Positions 1-64,000 of a stretch of 64,000 bases of DNA are shown one piece after another (the stretch's first letter is position 1; each line of letters starts with the position of its first letter). The translations under genes and the position numbers were made by a program. The stretch is from Acrocarpospora macrocephala. GTDB lineage: Bacteria; Actinomycetota; Actinomycetes; Streptosporangiales; Streptosporangiaceae. The notes under the pieces are model-generated. The model was given only the letters and a program-made list of their open reading frames with translations, had not been told where the DNA came from and searched no databases. The stretch is taken from NCBI RefSeq assembly GCF_009687865.1, contig NZ_BLAE01000049.1, positions 1 to 64,000 of the forward strand. The letters are read 5' to 3'.

Positions 1-376
1 AATTACGTACCTCGATATGACCCGGTCCGCGCTGAGGGTCGGTCTCTCGCGTGTCGGTCTTCGGCGAGACAGGCCCGAGGGACGAAGCTCCGGGTCGGTT
101 ATCGTCCCCAGCTGTCAGCTGTGGGCAACCATAATCGCGCAATCGTGAGAGCGAACAGGCCCGGCGGTGGGCCGCTGGGGTCGGCCGTTCTTTCGGCAAC
201 AGCGGGTGCGTCGGTCGGTGGACGGCCCGGGTCGCCGCCGGCCGGGACCGGCGCCCACGCCGCATGCCCGGTCGGCGTGCGGCAGAGGGCCGGTTACGGC
301 GGCGCGGCGCGCCGCCGCTTGATCCACACAAGAACAATTCGGCAACCAATTGGGCTGCGGCTTTGTCCTGTGAGGT
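1..376. other. Stretch without a recognisable gene
   Basis: No open frame here has a convincing start, composition or recognisable protein. The stretch ends at the left inverted repeat of the IS3-type element. Nothing else was seen in it. Confidence 0.5.
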
Positions 377-417
377 TCCCCTCGTAACGTGGAGACCGAA
401 CCAGGAGAGGTTTGGTC

Positions 418-789
418 GTGGCAGCAGTCACGAGGCGGCGCTTTGATCCGGAGTTCCGGGCGGGCGCGGTGCGTATCGTCAAGGAGACCGGCAAGCCCGT
501 CGCGCAAGTGGCGCGAGATCTAGGGCTCAGCCCGTACACGTTGCACAATTGGGTGCACATGGATCGGCCCGCCCAGCAGTACAACGGCGACGGCAGCGAC
601 GGGAGCGGAGCGCTGGAGGAGTCTGAGCAGGAGGAATTGGCGCGGCTGCGGCAGGAGAAGGCCGAGCTGGTCAAGCAGCACGCCGAGGACAAGGCGGCCT
701 GGGACAAGGAACGGGCTGAGCTGGAAGATGAGCGTGATGTGCTCAAGCGTTCGGTGGTCTTGTGGGTCAAAGAGGCGATGGGCCGGTGA
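418..789 (+). CDS. IS3-family transposase OrfA
   Basis: This is the small DNA-binding subunit of an IS3-type transposase, which recognises the element ends. The first 50 or so residues form a transposase-8 type helix-turn-helix (RRRFDPEFRAGAVRIV, then VAQVARDLGLSPYTLHNWV). A charged heptad region from about residue 65 to 115 (EEELARLRQEKAELVKQ) looks like the usual leucine-zipper coiled coil. GTG at 418 is preferred over an in-frame TTG at 412 because AGGAGAGG lies at 403-410, seven bases upstream. The stop overlaps the OrfB start in the four bases GTGA (786-789), so OrfB is probably made by reinitiation and not by a programmed frameshift. Confidence 0.88.
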   Translation: MAAVTRRRFDPEFRAGAVRIVKETGKPVAQVARDLGLSPYTLHNWVHMDRPAQQYNGDGSDGSGALEESEQEELARLRQEKAELVKQHAEDKAAWDKERAELEDERDVLKRSVVLWVKEAMGR

Positions 790-1709
790 GCGTGGCGGCC
801 TTCATCAGCTCCCAGAAGACCGAGCACGGCATCGACCACATCATCTCCTGCCGGGCGTTGGGGGTGTCCCAGTCGTGGTTCTACAAGTGGAGGAACCGCA
901 TCGGCCAGGACATGCCGACCGCTCGCGAACGCCGGCGAGCCGACCTGGATGCGCAGATCACCCGCTCGTTTGAGGAATCGGGCGGCACCTACGGTTCGCC
1001 ACGGATCACCCGTGACCTGCACGAGGCGGGCTGGCGGGTGTCGGAGAACACGGTCGCGGCGCGGATGGCCGAACTCGGCCTGGTCGCTCGCGTGCGGCGC
1101 ACGCCGCGGTCGCTGACCCGCCAGGGCAGGCGGCCCGCCGCTGCGGATCTGGTGCGGCGGAAGTTCACCGCGCCCGCTCCGGACGTGCTGTGGTGCGGCG
1201 ATGTGACCATGATCGACACCGACGAGGGCAACCTGTACCTGGCCACGGTCGAGGACTTGTTCTCCCGCCGGCTGCTCGGCTACGCCATGTCGGACCACCA
1301 CGATGCCGCGCTGACCTGCGCCTCGCTGCAGATGGCGGTGGCCACCCGCGGCGGAGACGTGGACGGGGTGATCTTCCATTCGGATCGCGGGAGCGAGTAC
1401 ACCGCCGCCCGCTACCAGGACCTGTGCCGGCGCCTGGGTGTGGTCCAGTCGATGGGCCAGGTCGGCTGCGCGCTGGACAATGCAGCGGCCGAGGCGCTCA
1501 ACAGCACCCTCAAGGTCGAGTACGTCCACCGTCAGCGGTTCCGCTCCCGGGCCGAGGCTCGCCTGAAGATCGCCACGTGGATCGCGGACTTCTACAACCC
1601 CATCAGGCGGCACAGCGCCAACGACGGCTTATCGCCGATCACATTCGAAGCTCACATGATCGAGAAAAGGAAAGCCTCATCGGCCCTGCTAAGGACCGCT
1701 GTGGCATAG
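786..1709 (+). CDS. IS3-family transposase OrfB (DDE integrase)
   Basis: This is the catalytic subunit of the transposase, 307 residues. After an N-terminal HTH_21-like part (GGTYGSPRITRDL) comes the rve integrase core. The likely catalytic acids are the Asp in CGDVTMIDT, the Asp in FHSDRGSEY and the Glu in NAAAEALNSTLKVE, spaced as in a DD(35)E enzyme. The C-terminal NPIRRHSANDGLSP is typical of the family. The frame can be extended upstream to 762, but GTG at 786 overlapping the OrfA stop is the better start. No internal stop or frameshift was found. Confidence 0.9.
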   Translation: MSVAAFISSQKTEHGIDHIISCRALGVSQSWFYKWRNRIGQDMPTARERRRADLDAQITRSFEESGGTYGSPRITRDLHEAGWRVSENTVAARMAELGLVARVRRTPRSLTRQGRRPAAADLVRRKFTAPAPDVLWCGDVTMIDTDEGNLYLATVEDLFSRRLLGYAMSDHHDAALTCASLQMAVATRGGDVDGVIFHSDRGSEYTAARYQDLCRRLGVVQSMGQVGCALDNAAAEALNSTLKVEYVHRQRFRSRAEARLKIATWIADFYNPIRRHSANDGLSPITFEAHMIEKRKASSALLRTAVA

Positions 1710-2028
1710 GACCGTCTCCACGGTTTCAGGGGATTGACGATGCCATAGCCATGCTGACCATGCCAAGCATCCCTGCCTGCCGTGCTTTCCATTGCCACTG
1801 TCACCTGACGCCGCCGTCGGCCAATTCAGCCGACGAACTGAGAGCACCCGCTGACTCGCCCTGCACGCGAATTCAGACAGCTCAGCACATTCGATACCAT
1901 TCCCACATTATGGGCTATGGCTTCTGTAGAGTACGACATCGGCAATATGATCACCTGTTCACTACCGGGCAGGCATCGGCAGATACGCGCCGCAAGGGCG
2001 AGGCGATGCCCTGACGAGGAGTTACGCC

Positions 2029-3033
2029 ATGCGGGTGAGTGAATTCAGCACTGATGGCCTGCCAGCCCATGACCGCCTCCCCGGCTGGATTGAGAGCGTG
2101 GAAAGATCGCTGACACCCTCCCGGGTGCAGAGTGAGCAGAACGACTTCCGCGGCTGGGTGCGGACGGTGGAGCTAGACAATGTGCAGGTCTCCACCATGG
2201 CCTACCCTCCTCTGATCGTCCGCAGGTCCGCGCAGCACATCCGGCGCAGCGACCCCGAGGCGTACCAGGTCAACCTCATCCTCAGCGGGCAGGGGTGGAC
2301 CGCCCAGGCAGGCCGTGAAGCAGTGATCAGTGCCGGGGAGTTCGTCCTGTTCGACACGTCCCGCACGTTCGAGGGTCGGCGGATATGCGCCCCCGACACC
2401 GCCTGCGGCATCGTCGTCGAGATTCCCCGTGCGCTGTTACCGCTGCCGCCGACTATGGTCAGCCTGCTCGTCGGAGCCTCCTTCTCTGGGCGCCAGGGTA
2501 TCGGCGCGATGTTCCGCCGCTGGCTGACGAACCTCGACAGGCATGCCACCGAGTTCACCGCAGCGGACGAGCCGTCCTTGAGCTCGATCACCGTCGAGTT
2601 ACTGGTGGCCGTGCTGTCCCACCAACTCGACGATGCCGGCGCCACATCGCCGGAGTCACATCGGCGTGTGCTGCGAGTGCGGGTCCGCGACTACGTCGAG
2701 CAGCGGCTCAGCGACCCGAACCTGTCCCCGACCGCCATCGCCGCCGCCCACCAGATCTCCCTGCGCCACCTCTACCAGATCTTCGACGACGAAGATGTGA
2801 CGCTGTCGGCCTGGATACGCCGGCAACGCCTGGAGAACTGCCGCCGCGACCTGGCCGACCCCCGGCTCGCCTCGCGCCCTGTCCACGCAATCGCAAGCCG
2901 GTGGGGCTTCACTGACGCAGCCCACTTCAGCCGTGCGTTCCGCAACGCATACGACATGCCACCCAGCGTCTACCGGAGGCTCACCCTCACCGACCAGCCC
3001 ATGCAGAGATCGACAAGTACTGTGCACAAATAG
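2029..3033 (+). CDS. AraC-family transcriptional regulator
   Basis: A 334-residue regulator. The N-terminal part (about 1-200) resembles the AraC_binding_2 cupin-like sensing domain. The C-terminal 100 residues hold the AraC double helix-turn-helix: LSPTAIAAAHQISLRHLYQIF for the first and SRWGFTDAAHFSRAFRNAYDMPPSVYR for the second. ATG at 2029 has a GAGGAG ribosome site about eight bases upstream (2016-2021). The gene stands alone between the IS3 element and the LuxR-type gene. The ligand and target genes cannot be read from the sequence. Members of this class (feuR/ActR-like) commonly act as activators. Confidence 0.88.
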   Translation: MRVSEFSTDGLPAHDRLPGWIESVERSLTPSRVQSEQNDFRGWVRTVELDNVQVSTMAYPPLIVRRSAQHIRRSDPEAYQVNLILSGQGWTAQAGREAVISAGEFVLFDTSRTFEGRRICAPDTACGIVVEIPRALLPLPPTMVSLLVGASFSGRQGIGAMFRRWLTNLDRHATEFTAADEPSLSSITVELLVAVLSHQLDDAGATSPESHRRVLRVRVRDYVEQRLSDPNLSPTAIAAAHQISLRHLYQIFDDEDVTLSAWIRRQRLENCRRDLADPRLASRPVHAIASRWGFTDAAHFSRAFRNAYDMPPSVYRRLTLTDQPMQRSTSTVHK

Positions 3034-3215
3034 CCAACGACTTCCGAAACAGTGTTCTTGCATCCTCAATGTGCGACTGACCAACACGCTTACGCTCGGT
3101 CGGACACATCGCATCGGTAGCCGGGGAACGTATCTACCAACGGGGAGCCTGACATGCATGTGCTTGTCTCAGCGTGCGTTCCACCGCTTCACATGCCGTC
3201 CACAACGGGACAGGC

Positions 3216-3842
3216 ATGCGCATCGTAGTGATCGAGAGGGACCCCCTGGCACGCGGCGGCATCACGGCGATCCTCCGCCACGAGGAAGGCATCAAATCCA
3301 TCGTGGAGGTTTCCGCCTATCACGATCTCCGCAGAGAGCCTTCCCTATCCGAGACCTCGGTCTGCATCATGGGTGTGGATCGCGTAACCGACGAGACGGT
3401 GACACTGGTCAGTCAGTTGCGCCATCACCTGACAGGGTCGGAACGGCCTATCCCTGTGATCGTGCTCACCCCCGACTGGTCCCCGCTCGACATCATGCTG
3501 ATCAAAGCGGACGCTTATCCAATTCGACGAGATCACATCGGTCCCATGCAGCTTGTCGGGCTTATCAGGGTCATCAGCATGGGCTACCGACCGCTGTACA
3601 AAGCCCTGGTGCAGGGCCTGACGGACAGGTTCGCTCCCGTGAGCGGCGAGATCCGCCAAATCCTGACAAAACGAGAGTACGAAGTACTAACTCTAATCGC
3701 CCGCGGGAAGGTGAACGGTGAGATCGCCACCGAACTCGGAGTGGCGATCTCCACCGTCAAGACCCACGTGATGAAGATTCTTCGCAAGCTGGGCGCCCGG
3801 AACAGAGCCCAAGCCGTGATGGCCGCCGGCCTCAGCGATTAG
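3216..3842 (+). CDS. LuxR/NarL-type response regulator with a degenerate receiver
   Basis: A 208-residue protein. The C-terminal 60 residues are a LuxR HTH (LTKREYEVLTLIARGKVNGE, then STVKTHVMKILRKLGARNRAQAV). The N-terminal part follows the receiver fold (MRIVVIERDPLARGGITAIL), but the phosphorylation region is weak: the acidic pair is ERD, the expected Asp region reads IMGVDRVTDE, and the usual Lys near residue 105 falls in PIRRDH. It may work without phosphorylation (inference). ATG at 3216 starts the receiver properly; an in-frame ATG at 3174 would add 14 unlikely residues. No histidine kinase gene is adjacent. Confidence 0.75.
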   Translation: MRIVVIERDPLARGGITAILRHEEGIKSIVEVSAYHDLRREPSLSETSVCIMGVDRVTDETVTLVSQLRHHLTGSERPIPVIVLTPDWSPLDIMLIKADAYPIRRDHIGPMQLVGLIRVISMGYRPLYKALVQGLTDRFAPVSGEIRQILTKREYEVLTLIARGKVNGEIATELGVAISTVKTHVMKILRKLGARNRAQAVMAAGLSD

Positions 3843-3866
3843 CCTGGCCAGGCAGCCATCCTCGGC

Positions 3867-4202
3867 TCAACTGGGCGGCGGCGAAACGGGGGTTGACCCG
3901 ACTCGCCAGGTCTCCCCGTTGCACGCGCGTCGCCCATAGGCATAATGCTTGCCCCGCGCCGAGACGGCCCTAAGATCATCCGCCGGTGGCGAGGTAGCGG
4001 TGCACACCTCGCTGGACAAGGAGATCTGCTTACTGCGGCCCGGCGGCAGGGTCGCGTACTCCATTCCGTTCCAAGTGACGACGACAGTCTCCGTTGTGTC
4101 GTTGGTGACGATGAACAGCGCGTCCCGGCCGATCTGGCAGGCTGACAGGAAGAATGCCAGGCCTGCGGTCAACAGGGCGGTCCTCCGGCCGGGACGGTTC
4201 AT
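3867..4202 (-). CDS. Small lipoprotein of unknown function
   Basis: A 111-residue protein with a lipoprotein signal: a basic start (MNRPGRRT), a hydrophobic run and the lipobox LSAC near residue 22, so it should be anchored outside the membrane. The rest (FIVTNDTTETVVVTWNGMEY, then LPPGRSKQISL) looks like a small beta-rich domain with a few cysteines. GAGAGG lies about eight bases upstream of the ATG. I do not recognise the family. It lies just downstream, on the same strand, of the disrupted gene at 4256-4849, with which it may once have formed an operon. Confidence 0.65.
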   Translation of the reverse strand: MNRPGRRTALLTAGLAFFLSACQIGRDALFIVTNDTTETVVVTWNGMEYATLPPGRSKQISLSSEVCTATSPPADDLRAVSARGKHYAYGRRACNGETWRVGSTPVSPPPS

Positions 4203-4255
4203 CGCTACTGCCTCTCGGAATGGTGTTCAGGGCACTTTCGTCGAGAAGAACGCGG

Positions 4256-4849
4256 TCACCGGCACATCGATAAAACGGGGGTACTGGTCGTCGGGCCGGA
4301 TTCGTCCGGGCGGATCCAGCGGACAGGGGTGTCCGCTGGCTTGCCTCCGGCGACCGGCCACGTGACGAGCACAAAGCGAAACTCCGCCGGCGGAAGGGAC
4401 TTCTCCTCGACCTCCAAGGTCAGGGAGACTCTGCTCTGGCCAGTGGCCGCGGGCACGAACTCGAGATAGCTCGCGCCGCCCGGGTTGACCTCGAACCAGC
4501 CGTTCTCCGATCCGCCCACCCTTGAATTCGGCAAGGACGCCAACGGAAAGACCCTGGCCAAGGCGGATTTCCAGCAGCTCGGCAACGGCTTCGGCGGCCA
4601 TCAGTGGTTCGCCTACACGCGCAAGGTGCCGGAGTTGGTCCACCCGCTGTTGTCGCAGCCGCCCGGATGGCCGGCGCGGAGCTGGGCACGTCGTCGACGA
4701 TGAGCGCGCGACGGCAGTCCCGGGGTCTTGCAGGGGTACCAGAAGTCCTGCGGCTCTTCGCGTTCCGTGAAGGCCCAGACCTGGTCGGAGTAACGGATGG
4801 TGCCCTCGCTGCCATCGCATCCCCTGAACTCAGGTGTTGCGACGATCAC
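4256..4849 (-). pseudogene. Disrupted gene; fragments in opposite orientations
   Basis: Two minus-strand pieces have coding-like codon use: an N-terminal piece from about 4849 down to 4720 (PEFRGCDGSEGTIRYSDQVW) and a C-terminal piece from about 4530 to 4256 (NGWFEVNPGGASYLEFVPAA). They share one frame but are separated by stops at 4613-4615 and just beyond. Between them, about 4515-4700, the plus strand has the better coding composition (KDANGKTLAKADFQQLG). This could be a gene broken by an internal inversion or by insertion of a foreign fragment. The protein family is not recognised, and the exact boundaries are uncertain. Confidence 0.4.
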
Positions 4850-4920
4850 TAGAAAGGAAGAAACTCAGGTCAAGGGCCTTATTGCCCCGGACCTACGCTG
4901 GCCGGGGAACTCTGTCTAGA

Positions 4921-5124
4921 TCACTGCTCCGTATGCGTCCGGCCCGGAGGCTCGCTGTACAGGTCGATGCACCATTCTTGGGTGTAACCACCTTCCGGTG
5001 CAGGCACAAACGCATTCTTGAGCTCGACGCCCAGCCCGATGACCCCTGCAGCTTTGACCAATTCGACAAACTGGCTGCGATCACTGCCGACAATACGCTT
5101 CACGTGTTGCGGAGAGCTGGACAC
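4921..5124 (-). CDS. Small protein of unknown function
   Basis: A 67-residue soluble protein. The GTG start at 5124 follows AGGAGG by only three bases; a second GTG seven codons downstream would give a more usual spacing. The sequence (KRIVGSDRSQFVELVKAAGV, then GLGVELKNAFVPAPEGGY) looks like a compact alpha/beta domain. No family is recognised. It is on the same strand as, and downstream of, the ABC transporter genes but is separated from them by about 60 bases. Confidence 0.5.
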   Translation of the reverse strand: MSSSPQHVKRIVGSDRSQFVELVKAAGVIGLGVELKNAFVPAPEGGYTQEWCIDLYSEPPGRTHTEQ

Positions 5125-5184
5125 GATCCTCCTAGAATGCAGTACCGATCGGGGTGGAATGTATACCACAGTGTAACATGGGTA

Positions 5185-5865
5185 TCAATCTCTGCGCATC
5201 GCGATAAGGCGGGGAAATCGAGAGAAACGACTCCCTCGCCATGCGCTCGATCGACCAATCATGATCACTCCGGCGGCGACCACCAAAGCGGTGACGAACC
5301 ACGACCATGACGAGTCGGCCGGATGCCTGGCGATCGCCCACAGAGGAATCTGCCCGTCCGAGTCCGCGCGTCCTGATTCATACAGCGGAACCAGCAGAAG
5401 GATCGGCAACACCCAGCCCAGTGATCGGCCGACCAATGCCGCCGACGTGAAACCCACACCGGACCAGAAGACAATATTGCGAACGACCAGCGGGGCTAGC
5501 CCGAGCGTGCCCCCAAGCGCCAGACTGCCGACCGCAAGAAGCAACGTCAAAACCAGAGCGAGTGTGATCACATAAAAATCAAGCCGGGCGATACTGAGTG
5601 ACGCGGTGTTCTCGAACGAATGCATCGAACTGCGAATCATGGAGGCGACGATGCAGGCGTATGGCACCGGCATTAAGATCGCGAGAGGTAAAGTCTCATT
5701 ACCTCCCGGCAGAAGTAACGTATTCTGCCCCCAGATCACACAGGTGGCACTGACCAGAAGCATCGCCATGACATGGAATCCGACATGGCGGCTCCTGCAT
5801 ACGAGCGCGACGATGCCGACACCTTCAGTACGAGGCTCTGCACCTCGCTGAAGCCGATCAAGCAT
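5185..5865 (-). CDS. Membrane protein, probable ABC transporter permease subunit
   Basis: A 226-residue polytopic protein with about six hydrophobic segments (for example VMAMLLVSATCVIW, VITLALVLTLLLAVGSLAL and FVTALVVAAGVIMIG). It is the third gene of an operon with the permease (5858-7099) and the ATPase (7096-7854). Its ATG overlaps the permease stop by eight bases and has GGAGG four bases upstream, which implies coupled translation. It most likely forms part of the membrane channel of the transporter. No conserved enzyme motif is visible, and the substrate is unknown. Confidence 0.65.
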   Translation of the reverse strand: MLDRLQRGAEPRTEGVGIVALVCRSRHVGFHVMAMLLVSATCVIWGQNTLLLPGGNETLPLAILMPVPYACIVASMIRSSMHSFENTASLSIARLDFYVITLALVLTLLLAVGSLALGGTLGLAPLVVRNIVFWSGVGFTSAALVGRSLGWVLPILLLVPLYESGRADSDGQIPLWAIARHPADSSWSWFVTALVVAAGVIMIGRSSAWRGSRFSRFPRLIAMRRD

Positions 5866-7099
5866 TGCACCTCCCCATCACAGCGATCTGCTTCCTCGCC
5901 CACTCTTCCTGCGCCGCCTGCGGCAGGCCGAGAGTCTGGCGCACCTCGTTTCTGCCCGCTTCGGTGAGAGAGACCGAATCCCATTCCTGGTCTTGCATTC
6001 TGCCGAGCGCGGCCGAGCTCAGCCACGTGTCGAGCTTCGCTCTGGCCTGCATTCTAGGGCGTCCGTGTGCTTCGGTCTCCGAAGGACCGCAATCGGCCAT
6101 TATCTGCCAGGTGAGCTGAAAGATTAACAACGATCTGTAGGACTCGTAAGTGGCGCCCGCGACAACCGGGATCTGAAGGACCGAGCCACCGTTCTCTGCC
6201 ACCAGCCCCTCGTCGGCGACAACCTGCGGGAATCTGATCACACGCTGGGTAAGGCCGATGACATTCTTGGTGGCGTTGGTCGCCTCCGTGAGCCGGGCGG
6301 CGTTCTCTGGCCACAGGCACACGTCGGTCGCCGCTACCCGTTGACAAGCAGAAGCCAAAACCGGCTGCCTGGGCTGCTGAATCGGACCGGCCACCAGCAG
6401 GAACAACACCGAGACTGCCACCGCGACGCAGGCCGATATGCGCCCGCCGTACGAACGGCGCGGTGAACTCACTGGCCCGAAGGCCAACGCGAGCGCGACA
6501 CAGGCCCCCGCGAGCAGTAGGCGAGCGGCCAGAGCCGCCGGACTCACTGCTTTGTTCGCCTCGCCGAAAAATGGCACCAAAATAGAGACGATAAACAAAG
6601 GGAAGAACGATGCGAATCCAGCCAATGGCGCGGCCAGGCGATTGGAAATCGCGCTGCCGATCGAGTGTCCCAATCCGACGACAGTGACAACCGCGGCGAT
6701 GCCAAGCAGCATGTAAGAGAGCCAGAGTCCGCCAGGAGCGGCCTTGTCATGGACGATCAGATAGCTCGCCAAAGCCGCGACCGCCAGTGGAATCAAGGCG
6801 TAACCAAGGCTTACCGACAAATGGACGATCGTGATCTGCCAGCCCGGGCGCGTCGACGTCTGCACCAGCTGTGATGCCGAGGCCCGGTGGATGCGCTGGG
6901 CCGACCATGCGGCGACTGCGGCGATCGCCACTGCCGGGAGTTGCGTCGCGGCGGCGATGACCCTGACGCTGGCTTCGGGCCAGACGTTCTGCCATGACTC
7001 GACTTCACGAAAAAGTATGACCAGACTCAGTAGGCTCGCAGGGACGACGAGCCACAAGAACGGAGAGCGGCGAATTTCGATCAGAAGGATTCTCGTCAT
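5858..7099 (-). CDS. ABC transporter membrane subunit with a large soluble C-terminal part
   Basis: A 413-residue protein. Roughly the first 245 residues carry about six or seven membrane segments in the style of ABC-2 exporters. The remaining part (from about QPVLASACQRVAATDVCLW) is hydrophilic, carries several cysteines and probably lies outside the cytoplasm. The start overlaps the ATPase stop in ATGA (7096-7099) and the stop overlaps the next membrane gene, so the three are one translational unit. Two small secreted proteins are encoded immediately upstream on the same strand and may be linked to the transporter's job (inference). Confidence 0.72.
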   Translation of the reverse strand: MTRILLIEIRRSPFLWLVVPASLLSLVILFREVESWQNVWPEASVRVIAAATQLPAVAIAAVAAWSAQRIHRASASQLVQTSTRPGWQITIVHLSVSLGYALIPLAVAALASYLIVHDKAAPGGLWLSYMLLGIAAVVTVVGLGHSIGSAISNRLAAPLAGFASFFPLFIVSILVPFFGEANKAVSPAALAARLLLAGACVALALAFGPVSSPRRSYGGRISACVAVAVSVLFLLVAGPIQQPRQPVLASACQRVAATDVCLWPENAARLTEATNATKNVIGLTQRVIRFPQVVADEGLVAENGGSVLQIPVVAGATYESYRSLLIFQLTWQIMADCGPSETEAHGRPRMQARAKLDTWLSSAALGRMQDQEWDSVSLTEAGRNEVRQTLGLPQAAQEEWARKQIAVMGRCNA

Positions 7100-7854
7100 A
7101 TGCCGGCCTTGTCTCGATGCAGTGCCGCCGTATATCCCCGCTCAAGCTCTGTATCTCCCCTGGCCCCCTCTGACGACAGATCACGCAATTCTCGAGGGCT
7201 CCCGGTGAAGACCGGTTCGCCATCGGCAATAATCAGCAAGTTGTCGCAGACGGCTGCGACGTCTTCCACCAGATGGGTGCTGAGCACCACAGTGGCCCGA
7301 CCCGAAACTTTCCTGATCAGGTCGCGGAACGCCAGACGCTGCTCAGGATCGAGCCCCACCGTCGGCTCGTCCAGCAGGACCAGGCGGGTACCGCCGAGTA
7401 TGGCCTGAGCGATTCCCGCGCGACGGAGCATTCCGCCTGAAAGATTCTTCATTTTGGTTTTAGCCTGAGCGCCGAGGTCGACGGCCATGATAGCCTCCGT
7501 GACCACTTCACGAGTCAGAGCGGACGGAATACGCCTGAGCCACGCGCAGTAGCTGATGAACTCGTGGACCGTGAAGTTGGGGTGGTAGCCGAACTCCTGG
7601 GGAAGATAGCCGAGGTGGCGGCGGACTTCGCGCGCATCACGATCGTTCTTCACCGTCCTGTCCAGCAGGACAATTTCCCCTGAACGGGGCGCGATGGCCG
7701 TCGCCAGGGTTCGTAGAAGCGTGGTCTTCCCTGCGCCGTTCGGCCCCAGGAGACCGAAGACCCCGTGCGGTATGTCCAGGGTGAGGTTCTTGATGATGGG
7801 AGTCTCGCCGTATCCTTGTGTGAGATTTATCGTGCGCACTGCGGTCGTCGGCAT
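7096..7854 (-). CDS. ABC transporter ATP-binding protein
   Basis: A 252-residue nucleotide-binding subunit with the Walker A motif GPNGAGKTTLL (about residue 35), the Q-loop region YLPQEFGYHPNF, the signature LSGGMLRRAGIAQ, the Walker B motif LVLLDEPTVGLD and the switch histidine in STHLVEDV. The closest general type is the ABC-2/CcmA-like exporter ATPase. It is the first gene of the three-gene operon, and its ATG at 7854 follows GGAG by five bases. It powers the two membrane proteins encoded downstream. Confidence 0.9.
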   Translation of the reverse strand: MPTTAVRTINLTQGYGETPIIKNLTLDIPHGVFGLLGPNGAGKTTLLRTLATAIAPRSGEIVLLDRTVKNDRDAREVRRHLGYLPQEFGYHPNFTVHEFISYCAWLRRIPSALTREVVTEAIMAVDLGAQAKTKMKNLSGGMLRRAGIAQAILGGTRLVLLDEPTVGLDPEQRLAFRDLIRKVSGRATVVLSTHLVEDVAAVCDNLLIIADGEPVFTGSPRELRDLSSEGARGDTELERGYTAALHRDKAGI

Positions 7855-7870
7855 GTTCGCTCCATTTGAA

Positions 7871-7899
7871 GGGCGGCCGACTCATGAGATCGACCGCCC
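7871..7899 (-). terminator. Hairpin between the secreted-protein gene and the ABC operon
   Basis: Ten-base arms (7871-7880 and 7890-7899) pair with one G-U wobble around a nine-base loop. It lies about 57 bases past the stop of the 7956-8312 gene and just upstream of the ATPase start. The tail is only weakly T-rich, so it is a probable terminator or attenuator between the two units. Confidence 0.55.
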
Positions 7900-7955
7900 G
7901 GCTCTGTTATTGGCGATTTTTCAGGTTGTCCGAATCTATCTCAGACGGATGGCGG

Positions 7956-8312
7956 TCAGTCACCGAATACGAAGTCCCAGCCGATGAGTGTATTGCTGCA
8001 GGTGTGGGTCAGGGCCCAGGTCGCGTACTTGTATTCAGTCCAGATGTCGACCTGCCAGTCACAGTCCCAGACTCCGCGGGAGTAGTTGGTGTCAGCGGGT
8101 CCGCTCCTGATACACCCGAGGGCGGCCGCTCTGGTCGTCGGGATTACTCGCTTGCCGTCGCAGTTCCAGCTTGCGAGGGCAGCGCTCGGCGCCGCCGGGT
8201 TGGATTCGGTGACTACCGCCGGCCCCGGGTTCGCGAATGCCGGGGTGGCTCCAACCGTTGTGGTCGCCATCGCACAAAGTGCTGCGGCGGCAGCGACACG
8301 GTACAGTCGCAT
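7956..8312 (-). CDS. Small secreted Cys/Trp-rich protein, copy 1
   Basis: A 118-residue precursor. The Sec signal (MRLYRVAAAAALCAMATTTV) probably ends after TPAFA near residue 28. The mature domain has four cysteines and many aromatics: SWNCDGKRVIP, then AALGCIRSG, then SRGVWDCDWQVDIWT, and ends LIGWDFVFGD. ATG at 8312 is chosen over the upstream frame opening because GAGGAG lies ten bases upstream and the signal peptide begins there. A paralogue, now frameshifted, lies at 8500-8849 with the same leader layout. The cysteines probably form disulphides outside the cell. The function is unknown; it precedes an ABC exporter-like operon. Confidence 0.78.
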   Translation of the reverse strand: MRLYRVAAAAALCAMATTTVGATPAFANPGPAVVTESNPAAPSAALASWNCDGKRVIPTTRAAALGCIRSGPADTNYSRGVWDCDWQVDIWTEYKYATWALTHTCSNTLIGWDFVFGD

Positions 8313-8341
8313 TTGATATAATCTCCTCGCATCGTTGATGC

Positions 8342-8379
8342 CCACGGACGGGGGTTCTTTGCCAAGGCCCCGTCCGTGG
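8342..8379 (-). ncRNA. 5' leader hairpin of secreted-protein copy 1
   Basis: A perfect 12-base-pair stem (8342-8353 with 8368-8379) closes a 14-base loop that reads CCTTGGCAAAGAAC in the transcript direction. It is 30 bases upstream of the ATG at 8312. The paralogous gene has an equivalent hairpin at 8884-8911 with nearly the same loop but different stem bases, and both are followed by TCAACGATGC before the ribosome site. Conserved loop plus changed but paired stem suggests a functional RNA structure or an operator. Confidence 0.65.
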
Positions 8380-8431
8380 AGATTCTCAGGGGACGCCCGA
8401 ATCTGTCCGGCTGCATTGCGGGCGTGAAAAT

Positions 8432-8466
8432 ATGACCCCAGATGATCGGATGACCTTCGGGGTCAT
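8432..8466 (-). terminator. Intrinsic terminator after secreted-protein copy 2
   Basis: Arms ATGACCCC and GGGGTCAT (8432-8439 and 8459-8466) pair perfectly. On the minus strand the stem is followed by ATTTTC. It lies 34 bases downstream of the end of the copy-2 frame and fits a terminator for that transcript. Confidence 0.6.
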
Positions 8467-8499
8467 GAGAAGCCGTTTTTCTGGCGGGCTACTTGTTGC

Positions 8500-8849
8500 T
8501 TAGCCCTCGCCGAAAACGAAGTCCCAGCCGATGAGCTCGCTGCTGCAGCTGTTGGTGACGACCCAGGGGTAGTAACGAGGGCCGGTCCAGATGTCGACCT
8601 GCCAATCGCAGTCCCAGACTCCGCGGGAGTAATTCAAGTCCGCGGCGCCAGACCTCGCACATTCGAGAGTTGCCGCCTTGACGGTGGGGTTGACCCGACG
8701 ACCGTCGCAACTCCAGATGGCCACGCCGAGACGGGTGCCGGATTCACCCCTGAAGGGGTTTTGGCTGCGGCCGAGGCCGGTGCGACTTGGCATAACACTA
8801 CTGCCGTTGCGCAGGCTGCGAGAGCCGCAGCGATACGCTTGACCTGCAT
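8500..8849 (-). pseudogene. Small secreted Cys/Trp-rich protein, copy 2, frameshifted
   Basis: The start at 8849 gives a good Sec signal (MQVKRIAAALAACATAVVLC, ending near ASAAA), but this frame runs on without the conserved domain. The mature domain (IWSCDGRRVNP, then SRGVWDCDWQVDIWT, ending LIGWDFVFGEG) sits in another frame that ends at 8500. One inserted or lost base around 8720-8765, near the runs AAAACCCC and GGGG, joins them. The product would match copy 1 at most conserved positions. It is either a recent frameshift mutation or a sequencing error; the leader hairpin and terminator are intact. Confidence 0.7.
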
Positions 8850-8883
8850 TTATTACTCCTTCTGCTGCATCGTTGACGTGGTC

Positions 8884-8911
8884 TGTCGGAGTTCTCTGCC
8901 AAGGTCCGACA
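8884..8911 (-). ncRNA. 5' leader hairpin of secreted-protein copy 2
   Basis: Stem TGTCGGA/TCCGACA (8884-8890 and 8905-8911) closes the loop CCTTGGCAGAGAAC (transcript sense), which differs by one base from the loop upstream of copy 1. The conserved TCAACGATGC follows before the ATG at 8849. Confidence 0.6.
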
Positions 8912-9389
8912 TAGATGTGTTGACTTCTTGCGCCCACCTCCATGGCCTGGGGAATAGCGCCAGCGCTACGAAGGACATTACGAGATTCGACTCTCGGAGT
9001 CAATGATTTCTCCCGCTAAGCCCTTTCGGCCTGAAGTGAATAGTCATTCACTTCTATGCGTTGACCTGCGAGAAGAGCGCACATTAGCGGCCACGAGGGC
9101 GAACGCCAGGGCTAGAACTCTTCTTGAGAGGTTTCGGACCCGCATGAACACCTTCTTTCTAACGAAGACGCCTCTGCACGATTCTCATTTCATTTCTTTA
9201 TCCAGTCCGACTTCCTCCTCCCTGACCGATTTCGTCGACTTCCATGTTTCCTGCGGAGTCATCAGACATCAATGGGTCGGATGACGGATTCCTGCGCGCA
9301 CCTCCACCATTGGGTGGAGACGAATACGGTTCGCCCCTCCGCCATATGGGCTCTTCGCGGCTGGACAGCTACAGACCGTGAAATGCTGA
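8912..9389. other. A/T-richer intergenic stretch with one palindrome
   Basis: No gene is recognised here. The stretch contains the perfect inverted repeat at 9033-9054 (listed separately) and otherwise lies between the promoter side of the secreted-protein gene and the decayed transposase. Confidence 0.4.
9033..9054. promoter_or_regulatory. Perfect inverted repeat, possible operator
   Basis: GAAGTGAAT and ATTCACTTC (9033-9041, 9046-9054) are perfect complements around AGTC. The repeat is about 180 bases upstream of the secreted-protein copy-2 start. Size and symmetry suit a dimeric repressor site; it is not followed by a T-run. Confidence 0.4.
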
Positions 9390-10460
9390 CTTCTCGTTAG
9401 TTGGGGCGGTTCGGGTTCGAGGATGAGTTCGGTCTGGGCAATGATGGCGTCGAGCAGGTCGGAGCCAGTACCGCAGACGCTTGAGGTGGTGTTTGATGGC
9501 GGCGAGGTGGTCGGCTCCACCCCGGACAGCCAGGTTGGCCAGGTGGCCCTTGAGGTTGGCCCAGATGCCTTCGGTGGGGTTGATTCGGGGGTGTAGCTGG
9601 GAAGCTGGAAGACCGTCAACCAGTCGTGATCGTCGATGAAGGCGCGCATCTCGGCGTAGACATGTGCGTTAAGTTGGTCCCAGACGACCATGATCGGGGC
9701 TCGTAACTGCTGGTGAGCGGCTTGGAGCCGGAGCTTGAAGTCGCGGACTTGAAACTCTTCCGCTCGTTCTTGCGGCTGTGGTAGATGATCGTCCGGTAGA
9801 TCAGGCGGGTGCGTTGCCCGGGCTTGACGCAGACGATCCCGGCGACCGAGGAGACCCCTTGCGGACACCGTCACGACTGGGTCTGACCCCGCCGGGCCCA
9901 GGTTCGGCCCTTGAGGCGGGCGAAGGCTTTACCTCGACTCGTCCACAAAGACGATCCAGGCACCCCGGTCGGCGGCCTGCCCTTATATGTGCCAGGTCTC
10001 CCTGGTCCACGTGGTCATCGCATCTTCGTCGCGCTCGGCGGCGCGGTGCGCGGGGATCTACAGGCGCCAGCCGATCCGGTGCAGCAGGAGGACACCTCGC
10101 GTGGGCTGTAGCCAACGCGGAACAACTCCTTCATCAAGACGATGATCCTCGATAGCGTCCACCGCTGGTCCTCCCAGCCGTACGTGGCTGGCCCTCGGTC
10201 GCGTTCTGCCTCCAGCAGGAGGATCTGTTCCGCCGAGAGGCAGCAGACCGAGCCGCCCGGCCCTTTGGAGGCCAGGGCGGCTTTTCCGCCGCTCTTCCAG
10301 TCCGGTGCCAAGCGTTCGCCGAACTCGAGGTGATCCGCAACGCGCGGGCGACCTGGGCGGCTTCATACCGCGTTCGAACATGCCTGCGGCGCTGAAGCGT
10401 ACCTGCTCGCGCTTGGCGCGGGCCTTGGCGGGACAGGCCGCCATCGTCGGGGTACCGCAC
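9390..10460 (-). pseudogene. Decayed IS630-type transposase
   Basis: Pieces of one transposase can be read in order on the minus strand but in several frames. The N-terminus from GTG 10460 reads RYPDDGGLSRQG. A helix-turn-helix part reads VARALRITSSSANAWHR. Then come GKAALASKGPGGSVCCLSAE and EDQRWTLSRIIVLMKELF, and finally the catalytic part PIMVVWDQLNAHVYAEMRAF with WLTVFQLPSYTPE near 9600-9700. This order and these motifs match IS630/Tc1-like transposases. At least three frameshifts break the frame, so no active enzyme is made. The element ends were not located. Confidence 0.75.
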
Positions 10461-10636
10461 ATCAGAGCTCTACTGCGGGAAATACAGTCCTGTAACTTAC
10501 CTGTGGCCTTACGTGCTTGTTTCGTTGCTGATTGCTAGCGCTTCAAGGACTCGCCGCCGCACACGGTTCAGGCAAGCCGACTGCTGAACACCATTTATCC
10601 GACTAAGGTGCTGATCGCGAAACCTGAGGAGGATAC

Positions 10637-10843
10637 ATGTCTGAATACGCTCCGACCTTCAGCTTGGTCGACAGTGATGGGGACGGCCTGATCTCGGCCG
10701 AGGAGTTGGTCCGGCTCGCGGACCTGCTCGGCCAGCCGCTCGGCGAGGACGGCGCGGAAGCCGTCATCCGCAAGGTGGATGGCGACGGCGACGGCCTGAT
10801 CAACCTGGAGGAGTTCGGCGGCTGGCTCCAGTCCGCCCGCTAG
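10637..10843 (+). CDS. Small two-EF-hand calcium-binding protein
   Basis: A 68-residue protein made almost entirely of two EF-hands with full calcium loops: DSDGDGLISAEE (about residue 12) and DGDGDGLINLEE (about residue 48). Both have Asp, Asp, Asp and a final Glu at the coordinating positions. There is no signal peptide, so it is cytoplasmic. The start is well supported by GAGGAGG four bases before the ATG. It resembles the calmodulin-like/calerythrin-like small proteins of actinomycetes, which buffer or sense calcium. No partner gene is adjacent. Confidence 0.85.
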   Translation: MSEYAPTFSLVDSDGDGLISAEELVRLADLLGQPLGEDGAEAVIRKVDGDGDGLINLEEFGGWLQSAR

Positions 10844-10922
10844 ATCCAATTCGCTGGCCTGCACAAACGCGGCTGTGCGAATACAGAAATCCCTGATCTC
10901 ATTGGATCTCACGGCATCGAAT

Positions 10923-10946
10923 CAGCCGGGCGAACCCGCCCGGCTG
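10923..10946 (-). terminator. Terminator hairpin downstream of the secreted-protein gene
   Basis: CAGCCGGGCG and CGCCCGGCTG (10923-10932, 10937-10946) form a perfect ten-base-pair stem with a four-base loop. It lies nine bases after the stop of the minus-strand gene at 10955-12172. Confidence 0.65.
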
Positions 10947-10954
10947 ACCGGGCT

Positions 10955-12172
10955 TCAGGCCGTGATGTACACCTGGCTGAAGACCTTCGCGAGTTTGGTG
11001 AGGTCGTCGGTGCCGGGGGTGTAGAGGGTGGTGAGGCGGCGCTGGAGGGGTTCGAGCTTCTCCAGTTGGGCCCAGGTGGCGGCGGGGATGCCGTGGACGG
11101 TGCCCTTGGCGTCTACGTAGCGGGACCAGACGTTGACCGTTGCGGCGCCGTCTTCCAAGGGGAGCACGATGCGCTGGGCGGTGGCGGTCTTGGCTTGGGC
11201 GGTGGTCAGGGAGGGGCCGACCAGGCCGGCGTCTTCGGCGCCGACTTGGGCGAGGGCGTCCCAGGCGCGGGCTTTGACCTGGATCCACTGGTTGCGGCGG
11301 GCCTCCTGGGCGGTGATCTTCCACTTGGTGTAGCCGGGGGCCATGCCGCTGTCCAGGGTGAGCTGGTCGATCTTGCCGCCGGTGAGCAGCGGTTCGATCA
11401 CCGCGGGGGTGAGCAGCGGGTACTGCGTCGCCATGGTCTTCGCGCAGGCGGTGTTGCCGCCGCAGGCGAACACGGGGACCACGGTGTGCAGGCCCAGTTT
11501 CTTGCCGGGGGCGGTTTCGCGTAGCGCGGCCGAGGCGGCGGTGACGAACTTGGTGAGGTCCTCGGCGGTGGTGAAGGTGGCGTTGTAGCCGAGCTGGTTG
11601 GTGAAGCGGATGCCGGCCACGCCGGGCTGGGCGGCCAGGGCGCCGATGTTCTTAATCGCTGCCGTGAAGGCCTGCTCCCCGGCCTTCCAGTCGTCGGCGA
11701 GTTCGGTGTTGATCCAGACCCGCAGCCCGGTCTCGGTCGCGGTCTCGACCGCCTGTCCGGTGGGCGTCTGGGCCGCTGCCTCGACCTCGTCGGGTTCGAC
11801 CGTGCAGGTCGTGCCGGGCGGGTCGCACACGACGTCTCCGCCGTCCTCGGCGGGGCCGGCCTGGTCCTCGTCGTACGCCTCGCCCTCGCCGGTCGGGCAA
11901 GGGCCATCGGTGCAGGTGATGTCGATGCCCGGCCAGCCGGAGCCGTACGGCTCTGCTTGCTGGAGGTTACTGGCGTCGTCGGCCAGCCAGTGCATGGCGA
12001 CCTGGAGGGCTTCGTCGGGTTTGGCTAACCAGCGGCAGACGACGTACGAGGGCGTGCCCGCCGGAAGTTGGTCGTTGCAGGATTCCCCGGCCGCTTGCGC
12101 CGCGGATCCGGGCAGCCAGATCGAGATCACTCCCGCCAGAGCACCGATGGCCGCAATCCGCCTCAAACGCAT
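10955..12172 (-). CDS. Secreted protein, possibly with a TIM-barrel-like domain
   Basis: A 405-residue precursor whose ATG at 12172 follows GGAG by five bases; the open frame continues far upstream but that part has shadow composition. A Sec signal (MRLRRIAAIGALAGVISIWL) ends near AAQA. An acidic, cysteine-containing stretch follows (about 75-130), then a 250-residue domain reading GLRVWINTELADDW, AGIRFTNQLGYNATF and KLGLHTVVPVFACGG. The alternation of beta-like runs and helices, with an early FTNQLGYN, suggests a glycoside-hydrolase-like barrel, but no catalytic motif is certain. A hairpin terminator follows. The function is unknown. Confidence 0.65.
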   Translation of the reverse strand: MRLRRIAAIGALAGVISIWLPGSAAQAAGESCNDQLPAGTPSYVVCRWLAKPDEALQVAMHWLADDASNLQQAEPYGSGWPGIDITCTDGPCPTGEGEAYDEDQAGPAEDGGDVVCDPPGTTCTVEPDEVEAAAQTPTGQAVETATETGLRVWINTELADDWKAGEQAFTAAIKNIGALAAQPGVAGIRFTNQLGYNATFTTAEDLTKFVTAASAALRETAPGKKLGLHTVVPVFACGGNTACAKTMATQYPLLTPAVIEPLLTGGKIDQLTLDSGMAPGYTKWKITAQEARRNQWIQVKARAWDALAQVGAEDAGLVGPSLTTAQAKTATAQRIVLPLEDGAATVNVWSRYVDAKGTVHGIPAATWAQLEKLEPLQRRLTTLYTPGTDDLTKLAKVFSQVYITA

Positions 12173-12216
12173 CTTCACTCCAGGGTTCTTGGTGATCGCC
12201 CCGGACAGTATAGAGA

Positions 12217-13320
12217 TCAACCGGTCTGACCGCTTGTGCGCAAGCCGCGGGTCGCGGAGCGCGGGTGCAGGCCGAAGCGGGGGTCGGGCTCCTGGGTGTC
12301 GTCGAGGATGTCGGCGAGGTAGTCGGCCAGGGCGGGGGCGTGTTTGAAGCCGTGGCCTGAGTCGCCGCCGATCACCCATTCGGACGGGCGGACTTCCGCG
12401 ATGATCCATTCGGCGTCGGGGGTCAGGCCGTACTGGCAGACCTGGCTGAACAGGACGGGGGCGGCGGCGAGGCTGGGGAAGCGGCGGCTGAGGTAGTCGC
12501 GGGCGAGACCTTCGCTCCGCGGGAGGATCTGGCGGCTGCCGGTGCGCGGGTCGTAGGGGTCGCCTTCCAGGTCGCTGGTGCATTTCAGGCCCGCGCCGTC
12601 GATGTCGCCGTGGCCGTAGACCGAGCTGTCGTAGTCGCAGAAGGCGGGGATGCTCGCCCAGGCGGCGGGGACGTCGAAGTGCAGGGTGTCCTGGCGGGTG
12701 ACCGTGACGGGGAGGTCGAAGAGGCCGGGGAGCCAGGCGCCGCAGGCCCAGACGATGCGGTCGGCGCGGAGGGTCTCGCCGTTCACCTGTACGCCGCCGT
12801 CGGGGTGGGGGAGGGCCTCGGCGCGGATCGTGGTGACGCCCGCGGACTGGGCGAGGCGGGCGGTGATCTGGGTGGCGCGGCGGGCGCGTACGACTCCGGC
12901 GTGGGGTTCGCGTAGGACGAAGGCGAGGTCGTCGCCGTGGAAGTCGGGGAAGGCGCGGCCGGCGTCGGCGGGGTCCAGCACTTCAACGGGGATGTCCAGA
13001 TTTTTCAGGACCTGGGTGCTGGCGGATTCCCAGCCGTGTTCCTGGCGGGCGAACCACATGAATCCGGTTTCCAGGAACAATTGTTCACCGGCGCGCTCGC
13101 CCAGGCGGCGCCAGCCTTCGCGGGCTTTCCAGGCGAATTTGGCGTACCAGTCGTCGTGGCCGTGGGCGCAGCGCAGCAGGCGGGTTTCGCCGGAGCTGGC
13201 CTGGCGGATGTGGCCGGGGGCGTACTGCTCGATCAAGGTCACGTGCCAGCCGGTGTCGGCTAGGCGCAAGGCCAGTGAGGTGCCCCAGATACCTGCGCCT
13301 ACCACGATTACGGTCCTCAT
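12217..13320 (-). CDS. FAD-dependent oxidoreductase (monomeric sarcosine oxidase-like)
   Basis: A 367-residue flavoenzyme of the DAO/SoxA type. The FAD-binding Rossmann motif VVGAGIWGTSLALRLA is at the very N-terminus, which supports ATG 13320 over the longer frame. The acidic end of the second strand is LIEQ, followed by SSGETRLLRCAHG, close to the SSHGxTRxxR pattern of sarcosine/N-methyltryptophan oxidases. The C-terminal part (ADILDDTQEPDPRFGLHPRS) fits that family too. It oxidises an amine or N-methyl amino acid; the exact substrate cannot be read. It is divergent from the IclR gene with only 34 bases between the starts, so the two promoters must overlap. Confidence 0.82.
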   Translation of the reverse strand: MRTVIVVGAGIWGTSLALRLADTGWHVTLIEQYAPGHIRQASSGETRLLRCAHGHDDWYAKFAWKAREGWRRLGERAGEQLFLETGFMWFARQEHGWESASTQVLKNLDIPVEVLDPADAGRAFPDFHGDDLAFVLREPHAGVVRARRATQITARLAQSAGVTTIRAEALPHPDGGVQVNGETLRADRIVWACGAWLPGLFDLPVTVTRQDTLHFDVPAAWASIPAFCDYDSSVYGHGDIDGAGLKCTSDLEGDPYDPRTGSRQILPRSEGLARDYLSRRFPSLAAAPVLFSQVCQYGLTPDAEWIIAEVRPSEWVIGGDSGHGFKHAPALADYLADILDDTQEPDPRFGLHPRSATRGLRTSGQTG

Positions 13321-13354
13321 CGGGCCAGGGTGCCATACCGGCCATAATCGGAGG

Positions 13355-13987
13355 ATGGCGGCCGAGGCAGCGCAGACGTTGGAGCGGGGGCTGCGGTTGC
13401 TGCGCGTGCTCGCGGATGGGCAGCGGGGGCGTACGCCGACTGAACTCGCCGCTGAGCTGGGGTTGAGCAGGCCGGTGGTGTATCGGCTGATCAATACGTT
13501 GCAGCAGGAGGGGTTCGCGCGGCGGGATTCGGATGGGCGGGTGCATCTCGGGTTCGGGGTGCTGGTGCTGGCGCAGGCGGTGCAGCCGCTGTTGCGGGCC
13601 GCCGCGTTGCCGGCGTTGCGCAGGCTGGCGGAGCGGGCGGGGGCGACCGCGCATCTGACCGTGGCCGAAGGCGGCGACGGGCTGGCGATCGCGGTGGTGG
13701 AGCCGTCGTGGACGGATATGCATGTGGCTTATCGGGAGGGTTCGCGGCATCCGCTGTCCCGAGGGGCTGCGGGGTTGGCGATCCTGGCGCAGCGGGACGG
13801 GGTCGTGGGGTTTCAGGCGTCTGAAGGGCAGTTGCAGGAGGGGGCTCGGGGGGTGGCCGCGCCGATTCTGGGGTTGCCGTGGTTGGAGGCGTCGGTCGGG
13901 GTTATCACGTTTGGGCAGTTGGATGTCGAGGCGGTCGGGGAACTGGTGATGGGTGCCGCCCGGGAGCTTGCTGAATCGTTGACATGA
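13355..13987 (+). CDS. IclR-family transcriptional regulator
   Basis: A 210-residue regulator with an N-terminal winged helix (TLERGLRLLRVLADGQRG, then PTELAAELGLSRPVVYRLIN) and a C-terminal effector-binding domain that is shorter than usual. ATG at 13355 is chosen because it begins the domain; GGAGG abuts it too closely for a normal ribosome site, so the transcript may be leaderless. It is followed after 69 bases by hmgA and a fumarylacetoacetase gene, so it probably controls homogentisate catabolism, perhaps through the dyad at 14008-14045. It may also control the divergent FAD oxidase. Confidence 0.82.
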   Translation: MAAEAAQTLERGLRLLRVLADGQRGRTPTELAAELGLSRPVVYRLINTLQQEGFARRDSDGRVHLGFGVLVLAQAVQPLLRAAALPALRRLAERAGATAHLTVAEGGDGLAIAVVEPSWTDMHVAYREGSRHPLSRGAAGLAILAQRDGVVGFQASEGQLQEGARGVAAPILGLPWLEASVGVITFGQLDVEAVGELVMGAARELAESLT

Positions 13988-14007
13988 GGGCTGGTTCGGG
14001 GCACTGT

Positions 14008-14045
14008 CGTACGTATAGAGGACAAAGGTGTCCGATATCCGTACG
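14008..14045. promoter_or_regulatory. 38-base dyad upstream of hmgA, likely IclR operator
   Basis: CGTACG at 14008-14013 and 14040-14045, and GGACA/TGTCC at 14020-14024/14029-14033, share one centre (between 14026 and 14027). A further three pairs lie between them, giving 14 of 19 paired positions. It ends 11 bases before the hmgA ATG, so a bound regulator would block transcription or initiation. Confidence 0.6.
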
Positions 14046-14056
14046 CGGGAGGGGTC

Positions 14057-15217
14057 ATGCCGTACTACCAGCGGGTCGGGGAGGTGCCGCGGAAGCGTCA
14101 TGTGCGGTTTCGTCGGCCTGACGGTGGGTTGTACGCCGAGGAGTTGATGGGCGAGGAAGGGTTCTCGTCGGATTCGTCGCTGCTTTATCACCGGTACGCG
14201 CCGACGGCCATCGTGAAGGCGGAAGCCGTACCCGCCTTGACGGGGGGTGAGCTGACGCCGAACCTGCCGCTTTCGCCACGGCATTTCCGGACTCAGGATC
14301 TGGGGCCTTCGGAGGATCTCGTTTCGGGGCGCAGGTTGCTGGCGGGGAACGGGGATGTCCGCATCTCGTACGCGGCGGCGGATCGGCCGAGTGAGCTCTA
14401 CCGGGACTCGATGGGCGACGAATGCGTGTATGTCCAGTCGGGTCGGGCCACTTTCGAATCCACCTACGGCGCGTTGGAGGTGGACGAAGGCGACTATGTC
14501 GTGATTCCGACGGGGACGATCCATCGGTGGGTGCCGCACGGGACGGTCACCGCGCTCACCATCGAGGCGGCGGGGCATATCCGGCCACCCAAGCGTTACC
14601 TCTCCCAGTACGGCCAGTTCCTGGAGCACGCGCCCTACTGCGAGCGCGACCTGCGCATTCCTTCCGAACCCCTGCTCAGCGACGGCGAGGACGTTCCCGT
14701 GCTGGTCAGGACCCGGGGCGGGCTGACCAGGCTGACCTATCGCAACCATCCGTTCGACGTGGTCGGCTGGGACGGCTGCCTCTACCCCTACGCGTTCAAC
14801 ATCGCCGACTTCGAGCCGATCGTGAAGCGCACCCACGCGCCTCCGCCGGTGCACCAGACGTTCGAAGGGCCGGGCTTCGTGATCTGCTCGTTCTGTCCGC
14901 GTCCGCTGGACTTCCATCCGGAAGCGGTGCCGATTCCGTACAACCATCACAACGTGGATTCCGACGAGTTCATGTTCTACGTGGGGGGCGACTACAGCGC
15001 CCGCGCGGGTTCAGGTATCGACGTCGGGTCGATCTCGTTGCATCCGGCGGGGTTCACGCATGGGCCGCAGCCGGGGGCGGTGGAGGCGGTGATCGCGTCG
15101 GGCGCGACGACGACCAGCGAGCTGGCTGTCATGATCGATACCTTCCGGCCGCTCGATCTGGGTCCGGGTGCGCTGGCCTGCGAAGATACGGACTACGCGT
15201 GGACGTGGGCCCGCTAG
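14057..15217 (+). CDS. hmgA: Homogentisate 1,2-dioxygenase
   Basis: A 386-residue non-haem iron dioxygenase that opens the homogentisate ring to maleylacetoacetate in tyrosine and phenylalanine breakdown. The C-terminal cupin holds the likely iron ligands: His and Glu in HHNVDSDEFMFYVGG and His in PAGFTHGPQPG. FNIADFEPIVKRTHAPPPVH is also typical. ATG has GGAGG four bases upstream. The protein is shorter than the roughly 430-440 residue proteobacterial and human enzymes, as is common in actinomycetes. The stop codon is followed directly by the fumarylacetoacetase ATG, so the two are one operon. Confidence 0.92.
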   Translation: MPYYQRVGEVPRKRHVRFRRPDGGLYAEELMGEEGFSSDSSLLYHRYAPTAIVKAEAVPALTGGELTPNLPLSPRHFRTQDLGPSEDLVSGRRLLAGNGDVRISYAAADRPSELYRDSMGDECVYVQSGRATFESTYGALEVDEGDYVVIPTGTIHRWVPHGTVTALTIEAAGHIRPPKRYLSQYGQFLEHAPYCERDLRIPSEPLLSDGEDVPVLVRTRGGLTRLTYRNHPFDVVGWDGCLYPYAFNIADFEPIVKRTHAPPPVHQTFEGPGFVICSFCPRPLDFHPEAVPIPYNHHNVDSDEFMFYVGGDYSARAGSGIDVGSISLHPAGFTHGPQPGAVEAVIASGATTTSELAVMIDTFRPLDLGPGALACEDTDYAWTWAR

Positions 15218-16252
15218 ATGTTCGGTCTCGACAACCTGCCTTATGGCGTCCTCGCGGATCGGGTCGTGGTCAGGTATGGGGATCATGTGCTCGATCTGGC
15301 CGACGCGCTTGGGGACGAGGTGTTCCATTCGCGGAGTCTGAACGCCTTCATGGCGCTCGGGCGTCCGGCCTGGCAGGAGACCCGGCGGCGGATCCAGGCC
15401 TTGCTTCGGGCTGGGACCGATCACCTCATTCCGCTCGCTGAGGTCGAACTTCGGTTGCCCATCGAAGTCGCGGATTATGTCGACTTCTACTGCTCGCTTG
15501 AGCACGCCACCAACCTCGGGCGCCTGTTCCGGCCCGGTGAGGAGCCGCTCAAGCCCAACTGGCGGCATCTTCCGGTTGGGTATCACGGGCGGGCGGGGAC
15601 GGTGGTCGTATCGGGGACGCCGATCCGCAGGCCGTACGGGCAGGTGGGCGGGCCGCATTTCGGGCCGACGGCGAAGCTCGACATCGAGGCGGAGCTGGGG
15701 TTCGTGGTCGGGGTCGGCACCCAGTTGGGCGAGCGACCGGGCGCGTTTGAAGATCACGTCTTTGGGGTGACGCTCGTCAACGACTGGAGCGCGCGGGACA
15801 TCCAAGCCTGGGAGTACGTCCCGCTTGGGCCTTTCCTGGGGAAGTCGTTTGCGACGTCTATCTCGCCGTGGATCACTCCGCTTGAGGCGCTTGAGCATGC
15901 CAGGGTTCCGGGGCGTGCGCAGGATCCGGAACCGCTCGGTTATCTGAGGCGTACCGCGCCTTGGGGGCTTGACCTGCGGCTCAAGGTGGAGCTCAACGGG
16001 AAGACGGTCAGCGAACCGCCGTACCGGGATATGTACTGGACGCCCGACCAGATGCTCGCTCATATGACCGTGAACGGGGCATCCCTGAGGACCGGGGATC
16101 TGTTCGCGAGTGGCACGGTGTCCGGCGTGGCTGATCCCGGCTCGTTCATCGAGCTTGGGCAGGGGTTTCTCGACGACGGAGACACGGTGATCATCAGCGC
16201 GACCACAAACTCCGGGATGTCGCTTGGCGCGGTATCAGGCACGATCACTTAG
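15218..16252 (+). CDS. fahA: Fumarylacetoacetase (fumarylacetoacetate hydrolase)
   Basis: A 344-residue hydrolase that cleaves fumarylacetoacetate to fumarate and acetoacetate, the last step of homogentisate degradation. Metal and catalytic residues of the FAH fold are recognisable: Asp in VDFYCSLEHA with the His of the same motif, the Glu pair in DIEAELGFVVG, and Asp in VNDWSARDIQAWEY. PLGPFLGKSFATSISPW is a strong family signature. It starts immediately after the hmgA stop with no separate ribosome site, so it depends on translation of hmgA. No maleylacetoacetate isomerase gene is in the window. Confidence 0.92.
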   Translation: MFGLDNLPYGVLADRVVVRYGDHVLDLADALGDEVFHSRSLNAFMALGRPAWQETRRRIQALLRAGTDHLIPLAEVELRLPIEVADYVDFYCSLEHATNLGRLFRPGEEPLKPNWRHLPVGYHGRAGTVVVSGTPIRRPYGQVGGPHFGPTAKLDIEAELGFVVGVGTQLGERPGAFEDHVFGVTLVNDWSARDIQAWEYVPLGPFLGKSFATSISPWITPLEALEHARVPGRAQDPEPLGYLRRTAPWGLDLRLKVELNGKTVSEPPYRDMYWTPDQMLAHMTVNGASLRTGDLFASGTVSGVADPGSFIELGQGFLDDGDTVIISATTNSGMSLGAVSGTIT

Positions 16253-16303
16253 TGCTATCAGTCCACTACCCTAGGGAGTCCCCCGAGCAGTGGAGGCAGG
16301 ACC

Positions 16304-17482
16304 ATGCGCCGCGTGATCATTCTCGTCCTGGCGACCCTGTGCTCCGGGTACACGTCGGTGACGGCACAGGTCACGGCACCGATCATCACGATCTCTCCCC
16401 GGCCTGACGACCTGCGAGCCCGCCCGGACCTGGGCCTGGTCGTGCGGATACGGTACGGCACGCTGACCGGCGTGACCGCGTTCGCGGGCAGCAGACCGGT
16501 GCCGGGCATCTTCAACGGCGACCGTACGGTCTGGCGCTCGACCTGGACCCTCACCCCCGGCATCGACCACGTGGTCAACGTCTCCGCCACCGGCGCCGGG
16601 GGCGCTGTCCGCCAGGCGAGCAGGTTCCATACCCTGCCGCCGTCCGGCCCCGCCGGGGACGTGGCCATCGCCCCGCTGCCCGGCGAGACCGTCGGCGTCG
16701 GCATGCCGATCGTGGTGACCTTCAACACCCCCGTCACCGACCGGGCCGCCATCGAACGCGCCCTGGAGGTCAAGGCCCCCCGCCCGGCCGAAGGCGCCTG
16801 GCACTGGTTAGGCCCCACCGAGGTCGTCTTCCGCCCGCGCCGGTTCTGGCGGGCCCGCCAGCAGATCGTCCTCACCGCCCATCTGGGCGGCGCGCGCCTC
16901 TCCCCCGGCGTGTACGGCACCGCCGACCGCACCGTCAGCTTCACCATCGGCCGCAAGATGACCAGCACGGTCGACACGCTCACCCACCAGATGATCGTCA
17001 GACGCGACGGCGCGATCGTCCAGCGCATGCCGATCAGCGCCGGAAGGGCCACGAGCTGGGAATACACCACCACCAGCGGGATGCACCTGGTCATGGACAA
17101 GGGCAACCCGGTCCGCATGGTGTCGCCCGGCCGTCGCCGGGGCGAACCCGGCTACTACGACAAGCTGATATCGCACGCGGTCCGGATCTCCAACAGCGGG
17201 GAATATGTGCACGCGTTCAACAACATCTGGGCCCAGGGACGGCAAAACGTCAGCCACGGATGCGTGAACGCCGCACCCGCCCAGGCCGCCTGGTTCTACG
17301 CCAACTCGCTGCGCGGCGACCCCGTGCTGATCACGGGCACCAAGCGGGTGCTGGAACCTGACAACGGCTGGGGTTTCTGGCAACTTTCGTGGCAGGAGTG
17401 GCTCGCTGGAAGCGCACTGCATGCTCCAACGCTTGTGAATTCGTTCATCGCCCCGCCCCTACGCCCGGTTTCTGACATGTAG
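16304..17482 (+). CDS. L,D-transpeptidase with N-terminal Ig-like domains
   Basis: A 392-residue exported cell-wall enzyme that makes 3-3 crosslinks or otherwise remodels peptidoglycan. A signal peptide (MRRVIILVLATLCSGYTS) is followed by two Ig-like domains (about 25-115 and 120-230). The YkuD catalytic domain carries the motif with His in YVHAFNNIW and the active-site Cys in SHGCVNAAPAQAAWF. The tail after the catalytic domain (DNGWGFWQLSWQEW) matches mycobacterial-type Ldt enzymes. A cysteine lies in the signal region but does not form a good lipobox, so lipid anchoring is doubtful. Confidence 0.9.
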   Translation: MRRVIILVLATLCSGYTSVTAQVTAPIITISPRPDDLRARPDLGLVVRIRYGTLTGVTAFAGSRPVPGIFNGDRTVWRSTWTLTPGIDHVVNVSATGAGGAVRQASRFHTLPPSGPAGDVAIAPLPGETVGVGMPIVVTFNTPVTDRAAIERALEVKAPRPAEGAWHWLGPTEVVFRPRRFWRARQQIVLTAHLGGARLSPGVYGTADRTVSFTIGRKMTSTVDTLTHQMIVRRDGAIVQRMPISAGRATSWEYTTTSGMHLVMDKGNPVRMVSPGRRRGEPGYYDKLISHAVRISNSGEYVHAFNNIWAQGRQNVSHGCVNAAPAQAAWFYANSLRGDPVLITGTKRVLEPDNGWGFWQLSWQEWLAGSALHAPTLVNSFIAPPLRPVSDM

Positions 17483-17539
17483 CGTGAAAAGTGGAACCCC
17501 GCAGAGTGGGGGTCCGTTGAACGCTATGGAGGGCGGGCA

Positions 17540-17971
17540 ATGGACTCGTGGATCGTCTGGTTGATACTCGCGGCGGCACTCGGCGTCGCGGAGATTTTCA
17601 CGCTTACCGCCGCGCTGGGGCTCATCTCGGTCGCGGCCCTGCTCACCGCCGGAGTGGCAGCCGTCGGGCTCCCGCCCGCTCTGCAACTCCTCGTCTTCGT
17701 GCTCACTTCGATCGCCGGCGTGGTGGTCATCAAGCCCATCGCCCAGCGCCACATACAACAGGCTCCCGGCCAGCGGTTCGGGGTGTCCGCTCTGGTCGGC
17801 AAGTCCGCGTACGTGACCCGGGAGGTCACCGGCCGGGACGGCCGGGTCCGCATCGGCGGGGAGGAATGGTCCGCTCGGGCCTATGACGAAACCCTCGTCA
17901 TCCCCGTCGGCGCCACTGTCGACGTCTTCGAGATCGAAGGAGCCACCGCGCTCGTCTACCCCCGGGAGTGA
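17540..17971 (+). CDS. NfeD-like membrane protein
   Basis: A 143-residue protein with membrane segments in the first 75 residues (WIVWLILAAALGVAEIFTLT, then LLVFVLTSIAGVVVIKP) and a C-terminal OB-fold (LVGKSAYVTREVTGRDGRV, then GATVDVFEIEGATALVYP). This is the short NfeD type. Such proteins pair with SPFH proteins, and here the SPFH gene follows with two bases between stop and start. GGAGGG six bases upstream supports the ATG. It probably organises membrane domains together with its partner. Confidence 0.9.
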   Translation: MDSWIVWLILAAALGVAEIFTLTAALGLISVAALLTAGVAAVGLPPALQLLVFVLTSIAGVVVIKPIAQRHIQQAPGQRFGVSALVGKSAYVTREVTGRDGRVRIGGEEWSARAYDETLVIPVGATVDVFEIEGATALVYPRE

Positions 17972-17973
17972 CC

Positions 17974-19056
17974 ATGGAAGTCGCCCTGCTCGTTGTTCTG
18001 ATCTTCGTGGTGCTGTTCGCCATGACCACGGTGCTCCGGTCCGTACGGATCGTGCCGCAGGCACGCGCGGGCAACGTGGAACGGCTCGGCCGATATCACC
18101 GGACGCTGGAACCGGGGCTGAACTTCGTCATCCCTTATGTGGATCGGGTTCGGCCGCTGATCGATCTGCGGGAACAGGTGGTGTCCTTCAAACCGCAGCC
18201 GGTCATCACCGAGGACAACCTGGTGGTGGACATCGATACCGTGCTGTACTTCCAGGTCACGGATCCGCGGGCGGCCTCCTATGAGATCGCCAACTTCATC
18301 CAGGGTGTCGAGCAGCTGACCGTGACCACGTTGCGGAACGTGGTCGGCGGGATGGATCTGGAGATGACGCTCACCTCGCGGGACACCATCAACAGCCAGT
18401 TGCGGGGGGTGCTGGACGAGGCGACCGGGAAGTGGGGGATCCGGGTGAACCGGGTCGAGATCAAGGCGATCGATCCGCCGCGGACCATCAAGGAAGCCAT
18501 GGAGAAGCAGATGCGCGCCGAACGGGACAAGCGCGCTGCGATCCTTACCGCTGAGGGTTTCCGGCAGTCGCAGATTCTCACCGCCGAAGGTGAGAAGCAG
18601 AGCGCGATTCTGCGCGCTGAAGGTGAGCGGACGGCTCAGATTCTGAAGGCCGAAGGTCAGTCGCAGGCGATCGACGAGGTCTTCCAGGCGGTTCATCGGA
18701 ACGACCCTGATCCGAAACTTCTCGCCTACCAGTACCTGCAGATGCTGCCCCAACTCGCGCAGGGCCCCGGCAATACGTTCTGGGTCATTCCCAGTGAGGT
18801 CACCTCGGCTCTGCAGGGCGTCTCGAAGGCCTTCACCGAAGCCCTGCCGCAGTCGGCGGCGACCCGCGAACGCCAGGTCAGCCAGGCCGGCAGCGAAGCA
18901 GTCGCCGAAGCCGAACGTGCCGCCGCCGAAGCCAAGGCGGAAGCGGATGAGCCTCTGGGGCTGCCGCGGTCGATCGAATCCGGTAACGCCGTGACTGACG
19001 CTTTGAAGGAGTTCACGGCTCAGCCGGAGCATGCCGAAAGGCCTAGGGAGAGCTGA
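17974..19056 (+). CDS. SPFH/band 7 protein (stomatin/QmcA-like)
   Basis: A 360-residue membrane-anchored scaffold. An N-terminal hydrophobic segment (ALLVVLIFVVLFAMTTVL) is followed by the band-7 domain (RLGRYHRTLEPGLNFVIPYV, then LREQVVSFKPQPVITEDN). A long charged coiled coil contains the repeated units ILTAEGFRQSQ, ILTAEGEKQSA and ILRAEGERTAQ. The tail is rich in Ala and Glu. ATG 17974 follows GGGAG by five bases; the frame's GTG at 17968 overlaps the NfeD stop. NfeD and SPFH form the usual two-gene operon of this family. Confidence 0.92.
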   Translation: MEVALLVVLIFVVLFAMTTVLRSVRIVPQARAGNVERLGRYHRTLEPGLNFVIPYVDRVRPLIDLREQVVSFKPQPVITEDNLVVDIDTVLYFQVTDPRAASYEIANFIQGVEQLTVTTLRNVVGGMDLEMTLTSRDTINSQLRGVLDEATGKWGIRVNRVEIKAIDPPRTIKEAMEKQMRAERDKRAAILTAEGFRQSQILTAEGEKQSAILRAEGERTAQILKAEGQSQAIDEVFQAVHRNDPDPKLLAYQYLQMLPQLAQGPGNTFWVIPSEVTSALQGVSKAFTEALPQSAATRERQVSQAGSEAVAEAERAAAEAKAEADEPLGLPRSIESGNAVTDALKEFTAQPEHAERPRES

Positions 19057-19087
19057 GGTTCGCTGCCTGAAAAGGCTGAGGTCCGTA

Positions 19088-19220
19088 GCGGGTGGGCAGG
19101 GCGGACACTCCGGCCGACCGTGATAGCTAGCCTCTCGTTAGCCGCATTCGCGGCCATCGCGGGCGCGGTGGTCTCTGGCACGGTCTTACGTCGGCCTACG
19201 TGTCCGCCCTGCCCACCCGC
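19088..19220. repeat. Structured element with perfect 21-base inverted ends
   Basis: The 21-base arms 19088-19108 and 19200-19220 are perfect reverse complements (GCGGGTGGGCAGGGCGGACA plus one base). A second pair, GGCCGAC at 19112-19118 and GTCGGCC at 19190-19196, has the same centre, so one long interrupted stem forms. It lies past the end of the SPFH gene in a stretch of 266 bases with no gene. It could be a terminator, a miniature inverted-repeat element or a structured RNA. Confidence 0.6.
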
Positions 19221-19322
19221 GGGGTGACCCGCCGTACTTCGCATCGGTCCTTAGGAACCAAGACAAGCGTCGCCCGCTACGGCCGATCATGCTCAAGAAC
19301 CGCCTGCCGAGTGGATTTCCCG

Positions 19323-19592
19323 TTACGACGTGGAGCCGGACTTGGTTGTGGCGCCCTCAATGATTAGTTCGAGGCATTCGCGGAACAGGTCGTCGACGGT
19401 GCGGCCGGGTTGGAAGTATTCGGTGATGGCGGCCATCACGGTTGGGTGCTTTTCGGTGAATGTGGCCATGTCGAAGTCCTTCAATGCGTCCGCGTCGGGG
19501 CGGGGGGCCTGCTCTTCCAGGACGTGGCCGACCGTGAAGCTCGTCCGCCCGGCCTCCTCGCGTGCTGGTGGCATGGCAGGGCCGGATCGCCG
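19323..19592 (-). pseudogene. C-terminal remnant of a TetR-family regulator
   Basis: The minus-strand frame ending at 19323 reads AGRTSFTVGHVLEEQAPRPD, then AAITEYFQPGRTVDDLFREC, then LELIIEGATTKSGS. This matches the end of the TetR_C effector-binding domain (tetracycline-repressor type). The DNA-binding half is missing: upstream the frame runs antisense into the start of the neighbouring oxidoreductase gene. No start codon or ribosome site fits the remnant. It is probably what is left of a divergent regulator of that enzyme. Confidence 0.6.
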
Positions 19593-19614
19593 CCTTCTTC
19601 GGTCGGGAGTTGTG

Positions 19615-20574
19615 ATGAAGGCAGCGGTGTTACACGAGGTCGGCGGCATTCCACGGTATGAGGATTTCCCGGATCCGGTGGCCGCCGAGGATGAGGTGAT
19701 CATCGACGTGAAGGCGGTCGCTGTCGAGAATGTCGACAAAATGATCGCGGCAGGCAGGCACTACGCGAGCAAGAAGTTCATCGATGAGTTGCCGGCGATC
19801 CCCGCCTTCGACGGCATCGGCACGCTGCCGGACGGCGCTCTCGTCGGGTTCGGCAACATCCGCCCGCCCTATGGCGCGCTTGCCGAGAAGACCGTGGTGC
19901 CGGGCAACTCGTTCGTCCCGATCGCCGAGGGCATCGATCCGGCCGTCGCGACCGTGCTGGGTACAGCCATCACCGGCATGTCCATCAAGACCGCCGCGGG
20001 GTTCGTTCGTGGTGAGACGGTGCTGGTGCAGGGCGCTACCGGGGTCGCCGGGCGGCTCGCGGTCAAGGTAGCTCGGCTGCTCGGCGCCGGGCGGATTGTC
20101 GCGACCGGCCGTGACGACGGCCAACTGCGCGAGGTGCAGGCTATCGGCGCCGACACAGTGATCAACACGGCGGTCTCAGACGAGGCGCTGGCGCAGGCGT
20201 TCACCGACGCCAAGGGGGACGGCTACGACGTCGTCGTGGACTTCCTCTGGGGTCGGCCGACCGAGATCCTGCTGCGCTCGCTGATCCCGGAGTCTTTCGC
20301 GTTCCCCAAGCCGACCCGGTTGATCCAGGTCGGCGAGTCGGCCGGGACCGAGCTCACCCTCGCCGCGGGGAGTCTGCGCACCTCCGGGGTCGAGATCTAT
20401 GGCGTGGCCAAGGGACTCAGCCCGGAGACCATGGGCGAGATGTCCGGGCAGATCGTGACGTGGGCGCAGTCCGGTGAGCTCACGTTCGACGTGGAGAAGG
20501 TGCCGCTGAGCGAGATCGAGACCGCCTGGCAACGGACCGATCTGCGGGGCAAACGCCTTGTCGTGGTGCCGTGA
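19615..20574 (+). CDS. Quinone oxidoreductase-like NADPH-dependent dehydrogenase (MDR family)
   Basis: A 319-residue medium-chain dehydrogenase/reductase without zinc ligands. It opens with MKAAVLHEVGGIPRYEDFPD, has a GroES-like domain (GIGTLPDGALVGFGN), then a Rossmann motif VLVQGATGVAGRLAVKVARL near residue 140. The cofactor-specific strand ends in VATGRDD, consistent with NADPH. ATG 19615 has GGGAG five bases upstream; the longer open frame is antisense to the TetR remnant. It probably reduces quinones or enones. The substrate is unknown. Confidence 0.85.
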   Translation: MKAAVLHEVGGIPRYEDFPDPVAAEDEVIIDVKAVAVENVDKMIAAGRHYASKKFIDELPAIPAFDGIGTLPDGALVGFGNIRPPYGALAEKTVVPGNSFVPIAEGIDPAVATVLGTAITGMSIKTAAGFVRGETVLVQGATGVAGRLAVKVARLLGAGRIVATGRDDGQLREVQAIGADTVINTAVSDEALAQAFTDAKGDGYDVVVDFLWGRPTEILLRSLIPESFAFPKPTRLIQVGESAGTELTLAAGSLRTSGVEIYGVAKGLSPETMGEMSGQIVTWAQSGELTFDVEKVPLSEIETAWQRTDLRGKRLVVVP

Positions 20575-20604
20575 CCGACACCGCCGGACCGCGAGTTGGG
20601 GCGA

Positions 20605-22230
20605 TCAGCCGGAGGCTTTATTGATTGCTTTGGTGAAGTTTTGGAATCTTGTTAGTTCTTCTTGGGCTGGGGTGAGGACTAGGCGTTCGCCTACCTCGGT
20701 GACGCTTGTTTGGAGGGCTTTGTTGGCTTTGTGGGCGCGGTGTCTTCCGCCTAGCCAGGCTGCCAGGCGGGAGAGGAGGGCGACGAGCAAGCCGGTGATG
20801 GCTCCGCCTAGGAGGAGGGCGGTGGGCCAGGGGAGGCGGCCGATGGTGGGGGCGGAGGCTTCTGGGAGTTGGAGGTAGCTGAGGCCGAAGTAGGCCAGGA
20901 GCCAGAGGGCGCCGGCGATCATGATGGCGAAGAGCAGCCACTGGAGGAGGCCGACCGCGCGCCACCAGTGGGGGCGTTTGGAGACGCCGAGCGAGGTGGT
21001 CGCGACGGCTCGGTCGAGGGTGTCGGCGAGGTCGTCGGTTCTGCTGCGGGCCGCGTGCCTGACCACTGCCGCCCAGGGTTCAGGGACTCCGGTGGCGACA
21101 TCTGAGCCGATCTGCCTGATTGCCGTGTCCAGCTGTGATCGTTGTACGGCGGTCGGGCTGGGCAGCGAGCTCCGTCCGGCCACCCAGACATCGTTGGGTG
21201 AGCTCCCGGAAGACGGGGTGAGGTGGAAACGCCGGAGCGGGTCGGGGCGGAATTTGCGGAGCCAGCGGGTGATGGGCCAGCCGGTGGCCATGATCGCGCG
21301 GTGGCGATGGGCTTTGGCGACGGCTTCCACGACCAGGGGCACGCCGGCGGCTTGGGCGAGGGCGTCCGCGAGTGGTTTGGTGAGGCGGTCGACGGAGTCC
21401 GTACCGGATCTGGGGGTGAGGTTGGCGGCGGCGGCGAGGGTGTCGGCGGCGGTGACCACGTCGGCGGACAGCCGGGCGGACCAGGCGCGGCGGCGGGCCA
21501 CCTTCTGGGTGAGCATGCCACGCAACTCGGTCAAACCCTGTCCGGTACGCGCCGAGGTGCCCAGCACCGGAACCCCATCCAGTCCGTCCTGCGCGAGTAG
21601 TCGCACGAGGTCGTCCAGGCAGCGCTTGATCGCCTGTTCGGGCAGCCGGTCGATCTGGTTGAGCACGATGACCGTGACGTCCTTGTGGCGGGCCAGCGGG
21701 CGCAGGTAACGATCGTGGATGGCCGCGTCCGCGTACTTCTGCGGATCAAGCACCCACACCAGCAGATCGACGACGGCGACCAGCCGATCGACCTCCTGCC
21801 GGTGGGACAGCTCGATCGAATCGTGGTCGGGCAGGTCGAGAAGGATCAACCCGGACAGCGGATTGTCCCCGCTGCCCATCGAATGGCGGCGCGGCACATC
21901 CAGCCAGTCGAGCAGCGGCCCGGAACCGTCCGGATCCCAGAGCGCCGCCCGCGCCTTCGACGTCGTCGGCCGAGTCACCCCCACCGGCGAGAGCGATGAC
22001 CCGGCAAACACGTTGAACAGCGACGATTTCCCGCTCCCCGTGGCCCCGGCCAGCGCCACCACGGTGTGATCGACCGACAGACTGCCCCGCACCCCGGCCC
22101 GCGACACCACCTTCCGCGCCTCCGCCACGACCGACCCATCCAGCCGCCCCTCAGCCAGCTCCGCCGCCGAACCGAGCGCCTGCAGCCGATCCTCCAGCGG
22201 AACCTCCCGACCCCTGCGCAAGATCTTCAC
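20605..22230 (-). CDS. Dynamin-like/YfjP-type GTPase, second of a pair
   Basis: A 541-residue GTPase with P-loop GATGSGKSSLFN near residue 62, switch Thr region VGVTRPTTSKARAAL, G3-like LLDLPDHDSIE and G4 LNQIDRLPEQ. The C-terminal part carries two hydrophobic stretches (LLQWLLFAIMIAGALWLLAY and ALLLGGAITGLLVALL), so it is membrane-bound. It overlaps the first GTPase gene in ATGA (22227-22230). Pairs of overlapping membrane dynamin-like GTPases are known in sporulating actinomycetes as DynA/DynB, which stabilise FtsZ rings in sporulation septa. This pair is a plausible homologue by layout and features, but I could not align it. Confidence 0.75.
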   Translation of the reverse strand: MKILRRGREVPLEDRLQALGSAAELAEGRLDGSVVAEARKVVSRAGVRGSLSVDHTVVALAGATGSGKSSLFNVFAGSSLSPVGVTRPTTSKARAALWDPDGSGPLLDWLDVPRRHSMGSGDNPLSGLILLDLPDHDSIELSHRQEVDRLVAVVDLLVWVLDPQKYADAAIHDRYLRPLARHKDVTVIVLNQIDRLPEQAIKRCLDDLVRLLAQDGLDGVPVLGTSARTGQGLTELRGMLTQKVARRRAWSARLSADVVTAADTLAAAANLTPRSGTDSVDRLTKPLADALAQAAGVPLVVEAVAKAHRHRAIMATGWPITRWLRKFRPDPLRRFHLTPSSGSSPNDVWVAGRSSLPSPTAVQRSQLDTAIRQIGSDVATGVPEPWAAVVRHAARSRTDDLADTLDRAVATTSLGVSKRPHWWRAVGLLQWLLFAIMIAGALWLLAYFGLSYLQLPEASAPTIGRLPWPTALLLGGAITGLLVALLSRLAAWLGGRHRAHKANKALQTSVTEVGERLVLTPAQEELTRFQNFTKAINKASG

Positions 22231-23939
22231 GCCGGAAGCTCCCGTTTCCGCTCCTGTACGGCCCGCGCCGCCACCCGCAAAGCCCCCGAATCCGGCGCGC
22301 CCAGACCCTCCAGCAGCGCGGTGAAGCGCACCTCCTCACCGTCCAGCAACGATCGCACGCGAGCTCGCAGATCGGCCCGCGCCCGATCGGTGAGCGTGCG
22401 TACCGCCTGATCCCCGAAGACGGCTTCGAGCAGTTTCTGGCTGAGCACGCTGGTGCCGCCCGCGATCCCGATCTCGATTCCGGTCAGGCCGCCTGTGGAC
22501 GCGAAAACGGCCAGCATCAGCAGCAGTCCGAGACCGTTCACCCCGAACGACGCCGCCCTCGCCGAGCTGCGCTTGCCGGCGCCCTCGGATCTGACGAGAT
22601 CGAGCACGTACCCTTGCCAGTCGCGTACCGCGGTCGCCGCCTGCCCGGCCAGCCCTTGCGAGGACCTCCCGAGCCGTCCCGCCGTGGCGACCCCCGCGCG
22701 TTCCAGCAGATCCCGGCCCGACGGCGTGGCCAGCCACGACTCGACGGCACGCTCGGCCGCGCCGTCGGCGGTGGCTCTGATGAGGGACTCGACCCCACTC
22801 TCCAGGGCAGTTCTCAACTGGCGATCCGGGGCGGGCCTGCCGGTGATGACGGCCACGATCCGGTCGCGCAGCCAGCCGACCCTGGTCTCCAGCGACCGCA
22901 TCAGGTCGCCGGTGCCGATGAAATCCTGCCAGCGGGCCAGCACCTCGCCACGCAGCAGCGAGCCGTCCCGCATGCCCTCGTCGAATCCGCTCATTCCGAC
23001 GTCGTAGCTACGCTCGGCCATTCCGCGCAGTTCCCCGATGCCGAGCCGCTGCCGATCCGCCGCGTCGGCCAGCACGGGAACCCGTACGGAGAGGCTGTCC
23101 AGCGCCCCCGCCAACGTCTGCCGGACTACCTCGCCACGCGCCTTCGCGTCGGCGGACAGGTCGGCCAGCCACTCCTTCACCGGGCGTACGACGGTTTCCG
23201 GCAGGCGGGCGTTTTCCTCCGGAAGAATCAGCTCAGGGATCACGAAAAGCGGCGTTCCGCCCAGGCCATTGGCTCCGAGCAGCCGCCGCAGGTCCTTGGT
23301 GACCGGATCGAGTGCCTCCGCCGGGACCCGCTGCAGGATGATCCCCAGCGCCGTGCTGCGCTCCCTGGCGATCCGGAGGAAACCCCACGGCACCTCGTCG
23401 GCGTACCGGGATGCGGTGGTCACGAACAGCCAGAGATCGGCGGCGGCCAGCAGTTGCGCGGCCAGCTCACGATTGGCGATGACCACAGAATCGATATCAG
23501 GCGCGTCCAGCAGGGCAAGCCCTTCCGGCAACGACGCCGTTTCGACGATCTTCAAGGTGCCCGGCTCGCCGGACCCCACCCCCGTGACGCGCGGCAGGCC
23601 AGGCAGCACATGGGTGGCCGTGAACCACGACACGTCCTCCGGATTGGCCACCAGCGTCGGCGCCAGCGTGGTCGGCCGCAGCACCCCCGGCACGGTCACG
23701 TCCGTCCCCACCAGCGAGTTGACCAGGGTCGATTTCCCGGCCCCCGTCGATCCGCCGACCACCGCAAGCAGTGGCGCGTCGATCGCCGCCAGCCGGGGCA
23801 GCAGGTAGTCGTCCAGCTGCCCCCGCAGCTCCTTCAAGGCACGTCGATCAGCCGCCACGTCTCCGATCGCCAGCGGAAACAGGTCGTGGTCAAGCTGACT
23901 CCGCAGACTCCGCAGAGCCGCCAGCAGCTCATCGGCCAT
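22227..23939 (-). CDS. Dynamin-like GTPase, first of a pair
   Basis: A 570-residue GTPase. P-loop GGSTGAGKSTLVNSLVG is near residue 60; VPGVLRPTTLAPTLVA is the switch I region; ALLDAPDIDSVV is the G3 motif with the Asp. The usual G4 NKxD is weak (IILQRVPAEAL), which is seen in other members of this group. Near residue 485-525 a hydrophobic hairpin (LGLLLMLAVFASTGGLTGIE) would insert in the membrane. ATG 23939 is chosen because the protein starts MADELLAALRSLRSQLDHDL there; upstream residues look non-coding. It probably works as a heteromer with the product of the overlapping downstream gene. Confidence 0.75.
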   Translation of the reverse strand: MADELLAALRSLRSQLDHDLFPLAIGDVAADRRALKELRGQLDDYLLPRLAAIDAPLLAVVGGSTGAGKSTLVNSLVGTDVTVPGVLRPTTLAPTLVANPEDVSWFTATHVLPGLPRVTGVGSGEPGTLKIVETASLPEGLALLDAPDIDSVVIANRELAAQLLAAADLWLFVTTASRYADEVPWGFLRIARERSTALGIILQRVPAEALDPVTKDLRRLLGANGLGGTPLFVIPELILPEENARLPETVVRPVKEWLADLSADAKARGEVVRQTLAGALDSLSVRVPVLADAADRQRLGIGELRGMAERSYDVGMSGFDEGMRDGSLLRGEVLARWQDFIGTGDLMRSLETRVGWLRDRIVAVITGRPAPDRQLRTALESGVESLIRATADGAAERAVESWLATPSGRDLLERAGVATAGRLGRSSQGLAGQAATAVRDWQGYVLDLVRSEGAGKRSSARAASFGVNGLGLLLMLAVFASTGGLTGIEIGIAGGTSVLSQKLLEAVFGDQAVRTLTDRARADLRARVRSLLDGEEVRFTALLEGLGAPDSGALRVAARAVQERKRELPA

Positions 23940-24119
23940 GCCCCCGACCTTCCCGGGAGATGGCCTCAGGAACGCGCCACCACACACAAATTTGCCGAGA
24001 TATCGCCGTACGCCCCGAGAAGACCCCTAACCACATGCCGAAATATCAGCTTAGGTACCCGACGCCGCTCACCTCGTTTCCCCGCGACGCCGGGGCCCGA
24101 GAGAACTTCGTCTCCATTG

Positions 24120-24165
24120 TTGACGATATTTCACATCCAGCGCTAGCGTTGTCTCTACCAGAGAC
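24120..24165 (+). promoter_or_regulatory. Promoter with dyad for the 24249 HTH gene
   Basis: TTGACG (24120-24125), 18 bases, then TAGCGT (24144-24149) form a plausible vegetative promoter. GTCTCTaccAGAGAC (24151-24165), a perfect six-base dyad, covers the expected start site and could be an operator for the downstream HTH protein. Confidence 0.4.
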
Positions 24166-24248
24166 GATGTTCAACGGATCCCGTCGGCGTCTCCGGCGTG
24201 GTAGTAGTGAGACCCCCAGAGGAGGCCGGACAGACAAGTTGGTGCACC

Positions 24249-24626
24249 ATGACCGAGCACTTCCTCGGCGTTCTCGGCATCGGCGAGGCGCTGGGGGTGA
24301 GCCGGCACGCGGTGCACAAATGGCGCTCCCGCTATCCGAGCGATTCGACTCACCCGTTCCCCGAACCCGACGTCGAAATCGACGGAGCTCCCGGCTGGCG
24401 AGCTGACCGGCTGGACGAGATCGTGCGGTGGCGCAACGGCCTGCCGGGCCGCGGCGCGGGCGGCGGCCGCCCCTCCGCCGCACGTCAGGAATACCTCCAG
24501 GCAGCGGCGGCACGCGGCCTCGACCGAGACGAAGCGTTGCGTGCCCTCGTCACCTTCACCGAAGAATTCCCCGAGATGACCGAGCCGGAACTCTGCGCCT
24601 GGCTCATCGAGAAATGGCGCTTCTAG
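24249..24626 (+). CDS. Small MerR/AlpA-like HTH DNA-binding protein
   Basis: A 125-residue protein with an N-terminal helix-turn-helix (GVLGIGEALGVSRHAVHKWR) followed by a wing-like part (WRADRLDEIVRWRNGLPGRG), as in excisionase/AlpA-type proteins. The C-terminal 45 residues (LDRDEALRALVTFTEEFPEM) are an acidic helical region. ATG at 24249 begins the domain; GAGGAGG is more than 20 bases away, so initiation context is weak. A promoter and dyad lie about 100 bases upstream. It may be autoregulated. It is separated from the hydrolase gene by 36 bases and may be cotranscribed with it. Confidence 0.65.
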   Translation: MTEHFLGVLGIGEALGVSRHAVHKWRSRYPSDSTHPFPEPDVEIDGAPGWRADRLDEIVRWRNGLPGRGAGGGRPSAARQEYLQAAAARGLDRDEALRALVTFTEEFPEMTEPELCAWLIEKWRF

Positions 24627-24662
24627 GACTTCCCGCCCGTACACCACGAAAGGCGATGACGC

Positions 24663-25841
24663 ATGCCCGAAATCGGCGGACACACCGCACCAGGATTCGA
24701 AGGAGTACGCGAAGCGTTCGCGGCCAACCTGGCCCACAACCAGGAAATAGGCGCCGCCGTCGGCGTCTACCTGCACGGCCGGAAAGTCGTCGACCTGTGG
24801 GGCGGAATCGCCGACCCCGAGACCGGCCGCCGCTGGGAGCGCGACACCCTGCAAGTCGTGTTCTCCACCACCAAAGGCATCACCGCCGCCTGCGCGCACC
24901 TGCTGTCCCAGCGCGGCCACCTGGACCTCGACGCACCCGTCGCCGCCTACTGGCCGGAGTTCGCGGCGTACGGAAAGGACCGCATCCCCGTCCGCTGGCT
25001 GCTCACCCACCAGGCCGGACTGCCCACGATCGACCACCCGATCACCCCGGCGCAGGCGATCGCCTGGGACCCGATGGTGACCGCGCTGGCCGCCCAGCGC
25101 CCCTCCTGGGAGCCGGGCACCGAACACGGCTACCACTCGCTCACCTACGGCTGGCTGGTCGGCGAAGTCGTCCGCCGGGCGACCGGCCGCAGTCTCGGCT
25201 CCTTCCTCGCCGAAGAGATCGCCGCGCCACTCGGCCTGGACTTCTGGATCGGCCTGCCCAAAACCGAGCAGCACCGGGTCAGCCGGATCGTCTCCGCACC
25301 CCTGGACCTGGACGCGCTGGCCCGCATCGACCTGGACGCCTTCCCCGAACCCATGCGCGAGGTGATGAGCGCGTACGCCGACCCCACGTCGCTGACCATG
25401 CGGTCGATGACCGTCGTCACGCCGCCGCTGAACCACAACGACCCCGACGAGCAGGCCGCCGAGATGCCCGCCACCAACGGCATCTGCACCGCCCGCGCGC
25501 TGGCCCGCTTCTACGCCGCACTCATCGGCGAAGTCGACGGGCATCGCATTCTCGAACCCGCCACCTTGGCGGCGGCCACCGCGGAACAGACCAGCGGCAT
25601 CGACCGCATCCTGCGCATACCCGTCCGGATCGGCACCGGTTTCGGCCTGCCCACACCCGACATGTTCTGGTACACCCCGACCGCCTTCGGCTTCCCCGGC
25701 CACGGCGGATCCCTCGGCTTCGCCGACCCGGCCACCGGCCTCGCCTTCGGCTACGTCATGAACCACATTCAGGACGGCGCATCCGATCTGCGAGCCGCCA
25801 CCCTGCTTGACGCGGTCCGGCGCGCGATGCTCAACCCTTAA
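24663..25841 (+). CDS. Serine hydrolase of the beta-lactamase/esterase EstB type
   Basis: A 392-residue class C beta-lactamase-like protein. The SxxK nucleophile motif is STTK in VVFSTTKGITAACAHLLSQ (about residue 70). The Tyr motif is YHS in GTEHGYHSLTYGWLVGE (about 160), and the third motif is HGG in FPGHGGSLGFADP near the C-terminus. There is no signal peptide, which argues for an intracellular esterase instead of a drug-inactivating lactamase or a wall peptidase. The substrate is unknown. ATG follows AAAGG with a short spacing. Confidence 0.85.
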   Translation: MPEIGGHTAPGFEGVREAFAANLAHNQEIGAAVGVYLHGRKVVDLWGGIADPETGRRWERDTLQVVFSTTKGITAACAHLLSQRGHLDLDAPVAAYWPEFAAYGKDRIPVRWLLTHQAGLPTIDHPITPAQAIAWDPMVTALAAQRPSWEPGTEHGYHSLTYGWLVGEVVRRATGRSLGSFLAEEIAAPLGLDFWIGLPKTEQHRVSRIVSAPLDLDALARIDLDAFPEPMREVMSAYADPTSLTMRSMTVVTPPLNHNDPDEQAAEMPATNGICTARALARFYAALIGEVDGHRILEPATLAAATAEQTSGIDRILRIPVRIGTGFGLPTPDMFWYTPTAFGFPGHGGSLGFADPATGLAFGYVMNHIQDGASDLRAATLLDAVRRAMLNP

Positions 25842-25855
25842 GCCCGCCGCACCTT

Positions 25856-26344
25856 TCAGGCGCTCTGCGAGGGCGTGCCTCCGCCCCCAGGCGACGGCCG
25901 AGTGGGCATCAACGCACGGCACTTCTCCAGCGCCTCCGCCACCTTCGGATCCGCTTGGTCGAGATCCTGGAACCCGCGCACGTCCTCGACTCCGTTGTCC
26001 TTCATGCAGGTACGGAACGCGTTGAGCGCGGAGTCATCGAAATTCCCCTGCTGCCCCGGCCCACCGGACGGCATCAAGGACCGGCACGCCTCCATCGCCG
26101 CCTGAGCCTCCGGACCCATAGCGCCGAAACCCCCCTGACCACCCTGCCTGCCGCTCGGCCTAGGAGACGGGGACCCACTCGGCCGAGGAGCCGGGGTCAC
26201 CCCATGCTCGCGCAGGCAGTCGGTGAACGCCGAACGCTGATCACCCGAAGGTTGTGCGCCGGTGGGCACGGCGTCCTCCCCGCCACAAGCGGCAGAGGCC
26301 AGCACGACAGCGGCAACGGCGACGATCCGAAGGTACGCGATCAC
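25856..26344 (-). CDS. Lipoprotein with two related Cys-containing segments
   Basis: A 162-residue exported lipoprotein: lipobox ASAAC near residue 20, after the hydrophobic LRIVAVAAVVLASAA. The mature part contains two similar pieces, FTDCLREHGV (about 40) and FRTCMKDNGV (about 110), separated by a Gly/Ser/Pro-rich linker. Each is followed by a second Cys segment (EACRSLMPSGG and EKCRALMPTRP). This internal duplication suggests two small disulphide-bonded units. The ending is Gly/Pro rich. I do not recognise the function. It is convergent with the serine hydrolase gene. Confidence 0.72.
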   Translation of the reverse strand: MIAYLRIVAVAAVVLASAACGGEDAVPTGAQPSGDQRSAFTDCLREHGVTPAPRPSGSPSPRPSGRQGGQGGFGAMGPEAQAAMEACRSLMPSGGPGQQGNFDDSALNAFRTCMKDNGVEDVRGFQDLDQADPKVAEALEKCRALMPTRPSPGGGGTPSQSA

Positions 26345-26571
26345 GGAGCAGACTCCCGTGGACTCGGGGCCGGGGGGTTCCGGCGGGACCCATCCCAGAC
26401 CATGCGATTAGGAACCGCTTGAACCCCGGCTGTGAGTCACCTGTCAATCCCGAATGCTCCCGCCCCTAACCCAATGGGCGTGGGCGGATGTCTGGATCGC
26501 GAGGCGACGGCGTGGTCTGCACGGCGTCTTGACACCTTCTGCTCCTGGGCTGCGTATGCGTCTGGTTGGGT

Positions 26572-27354
26572 GTGAGCGTGATCGAGAACAGCAGCCTGTC
26601 CCGTCCTGACCCGATCGTCTATCTCGATCAGGTAGCCGCGAGTGCGCCGGGGCGGGCCTATAAGCAGCAGGTGATGGATCTGCTTGAGCTTCGGCCGGGG
26701 CAGACGGTGCTCGATATTGGCTGCGGGCCGGGGACCGACCTCGCGGCTATGGCCTCTGCCGTCATGCCGAACGGCATGGTCATCGGTGTCGACCGCGATC
26801 CGGTGATGGTCGCGCAGGCTCGGGTCCGCCTGGCTGAGCAGCCCATGATCGAGATCCGCTCGGGCGACGTGCACGCGTTGCCGTTGGACGATGGCAGCGT
26901 CGATCGAGCTCGCACCGACCGTGTGCTCCAGCATGTGACCGACCCGTCCCAGGTGCTGGCCGAGTTTCGCCGGGTGGCCCGTCCCGGAGGACGCATCGTT
27001 ATGGCCGAACCCGACTGGGAAGGCCTGCTGATCGACTCCGCTCAGCCCGCCACGGGCCGAGCACTGGTTCGATTCATCACCGCGGAGATCATCCGTAATG
27101 CGACCATCGGCCGCAGTCTCCCGCGGCTTTGTGTGGATGCTGGCCTCAGCGTGCGGTCCGTCATCACCGTGGCGCCGGTGTTTCGTGACTTCACCATGGC
27201 TGATCAGCTCTTCGGGTTGCGCCGTAACGTGGCTCGAGCCATCGACGCCGGTTATCTCGACGCCGATGGCGAGCAATGGATCGAGGACATCGCAGCTCGG
27301 CCGTTCCTGGCCACGGCCCTATTGTTCCTGGTAACAGCCGAGGTTCCTGCCTGA
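26572..27354 (+). CDS. Class I SAM-dependent methyltransferase
   Basis: A 260-residue methyltransferase of the Methyltransf_11/UbiE-like type. The SAM motif is VLDIGCGPGTDLAAMA (about 45); motif II is GVDRDP, and later IRSGDVHALPLDDGSVDRAR carries the post-II acidic region. The closing part has FLVTAEVPA. The first codon is uncertain: GTG 26572, GTG 26578 and TTG 26566 are all possible and none has a clear ribosome site. The methyl acceptor cannot be told. It stands alone, converging on hemC. Confidence 0.82.
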   Translation: MSVIENSSLSRPDPIVYLDQVAASAPGRAYKQQVMDLLELRPGQTVLDIGCGPGTDLAAMASAVMPNGMVIGVDRDPVMVAQARVRLAEQPMIEIRSGDVHALPLDDGSVDRARTDRVLQHVTDPSQVLAEFRRVARPGGRIVMAEPDWEGLLIDSAQPATGRALVRFITAEIIRNATIGRSLPRLCVDAGLSVRSVITVAPVFRDFTMADQLFGLRRNVARAIDAGYLDADGEQWIEDIAARPFLATALLFLVTAEVPA

Positions 27355-27392
27355 GGAGAGGTTCGCCTGGTCGTTCATGCCGAATCTCCCGG

Positions 27393-28445
27393 TCAGTGCG
27401 GGATGCCCCGGATGATGTCCCGAGCCCCCTTACGCCCCAGCACCGACGCCACGTACGCGCCCAACTCCTCCGCCCGGTTAGGGGTGTCCCACTCATGGGC
27501 GTACGCGAACTGGCCGCCCTCTCGGGTGAACACCATGCCGATCAGTGACAACTGACCGTCCGGCGTGGTGTGGCAGTGCCCGGCGATCGGGGAATTGCAG
27601 TGGCCCTGCAATGCGTGCAGCATTGCCCGTTCCGCTCGGACGTGGACCCGGGTCTCCGCGTGATCCAGCAGCCGCAGCAGTTCCACCACGGAGGCGTCAC
27701 TCTCGCGGCATTGCAGCCCGATCACCCCCGCACCCACCGCGGGACACATCACATCCAGCGGCAGCACCTCACCGATTCGATCGTCCATGCCGATCCGCCG
27801 CAGCCCGGCAGCAGCTAGAACCAGAGCCTCGAACTGGTGCTCCGCGTCCAGGCGCGCCAGCCGCGAGTTGACGTTCCCCCGGATCCGGTCCACGTGCAGA
27901 TCAGGGCGATGTCGCAGGAGCTGCGCCTTTCGGCGGACCGATGAGGTCCCGATCGAGGTGCCAGGCGGTAGCTCGTCCAAGCTTCGGAAGGGCGAACCGT
28001 TCCGCCAGACCACCGCGTCGTGCACGTCTTCACGCTCCAGGTAGGCCGCGAAGCAGGTACCGGGCGGAGGCGGGATATCGCCCGGCACGTCTTTGAGGCA
28101 GTGCACCGCCGCATCGACCACGCCCATCACCAGCGCCCGGTCGATCTCCTTCATAAACGCGCCCTTGCCGCCCAGCTCCGCCAGATCTCCCTGCCAGCGA
28201 TCTCCACTGGTCTCGATCCCGATCACCTGGACATCCAGATCCGGGCAGATCGCGAAAATCCGGTCCGCCACATCACGCGCCTGAGCCATAGCCATTGGCG
28301 AGGTCCGCGTCCCCAGTCGCAGAGCCCGCCCCTCCAGCCCTTGGGCCACGAACCTCCGCATCAGCGACGCCTGATCATGGTCAAGCTCGCTTCCCGCGCC
28401 CTGTCCGACCACCGACAGCATCGCTCTGTTCACGCGCCCTGCCAC
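27393..28445 (-). CDS. hemC: Hydroxymethylbilane synthase (porphobilinogen deaminase)
   Basis: This enzyme polymerises four porphobilinogen units to hydroxymethylbilane in haem, sirohaem and cobalamin synthesis. ALRLGTRTSPMAMAQA opens the domain, KGAFMKEIDRAL and AAVHCLKDVP follow, then SVRRKAQLLRHRP with RGNVNSRLARLD. The dipyrromethane-binding Cys lies in ERAMLHALQGHCNSPIAG. From GTG 28445, nine bases after AGGAGG, the protein has 350 residues, about 30 longer than usual at the N-terminus; a start at ATG 28361 would match the normal length. It is isolated from other haem genes, so it may be a second copy devoted to a cofactor or a secondary pathway (inference). Confidence 0.88.
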   Translation of the reverse strand: MAGRVNRAMLSVVGQGAGSELDHDQASLMRRFVAQGLEGRALRLGTRTSPMAMAQARDVADRIFAICPDLDVQVIGIETSGDRWQGDLAELGGKGAFMKEIDRALVMGVVDAAVHCLKDVPGDIPPPPGTCFAAYLEREDVHDAVVWRNGSPFRSLDELPPGTSIGTSSVRRKAQLLRHRPDLHVDRIRGNVNSRLARLDAEHQFEALVLAAAGLRRIGMDDRIGEVLPLDVMCPAVGAGVIGLQCRESDASVVELLRLLDHAETRVHVRAERAMLHALQGHCNSPIAGHCHTTPDGQLSLIGMVFTREGGQFAYAHEWDTPNRAEELGAYVASVLGRKGARDIIRGIPH

Positions 28446-28639
28446 CGCCTTCATCCTCCTGGCTGCTGTACGCACCCAGAGCCCATTTCTTGATCTCAAC
28501 ATCGGCACGGGACCTCATGCGCCTTACGACCGTCAGTCGCCAAGGCCACCATCTTGATCACATAGGTGACCGGGTGCTGGTCCGGGCCCCCGGTTCCGCA
28601 CGCCTATCCTTTCCTCACGGTCGGGACGGCGTCTCACAC

Positions 28640-29215
28640 TCATGCCAGGACGCGCGACACGTCCGGCCGACGATGCTCTGCCAGATGGTTACCCGGGCGA
28701 CCGCTCGTGTTCGCAGTGGTGGGTTCGAGACGGTAGATGGGCCAGTCCTCGCAGGGTGCGGCGAAGGTGCCCCGGTAGGGGACGCTGTAGGCCCAGCCCA
28801 GATACTCCAGGCGGCATTTGGCCACTTCGGCAACCTCGTCGCTGACCTGATAGCGGGCTCTCAGCTCCCGCTGGGTGCCCACCCGCTCGTGGACGGCGAT
28901 CTCACCGTCGCGGATGCGGGCCGCGAGATGGTCGGAGACCGCGATGATCCGCTCCTCCATGCGCTCGGAATAGAACGACGTCCACTCCTCACCGGGGTTT
29001 CCGACGACCAGACCCACAGCCGGATCCAAGCGGATCAGCCGCCGCCTGCTGAGCTGACGCCAGATCCAGAGAGCCTGCGGGGACGCGAGGTTGTAGGTGG
29101 CCACCAACTCAGCCGCGCTGGGCACCCGAACGCCCGGCGGGAGCTCACCACTAATGATCCGCGCCGCCAACTCGTCAACGATCTTCTGAACGTGCCTCAA
29201 GGCCCACGCGGTCAT
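28640..29215 (-). CDS. Tandem winged-helix GntR-type regulator
   Basis: A 191-residue protein with two GntR-like winged helices in tandem: VDELAARIISGELPPGVRVP with AAELVATYNLASPQALWIW, and HLAARIRDGEIAVHERVGTQ with RELRARYQVSDEVAEVAKCR. No effector domain is visible. It starts in the TGATG overlap at the end of the HATPase gene, so the two are translated together. The pair is upstream of hemC on the same strand. Such small GntR-like proteins coupled to anti-sigma-like ATPases are common in actinomycetes and are usually linked to development or secondary metabolism. Confidence 0.78.
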   Translation of the reverse strand: MTAWALRHVQKIVDELAARIISGELPPGVRVPSAAELVATYNLASPQALWIWRQLSRRRLIRLDPAVGLVVGNPGEEWTSFYSERMEERIIAVSDHLAARIRDGEIAVHERVGTQRELRARYQVSDEVAEVAKCRLEYLGWAYSVPYRGTFAAPCEDWPIYRLEPTTANTSGRPGNHLAEHRRPDVSRVLA

Positions 29216-29772
29216 CAGGCCACCTCATCGAGGGTCGCGTAGACGACCTTTCCGCCGGTCACCGGCAACCGGTATCCCCATACCGTCGCCAGCGCGTCGA
29301 CTAGCAGAAGCCCCCGCCCGCCGACATCCTCCGCCGAAGGGTTGGCCAGCTTCGGCGGCAGACGGCTGCGATCCCACACCTCCAGGACGACGCGCCCGCC
29401 GATCCGGTAGAAGTCGACCCCTATGATCCCTGGCTGGCATTCCCCCTGTCCGCCCGGCGCGCCCAAATCGACACCCGCCGCTCTGACATCAGCGGTGGCT
29501 TGGACCGCATTCGCGACGAGCTCGCCGATGATGAGCTGAGCACACTCGACGAGATCCGCACGCCCCCACGCGGTGAGCGTCCGCCCCACACGGCGACGCG
29601 CGATCGAAGCCGAAATTGGATGTGCCAGCAAACGCTCACACGAACGCTGCTTTGTCTGGACCGGCTCCGCTCTACCCGGCTTTCGGTGAACGCCCCCTCG
29701 CGTAACTCCAGATGAATCAGCTAGAGAACGGCCATGCTGTCGAACATGGCGGCTGCCACTATTCTGTGCCAT
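29215..29772 (-). CDS. Anti-sigma-factor-like ATP-binding protein (HATPase_c_2)
   Basis: A 185-residue protein with a GHKL/SpoIIAB-like ATP-binding fold: IIGELVANAVQATADV is the N-box, VLEVWDRSRLPPKL the G1 box region, and EDVGGRGLLLVDALATVWGY the G2 box. It probably binds a partner protein, as RsbW-type kinases do, or acts as a regulatory kinase. The N-terminal 55 residues (GSRHVRQHGRSLADSSGVTR) are low in structure, so the true start may lie further inside. Its stop overlaps the start of the GntR-type gene by one base. Confidence 0.75.
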   Translation of the reverse strand: MAQNSGSRHVRQHGRSLADSSGVTRGGVHRKPGRAEPVQTKQRSCERLLAHPISASIARRRVGRTLTAWGRADLVECAQLIIGELVANAVQATADVRAAGVDLGAPGGQGECQPGIIGVDFYRIGGRVVLEVWDRSRLPPKLANPSAEDVGGRGLLLVDALATVWGYRLPVTGGKVVYATLDEVA

Positions 29773-29929
29773 TGGGTCAGGACCTCTTCCTGATCAAGGG
29801 CTCGGCTGGTCGTTCGCTGCGGCAGCCGGACCCGCCCTAATGTTTACGCTTGTTCATGAGCCGACGATGTCGTCCCGTCACCAACGCGCGCTCACACATT
29901 CGATGCCTTCTGATTTCGCGAGGCGCGCG

Positions 29930-30067
29930 TTATCGCGGGGCTTATAGTCCTGTTTCTAGGTCTAGAAGCGCTAGCAGGACTTCGCCAGAAGCGATAAGAA
30001 GGCGCTGATCTCCCGTTATCGCCCGGAGCGATATCTCTGCTGGAGGAAACGTCACCGGGAGCGATAC
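29930..30067 (+). promoter_or_regulatory. Cluster of five TATCGC/GCGATA sites before the XRE gene
   Basis: TTATCGC occurs at 29930-29936 and 30016-30022; its complement GCGATA occurs at 29991-29996, 30028-30033 and 30061-30066. The pair at 30017-30033 forms a perfect dyad TATCGC-n5-GCGATA. The last site is ten bases before the GTG start at 30077. The arrangement suits cooperative autoregulation by the XRE protein. Confidence 0.55.
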
Positions 30068-30076
30068 CATCCTTTT

Positions 30077-31219
30077 GTGGAGGTGCGGACATTCCCTGAG
30101 GCCCTAAAGGCGATCATGGTTGAACGCGGATGGACGCAAGCCGATCTTGCCCGTGAACTGGGTGTTTCTCAGGCGTGGGTCTCCGAGGTGTCCCGGGGCC
30201 AGAAGGACACCGGCATGGCCAAGGCCATCAATCTTCTGGCTCTCGTAGGCTGGGAAGTGCGCATATTGCGCAAAGGAGAGGATTCCATGGAGCGTAGGGA
30301 TTTCCTGGCGGCTGCTGCGTCCGTAATCTTCGTGCCGTCAGCCCGAACGAGCCCTTACCAGGAAGCGTCCTATGTGCAGACCCTGGCGGCCTCGCTCGCC
30401 CGCAACCGGTACGAGTTGGGAGGGATTCCCCTGGCCGCTTCCGCGCTCGGTCATCTCCGGCACATCGAACGCGGCACGGCCGACACCCACGACAGGGCGC
30501 TCCAACAGGCAGCGTCCCAGCTTGCCGATCAGATAACGCTCGTCCTGTACGACGCCGGCAAGCTCCCCCAGGCCGATCGAATCGCTGGAATCGCCCTCGA
30601 ATTCGCCCGCCGCGCTCAGGACATCCAAGCTCAGGCCCGCGCATTCGACACGCTCAGCCGAGTCAGCCTTGATCGAGGCGATTACGCCCGCGGTGTGGCG
30701 TACGCGCAGCGGGGACTACAACTTCCAGACGTCACCAATAGCCAGAAGGCCTCTCTGAACATGAGGCTCGGACGTTCCTTGGCTCTCATCGCCGGACAGG
30801 AAACAGCCTCGCGAGGCGTCCTCGATCATGCGCTCGACATCGGCGGGCTCTCCCCATTCGGAACAGCCGCCCTGATCGGTGACGTAGCCATCGGCCTAGG
30901 CCACCTTCGGGCGTACACAGAAGCCGGAACACTGCTCAGTGAGGCGGCCGAAACAATCGGTCAATGGTCGCCACTTTTCCGCGCACAGTATCTGGGAAGG
31001 CAAATTCAAACGGCTCTCAGCGGTAGCACTCCCGCTCTCGCCGCCGACAAAATGCACGAACTCGCCCGAGCGCTCCCGTTCGTCGACTCAGCACGAGTCA
31101 ACAAGCGCGTAAGCGAAATACTCCAATCATCCCTCAAATGGGACGCCGATTCGGAGATACGCCAGGGCCGGGAACACCTGCAAGCGATGCTCTCTCCAGG
31201 CACGGCGCCAAGGCTTTAA
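30077..31219 (+). CDS. XRE-family regulator with a TPR-like C-terminal domain
   Basis: A 380-residue protein. The N-terminal Cro/XRE helix-turn-helix (FPEALKAIMVERGWTQADLA, then VSQAWVSEVSRGQ) covers about residues 5-60. A short linker then reads MERRDFLAAAASVIF. From about 95 the protein is all helical with TPR-like repeats (AARALQQAASQLADQ-like segments, RAQDIQAQARAFDTLSRVSL, GDYARGVAYAQRGLQLPDVT). This architecture is common in actinomycete regulators that sense peptides or protein partners. The GTG start is supported by the domain and by the operator cluster ending ten bases upstream. Confidence 0.82.
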   Translation: MEVRTFPEALKAIMVERGWTQADLARELGVSQAWVSEVSRGQKDTGMAKAINLLALVGWEVRILRKGEDSMERRDFLAAAASVIFVPSARTSPYQEASYVQTLAASLARNRYELGGIPLAASALGHLRHIERGTADTHDRALQQAASQLADQITLVLYDAGKLPQADRIAGIALEFARRAQDIQAQARAFDTLSRVSLDRGDYARGVAYAQRGLQLPDVTNSQKASLNMRLGRSLALIAGQETASRGVLDHALDIGGLSPFGTAALIGDVAIGLGHLRAYTEAGTLLSEAAETIGQWSPLFRAQYLGRQIQTALSGSTPALAADKMHELARALPFVDSARVNKRVSEILQSSLKWDADSEIRQGREHLQAMLSPGTAPRL

Positions 31220-31400
31220 GGGCGTGTTGGGGAAGGACTTGTAAGGCGAACAACCGGTCGGCGAGCAATGCGACAGGGTCGTACTGCAAGCCCATTGGCC
31301 AAGCGAACTGCCATACCGCGCTCACCCGGCGCCGATCGGTCCGCCACCGATACCGGGATAGCGGACCGAATCGCCGCACCTTCCAGCCGCTTCGCCCGGA

Positions 31401-31850
31401 TCAGGGTGAGGTGCCGAGTGTCTTGTTGTAGTGGCTGAGAAGGTCGACGAAGTTGGCCAGGTTCTCGTCTGGCCAGTCGCCTAGTTTGTCGTCGAAGCGT
31501 TTGCGTAGGCCAGCGGTGGCGTCGGCCACTCGTTGTGCGGCGGTGTCGCTGGCGGAGATCAGGGTTGCGCGGCCGTCGGCGGGGTCGGGGCCGCGGATGA
31601 TCAGGCCGAGGTCGGCGAGTTGGGTGAGGAGGCGGCTGACCGCGCCCTTGTCGATGTCGAGGTTCTCGACGATCGACGTGGCGCGGGCGGGGCCGTGGTC
31701 GGTGAGCCAGGCCAGGATGAGGTAGCCGGAGGGTTGTAGTTCCGGGTGGACTGCCCGCGCGCGCTCAGCGACCACACACTTGATCCGGCGCAGCAGGATG
31801 GCCATCTCGCTTTCGAGGCGGCGCATTGAGTCGACCCGGCTTCTGGTCAC
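31401..31850 (-). CDS. MarR-family transcriptional regulator
   Basis: A 149-residue regulator. The winged helix reads ARATSIVENLDIDKGAVSRL, then LTQLADLGLIIRGPDPADGR with the usual wing DGRATLIS. N- and C-terminal helices would form the dimer interface. GTG 31850 starts two bases after the MFS stop; ATG 31826 is an alternative that drops eight residues. The gene is cotranscribed downstream of the transporter, so it probably represses its own operon, perhaps at the GGTTG-CAACC dyad at 33452-33469. Confidence 0.85.
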   Translation of the reverse strand: MTRSRVDSMRRLESEMAILLRRIKCVVAERARAVHPELQPSGYLILAWLTDHGPARATSIVENLDIDKGAVSRLLTQLADLGLIIRGPDPADGRATLISASDTAAQRVADATAGLRKRFDDKLGDWPDENLANFVDLLSHYNKTLGTSP

Positions 31851-31852
31851 GG

Positions 31853-33427
31853 TCAGCCCGTTCCCTGGGCGGCGACCTGGTCGGTTGAGTGCAGGGTCGT
31901 ACGGAGCGGGACCTCCTTGATGAACAGGACGCACACCAGCGCCAGGGCGGCGAAGGGCACCGAGACCAGGAACAGTTCGGCGATCGAGGCGCCGAAGGCG
32001 TGCTCGAACACGGCCCGGATCGGGGCGGGCAGCGTGCTGAGGTCCGGGATGCCGTGCGCCTGCTGGCCGCCGCCGTCGATGCCGAGTCCCTTGAGGCCGC
32101 TGGCCACCTTGTCGGAGACCTGGGCCGACAGCAGGGCGCCGAGTGCGGCGACGCCGACCGTGCCGCCGATGGAGCGGAAGAACGCCACGAGCGAGCTGGC
32201 GGCGCCCAGGTCGGCCAGGGACACGATGTTCTGTACGGGAATGACGAGATTCTGCATGGAGCCGCCGACGCCGATGCCGAGCAGGGCCATGTAGACGCCT
32301 ACCAGGACCAGGTTGGTGGTCTCGTCGATCGTGCCGAGCAGGGCGCATCCGGCCACGACGAAGATCATGCTCGCGGCGAGCCAGACCTTCCACCGGCCGG
32401 TCATGCTGATGGCCCGGCCGCTCACGACGCTGGAGACGAGCAGGCCGCCGACCAGGGCGATCGACATCAGACCGGCCTTGGTGGGCGACATGCCGCGAGC
32501 CAGCTGGAAGAACTGGCTGAGGTAGACGGTCGAGGCGAACATGGCGATGCCCACGAACACCGAGGCCAGCGTGGCGAGAACGATCGTACGGTCCTTGAAC
32601 AGGTCGAGCGGGATCACCGGTTCACGCGCGACGCGCGCCTCCACGAAGACCGCGATGGCGATCAGCACCACGCCGCCGCCGACCAGCAGGGCGCTGGTGC
32701 CAGAAAGCCACGCGTACTGGTTGCCGGCGAGCGAGACCCAGACGAGCAGCAGCGAGACGCCGGCCATGATGAGGGTCGCGCCGAGGTAGTCGACGCTGAC
32801 GTCACGCTTGACCACAGGCAGGTGCAGGGTCTTCTGCAGCAGTACGAAGGCGGCCACGCCGAACGGCAGGCCGATGAAGAAGCAGCCGCGCCAGCCGAGC
32901 GCGCTGTCGGCCACGAGACCGCCGATCAGCGGGCCACTGACGGTCGCGGCCGCGAACACGGCGCCCATGTAGCCAGAGTAGCGGCCGAGGTCGCGCGGGC
33001 TCACCATGCTGGCGATCACAATCTGGACCAATGCCATCAGACCGCCGACGCCGAGCCCTTGCACGAGGCGGGCGCCGATGAGGGTGCCCATGTTCGGCGA
33101 GATGCCCGCCACCAGCGAGCCCGCGATGAAAATGCTGAGCGACAGCTGAACGAGGAGTTTCTTGCTGAACAGGTCGGCGAGTTTGCCCCAGATCGGCGTG
33201 GTCGCCGTCATCGCCAGCAGGGTCGCGACGATCACCCAGGTGTAGCCGGTCTGGCTGCCTTTGAGGTCGGCGACGATGCGTGGCAGGGCGTTGGTCACGA
33301 CAGTGCTGGAGATCATCGCGACGAACATCGCCAGCAGCAAACCGGACAGGGCCTCCAGGATCTCGCGGTGGGTCATCTGATTGGACGCCTCGGGGACATC
33401 AGCCACCAAGGATTGCGCTTCGGACAC
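31853..33427 (-). CDS. MFS drug-efflux transporter (DHA2/EmrB type, 14 segments)
   Basis: A 524-residue transporter with 14 predicted membrane segments. Motif A-like GKLADLFSKKLLVQLSL follows the second segment and the motif C region reads GPLIGGLVADSALGWRGCFF. LPRIVADLKGSQTGYTWVIV is characteristic of the DHA2 subfamily (EmrB/QacA), which exports drugs or toxic metabolites by proton antiport. GTG 33427 follows GGAG by five bases. The gene leads an operon with a MarR regulator, the usual arrangement for inducible efflux. An operator-like dyad lies 25-42 bases upstream. Confidence 0.92.
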   Translation of the reverse strand: MSEAQSLVADVPEASNQMTHREILEALSGLLLAMFVAMISSTVVTNALPRIVADLKGSQTGYTWVIVATLLAMTATTPIWGKLADLFSKKLLVQLSLSIFIAGSLVAGISPNMGTLIGARLVQGLGVGGLMALVQIVIASMVSPRDLGRYSGYMGAVFAAATVSGPLIGGLVADSALGWRGCFFIGLPFGVAAFVLLQKTLHLPVVKRDVSVDYLGATLIMAGVSLLLVWVSLAGNQYAWLSGTSALLVGGGVVLIAIAVFVEARVAREPVIPLDLFKDRTIVLATLASVFVGIAMFASTVYLSQFFQLARGMSPTKAGLMSIALVGGLLVSSVVSGRAISMTGRWKVWLAASMIFVVAGCALLGTIDETTNLVLVGVYMALLGIGVGGSMQNLVIPVQNIVSLADLGAASSLVAFFRSIGGTVGVAALGALLSAQVSDKVASGLKGLGIDGGGQQAHGIPDLSTLPAPIRAVFEHAFGASIAELFLVSVPFAALALVCVLFIKEVPLRTTLHSTDQVAAQGTG

Positions 33428-33796
33428 GGGTGCTCCGGTTCATCGGCAAAAGGTTGTATTTAGTCAACCATGGGAGGATTTTTCGCCCGACAGCGGCTCC
33501 CGGCGAAGGGGTGGGCAACCTCTCTATGAGGCCGCCGATGGCCCTATCGGCCGGTGTCTGGCGTCAGTGAAGATGACAGTGGCCGACGCTGTGACCTGCG
33601 CACTGTCAGATAGCTGTGCGTGACCACTTGCCGGACGGGTCATCGAAGTTGGCAGTAGCGGGTGATCTTGTCCGCAGGGTTGACCCAAAGAGCGTCCTCT
33701 CGACATGAAACTCGTGCTGACCAGCCGATATAGATCGCATATATGCGGATCGGCAAGCGTTTCGCCCCGTCAGGTCATTCGACATGAAGGAGTGGA
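33428..33796. other. Divergent promoter region between the MFS and secreted-protein genes
   Basis: No gene is seen. The region holds the MarR-type dyad (33452-33469) and a perfect 12-base palindrome CGCATATATGCG at 33736-33747, about 50 bases upstream of the secreted-protein start. Confidence 0.5.
33452..33469 (-). promoter_or_regulatory. Dyad GGTTG-n8-CAACC, likely MarR operator
   Basis: Five-base arms (33452-33456, 33465-33469) are perfect complements. On the minus strand the sequence contains TTGACT, which could be the -35 element of the MFS promoter, so a bound repressor would block it. Its place upstream of an MFS-MarR operon fits autoregulation. Confidence 0.5.
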
Positions 33797-34204
33797 ATGC
33801 GCAAGCGCACAGCTTTCAGGACCGCCGTGGCGGCCGTGGCCGCAGGCGTGGTGGTCGGCATCGCGCCGGCTGCGCTCGCCTGGGGTGCCGTCGGATACGT
33901 CGACGCGAAATGCCTGCGGTATGTGGGCACCAGCACCGTGTATTACGGAGCCCTGGCCTGGAACTACACCCCTCTCCCCGGAGTCGGCTCGCCGCGGAAC
34001 AACTTCTACGTGAAGGCACACGGCTACCTCAAGCAGCACAATGTCAACAAGGGCTACGTGACCGCAGAGGGCTACGGCAAGGCCGACGCCAACGGGTCCT
34101 ACAGCCCCGTGACGGGTGACGGAAGCTGGGTCGTCGACGCGTACGGCTGGATGTACTCCAACAGCTCCGCCAACCAGAAGACCGACCGGTGCTACATCAC
34201 GTAA
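33797..34204 (+). CDS. Small secreted aromatic-rich protein
   Basis: A 135-residue precursor. The signal peptide (FRTAVAAVAAGVVVGIAPAA) ends near ALA, about residue 28. The mature part is rich in Tyr, Trp, Asn and Gly (GYVDAKCLRYVGTSTVYYGA, then NGSYSPVTGDGSWVVDAYGW) and has two cysteines, one near each end, that could form one disulphide. AAGGAG lies four bases before the ATG. The stop TAA overlaps the next ATG (TAATG), coupling it to the membrane and ABC genes downstream. The function is unknown. Confidence 0.75.
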   Translation: MRKRTAFRTAVAAVAAGVVVGIAPAALAWGAVGYVDAKCLRYVGTSTVYYGALAWNYTPLPGVGSPRNNFYVKAHGYLKQHNVNKGYVTAEGYGKADANGSYSPVTGDGSWVVDAYGWMYSNSSANQKTDRCYIT

Positions 34205-34902
34205 TGGCAGGCGCAGAGCGCCGGGGTTTCCGCCCCGGCGCTCTCGCGCTTCCCCTCTGCGTGTCGCCGCTGGCCCTCGGGTGGGCACTGGGCGCCTACG
34301 GAACCCCGCCGCCCGGGGTGAGCCCGGCCGCAGTGGGCGTGCACCGGATCATGGTGTGGCTGGTGCCGCTGTGCGTGGCGGCCGTCGTTGGGTACGGCAC
34401 CGCCCGTACCGGCACCGATCCTCGGGTCGCCGCGACCGCCCGGCTCGACCTGCGGTGGCAGTGGTGGACCGGGCACCTGCCCGTACTGGCCGGGGTGGCG
34501 TCGGCCGCCCTGGCGGCGCCGTGGTCGTTGTCGGTGCTCTCCGGCGAGCCGTACGCCGCGCTGCTGGTGCCCGAACTGGCCGGTGTCGTGGTGGCGCTGT
34601 GCGCGGCGGCGATCGTCAACGGGCGGTTCGCGCCCTCCCCGGGAGCCGCCCTCGGCGCGACAGTGATCGTGACGGGGATTGTGGCGGTGGTCCCGTACCT
34701 GCTGCCCTTCGCCCACGGGCTCGCGCTTGACGCGACCCTGGCGAACTGGGCCCGGGGTGAGGCAACCCGCGGCGACCAGCTCTCTCCCGCCGTGTTGTGC
34801 TGGCTCGCCCTCGCCGGGTCGGCCGTCGTCGCGGCCCGGTTCCTGCCGCGGGATGTCTCCCGCCTGCGCTGGCTCACGATGGAGGCCTCGACCGATGATT
34901 AG
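34204..34902 (+). CDS. Membrane protein, ABC-associated
   Basis: A 232-residue protein with about six hydrophobic segments (ALPLCVSPLALGWALGAYG, VWLVPLCVAAVVGYG, ALVVALCAAAIV-like, ATVIVTGIVAVVPYLL). It resembles the membrane subunits of small actinomycete ABC exporters without a diagnostic motif. ATG 34204 overlaps the stop of the secreted-protein gene and the gene's own stop overlaps the start of the ATPase gene by eight bases. It probably forms part of the channel with the permease at 35743-36486. Confidence 0.68.
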   Translation: MAGAERRGFRPGALALPLCVSPLALGWALGAYGTPPPGVSPAAVGVHRIMVWLVPLCVAAVVGYGTARTGTDPRVAATARLDLRWQWWTGHLPVLAGVASAALAAPWSLSVLSGEPYAALLVPELAGVVVALCAAAIVNGRFAPSPGAALGATVIVTGIVAVVPYLLPFAHGLALDATLANWARGEATRGDQLSPAVLCWLALAGSAVVAARFLPRDVSRLRWLTMEASTDD

Positions 34903-35746
34903 CCTAACCGGCGTCACCAAACGCTACCGCGCCACCGAGGCCCTGACCCGCCTCGACGTCACTCTGGGGGACGCTGGGATCGTCGCGGTGATGGGCCGCA
35001 ACGGCGCCGGCAAGTCGACGCTGATGTCGATCCTCGCCGGGCTCGCCGCCGAGACCGAAGGCTCCATCAGCCTGCTTGGTGAGCCGCTGCGGCGCGACCG
35101 CCGGGCCCTGCGCGCCGCCACCACCCTGCTGCCGCAGGAGTTACGGCTCGACCCGGCCGTACCGGCCCGCGAGATGATCCGCTACCTGCTGAGGCTGCGC
35201 CGCCGCCCGGACGACGCGGTCGCCGACCTGATCGAGGTCTTCGGCCTCACCGGGCTGGCCGACCGCCCGCTGGGCACTCTCAGCGGCGGCACCCGTCAGC
35301 GGGCCGGGCTCGTCTACGCTTTCGCCGCCGCCACCCCGGTGCTGCTGCTGGACGAACCCACCCAGGGACTGGACCCGTGGGAACGCCTGCGGTTCACCGA
35401 GCACGTGGCCCGCGTCGCGGCCACCCGCCTGATCGTCTACTCCACCCACATCGTGTCCGACGTAGAGGCCATCGCCGGGCGGGTCCTGATCCTGGAAGGG
35501 GGACAGCTGGTGCACAACGGCACGACCGACGACCTGCTCGCCCGGGCCCCGTCGGTGTGGCAGATCGACGCCGACGCGGCAGACCTGGCCGAGCTCGGCA
35601 CGCACGGCCAGGTGAGCGGGGTGACCCGGCTGACCGACGGCACGTTCCGGGTCCGCCGACTTGGCGACCGTTTCTCCGACACGGCCAAACCGGTGCCGCC
35701 CACGCTACTGGACGCCTACATCGCGGTCACCGGGGGCGCGCAATGA
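34895..35746 (+). CDS. ABC transporter ATP-binding protein
   Basis: A 283-residue ATPase. Walker A is GRNGAGKSTLMSILAG, signature LSGGTRQRAGLVY, Walker B VLLLDEPTQGLD, and the switch His is in YSTHIVSDVEAI. A 70-residue C-terminal extension (WQIDADAADLAELGTHGQVS) is typical of ABC-2 export systems (CcmA-like). It overlaps both neighbours: eight bases with the upstream membrane gene, ATGA with the downstream permease. It belongs to a four-gene unit beginning with a secreted small protein. Confidence 0.9.
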   Translation: MISLTGVTKRYRATEALTRLDVTLGDAGIVAVMGRNGAGKSTLMSILAGLAAETEGSISLLGEPLRRDRRALRAATTLLPQELRLDPAVPAREMIRYLLRLRRRPDDAVADLIEVFGLTGLADRPLGTLSGGTRQRAGLVYAFAAATPVLLLDEPTQGLDPWERLRFTEHVARVAATRLIVYSTHIVSDVEAIAGRVLILEGGQLVHNGTTDDLLARAPSVWQIDADAADLAELGTHGQVSGVTRLTDGTFRVRRLGDRFSDTAKPVPPTLLDAYIAVTGGAQ

Positions 35747-36486
35747 TCGCCCATCACCTGCGGGCGACCGTCCAGGCCCGCTGGCTGCTGGTGGCGGCTG
35801 TGCTCGGCTGGGTGGTGTGGATCTGTTTCCGGCCAGGCGGCACCGAGATCGGGGCCGGGTTCGGATTGTGGGGGCTGGGCCGCCTGTGGGCGGTCACCGC
35901 GCCGATCCTGGTGTTCCTGGTCGTGCCGCTGCTCGACCGGCTCTGGCATCCGGCCCGCCTGGCGCGCGACTGGGAGCTGGCGCAGGTCGGCGGGCTGCGC
36001 GCCGGGCTCGACGGGCTGGCCAACTTCCTGGCCGGATACGCCGTCTACGCCGCCTTCGTGGCGGGTCTGTCCGTGGTGGCGGCGGCCCGCATGAACCTGC
36101 TCCCGGTCCTGCTGGTCACCGCCGTCGGGCCGCTGACCGGAGGGTTCATCGTCCTCGCGCTCGGTCACCTGGTCGGCGTGTGGTGGCGGGCGCCGATCGC
36201 TCGATACGTCACCGTGCTATTGCTGGCCGTTCTCGACGCGGTCAACCAGGTACCGGCGATCCTGCTGTCGCTGTCGGGCACCTCCCGGCAGGCCCGGGTG
36301 GCTGGCGTGTGGGAACCGGCGCTGAGGGGCACCGACCCCTCGCCGGCCCTGCGGGTGGACCAGGGATTCCTGGCCACCCGGCTGGGCCTGGCGGCCTGCT
36401 TGGCGGTGTTGCTGGTCCTGGCGATCAGCTGCAGGTCGCCCGGCGGAGAAGTCCGGCGGCGTAGGTGGCCCATTCGACGGCGGTGA
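35743..36486 (+). CDS. ABC transporter permease
   Basis: A 247-residue membrane protein with about six segments (LLVAAVLGWVVWICF, VTAPILVFLVVPLLD, FLAGYAVYAAFVAGLSVVAA, LVTAVGPLTGGFIVLALG, VTVLLLAVLDAV, AACLAVLLVLAISC). It starts in the ATGA overlap with the ATPase and ends with a basic tail (GGEVRRRRWPIRRR). The last 62 bases overlap the 3' end of the BTAD-STAND-WD40 gene on the other strand, so the two transcripts are antisense at their ends. The substrate is unknown. Confidence 0.75.
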   Translation: MIAHHLRATVQARWLLVAAVLGWVVWICFRPGGTEIGAGFGLWGLGRLWAVTAPILVFLVVPLLDRLWHPARLARDWELAQVGGLRAGLDGLANFLAGYAVYAAFVAGLSVVAAARMNLLPVLLVTAVGPLTGGFIVLALGHLVGVWWRAPIARYVTVLLLAVLDAVNQVPAILLSLSGTSRQARVAGVWEPALRGTDPSPALRVDQGFLATRLGLAACLAVLLVLAISCRSPGGEVRRRRWPIRRR

Positions 36487-39400
36487 GTTCGCGTCCGGAC
36501 GCCTCACACAACCGGGCGACCGCCTCGGCGGGATCCAGGGACCAGCGGATGATCCGGCCAGAGTCGTCACCGCTGATCAGCTCACCCGTCCGGGTGAAGA
36601 TCAGCGCCTTGATCGGCAGGGTGGGGCCGGTCAGCCGGGCAAAGGGGCGGCGGGTGGCCAGGTCCCACACGATGATCGTGCGGTCCTCCCCGGCCGAGGC
36701 GAGCAGCCGTCCGTCGCCGCTGAAGGCGACGGCGTGCACGGGGGCGGTGTGGCCGGTCAGGGTGGCGATGGTCCGCCCGGCCGGGTCGTGCAGTTTGACG
36801 GTACGGTCCGCGCCCGACGTGGCGATCACCCCGCCGTCAGGGCTGAAGGCGATATCCAGGATCGACCCGTGCCCAGGCCGTACCAGAGAAAGCTGTTTGT
36901 CTGCGGCAGTGTCCCACAGCAGCAGCGCGTCCGACGGGCCGACCGAGACCAGCAGCGGGTCGCGCGGGCTGAAGGCCACCACCGTCGACAGGTATGGCGG
37001 CCCGGAGAACGGCACCTGCTTCGGCTTGGCCGGGTCGGCTATGTCCCAGCGGAAGCGGGTGAGCGCGGTCGTCACCAGCACCCGGCCCGAAGGGTCGAAC
37101 GCCACGCTGGTGGTCGCGCCCTGGCCCGGATAGCGGGTCTGGCTCAGCCGCCGCCGGGCGGGCATATCCCACAAGGTGAGGCTGTGGTCGCGGCCGACGG
37201 CCGCCAGCATCCGGCCGTCGGGGCTGTAGGCGATCGACCTGACCTGGTCGGGATGCCCGTCCAGGATGGCGACCGGCTGCCCGGTCAGATCCCACAGACG
37301 GACGGTACGGTCGCTGCCGGCCGAGGCGACCGTCGTCCCGTCTGGGCTGATCTGCAGGTCGTTGACAGCCCGGCCGTGGCCGCCAAACAGCGGGACCGCG
37401 TGCTCGCGGATCACGATCGACTTGCCGAAACCGCCCGAGGCGAGCCGGGAGCCGTCGGCGCTCAGGGCGACGCTCAATGTCTCGGCCCGGCTGCGATCCT
37501 GGTAGGTCTCCACGGGTTGCCTGCGGGCCAGGTCCCAGATGGTGATCAGCCCGTCTTCGTCGGCCACCGCGACCCGGTCCCCGGCGGGGGCGGACACCTC
37601 CCACGCGTAGGGACCGTTCGTCGGCAGCGTGAACCTGGCGGTGATCGCGTCGCGGGTCAGCCGCCAGAACCGGGCGCCGCCGGAGTCGGAGGCGGTGACC
37701 AGCGTCTCCCCCGAGACGATCACCCGGTGCACGTGCCGGGCAGGCACCCGGGCGTGGCGGCGGCCGGTGCGTACGTCCCACACGACCGGTTCGTCCGGCC
37801 CGGTCGCGACCAGCAGCGAGTTTCCCGCGCCGAAGGCCAGCGAGCCGATCTCCGGCCCGCGCGCGCCGATCGTGCGGCGGGTGCGGCCGGGCAGGGTCCA
37901 CACGTCGATGGTGCCGTCGTCGCGGCCGACCGCGACCGTGCGGCCGTCGGTGGAAAACGCCATGGCGGGGGTCAGTTCGGTCAGCCGTTCGGTGAAGACG
38001 GCCTTCATCGTGGTGGTGTCCCAGACGACGATCGAGCCGCGCGCCTTGGTCGCGACCGGTTCGCGGGCGGTCGAGGCGATGTAGCGCCCGTCGCCGCCGA
38101 ACGCCACGGTCCTGACGTAGAGCGGCACGTCAGCCAGGTGGTCCTTGAGCGTGGCGATCCGGCGATGGCCGCGGTCCCACACGGCGACCGTGCCGTTGAC
38201 CCCGGCGGCGGCCATCATGCCGCCGTCGGGACTGAAGGCCAGCGCGTACACGCCGGAATCGTCAGGCCGCACCTCGACCCGCCTCCGGGCGGCCGCCGCC
38301 ACGCTCAGCACCCCGCCGACCGTCTCGGCGTCGGCGGTGAGGCGATGGGCGGCGACCGCGAGCAGCCCCGCGAGGTCGGGGTCGGTGTCGAGCAGGAACC
38401 GGGCCGTCAGCGACAACCGGCCAGAAGCCGCGGTGTGCTGCTGGCGTTCAGCTTCCCGCCCCTGGCTGACCGCGACGCCGCCGCTGGCGAAAGCCAGCAC
38501 AAGCAGCACCGCGATCCCGGCGACCATGCGTTTGAGCAGCCGGTTGCGGCGCCGCACCGCGTCCAGTTCGTCCTGCTCAGCCGCCCGCGACGCGACCAGG
38601 AACGCCGCCTCCACGGCGTTCGGTTCGCCGGGGTGCTCTTCGGCCCACGTACGCGCCAACGACAACCGCGCCCCCCGGTAAAGCATGCCGGGGTCGCGGC
38701 CCTGGGCGTCCCAGAGCCGGGCGGCCTCGGTGACGCCCCGGTGCACCAGCAGCGCGGCCCGGTCGTCGGTGAGCCAGCCGCGCAGCCGGGGCCAGCTCCG
38801 GATCAGCGCCTCGTGCGCAACCTCGGCCGAGTCGGCGCTGAGGGTGACCAGCCGGGCCGCAGCCAGCCGCAGCAACACCCCGCTCACCACCGGTTCCGCG
38901 GCGATGCCGACCAGCTCGGCGGGGGAGACCGGGCGGCGGGTGTCCTCCGTACCTTCCCCCAGCGCCGACAACCGCAGGAAGATCCGCCGCACGACCTGGC
39001 GTTCCTCGGGGCCGAGGTCGGCGTACACCTGCTCGGCGGTCTGGGCGATGGCTCCGGCGACCCCGCCGGTGCCGTGGTAGGCGGCCAGGCTGAGCAGGGT
39101 GCCCTCACGGGCCCGCCAAGTCTCCAGCAGGGCATGCGAGACGAGCGGCAGTCCGCCCGGTTCGGCGACGGCGTCAGCCACGATCTCGGCCAGCATCTCG
39201 GGCTGCACCCGCAGGCCCGCCCGCGCGGCCGGGCCGACGACGATGTCACGCAACTCGGCCGTCGACGGCGGCCCGACCAGAAGCTGAGCCTCCCCGCCGA
39301 GCGCCTCGACGAGGTCGGGGTAGCGGGTGAGCCGGCCCAGGAAGTCGGCCCGGACGCCCAGCACCACCCGCCGCCCGGGCTCCAGCAGCCGGGCCACGAA

Positions 39401-40468
39401 GCGGCGCCGTTCCTCCTCGTCGGCGCAGAGCGTGAAAATCTCCTCGAACTGGTCAACGACCAGCAGCGTGCCGATCTCCTGCGGCACCTGGGCGAGCGGA
39501 TGCGCCCCCGGTGTGAGCAGCACACTGCCTGGGCGGGCCCCGACCAGCCCGGCGCGCAGCAGCGACGACTTACCGCTGCCGGAGGCGCCGAACACCGCCA
39601 CGAGCGGAAGCCGGTCGGCCAGCTCCACCAGCCGGTCCCGCAGCGCCTCCCGCCCGAAGAACCAGCTGGCGTCGGCCGCTTGAAAGGCCGCCAGTCCTCG
39701 GTACGGACACTCGCCGCTGTCGGCCGGAAGAGGGATCAGTTCCTCGTCCCCGCGCACCATCGCCTCGTGCAGCCGCCGCAGGTCAAGGCCGGGCTCGACG
39801 CCGAGTTCCCGGTCGAGCAGCCCCCGGGCCTCGTGGTAGCTCTCCAGTGCCTCGGCCTGGCGGCCGGACCGATACAGCGCCAGCATCAGGTGCCTGCGCA
39901 GCTCTTCGCGGAAGGGGTTGCGCCGGGCCAGCTCGGTGAGTTCGGCGACGGTGTCGCCGGGACGCCCCGCCCGGAGCATGGCGATCGCCCACGACTCGGC
40001 GGCGGCGAGCCGGGCCTCCTCCAGAGTCCGCGCCGTCTCGGCGACCGGCGGGCAGTCGGTGAACCCGGCGAACGCCTCACCCCGCCACAGCCCCAGCCCT
40101 TCACCCAGCAGTTTGGCGGCCAGTTCGGCCTCCCCTGCGGCCAGCGCGGCCTCGCCCCGGGCGGTCAGGTCGCCGAAGCGGCGGGCGTCCAGCCCCGGGG
40201 CGTGGAGGGTGTAGCCGCCTGGCCCGCGCAGCAGCACGTCCTCGCCCAGGACCCGGCGTAACCGATGGACGTAGAGGTAGAGGTTGTGCCGCGCCGAAGC
40301 GGGCGGATCCTCGCCCCAGACCGCATCGACCAGAGTCTCGGCCGAATGCGGCCGACCCGCCCCGGCCAGCAGGACGGCGAGCGTCAGCCTCAGCTTGTGG
40401 GCGTCCCCGAGCGTGACCTCGCGTCCATCCCGGATGACCTGCAACGTCCCCAGCACGTTGAACTCCAC
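36425..40468 (-). CDS. BTAD-STAND ATPase-WD40 regulator
   Basis: A 1347-residue protein from GTG 40468, which has GGAG four bases upstream; the open frame goes further but the added part is unlikely. Order: OmpR-like winged helix and BTAD domain as in SARP activators (VEFNVLGTLQVIRDGREVTL, about 1-245); nSTAND1-type NTPase (CPYRGLAAFQAADASWFFGR, P-loop GASGSGKSSLLRAG about 290, Walker B TLLVVDQFEEIF); one membrane-like segment (MVAGIAVLLVLAFASGG, about 640); then WD40 repeats to the end. I count 14 WD-type strand ends (VWDRGHRR, VWDTTTM, LWDLTGQ, VWDLATR and others), which would make two seven-bladed propellers. Likely a signal-integrating activator whose oligomerisation depends on ATP. Targets are unknown. 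Confidence 0.88.
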   Translation of the reverse strand: MEFNVLGTLQVIRDGREVTLGDAHKLRLTLAVLLAGAGRPHSAETLVDAVWGEDPPASARHNLYLYVHRLRRVLGEDVLLRGPGGYTLHAPGLDARRFGDLTARGEAALAAGEAELAAKLLGEGLGLWRGEAFAGFTDCPPVAETARTLEEARLAAAESWAIAMLRAGRPGDTVAELTELARRNPFREELRRHLMLALYRSGRQAEALESYHEARGLLDRELGVEPGLDLRRLHEAMVRGDEELIPLPADSGECPYRGLAAFQAADASWFFGREALRDRLVELADRLPLVAVFGASGSGKSSLLRAGLVGARPGSVLLTPGAHPLAQVPQEIGTLLVVDQFEEIFTLCADEEERRRFVARLLEPGRRVVLGVRADFLGRLTRYPDLVEALGGEAQLLVGPPSTAELRDIVVGPAARAGLRVQPEMLAEIVADAVAEPGGLPLVSHALLETWRAREGTLLSLAAYHGTGGVAGAIAQTAEQVYADLGPEERQVVRRIFLRLSALGEGTEDTRRPVSPAELVGIAAEPVVSGVLLRLAAARLVTLSADSAEVAHEALIRSWPRLRGWLTDDRAALLVHRGVTEAARLWDAQGRDPGMLYRGARLSLARTWAEEHPGEPNAVEAAFLVASRAAEQDELDAVRRRNRLLKRMVAGIAVLLVLAFASGGVAVSQGREAERQQHTAASGRLSLTARFLLDTDPDLAGLLAVAAHRLTADAETVGGVLSVAAAARRRVEVRPDDSGVYALAFSPDGGMMAAAGVNGTVAVWDRGHRRIATLKDHLADVPLYVRTVAFGGDGRYIASTAREPVATKARGSIVVWDTTTMKAVFTERLTELTPAMAFSTDGRTVAVGRDDGTIDVWTLPGRTRRTIGARGPEIGSLAFGAGNSLLVATGPDEPVVWDVRTGRRHARVPARHVHRVIVSGETLVTASDSGGARFWRLTRDAITARFTLPTNGPYAWEVSAPAGDRVAVADEDGLITIWDLARRQPVETYQDRSRAETLSVALSADGSRLASGGFGKSIVIREHAVPLFGGHGRAVNDLQISPDGTTVASAGSDRTVRLWDLTGQPVAILDGHPDQVRSIAYSPDGRMLAAVGRDHSLTLWDMPARRRLSQTRYPGQGATTSVAFDPSGRVLVTTALTRFRWDIADPAKPKQVPFSGPPYLSTVVAFSPRDPLLVSVGPSDALLLWDTAADKQLSLVRPGHGSILDIAFSPDGGVIATSGADRTVKLHDPAGRTIATLTGHTAPVHAVAFSGDGRLLASAGEDRTIIVWDLATRRPFARLTGPTLPIKALIFTRTGELISGDDSGRIIRWSLDPAEAVARLCEASGRELTAVEWATYAAGLLRRATCS

Positions 40469-40649
40469 CCGGCTCCACCACTCCTGCCTGTCGGGCCAGC
40501 CCCTGCCCGGGGACGGTTCATCAAAGCCGATCTCTGAGGCGGCGATCAAGGGCCGTTCCGACTTGTCACGGTCCCGGTTTGCGTTCAGGCCATGGCGAGG
40601 CGAAGACGGTCTTGCCGCCGCGTCCAACCTCAGGACAGGCTGGGCTCCT

Positions 40650-40781
40650 TCAGCTGTCTCGTCGGCGGGCCCGCCACAGTGCCGTCGCCGCGCCCACGAG
40701 CAGCAGCGCGACCCCGATGAACCCCTCGGTGCCGCCGTGGGGTGCGACGTGCCCGGCGTGGGCCAGCAGGGTCGCCGTCAT
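40650..40781 (-). CDS. 43-residue His-rich single-pass membrane protein
   Basis: The protein opens with LLAHAGHVAPHGGTEG, has one hydrophobic stretch FIGVALLLVGAATAL and ends in a basic tail WRARRRDS, so the N-terminus should face out. Its ATG overlaps the stop of the preceding fragment in ATGA (40778-40781), which supports a real gene. The His-rich exposed end could bind metal. It is too short for a family call. Confidence 0.5.
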   Translation of the reverse strand: MTATLLAHAGHVAPHGGTEGFIGVALLLVGAATALWRARRRDS

Positions 40782-41065
40782 CGCAGGTCGAAGGTGATTG
40801 CGACGGCCGGGGCCTCGGCGAGGTGGATGGTGTGGGTGGTCGCGATGTGCAGCCAAGCGTTGCCGGTCCGCAGCGTCGTGACGGCCTTCAGAAGACCCCA
40901 GAACGCGACCTGCATGAACCATGCGAGGGACAATGCGACCTGCGCGGGCGAATCCCACGCGAGGAACGCCTCGGTGATGTTGAGGGCGCCGTACGCGAGG
41001 GCGGACAGGACCGATCCGGTCACCCACGACCGCGCCAAGACCGACAGCCGCGGGGTCAGCAGCGA
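40778..41065 (-). pseudogene. C-terminal fragment of a membrane protein (possibly CPBP-like)
   Basis: About 95 residues with membrane segments (WVTGSVLSALAYGALNITEA, then ALSLAWFMQVAFWGLLKAVT, then AWLHIATTHTIHLAEAPAVA). The order recalls the last two motifs of CPBP/Abi-type membrane proteases, but the conserved Glu-Glu motif is missing and no start codon fits, so it is probably truncated at the N-terminus. Upstream sequence is not coding-like. It is directly coupled to the 43-residue gene. Confidence 0.4.
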
Positions 41066-41406
41066 CTGGTGTCCATGGAGGTGTTCGGCCTGCTGCGCCC
41101 GATCACCCCGGACGCCGCCCCCTACGCCGCCGAAGTCGTCGACACCGAGCTCGCCGCTCTGGTCGGACCTCGACGTTGATGGCCGGATGTTCGCTGCAGG
41201 GGACGCTCGTAACGTGCCGTGACGCCCGGTCGGCGGCAGATCCGGACACGAGTTGGTCTTCGTAGGAGTCAACGTGATCGGGTTCGAGCTGTAAGGGCGG
41301 GTTGAGCTCGAGCGACCGATCCAAGCTGGAGGACCTCGGCATTCCCACGGCACCGGATCGCCGTGCGTGCGATCACGCCGGCCCAGTGGAAGCGGTTACC
41401 AGCCCG
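41066..41406. other. Stretch without a recognisable gene
   Basis: The frames crossing this stretch have mixed composition and no recognisable domain. It separates the membrane-protein fragment from the end of the histidine kinase gene. Confidence 0.4.
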
Positions 41407-42876
41407 TCAGGTTCTGGTGGGGAGTTGGATGCGGAAGAGGGCGCCTGGGGTGGTGTTCTCCGCGGTGATCGTGCCGCCGTGGGCGTGGACCAGGGCGGCG
41501 GCGATGGACAGGCCTAGGCCGGTGCCGCCGGAGTTGCGGGTGCGGGAGGGGTCGCCCCGGTAGAAGCGTTCGAAGACGCGGTCGGGGTCGGGGACGCCTG
41601 GGCCTTCGTCGGCGACTTCGATGATGGCGGTGGCGTCGGGGAGGAGGCCGACGCCGACGTGGAACGCGGTGCCGGCGGGGGTGTGGCGGAGGGCGTTGCC
41701 GACCAGGTTGCCGATGACCTGGCGGAGGCGGGTTTCGTCGCCGTCCACGGTGACGGGGGTGTCGGAGTCGTCCAGCCGGAGGAGTTCGATTTCCCGGTCG
41801 GGGGCGAGGAGCTGGGCGTCCAGGACGGCGCCCGCCGCCAGGCTGAGGACGTCGACGGGCTCCCGTTCGAAGGGGCGTTGCTGGTCGAGGCGGGCGAGCA
41901 GGAGCAGATCGTCGACCAGCAGGCCCATCCGGGCGGCTTCGTCCTCGATCCGGCGGACGAGACCGGCCAGGTCGTCGTCGGGGTTGCGGCCGTGTTCCTG
42001 CCGGTAGAGCTCGGCGAAGCCGCGGATGGAGGTGAGCGGGGTGCGCAGCTCGTGCGAGGCGTCGGCGACGAAGCGGCGCATGCGCTCTTCCGAGCGTTTC
42101 GCCTCGTACGCCGAGCGGTTGGCCGCCGCCTCCGACGCCTCCCGGTCCTGGAAGGCGGCTTCGATCTGGGTGAGCATGCCGTTGATCGCCCGCCCCAGTC
42201 GTCCCATCTCGGTACGGCGATGCCGCATCGGCACCCGTTGCGACAGATCTCCCCTGGCAATGGCGGCGGCTGTGCGCTCGACCTCGCCGAGGGGGCGCAG
42301 GCTGCGCCGTACCAGCCAATAGCAGGCGAGACCCAGGGCGACCAGGACGGCTCCGCCGGCGCCGGTGACGATCGTGGTCAGGCGGGAGACCGTTCGTTCC
42401 AGGTCGCCCATGTTGATGGCGATCACGCGGCTCTGACCGTCGCGGCCGGGGACGGCGATCACCCGCCAGGGAGGGTCCAGGTTGCCCACGGAGGTAACGG
42501 TGAAGGGCTTGCCGGCGCGTTGCTGTACCTCGGCGGCGGTGAGTTTCGGGAGGGCGGGTTTCTCCTCTATGGGGGATTCGGCCACAGTTCGGAGCTGGTT
42601 GCCTTGGGCGTCGAGGATGCTGACGTGGAAGAGGCCGAAGAAGCGTTGCGGGCGGGGCGGGGAGTCGCGGGGGCGCAGATCGGCCTCGGGGATATCGATC
42701 ATGTCGCGGAGTGGGCGGCTGGTGGCGGCCAGTTGCTCGTCCACTTGCTCGGTCAGGTAGCCACGCAGCAGCTGGACGGCGAAGCCGCCGGTCAGCGTGA
42801 TGGCCAGGGTGACCAGGGCAAGCGTCCCGACCACCAGGCGGAGCCAGAGCGGGGTACGGGCAAGCCTTTTCTTCAT
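41407..42876 (-). CDS. Two-component sensor histidine kinase
   Basis: A 489-residue kinase. Two membrane segments (VVGTLALVTLAITLTGGFAV near residue 15; IVTGAGGAVLVALGLACYWL near 170) bracket an extracellular sensor. A HAMP domain follows (RRSLRPLGEVERTAAAIARG). The H-box is VADASHELRTPLTSIRG. The ATPase domain has an N-box (VIGNLVGNALRHTP), DEGPGVP and GGTGLGLSIAAALV. It lies downstream of, and 97 bases away from, the response regulator gene on the same strand, and the pair precedes nothing else, so they form one two-component system. Given the linked export genes it may report envelope stress (inference). Confidence 0.93.
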   Translation of the reverse strand: MKKRLARTPLWLRLVVGTLALVTLAITLTGGFAVQLLRGYLTEQVDEQLAATSRPLRDMIDIPEADLRPRDSPPRPQRFFGLFHVSILDAQGNQLRTVAESPIEEKPALPKLTAAEVQQRAGKPFTVTSVGNLDPPWRVIAVPGRDGQSRVIAINMGDLERTVSRLTTIVTGAGGAVLVALGLACYWLVRRSLRPLGEVERTAAAIARGDLSQRVPMRHRRTEMGRLGRAINGMLTQIEAAFQDREASEAAANRSAYEAKRSEERMRRFVADASHELRTPLTSIRGFAELYRQEHGRNPDDDLAGLVRRIEDEAARMGLLVDDLLLLARLDQQRPFEREPVDVLSLAAGAVLDAQLLAPDREIELLRLDDSDTPVTVDGDETRLRQVIGNLVGNALRHTPAGTAFHVGVGLLPDATAIIEVADEGPGVPDPDRVFERFYRGDPSRTRNSGGTGLGLSIAAALVHAHGGTITAENTTPGALFRIQLPTRT

Positions 42877-42973
42877 GGCCAGGCCACCGGCTTCGTCGCG
42901 ACCACTCCATCGGCCGTCACGGCCACGTCACGCGGCTTGGTCGCGACCATTCGATCGGCCTTCATGGGGCACG

Positions 42974-43663
42974 TCACCGGCGGGGAGCGCGGAGCACGTA
43001 GCCGACTCCGCGCAGGGTGTGGATCAGTTTGGGGTCCTGGGTGTCGATCTTGCGGCGGAGGTAGGAGACGTAGGACTCGACCACGTTGCGGTCGCCGCCG
43101 AAGTCGTAGTGCCAGACATGGTCGAGGATCTGGGCCTTCGACAGGACTCGGCCCTGGTTGACCATGAAATAGTGCAGGAGTTTGAATTCGGTGGGCGAGA
43201 GGCGTACCGGGCGGCCTTGGCGCCAGACCTGGTGGGCGTCCTCGTCGAGTTCCAGGTCGGCGACCTGGAGGCGGGCGGGGATGCCTGGGTCGCCGCCGGT
43301 GCGGCGGAGCACGGCCCGGATTCTGGCCAGCACCTCTTCCAGGCTGAACGGCTTGGTCACGTAGTCGTCGCCCAGCGCGAGGCCGGCCAGCTTGTCGTCG
43401 GTGGTGTCCCTGGCGGTGAGGAACAGCACCGGGATGCGCCGACCGGCAGAACGCAGCCGGGTGGCGACCGCGAAGCCATCCATATCGGGCAGCATAACGT
43501 CGAGAACCATGAGGTCAGGACGTACCCGTTCGGCCATCAGGACGGCTTCCCTGCCGTCGGCGGCGATGACGACCTCGAAACCGGCGAAGCGCAGGCTGGC
43601 GGCGAGCAGTTCCCGGATGTTGAGCTCGTCGTCCACGACCAGCAGCCGCGCTTCAGCCTGCAT
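42974..43663 (-). CDS. OmpR/PhoB-type response regulator
   Basis: A 229-residue regulator. The receiver has the acidic pair VVDDE, phospho-acceptor Asp in LMVLDVMLPDMDG, Thr in FLTARD and Lys in DDYVTKPFSLEE. The C-terminal winged helix (VRLSPTEFKLLHYFMVNQGR, ending HTLRGVGYVLRAPR) is complete. ATG 43663 overlaps the stop of the upstream small gene by one base (TGATG). It pairs with the kinase at 41407-42876. A close paralogue without a kinase lies at 59662-60393. Confidence 0.93.
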   Translation of the reverse strand: MQAEARLLVVDDELNIRELLAASLRFAGFEVVIAADGREAVLMAERVRPDLMVLDVMLPDMDGFAVATRLRSAGRRIPVLFLTARDTTDDKLAGLALGDDYVTKPFSLEEVLARIRAVLRRTGGDPGIPARLQVADLELDEDAHQVWRQGRPVRLSPTEFKLLHYFMVNQGRVLSKAQILDHVWHYDFGGDRNVVESYVSYLRRKIDTQDPKLIHTLRGVGYVLRAPRR

Positions 43664-44217
43664 CACCGACCGCCCACTCCGGGGAAGCCCCCTTCGCTGA
43701 CCGTTGTCGCGGCGACGTTGCCGTCGGCGTCGCGTTCGCCCTGGACGACCACGGTGCTGCCAGGCTTGATGTCGCCGACCTTGCCCTCCTTGCTGAGCTG
43801 GATCTTCGTGTCGCCGTTCGTGGTGACGACCGTGGTGGCGCCGTTGGCTTCGACGTAGATCTTGTTGCCGTCGACGAGCTTGACGGTGCCGAATGTCGCG
43901 TTGCCGAACCCGCCCTGACCGCCGCCCTGACCTGAGCCGGTGCCCTGGCGCAGGCCGCCGCCCTGGCCGGCCAACGCTCCGGCGATCAACGCCTGGCGAT
44001 CCCCGGTGCTGCTCGATCCCCAGGTCTTCTGCGCCTGGATGCCGAGCAGCACTCCGGCCGTCAGCACCACCCCCGCCGCCAGCGTCACGGTCAGTTTGGA
44101 CGCCTTCGCCCGGATCGGGCGCTCCATCAGCTCGCTGTCGAGATCCTCGCCGTACGGCGACTTCTCCAGCAGTTCACCCGAAGACGGCCTACGCCTGCTC
44201 ACGCTCGCTCCTCTCAT
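43663..44217 (-). CDS. Membrane-anchored protein with a DUF5666-like domain
   Basis: A 184-residue protein with a cytoplasmic N-terminus (about 40 residues, SGELLEKSPYGEDLDSELME), one membrane helix (LTVTLAAGVVLTAGVLLGIQ), a Gly/Gln-rich linker and a C-terminal beta domain (FGTVKLVDGNKIYVEANGAT, then VGDIKPGSTVVVQGERDADG). The domain recalls the DUF5666/OB-like repeats found in exported proteins. It sits between the MacB-like permease and the response regulator, overlapping the latter by one base, so it may link export and sensing (inference). Confidence 0.7.
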   Translation of the reverse strand: MRGASVSRRRPSSGELLEKSPYGEDLDSELMERPIRAKASKLTVTLAAGVVLTAGVLLGIQAQKTWGSSSTGDRQALIAGALAGQGGGLRQGTGSGQGGGQGGFGNATFGTVKLVDGNKIYVEANGATTVVTTNGDTKIQLSKEGKVGDIKPGSTVVVQGERDADGNVAATTVSEGGFPGVGGR

Positions 44218-44233
44218 CCGAAATCACTCGAAA

Positions 44234-45511
44234 TCACTCGAAGCGCAACGCTTCAATGGGCCGCAGCTTGGCGGCGCGGTTGGCGGGATAACTGCCGAAG
44301 AACAACCCGATCGCGACCGACACGCCAAGCGCCAGGGCGACCGAACTCGGCACCACCGAGGGGGTGATCCCCGCGATGGTGAACTGGGCGCCGATCACCG
44401 CGACCGTCACCCCGAGCAGGCCGCCGAACAAGCTCAGCATGGTCGCCTCGGCGAGAAACTGGCCCAGAATCGCGCTCCTGGGCGCGCCGATCGCCTTGCG
44501 GATGCCGATCTCCCGGGTCCGCTCGGTGACCGTGACCAGCATGATGTTGGTGATGCCGATGCCGCCGACCAGCAGGCTGATCGCGGCCACCGCGCCGAGC
44601 AGCACGGTGAACGTGCCGATGGCGGCGCCCACCGTCTCCTGCAGGGTGGCCTGGTTGAGGATGCGGTAGTCGGCGGCTGCCGTACCGGTGATGCCGTGCC
44701 GCTGGTTGAGCACCTGGGTGATCTCGTCCTGGGCGACGTCCACCGTGTCGGCGCTGGTGGCCTGCACCACGATCTGGCCGAGCGGCCCGAACCCGGTCAG
44801 GCTCTGCTGGACGGCCGGCAGCGGCGCGATGGCCAGGTCGTCGCCATCCTGGAAGCCGGACGAACCCGACTCTTTCAGCACGCCGACCACGGTGAACGGC
44901 ACCCCGGTGACGTTGATCTGCTTGCCGACCGGGTTCACCTGGCCGAACAGGTTCTCCGCCACGGTCTGGCCGATCACGATGACCTTCCGGGCGGCCAGGA
45001 CGTCCTCGTTGAAGAAGTACGTGCCCTGCGCGACCGGCTTGTTGGACGCCTCGAAGTAGCTCGGGTAAGTGCCGACCACCTGCTGCACGGCATGGCTCGC
45101 GCCCTCGTAGGTGGCCGTCTGGTTCTGCGCGGTCACCACCGGCGACACGCTCTTCACCGACGGCGCGTTCGCCCGGTCCGCCAGCGCGCGGGCGTCGTCC
45201 ACGGTCAGATCCTTCGCCTGGGTACGCGGACCCGAGTTCTGCTGCTGCCCGCCACCACCACCGAACGGCCCGGCGAAGCCACCGCCCCCACCACCGCCGC
45301 CACCGCCCGATGTGGTCGAGGAGACCGTCAGCGAGTTCGCGCCCAGGCGCTGGATGTTCCCCTGGATCTGCTGGGACGCGCCCTCCCCCACCGCCACCAG
45401 CAGGATCACCGCGGCCACGCCGATCAGGATGCCCAGCGTGGTCAGCGTGCTGCGCATCTTGTTGGCCATGAGGCCGCGCACGGCGAACCGCAACACTTCG
45501 AGCGTGTTCAC
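44234..45511 (-). CDS. MacB-like ABC transporter permease (FtsX family)
   Basis: A 425-residue permease with the MacB layout: one N-terminal membrane helix (LTTLGILIGVAAVILLVAVG), a large extracellular MacB_PCD domain with a Gly-rich insert near residue 65-80, and three C-terminal helices (LLGAVAAISLLVGGIGITNI, and others) with VTERTREIGIRKAIGAPR between them. MacB-type proteins work by mechanotransmission, driving adaptor movement instead of transporting across the membrane. The start overlaps the ATPase stop in ATGA. Confidence 0.92.
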   Translation of the reverse strand: MNTLEVLRFAVRGLMANKMRSTLTTLGILIGVAAVILLVAVGEGASQQIQGNIQRLGANSLTVSSTTSGGGGGGGGGGFAGPFGGGGGQQQNSGPRTQAKDLTVDDARALADRANAPSVKSVSPVVTAQNQTATYEGASHAVQQVVGTYPSYFEASNKPVAQGTYFFNEDVLAARKVIVIGQTVAENLFGQVNPVGKQINVTGVPFTVVGVLKESGSSGFQDGDDLAIAPLPAVQQSLTGFGPLGQIVVQATSADTVDVAQDEITQVLNQRHGITGTAAADYRILNQATLQETVGAAIGTFTVLLGAVAAISLLVGGIGITNIMLVTVTERTREIGIRKAIGAPRSAILGQFLAEATMLSLFGGLLGVTVAVIGAQFTIAGITPSVVPSSVALALGVSVAIGLFFGSYPANRAAKLRPIEALRFE

Positions 45512-46242
45512 AAGCTCACCTCTTCGAGCCGGGGCGGCGGTCCCGAGACCGGCGACTGGCGGATGTCCGCGATGATCTGCCCGTCCATCAACCGGACGAC
45601 GCGTTTGGCGTGCGCGGCCACGTCCGACTCGTGGGTGATCACGACGATGGTCCGGCCGCCCAGGCTGAGCTGGTCGAAAATGCCCAGTACGTCACGGGTG
45701 GACGTACTGTCCAGCGCCCCCGTGGGCTCGTCGGCCAAGAGCAGCGTCGGCGCGTTGACCAGCGATCTCGCGATCGCGACCCGCTGCTGCTGCCCTCCGG
45801 ACAGCTCGTTGGGCTGGTGGTGCACCCGATCGGCCAGACCCACCCGCTCGAGTGCGGCCAGCGCGCGCTTCCTGCGCTCTCCGGCCTTCACCCCGCCGTA
45901 CGCCAAGGGAAGCTCGACGTTCATGAGCGCGCTCATCCGGGGAATGAGGTTGAACGACTGGAACACGAACCCGATCTTGCGATTCCTGACGATGGCCAGG
46001 CGCACGTCGTCCAGCACGCCCACATCCGTGCCATCCAGCCGGTACGCCCCTGACGACGGCACATCCAGACACCCGATGATGTTCATCAGCGTGGACTTGC
46101 CGGAACCGGACGCACCCATGATCGCCACATAGTCGCCGGGCTCGACGGCAAGGGTGATCCCGCGCAACGCGTGCACGGCGGTCTCCCCTTGGCCGTAGAC
46201 CTTGCGTACATCCTGAACATCGAGCACGAGGGGCGCGCTCAT
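45508..46242 (-). CDS. MacB-like ABC transporter ATP-binding protein
   Basis: A 244-residue ATPase of the LolD/MacB type: Walker A GASGSGKSTLMNIIG, the Q-loop FVFQSFNLIPRMSAL, signature LSGGQQQRVAIAR, Walker B LLADEPTGALDS and the switch His in VITHESDV. ATG 46242 follows AAGGTGG by six bases; upstream residues in the open frame are not part of the domain. It drives the FtsX-type permease encoded directly downstream and sits downstream of the adaptor gene. Confidence 0.93.
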   Translation of the reverse strand: MSAPLVLDVQDVRKVYGQGETAVHALRGITLAVEPGDYVAIMGASGSGKSTLMNIIGCLDVPSSGAYRLDGTDVGVLDDVRLAIVRNRKIGFVFQSFNLIPRMSALMNVELPLAYGGVKAGERRKRALAALERVGLADRVHHQPNELSGGQQQRVAIARSLVNAPTLLLADEPTGALDSTSTRDVLGIFDQLSLGGRTIVVITHESDVAAHAKRVVRLMDGQIIADIRQSPVSGPPPRLEEVSL

Positions 46243-46309
46243 CGGCTTCCACCTTGGCGATCGATTATCGGCTTCCGGCCACGCCGGACATCGAGGACAG
46301 GGAACGCTC

Positions 46310-47443
46310 TCATCGGCTACCTCCACCCTGACCGCCACCGCCACGGACGAGGCCACCGCCACCGAGGCCACCGCCGCCGAGGCCACCCGGGAGCTGGAGG
46401 CCCCCGCCGGTGGTCGTGGTGGTCGTGGGACGGACGACCTGGTCGCCCTCCTTCAGCCCGGAGACGATCTCGGTCGCGGCGTCGCCCTTCACGCCGACCT
46501 CCACCCGAGTTCTGACCTGCTGCCCGTTGTTCAGCAGGGTCACCGAGCTCTGCCCGCCGGCCGTGGTGATCAGCGCGCTCGGCAGGGTCAGCACGTCGTC
46601 GACGGTCTCGATGATGACCTGCACGCTGGCCGTCTGCCCGAGGCGCACGGTCGACGGGACCTCGGAGAGGCTGACCGTCGCGGCGTACTGCACGACGTTG
46701 TTGTTCGTCTGCGGCTGCGGGTCGATCACGGTGACCTTGCCGCTCGCGGAGACCCCGGTGAGCGCGTCGAACGTGACCGTTGCGGTCTGACCCACCTTGA
46801 GCCTGGTCACGTCGGCTTCGGTGAACTGCCCGACGATGCGCAACGCGGTGGTGTCGGCGAGCTCGATGAAGCCGGTGCTGGTGTCGCTCTGGGCGCCCGC
46901 GCCCGCCGTACCACCCGAAGAACCGCCGGAGGAGCCGCCCACGGTTCCGTTCACGGCGGTCACCGTGCCCGCGTATGGCGCTTTGATCACTGTCGCGTTC
47001 AATGCGCGCTTTGCGGCGCGGTAGGAGTTGCGGGCGTTGATGTACTGGGAGTAGCCGGAGGCGGTCGAGGTGTCGGCGTCCTCGGCTGCGTCCAGGCTCG
47101 CCTTGGTGGCCTCCAGGGACTCGCGCGCGGCCGTGTCGTCCAGCCGGGCCAGGACCGCGCCCTTCTTGACCTTGTCTCCCGGTTCGACCCTGATCGACTC
47201 GACCGTTCCGTTGGTCCCGAAGGTGAGCGACCTGGTCCGCGCGCTCTCCACGGCTCCGGAGGCCGACACCGAGGCGACCACGCTGCCCCGGGTGACCGGC
47301 GTGGTCAGCGGCGCGGCTCCCGCCGGGGAGCCGCTGCCCAGCGAGGCGTACGCGGCCGCCACGCCGCCGAGCAGCAGCCCCCCGAGCAAGAGGTTCACGA
47401 TCAGCGCTCTGCGCTTCGTCGACAGCTTCACGAGGCTAGACAC
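46310..47443 (-). CDS. MacA/HlyD-type adaptor protein
   Basis: A 377-residue periplasmic-adaptor-like protein with one N-terminal membrane anchor (ALIVNLLLGGLLLGGVAAAY). The lipoyl halves read GTVESIRVEPGDKVKKGAVL and NATVIKAPYAGTVTAVNGTV; a short helical hairpin of about 50 residues separates them. The beta-barrel domain follows (ALRIVGQFTEADVTRLKVGQ), then a tail of Gly-rich repeats (GGLGGGGLGGGGLVRGGGG). In an organism without an outer membrane it probably connects the MacB-like pump to the cell wall or delivers substrate. GTG 47443 is the best start. Confidence 0.88.
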   Translation of the reverse strand: MSSLVKLSTKRRALIVNLLLGGLLLGGVAAAYASLGSGSPAGAAPLTTPVTRGSVVASVSASGAVESARTRSLTFGTNGTVESIRVEPGDKVKKGAVLARLDDTAARESLEATKASLDAAEDADTSTASGYSQYINARNSYRAAKRALNATVIKAPYAGTVTAVNGTVGGSSGGSSGGTAGAGAQSDTSTGFIELADTTALRIVGQFTEADVTRLKVGQTATVTFDALTGVSASGKVTVIDPQPQTNNNVVQYAATVSLSEVPSTVRLGQTASVQVIIETVDDVLTLPSALITTAGGQSSVTLLNNGQQVRTRVEVGVKGDAATEIVSGLKEGDQVVRPTTTTTTGGGLQLPGGLGGGGLGGGGLVRGGGGQGGGSR

Positions 47444-47551
47444 TGCCGGTCCCCGCTTGAGTCCAGCTCCGCTGTCCCTGAAGGTTTGCTGCCAACACGC
47501 ACAGCCAACTCTCAGGCAGGGTTAAGCGGGGCATGACGCGCGCTCGCCAGG

Positions 47552-49048
47552 ATGGCCGCCATGATGTCGAGCAGCCCGTCCTCCCTCCTGCGCAAGGGAG
47601 GGCTCGCCCTGGCGGCGATCGTCCTGGTGAGCACCGGCGTGATCTATATGACCGGCGACGACTCCGCCGCGGCCCCCCGCCTGGAGTACGCCTCCGCCTC
47701 CCGGGGCACCGTCGTCTCCTCGGTCTCCGCCGCCGCGACCACGGTCGACAACGGCATGCGCGACCTCTCTTTCACCTCGCAGGGCAAGGTCCAGAAGATC
47801 TACGTCTCCATCGGCGATAAGGTCAAAAAGGGCGAAATCCTCGCCCGCATCGACAACACGGTCGCCAAGGAGAACTACACCGCCGCCAAGGCGGCCCTCG
47901 CCTCGGCCGAATACGACCTCGACAACCCGACCTCCAGCAGCGGTAGTGGTGGCTCCGCGAGTGGCAGTACCGGCACCAGCGGTGCCGCGGGTGGTAGCGG
48001 TTCTGGAGCCGGCGGCGGTTCTGGGTCGTCCTGCCCTCCGTCGAGTACGCCCAAGCCAAGCGCGAACCCCAGCGGGAACCCGACCGCCAAACCTTCCGCC
48101 AGCCCGAGCTCCGCGCCCCAGCCCTCGCCTTCCTCCGGCATAGCGGTGGAACCCGCCCTTGCCGGAACCCCGCCCGAGTCCCCCAGCGCCAGCCCCAGCG
48201 GCAAGCCCGCATCCCGAGTCGGCGAGCTCACCATCCAGACCGACCCCCCCGCGCCAAGCCCGAGCCCATCCCCCACCGCAGCACCCCGCGCGACCCCCAC
48301 CTGCGCCGCGACCCAACCCAGCCAAGGAACCCAGGACACGCAAACCCGACAGACCGGCGGTTCAGGAGGCAGCGCTCCAAGCGGCGGCGGCTCTCAGGGC
48401 AGAGCCCTCACCGAAGCAGAACTAGAAGCGAACGTCAGCCAAGCCACCACCGACCTGGCCGAAGCCAAGGAAGCCCTGGCCGGAGTCACCATCAAGGCCC
48501 CCGCCGCCGGAACCGTCCTCTCCATCGCCGGAACCCTGGACACCGACTACACCTCCGGCACCTTCATCACCCTCGGCGACCTGGACAACCTCCAACTCCA
48601 AGCCATGTTCACCCAATCCGACATCGGCCACCTCAAGGTAGGCCAACCCGCCGAAATAACCCTCACCACCGACCAAACCACCACGCACCTCGGCAAAGTC
48701 AGCCACATCGACGCCACCGCCACCACCACCGGCCAACTCGTCCAGTACGGCGTCACCATCACCTTCGACGAACACCCCGAAGGCCTACTCCTAGGCCAAT
48801 CCGCCACCGTCCTGGTCACCACCGCCGAATCCGAGAACACCCTCTACGTCCCCGCGAGAGCCGTACAAACCACCCAAGACGGAACAGCCACCATCACCAC
48901 CCAAACCGGCCAGAAAAAACCAGTCCAGACCGGCATCCGCAGCGACCTCTACATCGAAATCACCGAAGGCCTCACCGAAGGCGACAAAATCACCCTCCCC
49001 ACCACCACAACCACCAACGACTTCCCCGACAGCACCTTCCCAGGCTGA
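47552..49048 (+). CDS. Second MacA-like adaptor with a long Ser/Pro/Gly insert
   Basis: A 498-residue adaptor divergent from the first. The anchor is LALAAIVLVSTGVIYMTG. The first lipoyl half is GKVQKIYVSIGDKVKKGEIL; the second is ITIKAPAAGTVLSIAGTLDT-like (residue 310 on). Between them, instead of only a helical hairpin, lie about 160 residues rich in Ser, Pro, Gly, Thr and Ala (residues about 130-290), likely a flexible wall-spanning linker. The barrel domain (LQLQAMFTQSDIGHLKVGQP) resembles the first adaptor. Several ATG codons open the gene; the first is at 47552. Confidence 0.82.
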   Translation: MAAMMSSSPSSLLRKGGLALAAIVLVSTGVIYMTGDDSAAAPRLEYASASRGTVVSSVSAAATTVDNGMRDLSFTSQGKVQKIYVSIGDKVKKGEILARIDNTVAKENYTAAKAALASAEYDLDNPTSSSGSGGSASGSTGTSGAAGGSGSGAGGGSGSSCPPSSTPKPSANPSGNPTAKPSASPSSAPQPSPSSGIAVEPALAGTPPESPSASPSGKPASRVGELTIQTDPPAPSPSPSPTAAPRATPTCAATQPSQGTQDTQTRQTGGSGGSAPSGGGSQGRALTEAELEANVSQATTDLAEAKEALAGVTIKAPAAGTVLSIAGTLDTDYTSGTFITLGDLDNLQLQAMFTQSDIGHLKVGQPAEITLTTDQTTTHLGKVSHIDATATTTGQLVQYGVTITFDEHPEGLLLGQSATVLVTTAESENTLYVPARAVQTTQDGTATITTQTGQKKPVQTGIRSDLYIEITEGLTEGDKITLPTTTTTNDFPDSTFPG

Positions 49049-49148
49049 CAGCGCGATCGGCGATCTCACCAGAAAGCAGCGGGCGTACCTGCTGGAGACC
49101 GTCGTGTCTGGCCGGAAGGCGGGTGACCACGGCCGATGATTACGGAAT

Positions 49149-49175
49149 GGTTACGCAGCTGGTAAGAGGGGGTAT
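49149..49175 (+). promoter_or_regulatory. Possible SigB-type promoter of the kai operon
   Basis: GGTT (49149-49152) and GGGTAT (49170-49175) resemble the actinomycete SigB-type elements GNNT and GGGTAC/T, with a spacer one base longer than the usual range. It lies 35 bases before the kaiB start. It is a weak match, listed because it would tie the operon to stress or development. Confidence 0.25.
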
Positions 49176-49209
49176 GTCGGCGCAAAGAGGCCGCCGGGAG
49201 GGATTGTGG

Positions 49210-49527
49210 GTGTCGACGCCGATGACGACCTACTCGTTCAGGTTGTACGTGGTCGGGCAGACACCGCGGTCGGCGAGCGCGGCGTCGAATCTCCGGGGCC
49301 TGTGTGACACCTATCTTCCCGGCTGCCACGAGATCGAGGTCATCGACGCCGCCACCCGGCCGGACCTCGCGGAGGAGGAAAGGATCCTGGCCACCCCCAC
49401 AGTGATCAGGGTCGCCCCGCTCCCCAAGTTCCGGGTCATCGGTGATCTGTCCGACCAAGGCAGGGTCGCCCGGTTCCTCGGCCTCCCCGGCGTGAACGCC
49501 GCGTCCCCGGACGGGCCGGAACGATGA
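49210..49527 (+). CDS. kaiB: KaiB-like protein
   Basis: A 105-residue thioredoxin-like protein. The KaiB core reads FRLYVVGQTPRSASAASNLR, then HEIEVIDAATRPDLAEEERI, then LATPTVIRVAPLPKFRVIGD with LSDQGRVARFLGL. These match the positions of cyanobacterial KaiB, including the LATPTL and GDLSD stretches. GTG 49210 is chosen because GGGAGGG lies seven bases upstream; the frame opens 87 bases earlier. It overlaps kaiC in ATGA (49524-49527). In cyanobacteria KaiB binds the KaiC CI ring after changing fold and resets its activity. Confidence 0.9.
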   Translation: MSTPMTTYSFRLYVVGQTPRSASAASNLRGLCDTYLPGCHEIEVIDAATRPDLAEEERILATPTVIRVAPLPKFRVIGDLSDQGRVARFLGLPGVNAASPDGPER

Positions 49528-51023
49528 CAGGCGGCGCCGCGATCCAGCGAATGCCCACCGGGATCAGCGGCTTCGACGACGTCGCCGTCGGCGGGCTGCC
49601 CGTCGGCCGGTCCACCCTCGTATCAGGCACAACCGGCAGCGGGAAAACCCTGTTCGCCGTCGAATTCCTCGCCCGCGGCGTGATGCGCTATGACGAACCC
49701 GGGGTATTCGTCGCCTTCGACGAGACGCCCGATGACATCCGCCGCAACGCCGCGTTCCTGGGCTTCGACATCGCCCGCTGGGAGGCCGACGGTAAGTGGA
49801 TGTTCGTCGACGCCGCGGCGGACATCAGTGAGGAATCGCTCACGGTCGGGACCTTCGACCTCGGCGCGCTGATGGCCCGCATCGATCGCGCCGTCCGCCA
49901 GATCGGTGCCAGACGCCTCTGCCTGGACTCACTCGGCGCGGTATTCGTCCGCTTCCGCGACCGCGAACTCATCCGTCACGAACTGCTCCGGCTCATCCAC
50001 GTCCTGGGGTCGCTCGACGTCACCTCGGTCCTCACCACCGAACGCGACGAGGAGTACGGCAATGTCTCCCGGCATGGCGTCGAGGAGTTCGTCCTCGACA
50101 ATGTGGTGATCGTCCGGAACATCCTGCTGAACGAGAGACGGCGCCGGACGATCGAGGTGGTCAAGTTCCGCGGCGGCACGCACCGGACCGGGGAGTGGCT
50201 GTTCACCATCGACCAGACGGACGGGATGGTCATCATCCCGCTCGCGCTCCTCGCCCCGCGCGAGCGAGCGTCGCAGGAGCGGGTCTGCACCGGCAACTCC
50301 CAGCTGGACGCCATGCTGGACGGCGGCGTCTTCCGGGACGCGGTCATCTTGCTCACAGGGCCGCTCGGAGCCGGAAAGACGCTGTCGGCCCTGCAGTTCG
50401 CGGATGCCGCGTTCCGGGCGGGGGAACGCTGCCTGTTCCACGCCTTCGACGAGACCCGCGACCAGCTCAGCCGCAGTGCCGCCGGTTGGGGTCTCGACCT
50501 GGACGCCATGGAGGCGTCGGGACTGCTCCGGGTCACCGCCGCCTATCCGGAGGTGGCCTCGGTGGAGGATCGTTTCCTCCAGATCAGGAGAGAGATCAGG
50601 GACTTCGCGCCCGCCCGGCTCGTCATCGACAGCCTCTCCGCTCTGGAGCGGAGATCATCGCCCCGCACCCTGCTCGACTTCGTGATCGCGCTGGGCGGGA
50701 TCGTCCGGCAGGACGAGATCACCACCCTGTTCACCGCCGCGCCGGCCGGGGTGGGAACGTCGCCGATCACGGAGATCGCCAACCTCACCGACGTGACGAT
50801 CCTGCTCCAGTACGTGGACGGCACGGCAGCCGTGCAACGTGCCATCGCCGTCCTGCAGACGCGGGGCTCAGGGCACGACCACGCCATCCGCCAGGTCAGC
50901 ATCGACAGCGCCGGTATGCACATCGGTGACCCCTATCCCGGGGTCTTCCGCATCCTCCCCGAAACCGCCACGATGCCTGCCCATCCCCACCGCGGAACAA
51001 CCGGGCTGGGTCCTGATGGGTGA
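49524..51023 (+). CDS. kaiC: KaiC-like double-RecA ATPase without the usual phospho-sites
   Basis: A 499-residue protein with two RecA-like domains in the KaiC order. CI: P-loop GTTGSGKT (residues 35-42), acidic pair in VAFDETPDDI, and DNVVIVRNILLNERRRRT. CII: P-loop GPLGAGKT (279-286), HAFDETRDQL, and RLVIDSLSALERRSS. The Ser-Thr pair autophosphorylated in cyanobacterial KaiC (in HISTITDTIILLQY) aligns with Ala419-Asn420 in EIANLTDVTILLQY. The first catalytic Glu of each pair is Asp. ATP hydrolysis is likely kept; phosphorylation at the usual place is not. Overlaps both neighbours. Confidence 0.93.
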   Translation: MTGGAAIQRMPTGISGFDDVAVGGLPVGRSTLVSGTTGSGKTLFAVEFLARGVMRYDEPGVFVAFDETPDDIRRNAAFLGFDIARWEADGKWMFVDAAADISEESLTVGTFDLGALMARIDRAVRQIGARRLCLDSLGAVFVRFRDRELIRHELLRLIHVLGSLDVTSVLTTERDEEYGNVSRHGVEEFVLDNVVIVRNILLNERRRRTIEVVKFRGGTHRTGEWLFTIDQTDGMVIIPLALLAPRERASQERVCTGNSQLDAMLDGGVFRDAVILLTGPLGAGKTLSALQFADAAFRAGERCLFHAFDETRDQLSRSAAGWGLDLDAMEASGLLRVTAAYPEVASVEDRFLQIRREIRDFAPARLVIDSLSALERRSSPRTLLDFVIALGGIVRQDEITTLFTAAPAGVGTSPITEIANLTDVTILLQYVDGTAAVQRAIAVLQTRGSGHDHAIRQVSIDSAGMHIGDPYPGVFRILPETATMPAHPHRGTTGLGPDG

Positions 51024-52050
51024 GCCGCACGACGCCGAACCGGCGCGGCCCGCGAATCTCGGACACGACGCCCGGCGGATCGTCATGTCGGCGTTGGCCG
51101 ACGGAATCGTCGCGGTCGACGACAGCGGCGTGATCCGAATCTGCAACCCCGCCGCCGAGGAACTCGTCGGCCGGCCCACGGGTGAACTCATCGGCACCCT
51201 GTTTGGCTATCCGGTCGTCGCCGGCGAATCAACCGAGATCGACCTGATGCTGCCCGGCGGCCAGACGCGGGTGGTCGAGATGCGCGCCACCACCACCACG
51301 GTCGCCGGACAGCTCCTGCATGTCGCCGCGCTGCGTGATGTCACCCTCCGGCGGCAGGCCGAGCAGGAGCTCGAAGCGGAACTCGAACGGCGGGGCTCGG
51401 TGATCGCGGTGGCGGCCCATGAGGTCCGCAACCCGCTCACGGGGATCGGCCAGCTGGTGGACATGCTGCGCGACCCCCGGGAGAGTTTCACCGACGAGGA
51501 ACGAGCCGACGTCCTCGGCCGCATCGCCGATCGCACCGCCCATATCCAGTCCCTGGTCAAGAAACTTCTCACTGTGGCGAAGATCGACGCGGAGGTCTCG
51601 CACACCACCACGGTGCCGGTGCCGGTGCTGGAGGTGATCCTGGAACGGTTGGCCGAGTTCGCCGACCGCCCCCGGAACGTGAACGTGTCGTGCGACCCCG
51701 GGGTCCGGGCGCTGGCCGATCGCGGCGAGCTGTCGGAGATGCTGGTCAACTACCTGGAGAACGCCTTCGCCTACGGAGCCCCGCCCTTTCAGATCGACGT
51801 CGCCGAACAGCCCGGCGGGGTGGAGATCCGGGTGTGCGACAACGGGCCCGGCGTGCCCGCAGAGTTCGAGGCCAGCCTGTTCGACCGCTTCACCCGTGGT
51901 GCGCGCGCCCGCCGGGGGACGGAGGGCTCGGGACTCGGGCTGTGGATCGTCCGGCACCTGGCCAGAGCCAACGGCGGCGACGCGTACTTTGAACCGGGTG
52001 AAACGGGCGCCTGCTTCTGCCTCCGCCTCCCTCAGGCACCGCGCAGGTGA
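51016..52050 (+). CDS. PAS-containing histidine kinase of the kai operon
   Basis: A 344-residue cytoplasmic kinase with no membrane segment. A PAS domain fills about residues 20-115 (MSALADGIVAVDDSGVIRIC, then AALRDVTLRRQAEQEL). The H-box is VAAHEVRNPLTGIGQLVDML. The ATPase domain has NYLENAFAYG, DNGPGVPAEF and GSGLGLWIVRHL. Its start overlaps the kaiC stop by eight bases (51016-51023), so it is translated with kaiB and kaiC. It occupies the role that SasA or CikA plays near cyanobacterial KaiC, but the domain make-up is different. No response regulator is adjacent. Confidence 0.9.
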   Translation: MGEPHDAEPARPANLGHDARRIVMSALADGIVAVDDSGVIRICNPAAEELVGRPTGELIGTLFGYPVVAGESTEIDLMLPGGQTRVVEMRATTTTVAGQLLHVAALRDVTLRRQAEQELEAELERRGSVIAVAAHEVRNPLTGIGQLVDMLRDPRESFTDEERADVLGRIADRTAHIQSLVKKLLTVAKIDAEVSHTTTVPVPVLEVILERLAEFADRPRNVNVSCDPGVRALADRGELSEMLVNYLENAFAYGAPPFQIDVAEQPGGVEIRVCDNGPGVPAEFEASLFDRFTRGARARRGTEGSGLGLWIVRHLARANGGDAYFEPGETGACFCLRLPQAPRR

Positions 52051-52191
52051 CGGCACGCCGACGCCCCCGCGCAAGCGACAGAAGATCACCGGGAAGACCA
52101 AGGAGCACTTTTGTCGGTGACACCACGGTGGACCGCCTCAAGCCGAGACGCCGGAAACCCGACGGCTGCGAGAATCCTCAAGGTGAGCAGG

Positions 52192-52740
52192 ATGTTCGTG
52201 GCGTTGGTGCCTCCGCCGGACGTACTCGCCGAAGTTGAGGAGGCCGTTGAGCCGTTGCGGCGGGAATGGCCGGAGTTGACCTGGGTTGAGCCGGTCAACT
52301 GGCATATCACGTTGGCTTTTCTGGGGGAGGTTCCGGATAAGGCGCGGGCGGAGCTTGGGGTCAGGTTGGCGCGGGCCGCTGGGCATCATGAACCGGTGAC
52401 GCTGGCGTTGGGACGGTCGGGGGCGTTTGCCAAGCCTGGGCGGGCGGTCACCTTGTGGCTGAGTTTGCGGGCTCCGGCGAGGTTGGCCAGGCTGGCGGGG
52501 TCGCTGGCGGCCGGGGCCAGGCGAGCGGGTGCGGGGCACATCGACGAACGGCCCTACCGGGCCCATTTCACCCTGGCCAGGTCGCGGAAATCGGCTGAAA
52601 TTTCCCCACTTGTCGAGGCGTTGAGCGAGTTCGAAGGGACGTTCTGGCAGGCGACGAGTGCGCAATTGTTCGAGAGTCACCAAGGGCCGCCCCTACGGTA
52701 TGAACCCATTGAGGACTACCCACTCGGTAGGCGCGGTTAG
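52192..52740 (+). CDS. thpR: RNA 2',3'-cyclic phosphodiesterase (LigT/ThpR family)
   Basis: A 182-residue two-histidine phosphoesterase. The two catalytic HxT motifs are visible as HITLAFLGEVPD (about residue 40) and HFTLARSRKS (about 125). FVALVPPPDVLAEV and ARLARLAGSLAAGARRAG fit the family. It hydrolyses 2',3'-cyclic phosphates at RNA ends and may reverse 2'-5' links. ATG 52192 has AAGGTGA about six bases upstream. It follows the kai operon by 141 bases on the same strand. Confidence 0.9.
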   Translation: MFVALVPPPDVLAEVEEAVEPLRREWPELTWVEPVNWHITLAFLGEVPDKARAELGVRLARAAGHHEPVTLALGRSGAFAKPGRAVTLWLSLRAPARLARLAGSLAAGARRAGAGHIDERPYRAHFTLARSRKSAEISPLVEALSEFEGTFWQATSAQLFESHQGPPLRYEPIEDYPLGRRG

Positions 52741-52750
52741 GCTCGTCGGC

Positions 52751-52834
52751 GTGGATCGTCCTCGACGCTGGCTGGTGCCGGCCGTGCTGGGCCTGCTCGT
52801 GCTCATCGTGGTGCTGGGTGCGCTGGTCAGCTGA
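52751..52834 (+). CDS. 27-residue single-pass membrane peptide
   Basis: A GTG-initiated short frame gives a basic N-terminus (DRPRRW) and a hydrophobic stretch LVPAVLGLLVLIVVLGALVS. Such very short tail-free membrane peptides downstream of thpR-like genes occur in actinomycetes, and the codon choice is G/C-ending throughout. Its last codons form the left arm of the palindrome at 52813-52848. It is below the length that gene finders usually report. Confidence 0.5.
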   Translation: MDRPRRWLVPAVLGLLVLIVVLGALVS

Positions 52835-52848
52835 CCAGCGCACCCAGC
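52813..52848. terminator. Perfect 36-base palindrome, bidirectional terminator
   Basis: Two 18-base arms meet without a loop (centre between 52830 and 52831; GCTGGGTGCGCTGGTCAG on the left). It lies between the end of the small membrane gene and the stop of the convergent aldo/keto reductase gene, so it can serve both. There is no T-run on either side. Confidence 0.65.
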
Positions 52849-52852
52849 TCAT

Positions 52853-53824
52853 TCACCAGGCGTACGCCTCCGGCGCGGTTCCCCCGGGGCCGGGGAAGAT
52901 CTCGTCGAGACGGGCCAGTGCCTTCTCGTCGAGCTTGATCTCCAGTGCCCGGGTGATTCCGTCCAGTTGTTCGGCCGTGCGCGGGCCGATGATGGGAGCG
53001 GTCACCGCGCGCTGGTGCAGCAGCCAGGCCAGGCCGACATTCGCCGGGTCCTCCCCCAGCTCATCGCAGAACGCCTCGTACTGCTCCAGTTGCGGACGGA
53101 GCCGCTCGATCTCGGCCTGCTGGTCCGGGGTGGCCGTACGGCCCTTTTCGATCTTCCGGAGGACGCCCCCGAGGAGACCTCCGGCGAGGGGGCTCCACGG
53201 GATCACCCCGAGCCCGTAGTCCTCGCAGGCCGGCAGGACTTCCAGCTCGACCGAGCGCTGCAGCAGGTGATACTTGGACTGCTCGCTGACCAGGCCGAGG
53301 AAGTTGCGGCGGCGGGCCGCCTCCTGGGCCTTGGCGATGTGCCAGCCGGCGAAGTTGGACGAACCGACGTACAGGATCTTGCCCTGGGTCCGCAGGACCT
53401 CCATGGCCTCCCAGAACTCCTCGAACGGGGTGTTCCGGTCGATGTGGTGGGCCTGGTAGATGTCGATGTAGTCCGTCTGCATGCGCTTGAGCGAGGCGTC
53501 GCAGGCGCGGCGGATGTTGAGCGCGGACAGGAGGTTGTCGTTCGGCCATTCGCCCATGGAGCCGTACAGCTTGGTGGCGATGACGGTCTTCTCCCGGCGA
53601 CCGCCGCCCTGGGCGAACCAGCGCCCGACGATCTGCTCGGTGACACCCTCGCCCATTTTCCAGCCGTAGACGTTGGCGGTGTCGAAGAAGTTGATCCCCA
53701 GCTCGTGCGCGCGATCCATGATCGCGAACGAGTCCTCCTCGGTGGTGTGCGGGCCGAAATTCATCGTGCCCAGACAGAGCTTGCTGACCTTGAGTCCAGT
53801 GCGACCTAGTTGTCCATACTCCAT
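52853..53824 (-). CDS. Aldo/keto reductase
   Basis: A 323-residue NADPH-dependent reductase of the Kv-beta/YajO-like group. The catalytic tetrad is visible: Asp and Tyr in FFDTANVYGWKMGEG, Lys in VIATKLYG, His in IYQAHHIDRNTPF. GLKVSKLCLGTMNFG is the usual opening and LVSEQSKYHLLQRSVELEVL the cofactor-side motif. It reduces aldehydes or ketones; the substrate is unknown. The gene is divergent from the secreted-protein gene at 53911. Confidence 0.92.
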   Translation of the reverse strand: MEYGQLGRTGLKVSKLCLGTMNFGPHTTEEDSFAIMDRAHELGINFFDTANVYGWKMGEGVTEQIVGRWFAQGGGRREKTVIATKLYGSMGEWPNDNLLSALNIRRACDASLKRMQTDYIDIYQAHHIDRNTPFEEFWEAMEVLRTQGKILYVGSSNFAGWHIAKAQEAARRRNFLGLVSEQSKYHLLQRSVELEVLPACEDYGLGVIPWSPLAGGLLGGVLRKIEKGRTATPDQQAEIERLRPQLEQYEAFCDELGEDPANVGLAWLLHQRAVTAPIIGPRTAEQLDGITRALEIKLDEKALARLDEIFPGPGGTAPEAYAW

Positions 53825-53910
53825 GGACCTCAGCTTATGAACCTGGAGTGGACTCCAGGCGAGCGCTCGTGGGGACTATCAGCAATGATTGCCGCATGGG
53901 GGGAGCGAGG

Positions 53911-54882
53911 GTGAAAGTCATCGGGCTGGTGATGCTGGTGGTTGGGGTCGTGACGGCGACGCCTGCCTGGGCGGACGATACCGAGCGGGTCCTGTTCAAG
54001 TTTCGCGACAAGAGGATCACCGAGTCGAGCGGGCTCGCGCTCTCGCCGACGCATCCGGACATCATCTACACCCATAACGACAGCGACGCGGGGCCGCAGT
54101 TTTTCGCTGTGGGCATGGACGGGCGGACCCGGGCGACGTTCACGCTGGCCGGGGCGGAGGCTCGGGACTGGGAGGCGATGGCCGCGTCGAAGGACCCGGA
54201 GACTGGCCGTGGGGTGCTGTGGTTCGCCGACATCGGCGACAATTTGGAAGGCGCATGGCCGGATATTTCCGTTTATAAGGTGATCGAGCCTCAGCGGATG
54301 AGGGATGCCACGTTGCAGGCCGTGCGGTACCGGTTTCGGTACGCGGATGGGGGCCGGAACGCCGAAGGGCTCATGGTGCATCCCAAGACGGGGCGCCTTT
54401 ACGTGGTCACCAAGGAGTTCGTGGGGTCGATCTACCAAGCTCCGAAGATTCTCCGTACCGACCGGACCAACGTGCTGCGCCGCGTCGGTGAGGCGCCGAT
54501 CATGGCCACCGATGCCGCGTACGCCCCTGACGGCGCGACCTTCGTTATTCGTACCTATTTTTCCGCATCTATCTACAAAGCTCCGGACAAACTGGTGTCC
54601 AAAGTTTCCATGCCCGCCCTCGCGCAGTCGGAGTCGGTGACGTACACGCGGGACGGATCGGCCCTGCTCACCGGCTCGGAAGGAGTCGGCAGCCCGGTCT
54701 ACGAGGTCCCGCTCCCGGCCAAGGTCGCCGCGTCGCCATCCCCGGCCCAGCCTGCCGTGGCGAAGCCCGCCGCGGCCGCCGAGTCCGGCGGTGTGCCCAT
54801 CTCCATGGTGGCGTTGTGGGTCGGCGTCGCCCTCGGCGCGATGGCGATTATCGGAATCATCGCCCGCTGGGCGGTTCGCTGA
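53911..54882 (+). CDS. Exported, membrane-tailed protein (possible beta-propeller)
   Basis: A 323-residue protein with a signal peptide (VIGLVMLVVGVVTATPAWA) and a C-terminal membrane helix (ISMVALWVGVALGAMAIIG) ending in a short basic tail, separated by an Ala/Pro linker. The exported domain (SSGLALSPTHPDIIYTHNDS, then GRGVLWFADIGDNLEGAWPD, then MVHPKTGRLYVVTKEFVGSI) has the repeated strand pattern of a beta-propeller. GTG 53911 is chosen because GGGGAG lies six bases upstream. It may bind or sense a wall component. The family is known mostly as hypothetical in actinomycetes. Confidence 0.7.
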   Translation: MKVIGLVMLVVGVVTATPAWADDTERVLFKFRDKRITESSGLALSPTHPDIIYTHNDSDAGPQFFAVGMDGRTRATFTLAGAEARDWEAMAASKDPETGRGVLWFADIGDNLEGAWPDISVYKVIEPQRMRDATLQAVRYRFRYADGGRNAEGLMVHPKTGRLYVVTKEFVGSIYQAPKILRTDRTNVLRRVGEAPIMATDAAYAPDGATFVIRTYFSASIYKAPDKLVSKVSMPALAQSESVTYTRDGSALLTGSEGVGSPVYEVPLPAKVAASPSPAQPAVAKPAAAAESGGVPISMVALWVGVALGAMAIIGIIARWAVR

Positions 54883-54951
54883 GCCGGATGTGTGAACTCG
54901 CTAGTCGGGGGCAAGGTGGGACGAAACACCCGACCAGAACGAGGAGTCATC

Positions 54952-55242
54952 GTGCTCACACTGACGGACAACGCCGTACAGGTGATCCGTGATCTCACCG
55001 CGCAGTCGACGGATTCGGCGGACACGGGCATTCGCATCGCTGGCCAGCCCGACGAGCCGGGAGCCCTGCTGCTCTCGGTGGCGGACGCTCCGGCGGTCAC
55101 CGACCAGGTGATCGACGTCGAGGGCGCCCGGGTCTTCCTGGACGCCGAGGCCGCCGATGTCCTGGACGACAAATCCCTGGACGCCGCCATCGACGAGCAG
55201 GGCGGGGTCTCCTTCAGGATCGAGCGGCAGAGCTACCTCTGA
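54952..55242 (+). CDS. HesB/IscA-like protein without cysteines
   Basis: A 96-residue protein with the A-type carrier fold (LTLTDNAVQVIRDLTAQSTD, then ARVFLDAEAADVLDDKSLDA, then FRIERQSYL). The three cysteines that hold iron or the Fe-S cluster in IscA/ErpA are absent; the protein contains none. So it may have lost the carrier role or bind something else (inference). GTG 54952 has GAGGAG five bases upstream. A strong hairpin terminator follows within a few bases of the stop. Confidence 0.82.
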   Translation: MLTLTDNAVQVIRDLTAQSTDSADTGIRIAGQPDEPGALLLSVADAPAVTDQVIDVEGARVFLDAEAADVLDDKSLDAAIDEQGGVSFRIERQSYL

Positions 55243-55248
55243 CGCAGA

Positions 55249-55291
55249 AGCCATGGATCCCGGCTTCTCATGCGGGCCGGGATCCATGGCT
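55249..55291 (+). terminator. Strong hairpin terminator after the HesB-like gene
   Basis: Sixteen-base arms (55249-55264 and 55276-55291; AGCCATGGATCCCGGC on the left) pair perfectly around an 11-base loop. It starts six bases after the stop codon at 55242. There is only a short A/T-rich tail. Confidence 0.75.
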
Positions 55292-55355
55292 ACTTATCAG
55301 TAACTGAGTACATATACGCATGTGCTCGCGCGGGCGGGGCGGCATTGTTTCGTGC

Positions 55356-57860
55356 ATGAACTCCGGTGGTCCCCTTCCGTGCCCGGACTGCGGTCAGCAG
55401 CTGACCGGGTCTAACACCGCCTGTCCGGCCTGCGGGCTGCCCCTCGTCGGGCCGGCGGCGACCGAGCTGTGGCAGCTCGATCTGGCGCTGGCCGATCTGC
55501 GGGCCCGGGAGGGTCACCTCCTGGCCCGGCGCGAGGTGTTGCTTACGACGCTGCGCGCCATTCGCGACAAAGTTCCGGCCATGGCGGGAGCAAGCGGGGG
55601 TCCCAACCAAGCCGCGACCGCGTGGGGGCCTCCGCCCGTTCCGCCGCAGCGTCCGACGGATATGTCCGGCAAGGCCGTACAAAATCTGCTGCTGGGTTTG
55701 GGTGGGTTGCTGCTGGTTGTGGCGGCGGTCGTGTTCACCGTCGTGAGCTGGGGGTATCTCGGGATCGGCGGGCGGGCGGCGGTTCTGCTGGGGTTCACGG
55801 CGCTGACGCTGGCGACGCCGCTGTTCCTGCTGCGCCGGGGGCTGAGCGCGACCGCCGAGACCATGGCGCTGCTCGGGTTCGCCCTGATGTTGCTTGACGG
55901 CTACGCCGCCTGGCAGGTCGGATTGGCCGGACTTGATCGCATCGAGCCGCTGACGTACACCGGCGTCTTGATCGCCGTCATGTGTGCGCTCTTCGCCCTG
56001 TACGGCCTGCTCGTCCACGTGGTCGTCGGCGAGCGGATCCACACGCTCAACCTGGCCGTCCCGGTGGCGATCGGGTTCGGGCAGCTGGCCCTGCCGGTCC
56101 TCAGCATCGACCGGGACGCCCTCTGGATCACCACCGCGCTGGTGTCCACTGCCGGGATCGACCTGTTGCTCTGGCATCGGCTCAAGCGCGGCACCGCCAT
56201 CGTCTGCTTCTGGATCACCTGGACGATCGGCTCAGCGGTGGGCGTGCTGCTGACCATCCGGGAAGTCGACCTCCAGGGCGGGTTCGCCCTCTCCGGCGTG
56301 CTGGTCGCGGCTGCCGCCATCGCGCTGTTCCAGGCCTCGCGCGGCCGATGGACGATCCCGCTCGCGGGTGGGGCCGCCATCACGCTGGCGGCGGCGCTGG
56401 TGTATCCGATCCGGCTGTCCGTCGACGCGAACTGGTGGCCTGTGCCGACCCCTGTCGCCGCGTTCGCCGTCGCCGGGATCGCCCTGCTTGTCCGGCCCAC
56501 GATCGGGCGCGAGATCGGCAGAATCGCCGCGGTCGCCGCCGGTGGCTTCGGTCTGCTGGTCGCTTCGCCGGTGCTGGTTCCGGTCACGGTCGCGCTGATC
56601 GGGCCCTTCTCGCCAGACAACTGGGAACCACGTACGCCCTGGGATGGACCTCGCACGCTGGGCGCACGCGACGAACTCGGGCTGAATCAGATCACGCTCA
56701 CCGTTCCCGCCGTGGTCGTGCTGGCCACCGTGGCGATCGCCCTGGCGGTGTGCGCGCTGGTGGTCCGCCGGAAGAACGCGGCGATCATGTCCGCGGTCGC
56801 GGTGACCGCCGTCATGCTGGTCGTGCTGCCGGTCGCGTTCAATCTGCCGTTCGGGGTTCTGGTCGCCGTACAGCTGCTGATCACGGCCGTGCTCGGGGCC
56901 GGGGTGGCGTTCGGGGGGCGGTCACGGGAGCCGGCTTTCGCCGTGCTCGCGGTTGGCATGGTCGCCGAGGTCGCGGCGTGGGCGCTGGTCTCCAAGACGG
57001 CGACCCTGGTCGCGGCGGCTGTCCTGGCCGTCGTCGCCGCTGGGGTGGCGTGGCGGGCGAGCCTGCCTGCCGTACGGGCTGGGGCTGCCGGGGTGGCGAC
57101 GGCGCTGGCCGGGGGCGAGGCCGTCGCGGTGTGGCTGGCGGCCGGGCAGAGTGCGCGGTATGTGACGTTCGTTCTGATCGCGGTCGCGGCGCTGGCCGCC
57201 GTCGCCGCCTGGCGGCTGCGGGACATCGGGGTGGAGATCGCCGGATACGCGCTCACCTTGATCGCGTTCGGCTACGTCGTGGACCCGCGCATGCTCAGCG
57301 TCGCGCTGGCCCTGGCGGGCGTCATCGCGGTCGGTACGGCCCTGCGCCCCGACCGGCACAACCCTGGTTATGTCGGCACAGTGCTCCTGCTGCTCGCCTC
57401 CTGGACCCGCCTCTACGCCGAGAACGTGGAGGTCGTCGAGGCGTACACCGTGCCTGTCGCGGTGGTCCTGCTCGCCTTCGGCTGGTGGCGCGCCCGAACG
57501 GCATCGTCCTGGATCGCCTATGGCAGCGGCCTCACGTTCGTGCTGCTCCCGAGCCTCTGGGACCTCTACGCCGAGCCGAACAATTGGATCAGAGCACTCG
57601 CGCTGGGCGTGGCCTCACTGCTCGTGCTGCTGGCCGGGGCGCGGTGGCGGCTGCAGGCGCCCGCGCTGCTCGGGGGGCTCACGCTGGCCATGGTGGCCGT
57701 GCACGAGCTGGCGCCGTGGGTGTCCGACCTGGTGCTGAGCGTGCCGCGCTGGGTGCCGGTGGCGGTCGGCGGGCTGCTGCTGGTCCTGGTGGGCGCGACG
57801 TACGAGGCGCGAATGCGGGACGTCCGGCGGATCGGCTCGCTGATCAAGGGCCTGCGCTAG
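55356..57860 (+). CDS. Large polytopic membrane protein with a zinc-ribbon N-terminus
   Basis: An 834-residue protein. The first 30 residues hold a zinc ribbon (PCPDCGQQLTGSNTACPACG). A coiled region follows (LALADLRAREGHLLARREVL), then about 20 or more membrane segments to residue 810 (for example LLLGLGGLLLVVAAVVFTVV, VVLATVAIALAVCALVV, FVLIAVAALAAVAAW). It has no transporter motif that I recognise. The general form matches a family of hypothetical actinomycete membrane proteins with zinc-ribbon starts (SCO7450-like). ATG 55356 lacks a ribosome site, so the message may be leaderless. Its end overlaps the next convergent gene by 17 bases. Confidence 0.7.
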   Translation: MNSGGPLPCPDCGQQLTGSNTACPACGLPLVGPAATELWQLDLALADLRAREGHLLARREVLLTTLRAIRDKVPAMAGASGGPNQAATAWGPPPVPPQRPTDMSGKAVQNLLLGLGGLLLVVAAVVFTVVSWGYLGIGGRAAVLLGFTALTLATPLFLLRRGLSATAETMALLGFALMLLDGYAAWQVGLAGLDRIEPLTYTGVLIAVMCALFALYGLLVHVVVGERIHTLNLAVPVAIGFGQLALPVLSIDRDALWITTALVSTAGIDLLLWHRLKRGTAIVCFWITWTIGSAVGVLLTIREVDLQGGFALSGVLVAAAAIALFQASRGRWTIPLAGGAAITLAAALVYPIRLSVDANWWPVPTPVAAFAVAGIALLVRPTIGREIGRIAAVAAGGFGLLVASPVLVPVTVALIGPFSPDNWEPRTPWDGPRTLGARDELGLNQITLTVPAVVVLATVAIALAVCALVVRRKNAAIMSAVAVTAVMLVVLPVAFNLPFGVLVAVQLLITAVLGAGVAFGGRSREPAFAVLAVGMVAEVAAWALVSKTATLVAAAVLAVVAAGVAWRASLPAVRAGAAGVATALAGGEAVAVWLAAGQSARYVTFVLIAVAALAAVAAWRLRDIGVEIAGYALTLIAFGYVVDPRMLSVALALAGVIAVGTALRPDRHNPGYVGTVLLLLASWTRLYAENVEVVEAYTVPVAVVLLAFGWWRARTASSWIAYGSGLTFVLLPSLWDLYAEPNNWIRALALGVASLLVLLAGARWRLQAPALLGGLTLAMVAVHELAPWVSDLVLSVPRWVPVAVGGLLLVLVGATYEARMRDVRRIGSLIKGLR

Positions 57861-58224
57861 GGCGCATCCGCTCCACGAAACGTTCGCCGCGCAGGGCACG
57901 TTCCACCACGGCGATCGACTCCGCGAGGGAGACCAATCGGGGGCCTTCCTGGCGGTAGACCTCCAGCACGGCCTCCACGACGTGGGGCGGCAGGTGGTCC
58001 TTGAGGTCGACGGCGGCGCCGCGGTATCCGGCGCGGGCCGCCTCGATCTCGGCCCGGACGTGGTGATGCGCCATCCGGGCCAGCGCGAGCGGATGCCGGC
58101 GAAGCACCCCATAGGCGCGGTAGTCGGGCGGCACGGCGTCCAGCAGCCAGGTGACGGCGGAGCTCTCCCAGTCCGGGCTGCCGGGCGGGCGCACCTCGGA
58201 CGGCCATTCCGGAGGCACGTACAT
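57844..58224 (-). CDS. Small protein with an SOS box at its promoter
   Basis: A 126-residue soluble, mainly helical protein (YVPPEWPSEVRPPGSPDWES, then AVTWLLDAVPPDYRAYGVLR, then ARMAHHHVRAEIEAARAGYR). No enzyme motif or known domain is recognised. Fourteen bases before its ATG is a perfect LexA-type site, and the -10 element TATGAT lies between, so the message is probably leaderless and SOS-controlled. The gene is conserved-looking in codon use and overlaps the membrane protein gene tail-to-tail by 17 bases. Confidence 0.72.
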   Translation of the reverse strand: MYVPPEWPSEVRPPGSPDWESSAVTWLLDAVPPDYRAYGVLRRHPLALARMAHHHVRAEIEAARAGYRGAAVDLKDHLPPHVVEAVLEVYRQEGPRLVSLAESIAVVERALRGERFVERMRPSAGP

Positions 58225-58230
58225 GCCACC

Positions 58231-58251
58231 ATCATACCGAACACAAGTTCG
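58231..58251 (-). promoter_or_regulatory. SOS box (LexA site) overlapping a promoter
   Basis: CGAACACAAGTTCG (58238-58251) matches the actinobacterial/B. subtilis-type LexA site CGAAC-n4-GTTCG exactly. The -10 hexamer TATGAT (58231-58236, minus strand) follows directly, six bases from the ATG at 58224. Confidence 0.7.
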
Positions 58252-58362
58252 ATGCTCAGTGGACCTATTGCTATGGGTATGTCCGCGCTAACTTTCGGGG
58301 TGATGACCGGTTTCATGGGATCCCGCGTCACAATGGTGCGGTTCTACCCTTGAAGGGCGGGG

Positions 58363-58455
58363 ATTCGGCTCCGCCCTGGGCACGAGACGATCGCGGACGC
58401 GCTGCGCCGGCTTCGCGATGAGGGGCACATCGACGCGGCGAAGGTGGGCGGCTGA
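58363..58455 (+). pseudogene. C-terminal remnant of an unknown gene
   Basis: A short frame with strong G/C-ending codons reads GHETIADALRRLRDEGHIDA and AKVGG, then stops one base before the lhgO ATG at 58457. A stop shortly upstream and the absence of a start suggest the tail of a gene whose front has been lost. The family is not recognised. Confidence 0.3.
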
Positions 58456-58456
58456 C

Positions 58457-59617
58457 ATGAGGATCGGGGTTGTCGGGGCGGGCATCCTGGGGCTGGCGGT
58501 GGCCCGCGAACTGACCGCCAGGGGGGCCGAGGTCACCGTGCTCGATAAGGAGGATCAGGTCGGCGCGCACCAGACCGGGCATAACAGCGGAGTCGTGCAC
58601 GCGGGCATCTACTACCAGCCGGGCTCGCTGAAGGCGCGTCTCTGCCGGGACGGGGTCGCCTTACTGCGGGAATACTGCGCGGAACACAAGCTTCCGTACG
58701 AGGAGGTCGGGAAGCTCGTCATCGCCTCGAACCGGAGCGAACTCGCTGGAATGCAGCGAATCGCCGCCCGGGCCGGTGAGAATCGTGTGCCCGGCATCGC
58801 CGTCCTCGACGCGCTCGGCCTGCGCGAGATCGAGCCGCACGCGGTCGGCGTCGGCGCGGTGTACTCCCCGCACACCGCGATCGCCGACTTCCCCGCCATC
58901 GCGCGCAGCCTGGCCGCTTCCCTGGATGTACGGCTCGGGCTGCCGGTCCGGGCGATCAGGGAGACGGCGTCCGGGGTGGAGGTGCTGGCCGGGCGGACGC
59001 GGTTCGCTTTCGACCGGCTCGTCTCCTGTGCTGGGCTTGGTACGGATCGGTTGGCCGCGATGGCCGGGCAGCCGGGGGACGTACGGATCATTCCGTTCCG
59101 TGGGGAGTATCTGCGTTTGACGGGTGCGGCGAAAGGGCTGGTCAGAGGGCTGATTTATCCGGTTCCTGATCCGCGGTATCCGTTCCTTGGCGTCCATCTG
59201 ACCAAGCGGATCGACGGTGAGGTGCTGGTGGGGCCGAATGCGGTGATGGCGCTCGCGCTGGAGGGATATTCCTGGTCGAAGGTGTCGCTCAAGGATCTGC
59301 GGGGCATCGCGGCTTGGCCTGGGACGCGGCGCATGGCCGTACAACACTGGCGAACCGGGCTCCGGGAGGTGTATGGCTCGCTGGCCAAGCGCACCTTCCT
59401 CAAGGCGGCGCGGCGCTACGTGCCGTCCTTGACCAAGGAGGATCTGGCCAGAACCGAGGGCGGTGTCCGGGCCCAGGCCGTGGCCAGGGACGGTTCGCTC
59501 CTGGACGACTTCGCCATCGACACCCACGGCCCGATCGTGCTCGTCCGCAACGCGCCTTCCCCCGCCGCGACATCCAGCCTCGCCATCGCCCGCCACATCG
59601 TGGATGCGATCTTTTGA
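58457..59617 (+). CDS. lhgO: L-2-hydroxyglutarate oxidase
   Basis: A 386-residue FAD enzyme that oxidises L-2-hydroxyglutarate to 2-oxoglutarate and passes electrons to the respiratory chain or oxygen. The FAD motif VVGAGILGLAVARELTARG is at the N-terminus, followed by the family signature TGHNSGVVHAGIYYQPGSLK. ARLCRDGVALLREYCAEHKL and GEYLRLTGAAKGLVRGLIYP, with VPDPRYPFLGVHLTKRIDGE, are characteristic. ATG 58457 starts the domain; the frame opens 39 bases earlier. The neighbours give no pathway context. Confidence 0.92.
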   Translation: MRIGVVGAGILGLAVARELTARGAEVTVLDKEDQVGAHQTGHNSGVVHAGIYYQPGSLKARLCRDGVALLREYCAEHKLPYEEVGKLVIASNRSELAGMQRIAARAGENRVPGIAVLDALGLREIEPHAVGVGAVYSPHTAIADFPAIARSLAASLDVRLGLPVRAIRETASGVEVLAGRTRFAFDRLVSCAGLGTDRLAAMAGQPGDVRIIPFRGEYLRLTGAAKGLVRGLIYPVPDPRYPFLGVHLTKRIDGEVLVGPNAVMALALEGYSWSKVSLKDLRGIAAWPGTRRMAVQHWRTGLREVYGSLAKRTFLKAARRYVPSLTKEDLARTEGGVRAQAVARDGSLLDDFAIDTHGPIVLVRNAPSPAATSSLAIARHIVDAIF

Positions 59618-59661
59618 CAGCGGCTTTAAGGCAAACTTCGTAAGGTTCCGAGCATCCGTAC

Positions 59662-60393
59662 ATGTCGCCTCAAGAAGCTGCCATGGTGTCTGAATCCCCT
59701 TCTTCCGCTGAAGCCCGGCTGTTGGTCGTCGAGGATGAGCCGAACATCCTGGAACTCTTGGGCGCCAGCCTCAGGTTCGCGGGTTTCGAGGTGCATTCCG
59801 CGTCCAGCGGCGGCGCGGCCGTCACCGCCGCCCGCCGCCATCGCCCCGACCTGATCGTGCTCGATGTGATGTTGCCGGATGTGGATGGCTTCGAGGTGGT
59901 ACGGCGGTTGCGTGGCAGCGGCACGTACACCCCGGTGGTCTTTCTCACCGCCCGCGACGCCACCGAAGACAAGATCCGCGGCCTGACGCTGGGCGGCGAC
60001 GACTACGTCACGAAGCCTTTCAGCCTCGAAGAGGTCGTCGCCCGCATCCGCGCCGTGCTGCGCCGCACCTCAGGCGACCCCTTCGCCGCCCCGCCCCGCC
60101 TGTCCTTCGCCGACATCGAACTGGACGAGGAATCCCACGAAGTCTGGCGCGACGGGACGGCGGTCTCCCTCTCCCCCACGGAGTTCAAACTTCTCCGGTA
60201 CTTCATGTCCAACACCGGCCGCGTCCTCTCGAAAGCCCAAATCCTCGACCACGTCTGGGACTACGACTTCCGCGGCGACGCCGGAATCGTCGAGTCCTAC
60301 GTCTCGGTCCTCCGCCGCAAAATCGACAACCGAACCTCCCCCCGCCTAATCCACACCCTCCGAGGCGTCGGCTACGTCATGCGCTCTACCTGA
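59662..60393 (+). CDS. OmpR/PhoB-type response regulator, orphan
   Basis: A 243-residue regulator close to the one at 42974-43663 (shared stretches include ELLGASLRFAGFEV-like, DDYVTKPFSLEE, GRVLSKAQILDHVWDYDF and HTLRGVGYVMR). The receiver has VVEDE, Asp in LIVLDVMLPDVDG, Thr in FLTARD and Lys in TKPF, so it should be phosphorylated. The winged helix is complete. No kinase is adjacent, either because it was lost or because a distant kinase serves it. ATG 59662 and ATG 59683 are both possible starts. Confidence 0.9.
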   Translation: MSPQEAAMVSESPSSAEARLLVVEDEPNILELLGASLRFAGFEVHSASSGGAAVTAARRHRPDLIVLDVMLPDVDGFEVVRRLRGSGTYTPVVFLTARDATEDKIRGLTLGGDDYVTKPFSLEEVVARIRAVLRRTSGDPFAAPPRLSFADIELDEESHEVWRDGTAVSLSPTEFKLLRYFMSNTGRVLSKAQILDHVWDYDFRGDAGIVESYVSVLRRKIDNRTSPRLIHTLRGVGYVMRST

Positions 60394-60769
60394 AACCGCG
60401 GTTTCCCCACCCACCCAACCCTCTGTTTATCCTCGGGCTCCGCCCGGCCCCGCCACCACCGTGATTGCCGGACAAAATAACGGCCACGGATGGCTCTCCC
60501 ACCCATTCATCCCTCTGCTTCTCCTCGAGCTCCGCCCACCCCCGCCAACGCCGTGGCACCCGCACGAAGGCCATGACACAGGTGCTCTCCCCCCGCCCTG
60601 GGAGCGTCCTCATATCCGGTGTCGGCGAGAGTGACCACCCCTGCGCGGCGAACGCGGCCACAGGACCGAGGATGCCGCGCTCACAGCCGTGCTCACAACC
60701 TGCTCGAGCTCGCGCCGATCCATGGCGATCGCTCGTGACCTTGTGCGAGTCTCGATGATCTTCTGTGGG
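60394..60769. repeat. Two copies of a C/T- and G/C-rich intergenic repeat
   Basis: One unit runs from about 60397 to 60470 (CCCACCCAACCCTCTG, then CCTCGGGCTCCGCCCG); a second from about 60494 to 60585 (CCCTCTGCTTCTCCTCG, then GCTCCGCCCACCCCCG, then CCGTGGCACCCGCACGAAGG). The same unit recurs at 63805-64000 on the other side of the HNH gene. The segment contains no gene that I can support; minus-strand frames through it only translate the repeat. Confidence 0.6.
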
Positions 60770-63436
60770 TCACTGCCTCCGCGCCCATGGTGATGGTCTG
60801 ACCGCGCTCGTGGGGTGCGGTTGCCCGGCGGCTGCTACAGGTGTGCCTCGTCCGTCCGGGGCGGGGCCGGGTGTGGAGTAGGGTGCGCGGCCGAAGCCGG
60901 ATGCGACGCCCCGGGCGATACCGGCGTCGGGTGCGGCACCCCCGGGCGAGGCCGGAGCCTTGGGCGGGCCCGGGGTTGAGTGCGGCACCCCGGGCGGGGC
61001 CGGGGTCGGATACGACGCTGTGGGGGTCATCCCAGGGTGGGATGTGACGCCCTGGGCGGGGGCGGGGTTGGGTACGGTGCTGGTGGCGGCCATGCCGGAG
61101 TCGGGTGCGACCCCCTGGGTGGGGAGCGGGGTTGGGTGCGGCACCCCGGGCGAGGCCGGGGTTGAGGTGGGGTTTGTGAGTGTTCGTTGCCCGGGTCGCC
61201 CAGGTTGCTGGGATTGTCGGGGCTGCCAGGGCTGTTGGCGGGGGTTTCGGGGGTGGAGTTTGGGGTGGCGGTGGAAGCGCATCACCACGGTGCCGTTGCC
61301 CTGATCGATGATCTCGACGCGGTCGGGGTGGCGGGATTTCCATTTGTTGTCGGGGGTGCACAGGGGGGCGAGGTTGGCCAGGTCGGTGCGGCCGGCCGGG
61401 TGCCAGGGTTGGATGTGGTCGATCTCGGCCAGGTAGGCGGGGACGTCGCATCCTTCGCGGGCGCAGGTGGTGTATTGGGCGAGGATGGCTTCGCGCTGGT
61501 CGGTGGAGGCCAGGCGGCGGGTGCGGCCCAGGTCTAGGAGGGCGCCGTCGGCGTCGCGCAGGACGCGGCGTAGGTCGGCGGTGTAGGCCATGCGGCGGGC
61601 GTCGGCGGCCGGGATCGCGGTCCCGTCCTGCAGATGAGCGGGATCCTCGCATTCGCCGGTGAGGGTCTGCTCGGTGACCGCCACATGCATCACCGTCCGA
61701 CGCCCGCCCTCAGACAGGCGCACGGCCAGGGCGTCGGCCATCCGCTTCCCGTGGTTGCGGGCGTCCTCGGTGCCGTTCTTGACCGCCAGCGGTTCCAGCC
61801 ACGTTTTGAACTGCAGGGTCAGTTCGGGGTCGAGCAGGCCGGTGACGCGGCCCATCCCGTTCAGGGTGGCGGCGATGCTCAAATGCTGGCGCTCGGTCAA
61901 CGCGGCGGAGCGGGCCAGCCGCCCGCCCGGGTCGACGGTCTCCAGGATCGCCCGACCAGCCTGGGTGACGTCTTCGACGGTGGCGGCCGGATCGGCGGCC
62001 AGGGTGAGCAGGATCGGCTCGGCCAGCCGGGTGTCGGTGTCATCCAGATGCCGGACTGCCGAGGCGACCGCGGCTGCAGCCCCGAACGGCAGAGTCCCCT
62101 CGGCCAGTTGCGCAGCCAGGTCGGGCAGCCGGGATAGTTGCTGGGCCAGGGTGACCCGTTCCCCCGCCCGGGCGGCCCTTGAGCCGGTGGCCGCGGCCAG
62201 CCACGCCCCGAGCGAACGCCGCCCGAACAACTGCTGACCTTTCCCGGCATCGGCCACGGCTAGCCGGACCGCGATCGCCGCCTCGGCCCGATCGATCGCC
62301 TGCGACAGGGCCACGATCTCGGCCATCGCCGCCTCCACATCAGACGGCACTCGCGACCCGTCGGCGGCGATCACCCCGGCCTGGTGCAGCCACTCCCGAA
62401 TCGCCGCCCCGGCCAAACCCGGATCAGGGTGATCAGAACGGCCAGGATGATCAGAACGATCGGAGCGGCCAGAGCGATCGGAGCGGCCAGAGCGATCGGA
62501 GCGGCCAGAGCGATCGGGATGATCGGGATGGTCAGGATGATCCCCAAATCCCGCATCACCACCAGCACCCTGATCGGTCCCCCGCCCACGACCGGCACCC
62601 CGATCCGCCCCCCAGGCACCCCAATCAGCCTTCTGGGCAGCGTGACCGGCCTCCCCGGCATCCCGGCCGGCCTCCCCGGCAGCGTGATCAGCTGCCCGGG
62701 CATCCCAACCAGCCGCCCAAGAAGCATGATCAGCCCCCCAGGTAGCGTGACCGGCCTCCCCCACATCCCAACCGGCCTCCCGGACAGCGTGACCAACCTG
62801 CCGGGCATCGTCACCGGCCAGTTCGGCACGCTGACCGGTTTCCCGGGCACCCTGACCTGTCTCCCGGACACCAGCACCGGCCCGTGGAACACACTGACCG
62901 CTCACGTGCCCGCAGCCGCAGGACTCCTGCCCGGAACCGGGCAAAGGCCGGGGGCCGCCGGAGGGCCGGATACCAGAGGGCCGGACACCGGGCTGCTGGG
63001 CAGGGCCAAACTCGGCCGGGCTGAACTGGGCGGATCCGAACCGGGTGTTGGCGGGTTCAGCGGTGGCCCGGGCGGTACTGGGACGCACCGTTGCGAGGTG
63101 TGCCATTGCGGGGTGTGCCGTGCCAGAACGTGAGGTGCCGGAGTCGCTGCCGGGGTCGGCTGTGATGCCTCGAGCTCGGGAGGGATCCAACAGCAGGACC
63201 GCGCCACGGGAATCGCCAGGGATACGGCCGGTTTCATGTGCCCCGACATATCGCCGGGGTGCAGGTGTTCGCGCGCGCAGGACCGGCGCACCGCCGGGGC
63301 CGGCATTGAGGGAACCTCCGACGGCGGGGTCGTGCGCGGGGTCGTGACCGTCACGGTCGGCTGGAGCGCAGGAGCCCAGAGGCGGGGATGAGCGGGCACG
63401 GTGGTCGGTCAGCAGCACCGCACCCGAGGTCATCAT
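60770..63436 (-). CDS. DUF222/13E12-type HNH endonuclease with repetitive ends
   Basis: An 888-residue protein. The central DUF222 domain spans about 330-560 (IREWLHQAGVIAADGSRVPS, then KGQQLFGRRSLGAWLAAATG). The HNH nuclease motif is CAREGCDVPAYLAEIDHIQP with PWHPAGRTDLANLAPLC and a final Asn in CTPDNKWKSRHPDRV. The N-terminal 330 residues are low complexity with seven-residue repeats (EAGRDAGEAGHAA) and a DRSGRS tract encoded by 18-base direct repeats at 62458-62517. The C-terminus is Pro-rich. The ribosome site GGAGGTGATC, six bases upstream, is nearly perfect. DUF222-HNH proteins are common in actinobacteria; the role is unknown. Confidence 0.85.
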   Translation of the reverse strand: MMTSGAVLLTDHRARSSPPLGSCAPADRDGHDPAHDPAVGGSLNAGPGGAPVLRARTPAPRRYVGAHETGRIPGDSRGAVLLLDPSRARGITADPGSDSGTSRSGTAHPAMAHLATVRPSTARATAEPANTRFGSAQFSPAEFGPAQQPGVRPSGIRPSGGPRPLPGSGQESCGCGHVSGQCVPRAGAGVRETGQGARETGQRAELAGDDARQVGHAVREAGWDVGEAGHATWGADHASWAAGWDARAADHAAGEAGRDAGEAGHAAQKADWGAWGADRGAGRGRGTDQGAGGDAGFGDHPDHPDHPDRSGRSDRSGRSDRSGRSDRSDHPGRSDHPDPGLAGAAIREWLHQAGVIAADGSRVPSDVEAAMAEIVALSQAIDRAEAAIAVRLAVADAGKGQQLFGRRSLGAWLAAATGSRAARAGERVTLAQQLSRLPDLAAQLAEGTLPFGAAAAVASAVRHLDDTDTRLAEPILLTLAADPAATVEDVTQAGRAILETVDPGGRLARSAALTERQHLSIAATLNGMGRVTGLLDPELTLQFKTWLEPLAVKNGTEDARNHGKRMADALAVRLSEGGRRTVMHVAVTEQTLTGECEDPAHLQDGTAIPAADARRMAYTADLRRVLRDADGALLDLGRTRRLASTDQREAILAQYTTCAREGCDVPAYLAEIDHIQPWHPAGRTDLANLAPLCTPDNKWKSRHPDRVEIIDQGNGTVVMRFHRHPKLHPRNPRQQPWQPRQSQQPGRPGQRTLTNPTSTPASPGVPHPTPLPTQGVAPDSGMAATSTVPNPAPAQGVTSHPGMTPTASYPTPAPPGVPHSTPGPPKAPASPGGAAPDAGIARGVASGFGRAPYSTPGPAPDGRGTPVAAAGQPHPTSAVRPSPWARRQ
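62458..62517. repeat. 18-base tandem repeat inside the HNH gene
   Basis: Three full copies of an 18-base unit (GATCGGAGCGGCCAGAGC at 62458-62475, 62476-62493, 62494-62511) and a six-base partial copy encode a DRSGRS-type peptide repeat. Being in frame, it can change copy number without breaking the gene. Confidence 0.75.
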
Positions 63437-63804
63437 CCCGGATCACCTCCCCTCGTGGACCGACCGGCCGACCCACCGCCAGGATATCGCTCACGCGTTC
63501 GATTAGCAACTCTATGTAGTCACTTATGTGCGAATTGTCGCGATGGGAGGGCATGAGCGCGGCAGCGATGATGTCACCGATCTTCCATGGACATTCGCTG
63601 ATGTTCCGCAACACCTCCGACCCATCGGTGATCTGTCTCGCGAGCACCGTCACCGGCCTGTTGAGCACGCTGGCCGGTCACGTGCCCACTGCCGCAGGAC
63701 TCGTGCCCAACTCCAGGCGACGGCCAGTGGCCCGCCGGAAGGCCGGATACCAGTGAACCCATCGTGAGCTGCGCGTTCGCACGCTCGGCGAAGGGCGCCC
63801 ATCG
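63437..63804. other. Upstream region of the HNH gene with a partial duplicate of its 5' part
   Basis: The first 100 bases hold the HNH ribosome site and presumably its promoter. From about 63650 to 63755 the sequence repeats, with about 20 per cent differences, the part of the HNH gene at 62885-62985 (both contain GCCGCAGGACTC and AAGGCCGGATACCAG or close variants). This looks like a broken copy of the N-terminal coding region. No separate gene can be supported. Confidence 0.5.
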
Positions 63805-64000
63805 CGGGAGTCCTCTGTTTCTCCTCGGGCCCCGCCCGCTGCCAACGCCGTGGCACCCGCACGAAAGCCATGGCGCGGGGGTTCCTCACCCATCCAGCCC
63901 GTTTGTTTCCCTCGGGCTCCGCCCGCCCCCGCCGTCGCCATGTTCGCGGTTCTCCCAACCCACCCAGCCCTCTTGATTCCCCTCTGGCTCCGCCCGAGCC
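63805..64000. repeat. Three more copies of the intergenic repeat
   Basis: Units begin near 63808, 63885 and 63950, the last one cut by the window edge. They share CCTCGGGCTCCGCCCG-type cores and CCGTGGCACCCGCACGAA with the copies at 60397-60585. CGGGC-tcc-GCCCG can form a small hairpin in each unit. Confidence 0.6.

Follow-up and report, generated by a model that had tools for sequence, protein, structure and literature searches.

A covarying hairpin element in front of unrelated secreted-protein genes of Streptosporangiaceae: a probable new orphan regulatory RNA motif

Two hairpin leaders of Acrocarpospora macrocephala turned out to belong to a wider motif, whose existence, covarying stems, constant place and unrelated downstream genes were established here. 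That the motif is a functional nucleic-acid element is well supported, and the most likely reading is an orphan regulatory RNA motif that is new. As for its mechanism, I infer that the sense RNA does the work, that a factor binds it, and that translation or stability is the controlled step. The first-pass annotation of this DNA had proposed a functional element in the leader; the element held up, and its RNA may act in the leader or be made from the opposite strand.

Results

The two leaders in the window

The window, that is the whole stretch of DNA analysed, comprises 64,000 nt of A. macrocephala contig NZ_BLAE01000049.1, and both genes considered here, A and B, lie on its minus strand (Table 1). 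As the first-pass annotation had described, both are preceded by a hairpin (P1) with nearly the same 14-base loop and with different stems that pair over 12 and 7 positions, and both hairpins are followed by TCAACGATGC (8338-8329 for A, 8876-8867 for B) with the ribosome site next. P1 of gene A consists of the arms CCACGGACGGGG and CCCCGUCCGUGG around the loop CCUUGGCAAAGAAC, and P1 of gene B of UGUCGGA and UCCGACA around CCUUGGCAGAGAAC; the loops are one base apart, the stems are unlike, and the loop of gene A may contain a 3-bp inner stem (CUU/AAG). Behind P1 lies a second element, P2, which in gene A is the same inverted repeat whichever strand is taken.

Table 1. Positions of the leader elements and neighbouring genes within the window
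Feature	Position	Strand	Description	Basis
Possible sigma-70-like promoter, gene B	8975..9003	-	TTGACT-17-TAATGT	script search without control
P1 hairpin, gene B	8884..8911	-	7-bp stem, loop CCUUGGCAGAGAAC	sequence, models
P2 element, gene B	8867..8879	-	ACGUC-AAC-GAUGC	sequence
Ribosome site, gene B	8856..8861	-	AAGGAG	sequence
Gene B	8500..8849	-	paralogue of A; frameshifted in the window	
P1 hairpin, gene A	8342..8379	-	12-bp stem, 14-nt loop CCUUGGCAAAGAAC	sequence, fold z -5.0, covariance models
P2 element, gene A	8329..8341	-	GCAUC-AAC-GAUGC	CAUC/GAUG near-invariant in 16-sequence alignment A16
Ribosome site, gene A	8323..8328	-	GAGGAG	sequence
TATAAT (leader: ATTATA)	8317..8322	+	6 nt from P2 of gene A	consensus match only
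Gene A	7956..8312	-	118-aa secreted protein with conserved WDCDWQxDIW	
ABC-transporter ATPase 3' of gene A	7096..7854	-		Pfam
Membrane protein with DUF7224	5858..7099	-	next in putative operon	29 bits, cut-off 27

Folded alone, hairpin A was very stable (-28.3 kcal/mol, z -5.0), with none of 200 shuffles as stable. Hairpin B was weak (-10.8 kcal/mol, z -1.5; 18 of 200 shuffles equally stable), and the 88-nt stretch containing it was not above shuffles (z +0.67). The importance of the B stem thus rests on its relatives and not on its fold energy. Searching the 12.1 Mb genome for the loop pattern CCTTGGCANAGAAC without mismatches returned just the two window sites; allowing one mismatch raised the total to 13, and the reversed control pattern reached 9, so that the remaining 11 one-mismatch sites are background. 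The loop alone was rejected as a search key: CCTTGGNARRGAAC turned up 89 times, in 72 of the 250 family genomes, and the reversed control was commoner (~110, counted over the columns listed).

No Pfam or NCBIfam match was found for the product of gene A, and its structure prediction from 3 sequences was poor (pLDDT 34). The gene A element sits between two genes of a putative operon. A 71-aa frame of gene B starts at 8849, and the homologous frame resumes at 8730; compared with the intact copy of Acrocarpospora pleiomorpha (116 aa), the frameshift near 8725-8730 indicates a young pseudogene or an assembly error. A DDE transposase remnant adjoins gene B (9269-9874, minus strand; DDE_3 at 22.9 bits, below the cut-off of 28.6), and the DNA 5' of gene B is unlike that of A. 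pleiomorpha. The candidate promoter of gene B ends 58 nt before the 38-nt hairpin segment; a stricter promoter scan did not list it.

Leaders of the homologous genes

A. pleiomorpha NBRC 16267 (Streptosporangiaceae, same genus as the window) carries both genes with both leaders, and the genomes G064 and G246 carry two tandem copies each, every copy with its own leader. The stem of the second G246 copy differs from that of gene A at two neighbouring pairs, both of them compensated, and the stem of the first copy, which is unrelated, still pairs apart from a bulge. The order B-type gene, A-type gene, ABC ATPase is common to the window and G246. A secreted protein followed by an ABC ATPase was also seen in G246, G064, G084 and the loci of three distant homologues (L026, L028 and L029, in G169, G038 and G061), the ATPase being identified by Pfam for the window and G084 copies and, elsewhere, by visual inspection of translations or DNA. 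In these three distant homologues the leader position is taken, as judged by eye, by strong hairpins of another kind; L026 has an in-frame TGA.

The tandem copies of G064 (L021, 1465-2342) are 97.5% alike in coding sequence and differ in leader stems and upstream DNA, a pattern such as gene conversion would leave behind; another contig end (L022) holds part of a third copy. No relatives of gene A were found in viral contigs, searched with six short peptide patterns, or in plasmids, and no leader matches were found in phages. In three viral contigs (L189, L193, L194) a perfect CCACGGGCGGG hairpin without P2 precedes one shared phage gene of 168-169 aa by 63-64 nt.

Covariance searches and the set of 19 leaders

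Three covariance models were used: R1, built from 3 close leaders and run on 200 family genomes and then on 5 chosen ones; R2, from 7 leaders, run on 342 genomes of the order; and R3, from 11 leaders, run on 40 hand-picked genomes and then on 153 spread over the class. Whenever a search covered more than 40 genomes, its filters were strict and few candidates were scored per genome. With R1 the search arrived at two G034 leaders whose downstream secreted proteins are unrelated to gene A, and R2 gave L096, L097 and L099. R3 added L137, L138, L139 and L140, plus L143 below 30 bits, from the 40 genomes, and one more member, L165 in G095, from the class-wide genomes; the latter again belongs to the window's own family. 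Among the R3 matches listed outside that family, none had the gene layout described below.

The resulting set comprises 19 leaders from 14 genomes and 7 genera, all labelled Streptosporangiaceae, a range that is a lower bound given the strict filters. L165 was missed by R1 and R2 and found by R3 only, so absence from a genome means little. Further instances, whose absence would have told against the first-pass annotation, exist in 13 genomes besides that of the window, many of them before unrelated secreted-protein genes. Throughout the set (19/19) the start of the hairpin segment lies 67-74 nt from the start codon, the paired part beginning some nucleotides inside the segment for B and D246B, and by a simple rule all 19 proteins have a signal-peptide-like start.

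The downstream proteins fall into eight groups without clear mutual similarity, the only between-group blastp match at E 0.01 being a marginal pair (L139/L143, 0.007). The gene A family accounts for eight leaders plus L140, which was placed there by its CDW motif and the same kind of ABC ATPase behind it, not by blastp. A 350-aa family (L086, L096, L097) and a 200-aa family (L047, L099) form two further groups, and the other five are single proteins (L137, L138, L139, L143, L165), with L138 matching peptidase inhibitor family I36. L047 was first matched opposite its gene's strand (28.7 bits, against 11.6 on the gene's strand), where there is no layout; it was kept because the layout fits on the gene's strand and its protein is homologous to that of L099. 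Neither L047 nor L143 has a clear P2. At L047, positions 1995-2121 (plus strand) match the TPP riboswitch at 54.2 bits, against a gathering score of 54.3.

Protein searches with the 350-aa and 200-aa families gave few further homologues, and by eye the motif was not seen in the homologues L124-L129 and L132-L136. Two distant homologues of the 350-aa family (L126 in G133, L128 in G235) have a CUUG...CAAG-type hairpin just before the ribosome site, again by eye.

Gene layout behind the matches

The models contain P1 and P2 only, and none of them includes the layout, defined as a start codon at 65-76 nt, a ribosome site and a signal-peptide-like ORF of at least 70 aa. Eight of the ten new R2/R3 hits of at least 30 bits had this layout, the two without it being R2 hits (L098, 32.2 bits; L100, 30.7 bits), compared with 1 of 67 weaker R2/R3 hits; three R2 hits of 22.5-24.8 bits were left out of the test. 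Random places had the layout in 410 of 200,000 cases (0.2%), with the signal-peptide rule written after members had been seen and the random places drawn from loci that include members. R1 behaved differently: none of its seven hits of at least 30 bits outside known loci (L040-L046) had the layout, and neither did its weaker hits from the five chosen genomes with one exception in 11 (L086, 20 bits). R1 also rewards any perfect GC-rich hairpin, and its seven strong layout-free hits look like that.

Pairing and covariation

Sixteen of the 19 leaders were aligned with MAFFT (A16), leaving out A127, which equals A0 here, and the two leaders without P2, L047 and L143. Standard pairs made up 87.7% of P1 and P2, compared with 77.2% in shuffles; changes on both sides occurred at 10 of 16 pairs, double-change cells numbered 29 against 9.4, and the covariation score was 0.316 against 0.144, none of these values being reached in 500 shuffles. 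Because the models that picked the later leaders reward pairing, this covariation carries some circularity, of which the first-round leaders (window, A. pleiomorpha, G246, G064), reached via their proteins, are free. When the partner was slid by 1-3 columns the signal was lost (25-45% paired). Further pair types were not above chance (14, against 15.4 in shuffles; 471/500). RNAalifold, run without a given structure, returned both P1 and P2, with double changes at 12 of its 16 pairs.

P1 measures 10-12 bp in most leaders and 6-8 in the weakest, and its arms change together at 9 of 11 pairs. P2 hardly varies, which leaves its helix unproven; CAUC and GAUG may be recognised by their sequence. The first-pass annotation had taken a conserved loop on a compensated stem as the mark of the element. 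Its stem half stands: double changes kept the stems pairing once more copies were aligned. Its loop half does not reach beyond the close homologues (window, A. pleiomorpha, G246), and across the wider set loop sequence and length (14-18 nt) vary; what stays constant is that the stems pair, that CAUC...GAUG adjoins the ribosome site and that the start codon keeps its distance.

Accessibility of the ribosome site

The predicted unpaired probability of the ribosome site was 0.52 in the 19 leaders and 0.45 in 103 background ORFs (p 0.20), and with access equal to background no built-in switch is visible. Since the leader does not close the ribosome site itself, regulation would need a bound factor or a pairing RNA. 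In context, the pairing probability of P2 reached at least 0.5 in only 9 of 16 leaders, and that of P1 stayed below 0.5 in B0, B127 and C64b.

Two ways of involving the ribosome site were tried and rejected. Masking by an upstream stretch is strong in gene A (AAUCUCC with GGAGAUU) and in C64a, but the mean of the 19 leaders equals background. By eye, a pseudoknot between loop and ribosome site (CCUU with AAGG) could form in A, B, D, L086 and L047; it is not general, as L096, L099, L137 and L138 have no such stretch. The paired ribosome site of an RNA thermometer was not seen over the 19 leaders, although individual ones such as that of gene A can pair it, nor was the conserved unpaired ligand core of a riboswitch, since loop and internal loop vary among them.

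Wobble pairs and the strand of the working RNA

With its arms registered by hand, P1 in the 19 leaders comprised 184 Watson-Crick pairs, 9 A.C, 2 others and no G.U, and the A of every A.C pair lies in the 5' arm; the A16 alignment adds one U.G, the outermost P1 pair of D246B. P2 in 17 leaders had 7 A.C against 1 G.U. Taken together, the gene strand has 16 A.C and 1 G.U and the opposite strand reads 16 G.U and 1 A.C, although A.C pairs that share a position may go back to a common ancestor, so that the 16 are not independent. The inner stem goes the other way: its 6 U.G on the gene strand are C.A on the opposite strand.

The pattern A-N3-TA, on the opposite strand TANNNT, was found in 14 of 19 leaders and in 1.4% of 147 background ORFs, which surely include false ORFs, so that the enrichment is overstated. 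Leaders without it are B0, B127, D246B, C64b and L165. Where P2 is present as well (12 leaders), the hexamer lies 6-8 nt from it (sd 0.64), with looser spacing to the ribosome site (sd 1.80) and the start codon (sd 1.32). A -10 element typically lies six to eight nucleotides from the transcript start. The sole promoter-like site listed in 7850-9100 lies on the plus strand at 8293-8322 (GCGACA-18-TATAAT), with 10 of 12 matches and 0.2 such sites expected. No -35 enrichment was detected (mean 3.0 of 6 matches, 2.78 when shuffled, p 0.17). Promoter-like sites upstream of the element, which would place it within the transcript, were seen in B0, D246B, C64b, L097, L099 and L165 in a scan run without a control.

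Discussion

I tentatively rank first, with somewhat less than even confidence, a cis-acting RNA element in the 5' leaders of secreted-protein mRNAs that works through the sense RNA and is read by a factor. The mRNA would come from a promoter ~50-90 nt upstream or by read-in from the preceding gene, P1 would fold during transcription and, with P2, provide a platform next to the ribosome site. This platform would be recognised by a trans-acting factor, most probably an RNA-binding protein, through which translation or lifetime would be adjusted jointly for the whole group of exported proteins. Several results pull against the sense leader: the excess of A.C over G.U is the reverse of what a sense-strand RNA helix leads one to expect, the strong R1 hits lack the layout (0/7), further pair types do not exceed shuffles, access to the ribosome site is that of other genes, loops are not conserved across the set, and pairing of P1 or P2 is low in some leaders. 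The reading ranked next, possible but less probable, is a short opposite-strand RNA made of P2 and P1, transcribed from a -10 element between ribosome site and start codon and antisense to the leader. Such an RNA would start at the first base of P2, be complementary to the leader just 5' of the ribosome site, and control the mRNA by pairing with it, possibly through loop-loop contact. Its 16 G.U to 1 A.C are as RNA helices should be, TANNNT is held tightly at its distance from P2 in most leaders, and the one promoter-like site listed around the two genes is of this kind. The missing -35 enrichment, the C.A pairs that the inner stem would acquire, the five leaders without TANNNT and the lack of a consistent U tract behind P1 speak against it, and the wobble count itself depends on hand-registered P1 arms, would gain one U.G from A16 and includes A.C pairs that are not independent. 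A broader version, in which opposite-strand RNAs of ~55-60 nt, head-to-head with each gene and pairing with its leader, would join the exported proteins of the whole family into one post-transcriptional regulon, draws on the 16:1 wobble asymmetry and the 6-8 nt spacing between hexamer and P2, and is more doubtful again.

An improbable alternative, a passive hairpin guarding the mRNA from ribonuclease or keeping the ribosome site open with no regulator, would suit the stable GC-rich P1 of most leaders, the variable loops, and the different strong hairpins seen by eye at the same place in L026, L028 and L029; it has no need of a conserved CAUC...GAUG, a fixed distance or a conserved TA, and ribosome-site access is that of background. 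An operator in the DNA, with the inverted repeat bound by a dimeric repressor, is very unlikely: arm sequences are alike in many leaders (CCACGGNCGGG), yet the arms change together, the spacer varies over 14-18 nt, the position is fixed to the start codon with some promoter-like sites upstream of it, and two genes of a putative operon flank one of the copies. Least likely of all is an attenuator or intrinsic terminator, in which P1 would stop transcription unless prevented. Actinomycete terminators often have no U tract, and stem-pattern matches in six viral contigs look like ordinary intergenic hairpins; against this, neither strand has a U tract behind P1 of gene A and none follows P1 of gene B, P2 and the ribosome site come close behind P1, and a terminator scan did not list P1, although its 8-nt loop limit may also exclude it.

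Among the proteins that Streptosporangiaceae export are many small ones without a known role. If unrelated ones share an RNA element, a co-regulated set could be defined straight from sequence; a new RNA-binding factor or antisense system would be indicated, and a group of anonymous secreted proteins would become a regulon open to testing. The leaders also make a case for using wobble statistics to ask which strand is the working RNA.

Comparison with known systems

The motif looks undescribed. No family of Rfam 15 reached its gathering score in the window, and relaxed scans gave only weak matches at 8300-8950 (the best, BjrC68, at 16.8 bits against 39 and on the opposite strand) and no credible element match at seven related loci, with L137-L140, L143 and L165 lying outside the scan. 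Among the matches listed, no such motif appeared in the titles and abstract openings of open papers, which is weak evidence. Passages of two motif surveys (PMC2864571, PMC6429828) entered the comparison. The orphan cis-regulatory motifs tabulated in the former, such as Actino-pnp, msiK and mraW, are likewise short covarying leader structures of actinobacterial genes that came from comparative genomics; the words 'secreted' and 'signal peptide' are absent from the passages compared (PMC2864571). RNA thermometers before secreted proteins (PMC6992388) share a leader structure in front of a secreted protein, and differ in that the ribosome site is here masked no more than in other genes.

Two further kinds of system bear on the two leading readings. 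Ribosomal-protein leaders carry a protein-binding stem-loop near the ribosome site. The stem-loop of the present motif is placed likewise, and here one motif precedes many unrelated exported proteins and the binder is hypothetical. RNA-IN/RNA-OUT and CopA/CopT are cis-antisense pairs with complementary hairpin loops; should the opposite-strand reading be true, the likeness would be close, with a short hairpin RNA complementary to a leader by the ribosome site, and the predicted RNA would here serve secreted proteins rather than replication or transposition.
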